Notes under the pieces: generated by a model
Databases searched by the model: none
Told to the model about the DNA's origin: nothing
Seen by the model: only the letters and a program-made list of their open reading frames with translations
Position numbers and translations under genes: made by a program
IMG/VR virus record: IMGVR_UViG_3300031862_000768
Coordinates: 1-22,249 of that record
Strand: one strand, 5' to 3'
DNA length: 22,249 nt
Origin: a virus
Shown: in pieces, positions 1-22,249 of the stretch
Layout: every line of letters begins with the position of its first letter
How positions within the stretch are numbered: the first letter of the stretch is position 1

Positions 1-510
1 GCTCATCCGTACAAGGGCTGGGCTTTCGCGAAGAGGAAGAATCGGAGCCGCCCGCAGAGTATCATCAACGCGGTCGGTAGCTTACGAGCGATCCATGACC
101 GTCTTAGGACAGTTGAAATCGACCACCTAGACTTTCGACGATGCATCGAGAACCGGGACGCACGAGAGACTCTGATCTTCTTGGACCCTCCGTACTTGGA
201 TGCTGAGGAGTACCGACTTGGCGTCTTCACACTCCAAGACCACACGGACCTAGCTGACATCCTGCATAATGCGAAGAGCAAGTGGCTCTTGACGATCGGA
301 GACCATCCCAAGATACGCAAACTCTACAATGAATTCGAGATAGAGCGCGTGAAGACGCACCTGTCAGTTCCGAAGATCATCCGTGGCAGGCGGCCCGTAT
401 TCAAGCAGTTGATCATCCGCAACTACGAGCCTCCCAAGACACCGCTCTATGTTCCAACCGCGACACGACCGGCAATCATGGATCTGTTCGGCCTTGCCGG
501 TGAAAGGTAG
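1..510 (+). CDS. D12-class N6-adenine DNA methyltransferase, 3' part
   Basis: The frame is open from base 1 and ends at TAG 508-510, giving the last 169 residues; the start lies upstream of the window. The catalytic motif LDPPYLD is encoded at about 181-201 and matches motif IV (DPPY) of Dam-like, D12-class enzymes that methylate adenine N6 using S-adenosylmethionine. The basic stretch RKNRSRPQS just upstream, and the following EEYR and HTDLADIL segments, fit the usual C-terminal half of this class. The AdoMet-binding motif I (FxGxG) is expected N-terminally and is not in the window. A lone methyltransferase next to terminase genes, with no restriction gene in view, suggests a viral orphan enzyme that masks viral DNA from host restriction or affects packaging; this is inference. 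Its end overlaps the next gene. Confidence 0.85.
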   Translation, partial: AHPYKGWAFAKRKNRSRPQSIINAVGSLRAIHDRLRTVEIDHLDFRRCIENRDARETLIFLDPPYLDAEEYRLGVFTLQDHTDLADILHNAKSKWLLTIGDHPKIRKLYNEFEIERVKTHLSVPKIIRGRRPVFKQLIIRNYEPPKTPLYVPTATRPAIMDLFGLAGER

Positions 511-1033
511 ACCGCAACTCAGGGCCCGTCTGGATGCAGAATTGTTAGAGGCACTAAGAGCCTACGCAGCATCGAAGCGCATGACACTATCGGAACTTGT
601 CAGGCGAATCTTGTTGGACTACGTGCGTGAGGTGTCCCACACATCGAAAGGGGTGTCCCACACCCTGCAGCGCATGGATGCGCTCATCAAGACCCTTGAA
701 TTGCAGACCTCCCAAGTGCGCATAGCGGGTCTAGACACGCAAGAAGAGCGTGAGAAGCTCTACGAGACCGCTATGCAGCTGATGAAGGAAGCTATCAAGC
801 TCAGTGAGAGCGAAGAGGCCGCTAGGAATGCCCGCGCACGCATGGAAGCAATGCGTCTCGTGAATGCGGTGAGCCGCACCGCCGTAGCCATCCTGACAGG
901 ATGCGACCGAGCGGCGATTGAAGCGCTTCTCCAGGAGATCAAGAGAGGAAATGAGTTTCTACAGAGGGAGCTACGAGCGCTTACTGAAGGAGCAACAGAA
1001 GAACCGAGCAAAGATAGAGAGAAGAAAACCTAG
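500..1033 (+). CDS. Ribbon-helix-helix / coiled-coil protein, possible small terminase subunit
   Basis: About 177 aa from GTG 500. TTG 494 and ATG 449 are alternative in-frame starts; GTG is preferred because the DNA-binding motif begins right after it, but no clear SD supports any of them. Residues about 4-45 (RPQLRARLDAELLEALRAYA...TLSELVRRIL) look like a CopG/Arc ribbon-helix-helix domain. The rest is highly charged and helical, probably a coiled coil (KLYETAMQLMKEAIKLSESEEAARNAR). The gene lies directly before and overlaps the terminase ATPase gene, the usual place of a DNA-recognising small terminase subunit. A transcriptional regulator is the main alternative. The assignment to packaging rests on position only; the fold is read from sequence pattern. 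Confidence 0.65.
   Translation: MKGRPQLRARLDAELLEALRAYAASKRMTLSELVRRILLDYVREVSHTSKGVSHTLQRMDALIKTLELQTSQVRIAGLDTQEEREKLYETAMQLMKEAIKLSESEEAARNARARMEAMRLVNAVSRTAVAILTGCDRAAIEALLQEIKRGNEFLQRELRALTEGATEEPSKDREKKT
631..663 (+). repeat. Direct repeat of GGTGTCCCACAC (2 copies, 21-bp period)
   Basis: GGTGTCCCACAC occurs at 631-642 and 652-663. Each copy contains a small dyad (GTGT-CCC-ACAC). The 21-bp period keeps frame and gives the peptide repeat VSHTxKG/VSHTLQR. It may be only a coding repeat, or a protein-binding site inside the putative small-terminase gene, where pac sites often lie. The second reading is speculative. Confidence 0.5.
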
Positions 1034-1844
1034 CGCCGATATCGCTACAGAGATCCTGGCGAATGTACCCAAGGATCCCGTCGAGTTCTGCAGGAGGCTC
1101 CTGGGATTCGAACCCACGGACTACCAAGTGAAGATCCTTCGGGATGAGGCGCAGTTCATCGCCGCCCGGCTCTGTCGTCAGTCCGGCAAGACATTCATAA
1201 TCACGGCCCGAATCCTTCACAAGATGCTGCTGAGACCTGGCTCTTGGTGGGCTGCCTTCGGTCCGAGCTTTCGACAGTCGAAGCAAGTAATCAGGAAGCT
1301 CACGACTCACCTGCTCAAGCTCCCGAAGTCATGGTACCATAAACCCCTCAAGACGAAGATCGAGTTGGCGAACGGGAGCCGCATCGAGGCGTTCCCAAAC
1401 AACCCGGATACAATTCGTGGTCCGACCCTGAACGGGATCTACTGTGACGAGTTCAACTTCGTCGCGAACGACGAGGATCTTTACGACGCAATCTTGTTCA
1501 CGCTTGGCACGACAAACGGGGAGTTCATCGGGTCATCGACGCCTTGGTCGCGTGACCACACATTCTACAAGATGTGCAAAGACCGCGACTTCGAGGACTT
1601 CAGCCGTCACCACGTGACTTGGAAGGAAGCGCTCGAACCGAACGGTCCGCTCAAGAAGAACATCCTGGAGAAGATCAGGAAGCAACTTGCGACGGATCCT
1701 TGGCGTTGGCAACGTGAGATGGAAGCCGAATGGAGCGAGGACGAGTCAAGCTGGCTCCCGCAGACACTGATCGGACAATGCCAGGATAGCATGCTTGAGA
1801 TCCGCGTGATCGACAAGCGCCACAGCTTCTGGGTCGCGAACTAG
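951..1844 (+). CDS. terL: Terminase large subunit, ATPase part
   Basis: 297 aa from ATG 951, which follows GAGAGGAA closely; an upstream in-frame TTG at 918 is less likely. This is the DNA-packaging motor ATPase that acts at the portal vertex. The N-terminal segment FCRRLLGFEPTDYQ is the usual adenine-binding/Q-motif region. Walker A is CRQSGKT (about residue 80), Walker B is GIYCDEF, and the coupling motif is GSSTP. The frame stops at TAG 1842-1844, just after the ATPase domain, and the RuvC-like nuclease lies in the next frame (1846-2412). Together they total about 485 aa, a normal length for an intact TerL. The gene overlaps the upstream one by 83 nt. ATPase identity is secure; whether the split is real is not. 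Confidence 0.9.
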   Translation: MSFYRGSYERLLKEQQKNRAKIERRKPSADIATEILANVPKDPVEFCRRLLGFEPTDYQVKILRDEAQFIAARLCRQSGKTFIITARILHKMLLRPGSWWAAFGPSFRQSKQVIRKLTTHLLKLPKSWYHKPLKTKIELANGSRIEAFPNNPDTIRGPTLNGIYCDEFNFVANDEDLYDAILFTLGTTNGEFIGSSTPWSRDHTFYKMCKDRDFEDFSRHHVTWKEALEPNGPLKKNILEKIRKQLATDPWRWQREMEAEWSEDESSWLPQTLIGQCQDSMLEIRVIDKRHSFWVAN

Positions 1845-1845
1845 A

Positions 1846-2412
1846 TTGGCAGCCACGATTCCAGAGCTCATCGGCAACTTCTACGCCGGCGTCGACCTTG
1901 CAAAGAAGGAAGATTTCAGCGCGGTCGCAGTCCTCAGAAGAGATGAGGACGCGTTCCGTCTCATCCACTTGAACGTGTTCCCGCGAGGCACCGAGTACGT
2001 AGGCGTCATCAACTACCTCAAAGCGCTCTCGGAACGACTCAAAACTGTTCACCGCTTCCTGGTCGACCAGACAGGTGTGGGCGAGGCTGTCCTCGAGCAA
2101 GCACAGAAAACGGTTCGAAACGTTGAAGGCGTCGTGCTGACCGCGCCCCAGAAGCAAGACATCCTCGGCTACCTGAAGTTGATGATGCAGGAGCGCCGAG
2201 TCCTCTTCCCATACGAACTCGATTTCCTGCAGGAACTCAACGTGGAGCGCTTCGAGCTCTCGAAGTCAGGACAAGTCCTGTTCTCGCATCCCGACGGAAC
2301 GCATGATGATCGCTTGTGGGCGTTCGCCCTCGCCGTCTTCGCGACCAAAACAACTCCGTATCCACAATTGAAGCGTTCTCACACGAAGTGGCTCGACGGC
2401 TCCAAGTCTTGA
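1846..2412 (+). CDS. Terminase large subunit, RNase H-like nuclease part
   Basis: 188 aa, in the +1 frame relative to the ATPase part. The first possible start is TTG 1846, one base after the preceding TAG; no SD is visible before it. The nuclease cuts concatemeric viral DNA to begin and end packaging. Acidic motifs are in the usual order: YAGVDLAKKEDFS near residue 15 (first Asp), FLVDQTGVG in the middle (second), and GTHDDRLWAFALAV near the C-terminus (final Asp pair). These match the RNase H/RuvC-like fold of large terminases. The frame is open upstream only back to a TGA at 1807-1809, so any ribosomal shift would have to occur at about 1810-1841. It may be a separate polypeptide, a frameshift product, or one gene broken by an indel. 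Confidence 0.85.
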   Translation: MAATIPELIGNFYAGVDLAKKEDFSAVAVLRRDEDAFRLIHLNVFPRGTEYVGVINYLKALSERLKTVHRFLVDQTGVGEAVLEQAQKTVRNVEGVVLTAPQKQDILGYLKLMMQERRVLFPYELDFLQELNVERFELSKSGQVLFSHPDGTHDDRLWAFALAVFATKTTPYPQLKRSHTKWLDGSKS

Positions 2413-2422
2413 CGGGTATTCT

Positions 2423-2581
2423 TTGATCTATCCATCGTGTCATGGAGAGATGCGTCTCCAAGACAAGTGTCCGGGGTCCGGGCGTCCGCCGTCCTGTCTC
2501 TACCGATGCGACTCATGTGATGTTGAGATCGTCTGCCAGGGAGTGCCGCTCGTAACCGTGTATAGAGGCGTCACCGCATGA
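2423..2581 (+). CDS. Small Cys-rich, probable zinc-binding protein (52 aa)
   Basis: TTG 2423 to TGA 2579-2581; ATG 2453 is an alternative start. The stop overlaps the portal ATG as ATGA (2578-2581), a classic sign of translational coupling and the strongest reason to believe the gene. The product carries Cys at residues 6, 16, 25, 29, 32 and 38 plus His7. The segment CLYRCDSC gives C-x3-C-x2-C, so one or two zinc knuckles are likely. After the last Cys it ends in a short beta-like tail (VPLVTVYRGVTA). No clear SD precedes the TTG. It fills the gap between terminase nuclease and portal, so it may act in packaging or portal assembly, but I do not recognise a family and the function is unknown. 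Confidence 0.6.
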   Translation: MIYPSCHGEMRLQDKCPGSGRPPSCLYRCDSCDVEIVCQGVPLVTVYRGVTA

Positions 2582-4053
2582 AGAAGAAAGACCGCAAGCC
2601 AAACCCTGAGCCTCGCATCGCGATTACTGCTCGTGCTGTCACAATCTCAACTCAGCGCGTCAAGCGGAGACGCAAACCTAGCGCTCTCGTGAAAGTTGCA
2701 GGGGGAGCAGTGCGCAACCGCCTCGGCCGCAAGCGCCTAGTCATGACGGTTCGAGGCGCAGCCACCTCTGGCGTCACATTCCTGCGCCGCACGGACACGA
2801 TGTGGAGAGGCCTCGACGATTACTACCGCGAATACATCCGCAACTTCCTGGTGCGCGGCTCAATAGATGCACGAGCATTCTGGGCGACGAAGGAAGGATT
2901 CGAAACCGTAGTCGAGGATGTCATACCTGGTACGGTTCCGGAAGAGAAGAAAGTTCAGCTCAAGGCCTACGTTGACAAGATCAACGGCGACGTCAACCTA
3001 GACAATCGCTTACGCTTGGCCCTGGTGAAGGCTCCTATTTGGGGTAAAGGTGGTTTCGAGATCGAGTTCCAGAAGAAGGACGCTCCATGGCTTCCAGGGA
3101 ATCAACCGGTGCGTCTGAACTCGCTCAAGTCAACACTGCTCGCGCCCAAGGTGGATCCCGACGCTTGGAGCCTCATCAGTTTCGAGTACAATGGAAAACC
3201 AGACTTCTACAAGCCTGAGGAGGTCCTGTTCTTTGTCCGCAGCGAGATCGACGACGACTGGCAGGGACGAAGCGATATCGAACCCGTGCTCGTTGAATCG
3301 ATACTTGACGACCGAATAATACGTGAGGACTTGATGGAGGCCGCCACCACTCTGTGGGCAGGCATCGCGGTCCACCAGCTGAATCTGGAGAAGGCCGCGA
3401 AGGCGGGTATCACCACCGATGAAGATATCGATAAAATCATGGAAGACTATCGACAGCAGTTGCGCCCAGGAAAGCATGTCATTACTGACGACTTGTGGGA
3501 TATCCAAGTTCACGATCTGAAGCCTGACCTCGGGCAGCTCCTCGATGTCTCCGACAAGCTAGAGCGGCGGATCCTCGGCTCATTCAAGGTCCCGCGCTTC
3601 CTGCTGAATATTGAGAAGGAGCTGAACCGCGCCACTGCGGACAAGGAACTTGAGGCATTCGTTGAGGGTCCCGTAACAGATGATCAGCGTTGGCTCAAGC
3701 GCATCCTCGAGACACAGTGGTACGAGCGGCTTACTCGACAATTCCTGCAGTTGAAGCCGGAGGATCCCCTACCGATCCGCGTGATCCATCGATGGCGCCA
3801 GATCAGAGTCGCCGACTGGCTGGCCCTGATTGATGCGGCGACGAAAGCGTACGGTGATGGTCGCGGTCCATTGAATCAAGCAAAGGTCTATGAGCTCTTG
3901 CGTGACGGGCAAGCGACAACATTCGATCCCAAAGAAGTAGCCTCGCAGCCGGCCGGTCAGCCGGTCGAGATTCCACTCGACATTGTCGCTCGTCCCAAGA
4001 AGCGCACCGACCAAAGCAGTCAGCCCGCCACGGGTCAATCAGCGCCACAGTAG
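2578..4053 (+). CDS. Portal protein
   Basis: 491 aa from ATG 2578, coupled to the preceding small gene by ATGA. Portal proteins form the dodecameric ring through which DNA enters and to which the tail attaches. Length and position between terminase and protease/scaffold fit. Sequence signs include a basic N-terminal tail, the segment VKAPIWGKGGFEIEF, a core with FYKPEEVLFFVRSEIDDDWQGRSDIEPVL, a long helical stretch with RIIREDLMEAATTLW, then LERRILGSFKVPRFLLN and NRATADKELEAFVEGPV, typical of the stem/wing of SPP1/HK97-type portals. The C-terminal 40 residues are Pro/Gln-rich and probably disordered. Identification is by pattern and gene order. Confidence 0.85.
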   Translation: MKKKDRKPNPEPRIAITARAVTISTQRVKRRRKPSALVKVAGGAVRNRLGRKRLVMTVRGAATSGVTFLRRTDTMWRGLDDYYREYIRNFLVRGSIDARAFWATKEGFETVVEDVIPGTVPEEKKVQLKAYVDKINGDVNLDNRLRLALVKAPIWGKGGFEIEFQKKDAPWLPGNQPVRLNSLKSTLLAPKVDPDAWSLISFEYNGKPDFYKPEEVLFFVRSEIDDDWQGRSDIEPVLVESILDDRIIREDLMEAATTLWAGIAVHQLNLEKAAKAGITTDEDIDKIMEDYRQQLRPGKHVITDDLWDIQVHDLKPDLGQLLDVSDKLERRILGSFKVPRFLLNIEKELNRATADKELEAFVEGPVTDDQRWLKRILETQWYERLTRQFLQLKPEDPLPIRVIHRWRQIRVADWLALIDAATKAYGDGRGPLNQAKVYELLRDGQATTFDPKEVASQPAGQPVEIPLDIVARPKKRTDQSSQPATGQSAPQ

Positions 4054-4065
4054 GAGTTGTCTGTC

Positions 4066-5619
4066 TTGAAAGTGCAGTATTGCGTTTCAGCGCAAGCCAT
4101 AGAGCAGGATGGAAAGAAGTACGCGCTCATCGAAGTCATAGACGAGAATGTCTCCGGTCCTTGTGAGCAACCGCCCGCTACAAAGGTGCGAATAAATCCG
4201 GCTGGAAAAGCAAGAGCTCTTGCCACCCTACTCGACAAGCCTCTGCTTGGTCCACCTGAATTAGGACATGAGGCCACGCAGGTCGTCGGACATCCGGTCG
4301 ATTTTACGAGCAATCATGCCACGCGCGTCCTCTACGAGATACCGGATCCTAACGTATGGGCACATATAGAGTCACGCGACTGGGGACCCGTCAGCCCCAA
4401 GATGACGCCTATTGAAGCTCACTATGAGGGCGACACATTCGTCCTAGACGAGTGGACATGGGATAATGTGACGTTCGTGCCCAAAGGCGCCTTTCCGAAT
4501 GCAGGCGTCAAATCCACATGCATCGGTGATCCGCATCTTTGCGGCTTCACCCCTCAGAAGCCCTGCGGCTTCTCATACGCAGTCGCCGCTGCAGCGGCTG
4601 ATTTCTCAGAGTCACGGCTGGAGGCCACTAGATGGCCGAGAACCGAGACAGATGTGGGAGCCTATTCGCCTGAAAAGGGCAAGCAAGGGTCCCGAGACAA
4701 AATTGGAGGTCACCCCCAGGGAGGTGTGATCGTGAAAAATACAGAAACCGAAGCCGTCACCATCGTTCTCGCAGCGGACGCTTGGAACACAGCTGACGCT
4801 CCTGACAAGTTCTTCGCTTACGTTCCAGCCGAGGCCAAGGGTCCCAATGGAAAGAAGTCTTTGCGGGAGATCCCCCTTGCTTCGCTCCAGAAGAAGGACC
4901 TTGACCCGGACATCGTGAGGAACGCAGTCGCGAGGCTACCGCAGGCTACAAAGATACCGGCGGCAGAGCACCCCGCGGTGTTGCGGGAGATCTGTCGAGC
5001 AGCGTCTAGTTTGGGTCTCAAGCTACCGAGTTGCGAGCAAGTCAGTACAGGTGCCGGCTTCTCAAAGGAGGTCTCATGTATGGAAAAATGTGAACATGAG
5101 CAAGTGATCGCTGAACTCACAGACAAGAATACGAAACTCGACGCTGAAGCGAAGGATCTGCAGGCAAAGGCCACAGAGCTGACTGCGACAAACACGAAGC
5201 TTGAGGCCGAACTCAAGGACTTGAAAGCGAAGCCACCCGCACCCGTCGCCGCATCCGACGCTATGGTCGCTGTCCAAGCGGAACTCAAGAGCATCAAGGC
5301 TGAGTACGAGGCCTTGAAGGCTTGGAAGGTCGCCGCAGAGGACGCAGACCACATGAAACGCGTGCAAGACGTGGTGGATCTCCGCATCAAGAACGGCGTG
5401 CTTGAGACAAAGAATGTCCAAGCCGCTGTCGAGGCTCTCAAGAAATTACCGAACGATGCGCTCGATGCGATGAAAGCAGACCTCGAAGCCGTGAAGGGCA
5501 AGTTCGATTCTCTGCCCAGCGGCCCGAAGGCTCGCTTGATTCCAAGCGTTGGGGCTCGTTTCGACCCAATGCAGGCTACAGTCGGTGACCTCGTTGGCAA
5601 GAAGCCAGGTGAGAAGTAA
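4066..5619 (+). CDS. Capsid maturation protease-scaffold polyprotein
   Basis: About 517 aa. TTG 4066 is preferred over TTG 4057 because GGAG at 4053-4056 sits 9 nt before it but abuts 4057. Three parts are visible. Residues about 1-165 (LLGPPELGHEATQVVGHPVDF, YEIPDPNVWAHIESRDW, GPVSPKMTPIEAHY) fit a prohead protease domain by position and His/Ser content. A middle part (about 220-330) has DAPDKFFAYVP, GKKSLREIPL, VRNAVARLPQ and LREICRAASSLGLKLP, a small module often found beside phage prohead proteases. The last 180 residues are a Lys/Glu/Ala-rich coiled coil (ELTDKNTKLDAEAKDLQAKA), as expected for scaffold. Strong internal SD sites precede in-frame starts at 4732 and 5080. Catalytic residues cannot be assigned with certainty. 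The TAA overlaps the next start (TAATG). Confidence 0.75.
   Translation: MKVQYCVSAQAIEQDGKKYALIEVIDENVSGPCEQPPATKVRINPAGKARALATLLDKPLLGPPELGHEATQVVGHPVDFTSNHATRVLYEIPDPNVWAHIESRDWGPVSPKMTPIEAHYEGDTFVLDEWTWDNVTFVPKGAFPNAGVKSTCIGDPHLCGFTPQKPCGFSYAVAAAAADFSESRLEATRWPRTETDVGAYSPEKGKQGSRDKIGGHPQGGVIVKNTETEAVTIVLAADAWNTADAPDKFFAYVPAEAKGPNGKKSLREIPLASLQKKDLDPDIVRNAVARLPQATKIPAAEHPAVLREICRAASSLGLKLPSCEQVSTGAGFSKEVSCMEKCEHEQVIAELTDKNTKLDAEAKDLQAKATELTATNTKLEAELKDLKAKPPAPVAASDAMVAVQAELKSIKAEYEALKAWKVAAEDADHMKRVQDVVDLRIKNGVLETKNVQAAVEALKKLPNDALDAMKADLEAVKGKFDSLPSGPKARLIPSVGARFDPMQATVGDLVGKKPGEK
4718..4734 (+). promoter_or_regulatory. Internal SD and in-frame GTG start
   Basis: AGGGAGGTG at 4718-4726 is followed after 5 nt by GTG 4732-4734, in frame with the protease-scaffold gene. 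Initiation here would give a product lacking the protease domain and beginning VKNTETEAV. The SD match is strong; use is inferred. Confidence 0.5.
5064..5619 (+). CDS. Nested scaffold protein from an internal start
   Basis: AAAGGAGGT at 5064-5072 is one of the best SD sequences in the window and is placed 7 nt before ATG 5080, which is in frame with the 4066-5619 gene; the coding part is 5080-5619 (179 aa). The product, beginning MEKCEHEQVIAEL, is exactly the coiled-coil C-terminal part and omits the protease domain. The arrangement copies the nested protease/scaffold genes of phage lambda (C/Nu3) and relatives, in which the shorter scaffold is made in excess and later degraded by the protease. 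An out-of-frame ATG at 5076 is ignored. The initiation is predicted from sequence only. Confidence 0.65.
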
Positions 5620-6134
5620 TGCCGTTCACAGCACCATCTGGACGTAAGGTTGTCATCGCAGGCAACCCAGTCATCGAGGAATTCACCGTTGAAGGCGCAG
5701 GCATCAAACCGGGGCGCCTCTGCAAGAAAGGCACCGCCGTCACACAGGTTGTCGTAGTTGCCGCCGCCACCGACAAGCCAGGAGGCTGGGTCGGCTGGGA
5801 TGGCGAAGGCGCTCATCCAGGCGCCTCACCAGCGACTCGTGATACCGCCTACACTGCAGCGAAGAAATGCCCGGTAGTTTACGGTCCTGGAGCCATCGTC
5901 TACGCTCAACTCGCTGCCGGCCAGACCATCGCCAAGGACGATCCCCTCATTCCCGCAGCGGATGGGGAACTTCAAGCCGCGTCGAACATCGCAGCCACAG
6001 AACAAGCAGGCGAACGGCACCCCGCAGCAACCACAGGCTCGTTCCCGCCAGGCGGAATGATCGTTGCCATCGCGAAGGCTAGTGTCACCACAACTGGCTC
6101 CGCCGCCCCAATCATCGTGGAGAGTCTCATCTAA
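5619..6134 (+). CDS. Head decoration / capsid cement-like protein
   Basis: 171 aa, ATG 5619 overlapping the previous stop (TAATG), with AGGTGAG at about 5607-5613 as SD. The sequence is rich in Ala, Gly, Thr and Val, with no long charged helices, suggesting a small beta-barrel. The segments YGPGAIVYAQLAAGQTIAKD and DPLIPAADGELQAAS are typical of capsid-stabilising proteins of the DUF2190 kind, which coat or lock mature HK97-like shells. Position between scaffold and major capsid gene agrees. There is no signal peptide or Cys pair. Confidence is moderate for the structural role and lower for the exact family. Confidence 0.65.
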   Translation: MPFTAPSGRKVVIAGNPVIEEFTVEGAGIKPGRLCKKGTAVTQVVVVAAATDKPGGWVGWDGEGAHPGASPATRDTAYTAAKKCPVVYGPGAIVYAQLAAGQTIAKDDPLIPAADGELQAASNIAATEQAGERHPAATTGSFPPGGMIVAIAKASVTTTGSAAPIIVESLI

Positions 6135-6149
6135 GGAGGCTGACTGAAT

Positions 6150-6980
6150 TTGGTAACCTTAACCGATCAGCAGTACAAGTACATCGATGAGGCAGTTGCT
6201 TGGCCACCGCGTCAGATGCTCATCGGCAGGCGCGTTGCACGAACCTTCGGCCCATTGGGCGAAGGCAAACTCACAATCGAGTGGACCAAGATCGCTGAAG
6301 TCGGCCCCGCTCAGTTATTCCGCAGCGAGAAGGTCACCGTGAGCGAAGACACCATCGACAACACTGTTGGCTCGCTGGATATACCGGCCATCGCGAGAGG
6401 TTTCAGGATTCCGCGCAGGAGCGTCGAAGCCTCACGCATAACGGGAACACCGCTTGATGTCGCCACGGCGAAGTCAGCGAGCTACAGGGTCTCACTGCTT
6501 GAGGATACGCTCATCCTGAAAGGGTCAGGTGGCCTCAACGGGTTCTATGACTCTGCCGGGAACGACTACTCGAGCTCGGCTGATTGGGATACCGCCACGA
6601 ATATCCTTCCGGCTGTAAACGGCGGCATCGACCTACTAACGGCTGACAACATATTTCCGCCTTACAACCTCGTCGTGAACCCGACTCAGTACGGCCAGCT
6701 CTTCGCGCTGGTTGCGAACACGAGCGAGTTCTACTACGATGTTGTCCAGCGGAGAATTGGCGGCCAGATCTTCCAGAGCCCCGCATTGACAGCGGGAACC
6801 GGTATGTTCCTCGCAAGCCCCGACGCTGGATTCTTTGATCTACCGCTAGGCGTGGATATCCACGCTGAGGTTGAGGAGCTCCCCCTGAACGAGTTCAAGG
6901 ACTTGTACGGCGTCGTGTGGGACGCGATCACTCCACGCGTTCGAGAAGCAAACGCGATCTGCAAACTTTCCGCGATTTGA
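6150..6980 (+). CDS. Major capsid protein, encapsulin-like HK97 fold
   Basis: 276 aa from TTG 6150, with AAGGAGG at 6133-6139 ten nt upstream. This is the main shell subunit. It resembles encapsulins/linocin-type proteins more than the longer HK97 gp5 type. Similar features are the opening LTDQQYKYIDEAV...LIGRRVARTFGPLGEG (cf. encapsulin LTEKQWQEID and the GPxG segment), a middle helix SYRVSLLEDTLILKGSGGLNGFYDS (cf. EDEVIFRG..GVKGLL), PYNLVVNPTQYGQLF (cf. PYTLVINTDRW), then GGQIFQSPAL and a C-terminus ending in RVREANAICKLS. The short length without an N-terminal delta domain fits a separately encoded scaffold. Given the flanking portal, terminase and tail genes it is a viral capsid, not a stand-alone nanocompartment. 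Confidence 0.8.
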   Translation: MVTLTDQQYKYIDEAVAWPPRQMLIGRRVARTFGPLGEGKLTIEWTKIAEVGPAQLFRSEKVTVSEDTIDNTVGSLDIPAIARGFRIPRRSVEASRITGTPLDVATAKSASYRVSLLEDTLILKGSGGLNGFYDSAGNDYSSSADWDTATNILPAVNGGIDLLTADNIFPPYNLVVNPTQYGQLFALVANTSEFYYDVVQRRIGGQIFQSPALTAGTGMFLASPDAGFFDLPLGVDIHAEVEELPLNEFKDLYGVVWDAITPRVREANAICKLSAI

Positions 6981-7029
6981 AAGTCGCCACACAGCCTTAT
7001 GCGAGGCCGGTGTGCGTGCAAACTTCTTT

Positions 7030-7085
7030 CCGCCATCTTTCTACACTGGCGGCCTTCCGAATCATCGGTACTGATGATCAGTACC
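7030..7085. other. Two adjacent hairpins after the capsid gene
   Basis: CCGCCA 7030-7035 pairs with TGGCGG 7047-7052 (6 bp, 11-nt loop). GGTACTGA 7067-7074 pairs perfectly with TCAGTACC 7078-7085 (8 bp, 3-nt loop). Both lie in the 133-bp gap between the capsid gene and the next SD. No T-run follows, so intrinsic termination is doubtful; mRNA stabilisation, processing or a protein-binding dyad are other readings. Confidence 0.55.
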
Positions 7086-7116
7086 ATTCACATCGTTTCA
7101 TACGGAGGCAACGGTG

Positions 7117-7494
7117 ATGTCGTGTGTCATCAATACCATCCGTCATCCCACGTACATTCAGCTGTTCTATGGTGAGTACGACCCGGAGGGGCGATACGAT
7201 GAGAGCCGAGTCACTCACATGGAGATTCGAATAAGGTATGATAACCTGCCGAACCTGCCGCCCCGACGCTTCGCTCCACCATGCCGCGCGTTGTGCGGCT
7301 TCGATCTCCGCCGGTGGCATCTGACCTGCATATTCAGCTGCCTCTTGAGGAGAGTGCATTACGGTAAGATGCCCGCGAAGATACCCGTCCAAGGATACAT
7401 CGTGTGGATTCACGAGGGGCGCCGGTTCGAGCACGTGACGCGTGTCTTGCTCAAGCGGGTGCTGACAATAGCCGAACAACTCGCGAAGCTGTGA
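7117..7494 (+). CDS. Hypothetical protein between capsid and adaptor genes
   Basis: 125 aa from ATG 7117, supported by GGAGG 7104-7108 eight nt upstream (GTG 7114 is adjacent). I recognise no family. The N-terminus is beta-like and aromatic (YIQLFYGEYDPEGRYDE, HMEIRIRYDNL), followed by a Pro/Cys/Arg-rich middle (PPRRFAPPCRALCGF) and a C-terminal segment GYIVWIHEGRRFEHVTRVLLKRVL. Four Cys lie within the middle 30 residues. The opposite strand is also open over this interval (7078-7557), so strand choice rests on the SD, the fit between flanking + genes and G/C-rich third positions. It could be an accessory insertion at the head-connector boundary. Confidence 0.55.
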   Translation: MSCVINTIRHPTYIQLFYGEYDPEGRYDESRVTHMEIRIRYDNLPNLPPRRFAPPCRALCGFDLRRWHLTCIFSCLLRRVHYGKMPAKIPVQGYIVWIHEGRRFEHVTRVLLKRVLTIAEQLAKL

Positions 7495-7514
7495 CGTTAT
7501 GGTGATGAGAGAGT

Positions 7515-7973
7515 ATGACTGCTTGGACAACCGCGACTGAAGCACGTAAGTATGCACAGGTCAAAGTGGACAGCGTCAACTACGACAAGAACACTCCCTT
7601 CGCAAACGACGTCGCTTTCGAGACTTTCATAACAAACACCTTGATTCCCCGCGCTCAAGCGCACATCAACGGGTTCTGCAAACGAGACTTCGACACCGAC
7701 TATCCAACCGGAATCCCAGACGCAATCAAGGACGTTGCCGCTCGCGCGACCGCGAACATGATCCAGTACCTCGTCATGAACAAGATGGGGCCGCTCATAC
7801 GCACCGGCGACTACCAGATCACAATCCCTGCGCAGGCAGTCCTGACGAAGGAACTCCGCGACCTACTCGCGCCCTGGGTGAAACGAGGCGGCCACGTGAA
7901 AGCAACCGACTGGAAGACGAAGGAAATCACCGACACCTGGGAGTATCCTGAGAAGGATGCATTTCTACTCTGA
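7515..7973 (+). CDS. Head-tail connector (adaptor) protein
   Basis: 152 aa from ATG 7515, with only a weak purine-rich SD. Adaptors bind the portal after packaging and form the neck. The pattern is right for the gp6/gp15-like family: an N-terminal TATEARKYAQVKVD, helical segment FETFITNTLIPRAQAHINGFC, then IPDAIKDVAARATANMIQYLVMNK, with a beta hairpin and a C-terminal tail. Position after the capsid gene and before an HK97 gp10-like gene supports the call. The frame ends at TGA 7971-7973, and a second in-frame TGA follows at 7980-7982. Confidence 0.7.
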   Translation: MTAWTTATEARKYAQVKVDSVNYDKNTPFANDVAFETFITNTLIPRAQAHINGFCKRDFDTDYPTGIPDAIKDVAARATANMIQYLVMNKMGPLIRTGDYQITIPAQAVLTKELRDLLAPWVKRGGHVKATDWKTKEITDTWEYPEKDAFLL

Positions 7974-7983
7974 GGGCGTTGAT

Positions 7984-8195
7984 GTGAGCAGGGCTTTCAT
8001 CTGGCCAAGGCCAAGCAGACCAGCCAGATTCCAACGATTATCAAGTATGCGGGAAGCGCTCGCGTGAATGTGATGCGCTCGAACTCCATCCAGAACTCCT
8101 CGTCAAAGAGGAACATCATCGATCAACCTTGTCCTGTTCCATCGTCAAGCATAACCCTTGTGGGTGGTCTCGCAGATGCCCTCATGGTCAGCTAA
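7984..8195 (+). other. Ambiguous coding stretch, possible broken or tiny connector genes
   Basis: This 200-bp gap lies where a head-closure gene is expected. Two readings exist. (a) GTG 7984 with GAGGG 7972-7976 as SD gives 27 aa (VSRAFIWPRP...) ending at TGA 8065-8067, and GTG 8064 overlaps that stop as GTGA and gives 43 aa ending at TAA 8193-8195 inside the next gene. (b) The second frame is open from 7983 and reads as plausible protein throughout (GFHLAKAKQTSQIPTIIKYAG...), but its first ATG/GTG/TTG is GTG 8064. It is the frame of the preceding adaptor, separated by two TGAs. A frameshifted single gene of about 70 aa, two coupled mini-genes, or a decayed gene are all possible. Confidence 0.35.
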
Positions 8196-8529
8196 GATCA
8201 TCACCGACACAGTCACCCCGAAACTTGCAGCCTTCAAGGGCAGAATTGAACATGAGGTTGAGGCGGAACTGGATCCTGTCGGCGCTGACATGGAAGATCA
8301 TGCCAGGTCCCTCGTGCGAGTACGCACCGGTTTCCTTCGGTCCACAATCTACCACAAGGCGACCGGCCTAGTGCTTGACTTTGGAGCAACGGCGGATTAT
8401 GCTTCGTATAACGAGTTCGGAACATGGAGGATGTTGCCGCAGCCATTCATCCGACCTGCTCTGGACGCGAGTTCGCAGAAGATCCTTGACGCGATTCTCG
8501 TGGGCGCAATGAACGCGCTCGATGTTTGA
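8176..8529 (+). CDS. HK97 gp10-like neck / tail completion protein
   Basis: 117 aa from ATG 8176; GTG 8164 and TTG 8158 are upstream alternatives, and none has a strong SD. Its start lies inside the end of the preceding open stretch, which hints at coupling. The pattern is that of the gp10-like family: helical N-terminus (FKGRIEHEVEAELDPVGADMEDHARSLV), then VRTGFLRSTI, a beta stretch GLVLDFGATADYASYNEFGT, and the signature MLPQPFIRPALDASSQKIL. Members sit at the head-tail interface and help join the two. The (Y)A(S)YNEFGT...PFIRPAL motif makes this one of the safer assignments. The gene ends 16 bp from the end of a convergent minus-strand gene. Confidence 0.8.
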   Translation: MPSWSAKIITDTVTPKLAAFKGRIEHEVEAELDPVGADMEDHARSLVRVRTGFLRSTIYHKATGLVLDFGATADYASYNEFGTWRMLPQPFIRPALDASSQKILDAILVGAMNALDV

Positions 8530-8545
8530 AAGAAAGAGGTTCTTC

Positions 8546-8818
8546 TCACTCTATCTTGCAGGAATAGTCTGTCCCGTTGTATTCCTTTGCCTCAAGGGCG
8601 CTGCCATCTCGAACCACGTCGACTGTGATCCTCAGTCCTTTCGTCCCATCCCTCATGTGCTCTAGCTCAGTCACGATTCGACAGATCCCAAGAACTATAC
8701 AAAGCAGCTTCTCGGTATCCCTAACCTGACTGGCCACGCGGATTTCTTGCACTAGGTCTGAGACAACCCTCTCGTTCTTGATGTCCCTCGGAATGTTGAG
8801 GCCAATCTTTGCGCTCAT
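8546..8818 (-). CDS. Minus-strand cargo gene, small acidic protein of unknown function
   Basis: 90 aa, start ATG (complement of 8816-8818), stop TGA (complement of 8546-8548). The frame extends further upstream to 8932, but that part overlaps the start of the next + gene and reads less like protein. The product begins MSAKIGLNIPRDI and has a predicted long helix (VVSDLVQEIRVASQV...LLCIVLGICRIVTELE) followed by a beta-rich, acidic C-terminus (LRITVDVVRDGSALEAKEYNGTDYSC). No + frame is open across the interval. It is the only convincing minus-strand gene inside the structural operon, so it resembles a 'moron'. No clear SD or TATA box was found. Such genes often encode lysogeny, exclusion or anti-defence functions; no specific one can be assigned. 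Confidence 0.65.
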   Translation of the reverse strand: MSAKIGLNIPRDIKNERVVSDLVQEIRVASQVRDTEKLLCIVLGICRIVTELEHMRDGTKGLRITVDVVRDGSALEAKEYNGTDYSCKIE

Positions 8819-8922
8819 AGTGGCGTCAAATAGATGATGGCGCCGGGTTCCAATAAGACTTGTTGCATGGTCACGGCCCCAAGTGAGCGTTGACGAAATC
8901 AAGAGTGGGACGATAGAAAAGA

Positions 8923-9357
8923 ATGCCATCAACCACCACGCGAGCCGATGCCAAGGATGCGTTCAAAGCTATCCTAGACGCTGCGCAACTTGGCGTTCCA
9001 GTGTTTCGGGACTTGCCCCCTGAAGGTGCTCCCGCACCCAGCGTTGTGCTGACCCTCGTGAGCGGTAGCAGCCGAAGTGGCGCGTTTGGTCTCCAGGAGA
9101 CGGAGACGCAGCGTGCTTTGGAGGAGCGGCATCGCATCCAGATCGACTGCTATCATGACGACAAGGTCGAATGTGATGCGGTCGCTGACCAGGTAGAGCA
9201 AGCCATCGTGGACCATGAGGACACGCTGCGCTCCACGTATGGAATCGAGAATGTTCAGAAGGTAGACGACGCCGACGTTTCTATGCCAAATGAGTTGAGT
9301 CGGCAATGCCGGGTCCGAATGGATTTCGGCTTCATCATGTACCGCGCCGTGGCATAG
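8923..9357 (+). CDS. Tail terminator-like / minor tail protein
   Basis: 144 aa from ATG 8923, with no good SD; it is the first + gene after the inserted minus-strand gene. The product has the pattern of tail-terminator/gpU-like proteins that cap the tail tube before joining to the head: helix ADAKDAFKAILDAAQ, VPVFRDLPPEG, PSVVLTLVSGSSR, then HRIQIDCYHDDKVECDAVADQVEQAIVDH, and a final strand RQCRVRMDFGFIMYRAV. The alternation of an amphipathic helix with the IQIDCY strand is typical. Gene order (gp10-like gene, this gene, tail tube) is as expected. The family assignment is by pattern. Confidence 0.65.
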   Translation: MPSTTTRADAKDAFKAILDAAQLGVPVFRDLPPEGAPAPSVVLTLVSGSSRSGAFGLQETETQRALEERHRIQIDCYHDDKVECDAVADQVEQAIVDHEDTLRSTYGIENVQKVDDADVSMPNELSRQCRVRMDFGFIMYRAVA

Positions 9358-9437
9358 CGACGTGGTTTCTCACGGTCATGGCCCTAACGGCTTCGAGTCG
9401 GGGGCTTTGACGAATCAAAAAGTAGGAGGAACATAAG

Positions 9438-9710
9438 ATGACAGCAACAGACATCAAAGAAACCGTGACCTCATCCAAACAGACCGTTGTGACTCCGGCG
9501 ACAGAGAAGAAGTACGTGACCTTCGAAGCGCTGGCAGTGAGCGAAACCAATACCATAACGCTCGGTGATTTCACAACGATTGCAGGCGCTGCATTGTTCA
9601 AGAAGTCAGACGGCGCGACCGTGACCTTCACGAAAGCAACAAACGTGCTGACAGTCACCGAAGCAGATCTCACAAACGTCGACCTCGTGGGCTTCGCCTA
9701 CGGAACCTAG
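9438..9710 (+). CDS. Small beta-rich structural protein, hypothetical
   Basis: 90 aa from ATG 9438, with AGTAGGAGGAA (9421-9431) as an excellent SD. The protein is rich in Thr, Val and Ala with no Cys, Trp or Pro-rich stretches after the N-terminus. Strands such as TVVTPATEKKYVTFEAL, NTITLGDFTTIAG and ATVTFTKATNVLTVTEADL suggest a compact beta-barrel. It lies just before the tail tube gene, so it could be a tail-tube decoration, a second small tube protein or a virion protein of the neck. No family is recognised. Confidence 0.7.
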   Translation: MTATDIKETVTSSKQTVVTPATEKKYVTFEALAVSETNTITLGDFTTIAGAALFKKSDGATVTFTKATNVLTVTEADLTNVDLVGFAYGT

Positions 9711-9725
9711 AGGAACTGAGCAACA

Positions 9726-10154
9726 ATGACGAAGTATCTCGGCAAAGACTACGAGCTTCGCATCGCTACCACTGAGGGCGGCCTCGCTTCCGCGCCGGCG
9801 CTATCGCGCTGGGAAAGCATCAAGACCAAGACAGGTCAGGGCCGCAAGAAGAGTCCTGTCGGGCTCGGTTCGCGTCTCCAGGAAGTCAGCGTGGGTCTCT
9901 TGGACTACTCGGGTTCCGCAAGCGGCTGGTACGATGAAACCGCAGCAGGCGGATCCGCCGATGTTCTAACCGCTTTCGGCATGTTCGAGCAGTCAGACGT
10001 CACTCCGCTGTATGTGCAACTGAAGAACAAGAAGACCGGATCCCTCATCACGCTGAAGAAGTGCACCGGCGATGCGGCGTTGACGGTTGACTCGCCTGAG
10101 GGTTTCGCGATGTGGTCATGGGACTTTGACTTCGAGGATATCTCGAAGACCTAG
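9726..10154 (+). CDS. Major tail tube protein
   Basis: 142 aa from ATG 9726, with a weak SD (GAGGA at about 9711). Tail tube subunits polymerise round the tape measure. The protein begins TKYLGKDYELRIA, carries strands with SLITLKKCTGDAALTVD and ends with SWDFDFEDIS, and it has the DVTPLYVQLKN segment, all fitting the beta-sandwich of siphovirus tube proteins. It lies immediately before the tail chaperone genes and the tape measure, the conserved place of the tube gene. The assignment rests on order, size and beta-rich pattern. Confidence 0.7.
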   Translation: MTKYLGKDYELRIATTEGGLASAPALSRWESIKTKTGQGRKKSPVGLGSRLQEVSVGLLDYSGSASGWYDETAAGGSADVLTAFGMFEQSDVTPLYVQLKNKKTGSLITLKKCTGDAALTVDSPEGFAMWSWDFDFEDISKT

Positions 10155-10217
10155 AAACTCCCCATTTCCTTGGGACAAGACTGTGAGATAGACGGTAGAG
10201 ATTGGAGATTCCCGTTC

Positions 10218-10472
10218 ATGTCAGACGCGTCATTAGATAGGAAATTCTATGTTAGTTTCGGCGTGGTCATGAGCGTTCAACACGCCGACGTCGAGAGAGT
10301 ACGCGCCGCCATCGAAGGATGTGGCGGTAAGATTGTTTTTCAGACCATCTCGACGGGATCACTCTACCTGCTTAGGGGATACCAGGTTGAGGAGATCCTT
10401 TCCGGTGACGCTTCACAGCTTCGTGAAGTTCACAAGAAGAAACAAGAGCAAAGGAGGTTGGAGAAAAAGTGA
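10218..10472 (+). CDS. Hypothetical 84-aa protein between tube and chaperone genes
   Basis: ATG 10218 is chosen because GGAG 10204-10207 lies ten nt upstream; the upstream in-frame TTG 10170 lacks SD. The stop TGA overlaps the next GTG as GTGA (10469-10472). The protein has a ferredoxin-like rhythm: strand KFYVSFGVVM, helix HADVERVRAAIEGCG, strand GKIVFQTISTGSLYLLRG, then helix VEEILSGDASQLREVHKKKQEQ. That alternation suggests a small alpha/beta fold with a basic C-terminal tail. Coupling to the chaperone gene implies a part in tail assembly. No family is recognised. Confidence 0.7.
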   Translation: MSDASLDRKFYVSFGVVMSVQHADVERVRAAIEGCGGKIVFQTISTGSLYLLRGYQVEEILSGDASQLREVHKKKQEQRRLEKK

Positions 10473-10858
10473 CTGAAGAAGGGAGACGACAAGAGATTCT
10501 AACCACTCGAGCCGAGCATAAGCGCCTCAGCGAGATGATTCCATTAGGCACGGAGTACTCAGACATTGTGACTGTTCTAGGCATCGACAAGAAGGATCAT
10601 GCTGTCAAGGTGTATCCGCTCTCGGACCAAGCCCTGAGAGAGGTGCTGGTGGAGGCAGGGGCGGAGTTAGCAGACATTGGGGATCGGAAGAAGGTCGTTT
10701 CAAACCTCAAACTCCTGCAACTCGTAGCGACCAAGGCTACTCGGGACCCTGAGATCTGCAAGTATCTGATGCCGCTTCAGAGTCTACCGATCGCGTTGAA
10801 GGCGTTTGAGCTCAGCGGCTTGACGGAAGGCCCAAAACCCGAATCGAGTTCTTCGTAG
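10469..10858 (+). CDS. Tail assembly chaperone, short form (gpG-like)
   Basis: 129 aa from GTG 10469, with AAAGGAGGT (about 10451-10459) upstream. The product is helical and acidic (ALREVLVEAGAELADIGDRKKVVSNLKLLQLVATKATRD) and ends GPKPESSSS at TAG 10856-10858. In siphoviruses the gene just before the tape measure makes a chaperone that coats the tape measure, plus a longer version produced by -1 frameshifting near its 3' end. Both size and place match, and a slippery heptamer sits 18 nt before the stop (see 10831-10837). Confidence 0.75.
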   Translation: MTEEGRRQEILTTRAEHKRLSEMIPLGTEYSDIVTVLGIDKKDHAVKVYPLSDQALREVLVEAGAELADIGDRKKVVSNLKLLQLVATKATRDPEICKYLMPLQSLPIALKAFELSGLTEGPKPESSSS

Positions 10859-10992
10859 AGGGTATCTACTCGGCGCCGATCGAGACTCTCGTCACATATT
10901 TCCATCTTAGCCTCCGCGAGGTGGCTGAACTCACACCTCTACAGCGCCAGTGGTACTTGGCGATTTACGCGAAGCAGCATCCACAATCGTAG
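10469..10992 (+). CDS. Tail assembly chaperone, frameshifted long form (gpG-T-like)
   Basis: Predicted fusion of 123 zero-frame codons (10469-10837) with 51 codons in the -1 frame (10837-10989), stop TAG 10990-10992, total about 174 aa. The extension reads as real protein (VEGIYSAPIETLVTYFHLSLREV, TPLQRQWYLAIYAKQHPQS), has no start codon of its own near the junction and ends one base before the GTG of the tape-measure frame. This is the G/G-T arrangement of lambda-like tails, in which the long form bridges chaperone, tape measure and tube. Frameshift efficiency cannot be judged from sequence. Confidence 0.75.
10831..10837 (+). promoter_or_regulatory. Predicted -1 ribosomal frameshift site CCCAAAA
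   Basis: The heptamer C CCA AAA fits X XXY YYZ exactly in the zero frame of the chaperone gene (codons cca 10832, aaa 10835). Slippage by -1 leads into a frame open to TAG 10990-10992. A small stem (GTAGA 10855-10859 with TCTAC 10865-10869) lies downstream; it is weak and 17 nt away. Confidence 0.75.
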
Positions 10993-11001
10993 GTGAGAGA
11001 A

Positions 11002-13530
11002 ATGTCCGCGCGTTCGCTTGGAAGCGTTGTTGTCGCCATCAAGGCGGTCGATGAAGCTTCCGGTGTTATGGGAAAGATCCAAGCTAGCATGAGCCTTGTC
11101 GGCGGTCAACTTAGCCAGTTAGGCGGTGGATTCGCACAGGTCGGCAATGTGATTCAAGGATTTGCGGCAGGTGGTGTCGCCGGTGCTGCCGTTGTGGCAG
11201 TTGGAGAAATTGCTAAAGGGCTTCAAGATTGCATCAAGGAAGCAACCGCATCTGAAGCAGTGTGGGCAAGCCTCGGTGCAGCAGTCGAGAGATCTGGCAT
11301 AGCATGGGATAAGGTCAGCACCGCAACGCATGACGCTCTCCTAGCGATGCAGAAAACGACCACATACAGCGATGAGCAACTCGCAGCGGCCCTTGAGCGG
11401 CTGATGACGTTCGGCCTCTCATACGATGATGCGATGCAGGCGCTTGGCAAGACCTTAGACTTCGCAGCCGCGAAACACATGGATCTAGAATCAGCGGCCA
11501 CACTTGTTGGCAAAGCGATGCATGGCAACACCGCGATCCTCAAGCGATACGGCGTCGATGTGACTACATCCAAGGACGCAGCTGCGGCCCTGAAGGATGT
11601 TCTAACCCCACTTGAAAACATATTCGCGGCCATGGGCGGCGATGTAGCGGATTTTGCATCGAACCTCGTCGAATCTGTCGGGGTGACAGCCGAGTTCGCT
11701 CAAGCTCTAGGTGAGGCGAAAGACCCAGCGAAGTTTCTAATCGAGCAGTTCCAGCAAGGCAACATAGACCTACCCCAATTCACGCAGATCCTCACTGACT
11801 TAGGCGTCCCACTTGACGCGACGAAGATGAAAGCTGGCGGTGCAGAGGAAGTTCTAGGAGCGCTGAACAAACAGTTTGGAGGCGCAGCGCAAGCGGCAGC
11901 GAGCACTTACGCGGGAATCCAAGAGCGGTTGAAGAATGCTACGGAGGAAGTCGGTGAGAAGATCGGTACAATCTTTCTACCCGCTCTTGCTTCGTTGACT
12001 GAGGCCTGCATCCCCGTCGTTGATGCGTTAGGAAAAGGCGTCGACGCCATCAGCACGTGGCTTGGTGAAGTTGCCAAGATGCCTGAAGTTCAAGCCGCAA
12101 CCGCAGTCGTGCAAGACGCGTTCGCTTCCCTTTGGGCTGGCATGGAAGACTGGTATGGCTTCGTAGTTGAGACATTCGGCCCTGTCATCCAAGATTTGAT
12201 CGGCGCATTCCACGAGATCTGGGAAGCATGCAGTCCGATCATTGAGGCTTTGCAGGAGATCTGGGATGCGATCACAGGCGGCATGGACACGGGCGACTGG
12301 CTCAAAGACTTCCTGAAACTAACCGCATTATTCATCAGAGAAGAAGTAGCCCCAGCGATCAAAGCCCTTGTGCCGATTATCAAAACAATGGCAGAGGGCT
12401 TCAAGGAGATGGCTGACCTCGTCGTCGGCCCAATCGAGACAATGAAGGCACTCATCATAGGCTTCCTGGATACGCTACACGATGCTTTCCAGAACTTCTA
12501 CAACTGGCTCGTGGGCGGGTCGCTTTGGCAAGATCTCTGGAATACTTTGCTAAGTGTTGCATCAGGAGTCCTACCCACGCTCGTTGGCATGATCACTAGC
12601 GTCTTCTCATCACTCAGTGGTGCCTTAGCAACGATCTGGGATCAGATGCAGACGGCCTTCAACACCGCGATCAAATCCATACAAGATACGTTATCGGCGG
12701 GATGGGAGACCATCAAGGAGAACGCGATCTCAATATGGGATGATGTTGCGAAACGCTCAACAGAGATCGTGACGCAGCTCTCGACTGATCTCACTTCGAT
12801 TTGGAGTGGTATACAGGGCATGGTCGAGTCCGTGATGACTGGCGTCGAGGAGACTATGACGGGCATCATCACGAACATCCAGACAACCTTCGAGAGCAGC
12901 TTCACCGATATGGCGGACATGTTTGATGAAGTGGTCAATGGTATACAGATGCTTTGGGATCAAGCCTGGTCAAACATCCAGGCGATCGGGCAGGCCTTGA
13001 TGGCGCTTATCTCAGGCGATGTGTCAGGCTTCGTTTCGGCGACTCAGGGATACATGGACAGTATGGGTGATAGCATCCAGAGCAGTGCGTCGGATGCGTG
13101 GACTGCTGTCACAAGCACAATTTCAGGTGCTCTCGACACGGCTGCGAGCGCAGTGTCAGGTTTCTGGAATTGGCTTGTCGGCGGCAGCGCTTGGCAGGAT
13201 GGCCTCGACCTGCTCATCAGGGTTACAGATCAGAAGATGGGCGTCCTAGCGGCGCTTGTACAAGAGCGCATCGATGAGATGAAGGACGCGTACAGTAGCG
13301 CGATGGGGTCGCCTATCTTCGGCGCACCCGCCGTTCCCGAAACGCTTCTCGCCGCGCCAGCGGCACTGGGTCAAGGAGCCACAGCGGGCTCAACAGCGGC
13401 GCCGGCAGCAAGTCAATTATCGAGCGTCACGCTGCCCGTAACTGTCCAAATTGATGGTGCGACAGTTGCTCGCGTCGTTGAGAGGCGCCTGATCGCGAAT
13501 AGACAACTCTCAGCCTGGAGGTCCGCTTAG
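11002..13530 (+). CDS. Tail tape measure protein
   Basis: 842 aa from ATG 11002, with AGGTGAGAGA just upstream; GTG 10993 is also in frame. The protein sets tail length and is ejected with the DNA. It is Ala/Gln-rich and helical, with the usual TP901-type N-terminal part (ALERLMTFGLSYDDAMQALGKTLDFAAAKHMDLESAATLVGKA), a hydrophobic Gly/Ala segment near residues 50-75, Trp-marked amphipathic repeats (SIWDDVAKRS, SIWSGIQGM, MLWDQAWSNIQ) and a typical C-terminal region. The motif NWLVGGSxWQD occurs twice (about 12502-12534 and 13168-13200), indicating an internal duplication. By the common rule of about 0.15 nm per residue, the tail would be roughly 125 nm. Confidence 0.9.
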   Translation: MSARSLGSVVVAIKAVDEASGVMGKIQASMSLVGGQLSQLGGGFAQVGNVIQGFAAGGVAGAAVVAVGEIAKGLQDCIKEATASEAVWASLGAAVERSGIAWDKVSTATHDALLAMQKTTTYSDEQLAAALERLMTFGLSYDDAMQALGKTLDFAAAKHMDLESAATLVGKAMHGNTAILKRYGVDVTTSKDAAAALKDVLTPLENIFAAMGGDVADFASNLVESVGVTAEFAQALGEAKDPAKFLIEQFQQGNIDLPQFTQILTDLGVPLDATKMKAGGAEEVLGALNKQFGGAAQAAASTYAGIQERLKNATEEVGEKIGTIFLPALASLTEACIPVVDALGKGVDAISTWLGEVAKMPEVQAATAVVQDAFASLWAGMEDWYGFVVETFGPVIQDLIGAFHEIWEACSPIIEALQEIWDAITGGMDTGDWLKDFLKLTALFIREEVAPAIKALVPIIKTMAEGFKEMADLVVGPIETMKALIIGFLDTLHDAFQNFYNWLVGGSLWQDLWNTLLSVASGVLPTLVGMITSVFSSLSGALATIWDQMQTAFNTAIKSIQDTLSAGWETIKENAISIWDDVAKRSTEIVTQLSTDLTSIWSGIQGMVESVMTGVEETMTGIITNIQTTFESSFTDMADMFDEVVNGIQMLWDQAWSNIQAIGQALMALISGDVSGFVSATQGYMDSMGDSIQSSASDAWTAVTSTISGALDTAASAVSGFWNWLVGGSAWQDGLDLLIRVTDQKMGVLAALVQERIDEMKDAYSSAMGSPIFGAPAVPETLLAAPAALGQGATAGSTAAPAASQLSSVTLPVTVQIDGATVARVVERRLIANRQLSAWRSA

Positions 13531-15609
13531 TTGGGAATCAGCAAGACCATTTCGGGGTACCTGGACGGGTGCGCTTGCGACAGTCAAGCCGATTGGGAGG
13601 GAGGTGAGTGGAATTGTGTTCTCGATTATCCATATTCGGGTGTGTATCTTTGCATAGATACCGCTGACAAGCATGAGGGAATCGCCGCTTTCAGGTGGTG
13701 GGTCCGTAGTTCGTGGACTGGTGGAGGCCCAGTCTATTTCCCATTGGGCCACACGGTGAGAACTTACGATTTTGGTCCAGTTGGCGGCGGAGCACAATTT
13801 CGTGTTTGGAGCAAGAAAACAGGCACTGGAACTCCCTTACTCCTATCCGACCGCCTCGGCACAGCTACGGGTTACTTAGGCGGCGAGGAACTCATGTCCC
13901 AGAACGCAAACCAAGATTGGACCTTGATGAAGCACACGATAGTTACAGGCGGGTTCTTCGCGATCTATCGATCCGCCACACTAGCGAATAATTCCGAATT
14001 CAATGAGCACGCATGGATTGACCGAATAGTCATCTGTCTGGATCACCTGATCACCGTCACGGGGCTCACGTCGGGTCAGAAGGTTGAACTCTACCGATCA
14101 AGCGATAACGCGAAACTTGATACTCAGACATGCGCAGGCGGGGAGAATCATGTTCACTTTGATGTAGACGCCGAAGATTTCCCTGAACAGATGTATATGA
14201 AGATCTACGGCACTAACGGGACCATGTTGCTTGAGACCTCGCCCTCCTATAACATGTGCGGCGGCGACACATGGGAATGGACTGCCGACGCAGGAACCAT
14301 GACGCTGACCAGAGGCGACTTCATCATCTATCGAGGAGCAAATGCTGCCACACCCAAAAGCACCGCCATAACAGCGAACCTCAAGACGCCTGCGGGCGCG
14401 AATTATCCGGGCGCTCTCATCTATTTCCAAGCCGCGAACGGCACCGTCTCGCCCTCATCTGATACGACAGATGCTGGCGGAGATGCGCACACAACCCTGG
14501 CGTCTCTCACATCCGCCTATGGTATCGCCGTGGTGAAGGCGCAATGGCTTGGAGACGCGAACGTGCCCGCATGTTCAGCGTACATCGTGGTTCATATCTT
14601 CTACGACGCCGAATCTCCTGATTCAAGCGTAGGCTTCCAACTCTACGTCGAGGGATACCCGCTCGCTTTTGTTTCGGGCAAATATGGGATCAACGGGCAA
14701 GGAAAGCCTGAATCGTTTGAAGTGGAGATCCCAGAATGGGACGCCAACATAGTCCCGTTCGGCTTGGTAAGCATCTATCGAAAGGGCGTGAAAGAGTTTG
14801 CGGGCGTCTACTTGACCCCAGATCGACACCTCTCGGATGCGCCTCGCGTGGCGCTGGGCGGTTTAGACCAGACATTCCTTCTAGTCGACAGAGTTGTGGA
14901 CTTGAAGATCTACAGCGGCAAGATTCCCGCGTATATCGTCAATGACCTTCTCACAGCCTTCGACTCAGGCATCAGCCCTGGGAGTCTGGAATCTTCCGCC
15001 GATGCATTGACCATCACAATCACCTCGGAGACATTGCTGGCAGCCATACAGCGAGTGTGCGACGCGGTATGCTGGGATTTCAGGGTGAACCTCAATCGCA
15101 CGCTCGACCTTGCCGAGAACTTCGGTGGGCTTCCCTCGGGCACTTCATTCACGGAAGGCGTCGATATATTCGACGTTGATGCGGCATCCGACTACGGCAA
15201 GATCGCGAACTGGATCCGCATGGTCGGCGATGGCATCATAAGCACGAAGCAAGACGGCACGAACATCATGGATCAGGGCATGCACCAGCTCCCATCCTTC
15301 CAGACCTCAATCTCGTCGCAAAGCACCCTTGACATCGCCTGCCAAGCACTTCTCGACCTAGTCAAAGACCGTTCCGAGACAGAACTGCTCCTAGCGTATG
15401 ATGGCTATGCCCCAGGAATTTTCAAGCCTGAGGACACGATCACGGTTACGGCGCCAAGCGTTGGCATGGCGGGCGAGTATCAGATCAAGCGGATCGAGCG
15501 AGACATGACTGACGCCAACTTTGTTCTCCTAGAACTCAGCAACCGTTTGGCGCAATATTGGGAACTGGACGAAGCGTACCGGCGAATGGTCAAGGATCTT
15601 AGCGTCTGA
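13531..15609 (+). CDS. Tail tip hub / adhesin with CBM-like and Big_1-like regions
   Basis: 692 aa from TTG 13531, immediately after the tape-measure TAG, with GGAGGT 13517-13522 as SD. Residues about 1-170 look like a lectin/CBM jelly-roll (WEGGEWNCVLDY, VYLCIDTADKHEGIAAFRWWV, AWIDRIVI). About 270-350 resembles an invasin-type Big_1 domain (STAITANLKTPAGANYPGALI, NGTVSPSSDTTDAGGDAHTTL). The C-terminal half (PESFEVEIPEWD, LVSIYRKGVKEFAGVYLT, DTITVTAPSVGMAGEYQIKRIE) fits a gp37/gpP-like tail hub. So one protein seems to combine tip structure and surface binding. Domain boundaries are approximate and by pattern. The unusual feature is adhesive domains placed before the hub part. Confidence 0.7.
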   Translation: MGISKTISGYLDGCACDSQADWEGGEWNCVLDYPYSGVYLCIDTADKHEGIAAFRWWVRSSWTGGGPVYFPLGHTVRTYDFGPVGGGAQFRVWSKKTGTGTPLLLSDRLGTATGYLGGEELMSQNANQDWTLMKHTIVTGGFFAIYRSATLANNSEFNEHAWIDRIVICLDHLITVTGLTSGQKVELYRSSDNAKLDTQTCAGGENHVHFDVDAEDFPEQMYMKIYGTNGTMLLETSPSYNMCGGDTWEWTADAGTMTLTRGDFIIYRGANAATPKSTAITANLKTPAGANYPGALIYFQAANGTVSPSSDTTDAGGDAHTTLASLTSAYGIAVVKAQWLGDANVPACSAYIVVHIFYDAESPDSSVGFQLYVEGYPLAFVSGKYGINGQGKPESFEVEIPEWDANIVPFGLVSIYRKGVKEFAGVYLTPDRHLSDAPRVALGGLDQTFLLVDRVVDLKIYSGKIPAYIVNDLLTAFDSGISPGSLESSADALTITITSETLLAAIQRVCDAVCWDFRVNLNRTLDLAENFGGLPSGTSFTEGVDIFDVDAASDYGKIANWIRMVGDGIISTKQDGTNIMDQGMHQLPSFQTSISSQSTLDIACQALLDLVKDRSETELLLAYDGYAPGIFKPEDTITVTAPSVGMAGEYQIKRIERDMTDANFVLLELSNRLAQYWELDEAYRRMVKDLSV

Positions 15610-15637
15610 CAGTCACATCGTCGCATGACGATTTGAT

Positions 15638-15659
15638 ACCGCCTCCTCACAGCGGCGGT
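15638..15659. other. Hairpin upstream of a small tail gene
   Basis: ACCGCC 15638-15643 pairs with GGCGGT 15654-15659 over a 10-nt loop, in the 74-bp gap after the hub gene. It overlaps an in-frame TTG (15633), which argues that translation of the next gene starts later, at GTG 15684. No T-run follows. Confidence 0.4.
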
Positions 15660-15683
15660 CTAGAAGTAGAGAGGATTTCTGGA

Positions 15684-15914
15684 GTGAGTCAAAACGTGAG
15701 CGGAAAGACTGGACGCCCTACGGTGCGGATAGCAAGCCGCGAACTGTTCACCGTGAAGAATGACCACTGGCAAGTCTCAGAGAAGACGGATGGCCTGTAC
15801 GAGTTGACAGCGCGAGATGGCTCTGCCAAACTCGGCCCGATGGACGGCAAGAAGCTGGTGGGGTCTCTCGCGGTGATCAGCGAACTCGAACGACATCTAC
15901 GCGAGGGGAGGTGA
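15684..15914 (+). CDS. Hypothetical small tail-region protein (76 aa)
   Basis: GTG 15684 is chosen because AGAGAGG 15668-15674 lies 9 nt upstream; TTG 15633 would place the start in a hairpin. The protein begins VSQNVSGKTGRPTV and has strands KNDHWQVSEKTDGLYELTARDG followed by an amphipathic helix VISELERHLREGR. It looks like a small beta-sheet protein with a C-terminal helix. It sits between the hub and a fibre-type gene, so a tail-tip role is likely. No family is recognised. Confidence 0.65.
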   Translation: MSQNVSGKTGRPTVRIASRELFTVKNDHWQVSEKTDGLYELTARDGSAKLGPMDGKKLVGSLAVISELERHLREGR

Positions 15915-15918
15915 GACA

Positions 15919-16518
15919 ATGCAAACGCAAAGAGACAGAGGGCGAGGCATAGACCTCGCGAACGCGCGACCAATCATTCGCGTAGTCGATCATGGGCTTT
16001 GGAGTCCCAACTGGTCCGTGCACAAGTTCAGGGAACATCGAGACCGCGTATACAAAGCAGCGCACGTTGAGGGCTTGCCCATCGAGTACCTGCTTGCCAA
16101 CTTTGAACTGATCGAATCACCACTGCGATTCCCTGGAAACTGTCTACTCAACGAGGGCATCAATGAGCTCTGGACGCTCGTTGCTGGTACAGGTGCAACA
16201 CTGTTCAATAATGCCAACGCATACATCGGCGTCGGAGATGACGCAACCGCAGCCGTCGCCACACAGACCGGACTCATAGCAGCCACCAACAAGAAATACA
16301 ACCCCATGGACACGTCCTATCCAACCTACGGGTCCTCGCAGAAAGTGACCCACCGAGCAACCTTCGCGTCTGGTGATGCGAACTTCCACTGGCAAGAAAT
16401 TACCGCCGCGAACGGAAATAGCGACGCATCGAAGAACCTGAACCGCAAAGTCCAGGATATGGGTACGAAAGCAAGCGCGACCAGTTGGGTTGCGACACAA
16501 GAAGTGACGCTCTCCTAG
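15919..16518 (+). CDS. Minor tail / fibre-associated structural protein
   Basis: 199 aa from ATG 15919, with GAGGGGAGGTGAG (15902-15914) as SD, four nt after the previous stop. The central and C-terminal part (NCLLNEGINELWTLVAGTGAT, NANAYIGVGDDATAAVATQTGL, YPTYGSSQKVTHRATFASGDAN, NRKVQDMGTKASATSWVATQEVTLS) matches a pattern I know from tail-fibre-linked virion proteins of many phages, with the AYIGVGDxxTAAxATQTGL core. The N-terminal 70 residues are more basic and may anchor it to the tail tip. The exact role is unknown. Confidence 0.65.
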   Translation: MQTQRDRGRGIDLANARPIIRVVDHGLWSPNWSVHKFREHRDRVYKAAHVEGLPIEYLLANFELIESPLRFPGNCLLNEGINELWTLVAGTGATLFNNANAYIGVGDDATAAVATQTGLIAATNKKYNPMDTSYPTYGSSQKVTHRATFASGDANFHWQEITAANGNSDASKNLNRKVQDMGTKASATSWVATQEVTLS

Positions 16519-16556
16519 AGCGCCTGATCAGTTATCACCAACGGAGGTGACATTGT

Positions 16557-16898
16557 TTGGTAGGAACTAGAGGAATCATCCATGTAGACCCAGGAGCCGA
16601 ACTGACCGCTGCTGAGTTCACATCAGTGACGTCACATAGTATTGCAAGCGGGACGGCCTTTCCAACCGACCCCGCCCCTGTTGAGATGGACCTATTCTAC
16701 AGGACAGATCAGCATAAGCTCTACATCTACAATGGCACAGATTGGAAAACCTGTGTAATCCTCACTGCTGCTGACGTTCCGACGGGCGTGGACGCGGCGA
16801 AACTCCAAAGCTATGATGTGCAAGCTCATGCGCCGCAAGACGGTGAATATCTGAAATGGGTGAACGCGAACAATCGCTGGGAACCAGCCACCATGTGA
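16557..16898 (+). CDS. Tail fibre, N-terminal part, ended by an in-frame TGA in a hairpin
   Basis: 113 aa from TTG 16557, with ACGGAGGTGA 16541-16550 as SD. The segment PAPVEMDLFYRTDQHKLYIYNGTDWK is a common fibre module, and DGEYLKWVNANNRWEPATM is the repeat often found before receptor-binding tips (compare D-G-x-x-L-x-W-x-x-x-N-x-x-W). The frame stops at TGA 16896-16898 and then stays open in the same frame to 17726. The open part shows homology to a downstream repeat before any start codon. This looks like one fibre gene of about 389 codons interrupted by a stop: read through, truncated, or switched. Confidence 0.7.
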   Translation: MVGTRGIIHVDPGAELTAAEFTSVTSHSIASGTAFPTDPAPVEMDLFYRTDQHKLYIYNGTDWKTCVILTAADVPTGVDAAKLQSYDVQAHAPQDGEYLKWVNANNRWEPATM

Positions 16899-16913
16899 TC
16901 ATATCACAGGTGG
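16888..16913. promoter_or_regulatory. Strong hairpin overlapping the fibre TGA
   Basis: CCACC 16888-16892 pairs with GGTGG 16909-16913 and TGTGAT 16894-16899 with ATCACA 16903-16908. A single A (16893) is bulged and CAT forms the loop: 11 base pairs in 26 bases. The stop codon (16896-16898) is inside the stem. It might affect termination or readthrough, be a recombination site, or act on transcription. Confidence 0.7.
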
Positions 16914-17726
16914 GTTCAAGCCGCGGGAGCGAGCGCGGGCACCCTTCCTGGTAGTTGCACACAGGAAAGTACGCAAGGCGATTTAACAGCTACAAGTAGA
17001 GGTACGACAATAACTGCCAATGCCTCAGCTCATGTTAAAGGTAATTATGCTGAGTTGGTTGCTTCTTCTCCTTTCGCATCTGATTGGGTCCTAGTCATCG
17101 TCAGCAGGGGTAGTACTACCGTAAACGCACGCTTTCTTATTGATATTGCAACAGGAGCGCAGGATTCAGAAGTTGTGAAGATCGCTAATCTCTATCACAT
17201 AACACAAGTGAGAGCGGGGGGAGGTTTTGGAGGTTGCGTCTATTTGTTGCCTCTTAGAATAGCGTCAGGGTCTAGGATAGCCGCACGCTGTCAATCATCG
17301 ACAGGTAGCTCTACAGTAGATGTTGAGGTTTGCTTACTCAATGGCGTAGGTGGCGGATTGAGCACGTGTGAAACCTGTGGAGCAGATACAGCCAATACCC
17401 GTGGTACGGCTATAACATCAGGCGCTGCACAACACGTGAAAGGAAATTACAGTCAGCTCATTGCATCAACAGGCGGCCAATACCGTTTCTGTGTATTCAG
17501 TATGCATCTGATAATTTCCTACAAGTGGCTGGTTGATTTAGCAACTGGCTCAGCGCAAAATGAAGTTGTCATAGTTGACAACTTAGCTGCAAGTCTCTAT
17601 GACTCTGATCAGATCATAGTCCCATTACCATTAACGATAGCGTCAGCATCCAGGATAGCTGCACGTTGTCAGACCGCCGATGGTGTCAACATTCCGTTTT
17701 ACGGAATCTTGTACGGCTGCTACTAG
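16899..17726 (+). pseudogene. Tail fibre, C-terminal receptor-binding part, start lacking
   Basis: 275 codons in the frame of the preceding gene, from after its TGA to TAG 17724-17726. The first start codon is TTG 17055, yet the homology with the second repeat begins before it, so 17055 is not a natural start. The part is a tandem duplication of about 115 aa: copy 1 from SRGTTITANASAHVKGNYAEL to RIASGSRIAARCQSS, copy 2 from TRGTAITSGAAQHVKGNYSQL to TIASASRIAARCQTA. Base usage is more AT-rich than in neighbouring genes from about 16990, suggesting recent acquisition of a fibre tip. Whether it is translated depends on readthrough or another mechanism; 'pseudogene' is a provisional label. Confidence 0.55.
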
Positions 17727-17732
17727 AGAGAA

Positions 17733-18602
17733 GTGAGACCACGCTTGCCATTCCCGTACACTTTCCCCTTCGTATTTGATGACTGCGACAAGAGATCGTC
17801 AGAAACAGGCTCGGGCACTGAAGCCATCGCAGTAGGCCCATTCGCGTCAGACTCGGGAATTGGAATAGACAGCCCCGACTTGAGCGCAGAGATCACACCC
17901 GCAGACGTCGGCGCCGGTATTGAAGCCCTCGCATTGGCCGTTGATGTTCCAGTAGGCGAGACGGGGTTAGGCGCAGAAGCGCCAAGCGTCCAAGCATCCC
18001 TTACCGAGACAGATTCAGGTGCGGGTAGCGAGACTCCTGGTATTACGGCAAGCATCCCTATCAGTGAGGCGGGCGCTGGATCAGAGGCAGAACAAGTAGT
18101 TGGATCAATCCCAATCGCTGAGTCTGGAGCGGGCAGCGAATCGGAGCAGCTCTCGGTAAGTCTGACCATCCCTGATTCCGGTCTAGGGGACGAGAACGTG
18201 ACGACCCCAGGCACGATCTTGATCGTGGAAGAAAGCAAAGGAGCGGAGTTCGCGTGGCGAATGAAGCCGTCAAGCCCAATGATCGACGCTCTTGCGTTGC
18301 CTCATGTCCTCGCCATCAGGGTGACTGACGAGGCCAGCATTGCAGATAAGAAAGTTCAAGGCGGATCCTTGCCACGACGAAAATTGGTCGGCAAACATGG
18401 ACGCGTGCTTGAGATCGAGGGATGGACAGACAATCAAGCTGATGTCGACGCATTAGAGGCCCTCCTCGACGGTGTGCGTCGAACATTCTATCATCCGAAC
18501 GGCGACTCCTTCGGTGTGCTTGTGACGGGGTTTCAGCCGAGCCGAACGGTCGACCAGTACAATCGCAGGTTATACCGACTAGCGGTTGCGGAGGCAAACT
18601 AG
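17733..18602 (+). CDS. Tail protein with 18-residue repeats and a C-terminal tail domain
   Basis: 289 aa from GTG 17733, six nt after the previous stop; TTG 17745 is an alternative. The N-terminus is Pro/Phe-rich (RLPFPYTFPFVFDD). From about 17802 to 18230 there are eight repeats of about 18 residues of the form SGxGxExxxVxxSIPIxE (for example SGAGSETPGITASIPISE and AGAGSEAEQVVGSIPIAE), acidic and regular enough for an extended beta-structure or spacer. The last 110 residues (HVLAIRVTDEASI, RRKLVGKHGRVLEIEGWTD, VDALEALLDGVRRTFYHPNGDSF, YNRRLYRLAVAEAN) look like a baseplate or distal-tail domain. Such repeat-plus-domain proteins are probably virion side fibres or tip components; the role is inferred. 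Confidence 0.65.
   Translation: MRPRLPFPYTFPFVFDDCDKRSSETGSGTEAIAVGPFASDSGIGIDSPDLSAEITPADVGAGIEALALAVDVPVGETGLGAEAPSVQASLTETDSGAGSETPGITASIPISEAGAGSEAEQVVGSIPIAESGAGSESEQLSVSLTIPDSGLGDENVTTPGTILIVEESKGAEFAWRMKPSSPMIDALALPHVLAIRVTDEASIADKKVQGGSLPRRKLVGKHGRVLEIEGWTDNQADVDALEALLDGVRRTFYHPNGDSFGVLVTGFQPSRTVDQYNRRLYRLAVAEAN
17802..18230 (+). repeat. Eight tandem 54-bp coding repeats (18 aa each)
   Basis: The repeat unit is 18 codons and keeps a Gly-x-Gly core and an acidic residue at the end. The first copy is shorter (about 16 residues) and the copies are diverged in DNA but clear in protein. They lie wholly inside the 17733-18602 gene. Confidence 0.7.
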
Positions 18603-18603
18603 C

Positions 18604-18954
18604 ATGGTGACATTCGGTGGGTACAGGCTGCAACATGTGTCGGCGATTCAGACTGTCGGGTCGCGAATCATTCACGACCGTCTAGTTCCTTCGGCAAAGA
18701 GTTTCAGCTATCGCTCGGATGAAACAGCAGGCGGCCGCGTGGTCACGGTCTCAGGTCAGATCAGAGACGATCTTGATCACGTTCTAAGGCTTGAAGAAAT
18801 TCGCGTCAGAGCAGATGATACCGCGAGGCCTCTGGATCTAGAGGATGGATCTTCAGCTTTCAATGCGAAGCTCGGCAGCGTTGAGATGGTCTGGACCGTT
18901 GAGGAGGGCGTGGAGCGGCCATCGTATTCGGCTACGTTCCATGAGACGAGCTGA
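18604..18954 (+). CDS. Baseplate / distal-tail-like protein
   Basis: 116 aa from ATG 18604, with GGAGG 18590-18594 nine nt upstream and one base after the previous stop; the upstream TTG 18586 is rejected for lack of SD. The protein is beta-rich with SAKSFSYRSDETAGGRVVTVSGQI and VEMVWTVEEGVERPSYSATFHET. It seems related in style to the C-terminal domain of the preceding gene (VSGQIRDDLDHVLRLEEIR vs IEGWTDNQADVDALEALL), so the two may form neighbouring pieces of the tail tip. It is the last gene of the + structural run; a T-run follows. Confidence 0.6.
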   Translation: MVTFGGYRLQHVSAIQTVGSRIIHDRLVPSAKSFSYRSDETAGGRVVTVSGQIRDDLDHVLRLEEIRVRADDTARPLDLEDGSSAFNAKLGSVEMVWTVEEGVERPSYSATFHETS

Positions 18955-18963
18955 CATCTGCTC

Positions 18964-18968
18964 TTTTT
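18964..18968 (+). terminator. T-run after the tail operon, possible archaeal-type terminator
   Basis: TTTTT, preceded by CTC, lies ten nt after the last tail gene. Short U-tracts act as terminators in archaea without a hairpin. A five-base run is weak evidence. Confidence 0.3.
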
Positions 18969-19261
18969 CCACATTGCGAAATAGCTAGGGCTAGCGTGAG
19001 CGCTGTCGTCGTCATTAATACGGGTCGGGGCGTTTTCGGGCACGCTTGTCGACCATGAGTCTTAGTTTTCGGCTGCAGGACTGCAACTCCATGTGCCTTG
19101 GATTGTGGGAACTTCCAATATTGCGGTCCGTTTTGAAATCCAAGCCGTGCTATTGACATGAAAATGACAACTCTAAGGTATTTCAATGCAACATCAACGA
19201 GCCTAGCCCCTAACGATTGAGTGTTTTGTGCTTAGGCTCGATTTCGCCTCAGTATGCATGA
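18969..19261. other. Non-coding junction between viral operon and surface-protein gene
   Basis: About 300 bp with no credible gene on either strand; the open minus frames here are short and of poor composition. I see no tRNA-like cloverleaf. It holds an inverted repeat, CGAGCCTA 19198-19205 with TAGGCTCG 19233-19240 (8 bp perfect, 27-nt spacer), and the promoter at 19262. If this is a provirus, an attachment site could lie here, but no repeat of the other end can be seen in the window. Confidence 0.5.
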
Positions 19262-19268
19262 TTAAATA
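19262..19268 (+). promoter_or_regulatory. TATA-like box for a leaderless gene
   Basis: TTAAATA at 19262-19268 is centred 25 bp before the GTG at 19290, the normal spacing between an archaeal TATA box and the transcription start. No SD precedes the GTG (GGGGAACTATT). The mRNA would begin at or very near the start codon. This is the best promoter candidate in the window and the main hint of an archaeal host. Confidence 0.6.
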
Positions 19269-19289
19269 GGTACGGATCGGGGAACTATT

Positions 19290-22249
19290 GTGACGTGTCT
19301 CAAGTTGGCTAGTCGTAGTTCTGGTTCGCTATTGATAGTGCTGCTTCTCACCTCAGCATTGTTTGTTTCGATCTACTCCGTCGCCACGCCCCCAAAGAAG
19401 GCGTATGCTGCTCTGACTGTTACTCTGACAGGTCCGGCTGCTCCATATGGAATTGGTGGTGCATCTGGGAAGTTTGGCGACACAATAATTGTTACGGCGA
19501 CGGGCGGTGCCGAGCCAGACGGGACACATTGTTTGATTAGCAGTAGCCCGGTCAACATTATCTCAAGCTACAGCGCCCAAGTCTTTCTCGATGCTGGGCC
19601 AGTACTTAGAGTCCATGGCTTCTTCGTCGTTGGAAGTGGACCCGCTCCTGCCGGAAGTGGACCAGTTACTGTAACGGTCACCTGCGGAGCTGACATTGGC
19701 TTCACTACCTTCCATCTGGATCCTTTCATCGCAATTACTCCATCATTTGGCGCGGTTGGTCAGACTATTTCCATCAGCGGTTTCGGCTTCGCAAATACCG
19801 CCAGCAGCTGCCACATAACTGCTACATTGCCCCCAGTTAGTGCGGAGACCTGCCATGTCAGTGGAGGAACGCTCTATAGTACGAGTTTCACTGTTGCCGC
19901 TGTTGCGCCCGCTACTTTTACGATAACGATAACTCCGAACGCCGGCGATTCAGCCAGCGGCAAATTCGAGATGGTAGCCTCACGAAAGATATCTTTAGAT
20001 CCCCAATACATTTTCGGCACGACTCTGCCCGCGTTACGGGCGGGACCTACGACTGCCCCGCGGGGGTACGGAACTGCTGGCGCGAGCTATGAGGTCAAAG
20101 TCACCGGCGGGGGATTCGTAGCTAATCACGCTTGCGAATTGACCCCAGTGCCGGCCGGGTTGATTTATGCAAGTAAAAGCTGCTCAATCAATTCGGTAGG
20201 CACATTGACCGCAAGTTTCGCGGTTGACGTTACGTCCACTGTTGGCGCTGCATATACCATTACAGTCACGGATACGACCGACTCTGTTACGGCCACCTAT
20301 CTGAACTTCGCGGTAACGGACAAGCCGACCTTCACCCTCGACTTTGTAAATGCACACGCCGGCGAAGCGGTCAGCACAGTTGTGGGTGCTAACAACTATT
20401 CTCCGTTAGACGCAGGCGCATGTGGTTCAATGTCATCCACTCCAAGCGGCCTCATCACCTCTCCTCAATTCTGCATGATCGACAATACTGCGACTCCTGC
20501 AATTGTAAGAGCCAGATTCACGGTTTCCGGAACAATTCCTGGAACGCAGATTTACAATGTAATTGTCACGGGTAAACATGGTGACCCGTCTGCCTCTCCT
20601 GGGCCAGGCCTAAATGTGCAGGCTTATGTGACCATAGCTAGTCCTTTATCAGCTCAAGGTTCTCCACCCTTGGGAACACTTCCAGGAACACTCGTATCCA
20701 TCTCAGGGACAGGTTTCTTGGTGACTGACTCATCCTGCAATATTGCGCCCTCAGCACCAGGTCTAGTAGTCTCAAGTCCGTTTTGCGCAGTGATCGTAGG
20801 TACAGGGGTTCTCTCAGCAACATTCGTCGTCGGTGCGGGTTCGACCTTTGTGGCTGGAGGCTACACGCTCACGGTGACGGGAACGCTAGGAGGCGATGCT
20901 GCTATAAACGCTCCAACTTTCGCCGTTGTGCCGCGAATTGCCGTATCACCCGTTTCAAGCCCGAGCGGGGTGCTTGTCACCCTTTCAGGCTCAGGTTTCG
21001 ATATAGGTGCTGGTATAGCATGCGTTAGTATTGAATCCTGGCTAGGTGGGGTAAATGTACCGCTAGATGCAGCATTCGGGACTCCTCCGGGCTCGGGCGT
21101 ACCCTGCACGGTCAACCCTGTCGGAACGGTCGTTGGGATCTTTACCCTTGATCCTGCGAGGCCCAACGGTCTGTATACGATTATTGTCCAAGGAGTCACC
21201 TTAGGAGCTGACACCGCTTCTACCCTTATCACGAAAGGCCTTCCGGTGGCGTTGACGATTTTACCGTTTTCCGGTCCGACCACGGTAGGAGCTGTGACTG
21301 TCACAGCCCCTGCGGGTTCTTTCGGTGCGCTCGACCGTGGATTACCGTGCGGGATCACTGCGCCGTCGGGGTCGAACCTCTTCGCAGGCGTTCCAACGCC
21401 CTCATGCGCGATAAGCTCCACGGGGGCTCTCTCCGCCTCTTTCACGGTGAGTGCAACTGCGCAAGGTGGCACTTGGACTGTCCAGATAAACGGTGGTGGA
21501 GGAGGCTTTGCAACTGGCAACTTCGCGGTGACGCCGGTAATGACTCTGGTGCCCTTGAGCGGTGAATCTTTTGCGCCGGTCTCTATCACGGGCTCCGGCT
21601 TCAGCGCAGCCGACGCGGCAGCAGGTTGTGTGGGAACTTTGTTCAGCACACCAGCCGGATTGCTGTCTGGCGTGTCTTGCAGCATCTCAGGAATCACTTT
21701 CCAGATGACTGGAACCTTCTCGGTCGCTGGGATACCTCCCGCTCCTGGGCCGTATACGGTGACCTTCCCAAGCTCGCTCGGGCCAGTATCTGCGCCGACC
21801 TTCACCAAGTCTGCATCAGCCTTCAATCTAGTGCCTAATTTCGGACCCACAGGCATCGTAGTGGCTGTTGATGGGACTGGCTTCCCTTCCGCCGATGGAA
21901 CCTGCGCCATCACTGCTGCACCCGATATCATAGCGTCATCTCCCCCTCCGTGTTCAATCACTGGGGGAGTAGTTACAGGTTCGTTCACGGTCGTTGGAAC
22001 CGCTGTTCCCGGTATCTCGACTGTGACCGTTACTTCAAATCCAAGCAGCACGTCCAAGTCTGCTCCGTTCCGGGTGGATCCGACAATCTCGCTGTCGCCA
22101 CCGTCCGGAGGAGCTGGAGTCCTCGTGACCATTTCAGGCTCGAACTTTGCTGTAGGTGATATTGGATGCGCGATCACTTCGTCTCCGAGCGGGTTGATCT
22201 CAGGCCCGTCATGTGTGGTGGTTGCCGGCGTAATGTCTGGATTGTTCAC
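19290..22249 (+). CDS. Large secreted Ig-like repeat surface protein, 5' part
   Basis: GTG 19290 and 986 codons without a stop to the window end; the C-terminus is missing. Residues about 12-40 form a signal peptide (SLLIVLLLTSALFVSIYSVAT then PKKAYA), so it is exported. The rest is about ten Ig-like (IPT/TIG or Big-type) repeats of 80-100 aa. Each has a strand pattern such as VSISGTGF or VTLSGSGF, usually a Cys pair (GTCAITA...PCSIT; GCAITS...SCVVV) and a TFTV...G.YTVTVT ending. The Cys pairs suggest one disulfide per repeat, fitting an extracellular stalk or S-layer-associated adhesin. Thr, Val, Ser and Gly dominate. Composition and promoter differ from the viral operon, so it may be a host gene flanking a provirus; a viral receptor-binding protein is the alternative. 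Confidence 0.8.
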   Translation, partial: MTCLKLASRSSGSLLIVLLLTSALFVSIYSVATPPKKAYAALTVTLTGPAAPYGIGGASGKFGDTIIVTATGGAEPDGTHCLISSSPVNIISSYSAQVFLDAGPVLRVHGFFVVGSGPAPAGSGPVTVTVTCGADIGFTTFHLDPFIAITPSFGAVGQTISISGFGFANTASSCHITATLPPVSAETCHVSGGTLYSTSFTVAAVAPATFTITITPNAGDSASGKFEMVASRKISLDPQYIFGTTLPALRAGPTTAPRGYGTAGASYEVKVTGGGFVANHACELTPVPAGLIYASKSCSINSVGTLTASFAVDVTSTVGAAYTITVTDTTDSVTATYLNFAVTDKPTFTLDFVNAHAGEAVSTVVGANNYSPLDAGACGSMSSTPSGLITSPQFCMIDNTATPAIVRARFTVSGTIPGTQIYNVIVTGKHGDPSASPGPGLNVQAYVTIASPLSAQGSPPLGTLPGTLVSISGTGFLVTDSSCNIAPSAPGLVVSSPFCAVIVGTGVLSATFVVGAGSTFVAGGYTLTVTGTLGGDAAINAPTFAVVPRIAVSPVSSPSGVLVTLSGSGFDIGAGIACVSIESWLGGVNVPLDAAFGTPPGSGVPCTVNPVGTVVGIFTLDPARPNGLYTIIVQGVTLGADTASTLITKGLPVALTILPFSGPTTVGAVTVTAPAGSFGALDRGLPCGITAPSGSNLFAGVPTPSCAISSTGALSASFTVSATAQGGTWTVQINGGGGGFATGNFAVTPVMTLVPLSGESFAPVSITGSGFSAADAAAGCVGTLFSTPAGLLSGVSCSISGITFQMTGTFSVAGIPPAPGPYTVTFPSSLGPVSAPTFTKSASAFNLVPNFGPTGIVVAVDGTGFPSADGTCAITAAPDIIASSPPPCSITGGVVTGSFTVVGTAVPGISTVTVTSNPSSTSKSAPFRVDPTISLSPPSGGAGVLVTISGSNFAVGDIGCAITSSPSGLISGPSCVVVAGVMSGLF

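Follow-up and report, generated by a model that had tools for sequence, protein, structure and literature searches.

Is the interrupted tail-fibre gene described here one gene or two, and does the stop codon that divides it have a function? The gene lies in an IMG/VR record of 22,249 bases, hereafter the window, which also carries genes for terminase, portal, an encapsulin-like major capsid protein (MCP), a tape measure and tail proteins. It starts at TTG 16557, preceded by the Shine-Dalgarno sequence GGAGGTG, and encodes 113 aa (16557-16895) followed by an in-frame TGA and then by 275 open codons up to a TAG. The region consists of the following features:

16557..16751, plus strand: fibre N-terminal anchor domain with a TTG start (47-57 % identity to the N-terminus of 19 IMG/VR loci)
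16752..16895, plus strand: collar repeat (SYDVQAHAPQDGEYLKWVNANNRWEPATM), ending at the TGA (similarity to S-CBS2 gp32)
16888..16913, no strand assigned: hairpin or palindrome of 11 bp with one bulged A and a 3-nt loop, spanning ATG-TGA (fold and palindrome searches)
16896..16898, plus strand: in-frame TGA (frame translation; TGA is used as stop by eight other genes)
16899..16955, plus strand: linker SYHRWVQAAGASAGTLPGS, GC 63 %, predicted to be disordered
16956..17723, start approximate, plus strand: fibre tip of two tandem beta-sandwich domains, low GC3, no start of its own (repeat alignment, profile search, structure model)
17724-17726, plus strand: TAG stop of the tip (frame translation)

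The other two frames of the downstream stretch carry 23 and 19 stops, and none of 2000 base shuffles of the stretch was open, so the downstream frame is coding sequence. After the TGA this frame has no ATG, GTG or TTG until TTG 17055, and CTG and ATN codons are likewise missing up to ATA 17010, the first ATN. No well-placed Shine-Dalgarno sequence lies upstream of TTG 17055, and we rejected this codon as the start of the tip since the first strands of domain 1 would be lost. One domain is present twice in the tip, at 16980-17351 and 17379-17723, with copies of about 120 aa that are 42 % identical. The initial annotation had reported a frame open past the TGA, no start codon until 17055 and repeat homology beginning ahead of that position, and all three observations hold.

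To place the gene in its genomic context we compared the window with related records. One of them, the sister virus G001 (IMGVR 3300044798_000668), is 82-89 % identical at the DNA level across most head and neck genes and less so in tail genes. Three relatives of the terminase were found in GTDB, all of them Candidatus Bathyarchaeota MAGs, and one of these terminase-bearing MAGs also contains relatives of the portal and the methylase; a Bathyarchaeia host is therefore likely, though not proven. The gene adjoining the fibre has no match in these MAGs. The window thus probably represents a head-tailed virus of Bathyarchaeia, a group for which viruses are already known (PMC10848311). TGA is an ordinary stop in this virus: it ends eight well-placed genes (at 2412, 6980, 7973, 8529, 10472, 15609, 15914 and 18954), including the terminase C-part, the MCP and tail gene 13531. 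Among the relatives G001 and G002 no tRNA genes, which could act as suppressors, were found.

Several other features of the window deserve mention. The MCP (6150-6980) matches the encapsulin family of Pfam well (Linocin_M18, 1.4e-29) and shares 96 % identity with that of the sister virus, whereas the fibre genes of the two viruses are unrelated. A stop and a frame change separate the terminase large subunit into one ORF for the ATPase and one for the nuclease (918-1844 and 1846-2412). The subunit is likewise split in the sister virus (L017:10464-12010), with 187 extra bases between the ORFs (11260-11446), and unsplit in the three Bathyarchaeota relatives (L159-L161); the interruption may stem from an inserted element or reflect a true division of the gene. 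A 113-nt stretch that is intergenic in the window (7997-8109) recurs with 79 % identity within the split terminase of the sister (L017:11273-11385) and is a possible small mobile element. At the other end, 19290-22247 encodes a very long, secreted-looking repeat protein that runs off the contig and has a weak MG2 match only. This protein may be an adhesin of the virus; if it is instead a surface protein of the host, the contig end would be a provirus edge.

What does the upstream half normally look like? Of the 19 IMG/VR loci that share the anchor, 16 have a complete ORF, and all 16 continue without a stop through the collar into a distal part, spanning 263-488 codons from stop to stop. The 113-aa stub of the window is therefore anomalous. 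The collar is 48 % identical over 42 aa to gp32 of Synechococcus phage S-CBS2, which extends beyond the repeat, and the same repeat is present in other proteins, likewise with more protein after it.

The downstream half belongs to a family of its own. Structure prediction yields two beta-sandwich domains with a mean pLDDT of 89, while most of residues 1-17 fall below 50 (residues 1-8 and 13-17). Fold searches of PDB and BFVD with the tip yielded beta-sandwich matches of a generic kind only, with TM scores that were low, and Pfam and PHROG gave no match of note. A profile of the tip matched at least 173 viral stretches and found no relative in GTDB genomes, revealing a widespread viral tip family. 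Members (L024-L140) were seen here in viral contigs only, frequently as tandem gene pairs (L026, L027, L034). They are homologous along their whole length and contain two repeats, as the window tip does, and every clear relative encodes the tip separately, in a gene of about 280 aa that has a start codon of its own. A start codon is found 20-60 codons ahead of the first KG motif in 75 of 77 distinct relatives; the two exceptions (L027, beginning MGDW, and L086) are parsing failures and both possess starts. The window has no such codon.

These separate genes raise the possibility that the TGA is the inherited, true end of an upstream gene and that the start of a downstream tip gene has been lost or goes unrecognised. 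In relatives, an in-frame stop is often followed about one codon later by the start of the tip gene, and an unbiased alignment pairs Tyr 16902 of the window with the start Met of the relatives and Trp 16911 with their Trp-4 (MGDW, MADW and similar). We nevertheless regard two genes as rather unlikely, given that no start codon of any kind precedes ATA 17010 and that a 113-aa anchor lacking a distal part is not seen among the anchor relatives; the base composition of the linker, which resembles the upstream part, is mildly against it as well. If the start had indeed been lost, the tip would be silent unless read through.

The composition of the region was examined further. GC of the linker exceeds that of the tip (p = 0.008), and GC3 is 0.52-0.56 in the anchor and collar versus 0.33-0.43 in the tip. 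The GC3 changepoint is best placed at 16944, with a 2-unit support interval of 16893-16989 and a permutation p of 0.026; a changepoint in overall GC alone is not significant (p 0.17). The GC3 break lies near the point, at about 16956, where the ordered tip begins, and both are downstream of the hairpin, although the support interval reaches the hairpin. In the model of the read-through product, residues 113-129 around the TGA (residue 114) are of low confidence, with a pLDDT below 50, placing the stop in a linker, and these residues are probably disordered.

An orthologue of the whole interrupted fibre was not found, and none of the other records examined joins the two halves; our judgement between a lesion, an inherited boundary and readthrough comes from comparing each half separately. 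The sister virus has an unrelated gene in the fibre slot, indicating that the slot exchanges modules between viruses. With fibre-anchor homology and a distal domain in the same frame, interrupted only by the TGA, the fibre has the appearance of a chimaera of anchor, collar and tip that occupies a hypervariable slot. We hypothesize that a tip from a family otherwise encoded as a separate gene was joined in frame to a resident anchor and collar. The missing tip start is as expected if the tip came to be translated from upstream after such a fusion. Since the anchor expects a distal domain and the tip has no start, an in-frame fusion appears to be the simplest history. The initial annotation was right to treat the TGA as dividing one would-be fibre: the anchor relatives read on, and the tip has no start of its own.

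The 11-bp stem does cover the stop, as initially described. Its sequence, CCACC-A-TGTGAT-cat-ATCACA-GGTGG, folds at -14.5 kcal/mol as a 27-mer and is the sole stem of the window with at least 11 bp, at most 1 bulge and a loop of 3-8, for an expectation from shuffles of 0.35 per window. Two other 27-mers in the window fold equally well, the MCP stop (6980) folds more strongly than the fibre TGA, and the stability of the 36 nt around the fibre TGA has a p of 0.084 among spans of the same genome; the surrounding 91 nt have a folding z of -2.0. The hairpin is thus real and moderately unusual as a compact palindrome, and is not outstanding as an RNA structure. Neither 160 other loci nor IMG/VR contain it, so we rejected it as a mobile or repeated element; the missing T-run after the stem led us to reject a terminator. 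A palindrome search of the window allowing 3 mismatches recovered weak half-sites only and no second copy, and Rfam has no match at E <= 1 across 16400-17800.

One explanation for a stop within a hairpin is leaky or programmed UGA readthrough, which would yield mostly short anchors and few full fibres, and hence virions with few tips. The frame is open on both sides with the downstream part intact, the linker that holds the stop joins folded parts, and the hairpin covers the stop. Yet the hairpin is conserved in no other locus or IMG/VR contig, and the anchor relatives have no such device. Stimulators of readthrough sit downstream of the stop. The stem of the window instead holds the stop and ends 15 nt past it, and by the time the UGA enters the A site, the ribosome would probably have melted the stem. 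The UGA is followed by U, which is not the leaky context, and a literature search on UGA readthrough in phages found nothing pertinent. The coincidence of stop and hairpin that had led the initial annotation to propose programmed readthrough is real, and nothing else speaks for a programmed event. Taken together, we consider readthrough unlikely, and doubt still more that an archaeal head-tailed virus uses a hairpin-buried UGA as a switch giving many short anchors and few receptor-binding fibres per mRNA. A decoded UGA would represent a rare example of an archaeal virus reading through a stop with an ordinary amino acid, and would allow fibre number to be tuned.

Alternatively fibre tips may be exchanged by recombination or inversion at the hairpin, another early suggestion. 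Exchange of the slot between the related viruses agrees with it, while the partner palindrome and the alternative tip that it calls for are lacking: the palindrome has no second copy in the window and is absent from relatives, and the minus strand has no tip-like ORF. The hairpin is upstream of the tip domain and of the best-placed GC3 break, even if the support interval of the break just reaches it. The only inverted pair that could serve as crossover sites is one of 10 nt (16882-16891/17525-17534), and an invertible fibre segment was rejected for want of longer flanking sites and of a minus-strand tip ORF. A switch site of this kind is very improbable.

It is still less credible that the stop is decoded or removed by bypass, selenocysteine insertion, a reassigned UGA or an archaeal bulge-helix-bulge intron. 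Bypass was attractive as the stop adjoins a would-be take-off codon inside the stem, as in T4 gene 60, where a matched landing codon is required (PMC5009743). The take-off codon here would be AUG; the AUGs at 17020, 17032 and 17047 are out of frame and none is in frame within 300 nt downstream, so this part of the initial proposal fails. Selenocysteine insertion was rejected as no SECIS element was detected (no Rfam match in the region at the threshold above), and a UGA-reassigned code as UGA ends eight well-placed genes. For the intron, we required a 3-nt bulge on each strand, with 4 bp separating the two, and exons in frame after excision. An extended fold does offer a 3-nt bulge and a 4-bp helix, but its bulges of 3 and 1 nt are on the same strand, the expected 3'-strand bulge is missing, and excision of 20 nt would put the tip out of frame.

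We therefore return to a nonsense mutation, which among the candidates first put forward is the best supported, by the unbroken ORFs of 16 of 16 anchor relatives, the missing tip start and the normal use of TGA as stop. On balance we favour the view that the locus is one gene by descent, an anchor-collar-tip fusion, in which the UGA is an ordinary nonsense lesion, either a population allele or a consensus error; that it is a lesion with no programmed function is most likely. The UGA in the flexible linker would then act as a plain stop and the product would be a 113-aa anchor/collar stub. Provided that the base is genuine and fixed, the tip would be made at the level of background readthrough or not at all. 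The hairpin would be incidental, or the mark of a mutation in the linker such as a hairpin-templated change, and not a decoding signal. The 275 downstream codons contain no further stop, and the interruption is therefore either of recent date or still tolerated. Some observations do not fit as well. None of the genes shared with the sister virus is disrupted in the window contig alone, which makes a consensus error not obviously likely, and an 11-bp hairpin and a stop are unlikely to coincide by chance alone. Relatives with a sense codon and no hairpin, which the initial annotation had named as a refutation, could be sought only indirectly: relatives of the anchor half read on with neither stop nor hairpin, and for the whole gene no orthologue with a sense codon at the TGA position was found. 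As a lesion, the locus would be a clear example of a receptor-binding tip swapped between architectures, from separate gene to fused fibre, and would show how a single doubtful base can divide a gene in the genome of an uncultivated virus.

Compared with known systems, the locus is analogous to T4 gene 60 in having a stop directly behind a would-be take-off codon inside a stem-loop, and differs in that its parts share one frame without a matched landing codon and that the element is in no relative. In Q-beta, a leaky UGA lies between the short coat protein and the longer virion protein A1. The UGA of the window likewise separates a short from a longer candidate virion protein, but its hairpin has no second instance among the loci compared or in IMG/VR, and readthrough is a prediction from sequence. 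The locus also resembles two fibre systems. Fibres of the anchor-collar-tip type (for instance S-CBS2 gp32 and the anchor family L002, L141-L158) likewise have the anchor or the collar repeats and are modular with a hypervariable distal part; unlike them, the window has an in-frame UGA after the collar and a tip from a family of separate genes. With the stand-alone tips (Manatee Spring podovirus ctjLE16, UOF79624, and L024-L140) it shares two domains of about 120 aa, a length of about 280 aa and a stop directly upstream, and it departs from them in carrying a tip without a start codon, in frame behind an anchor.
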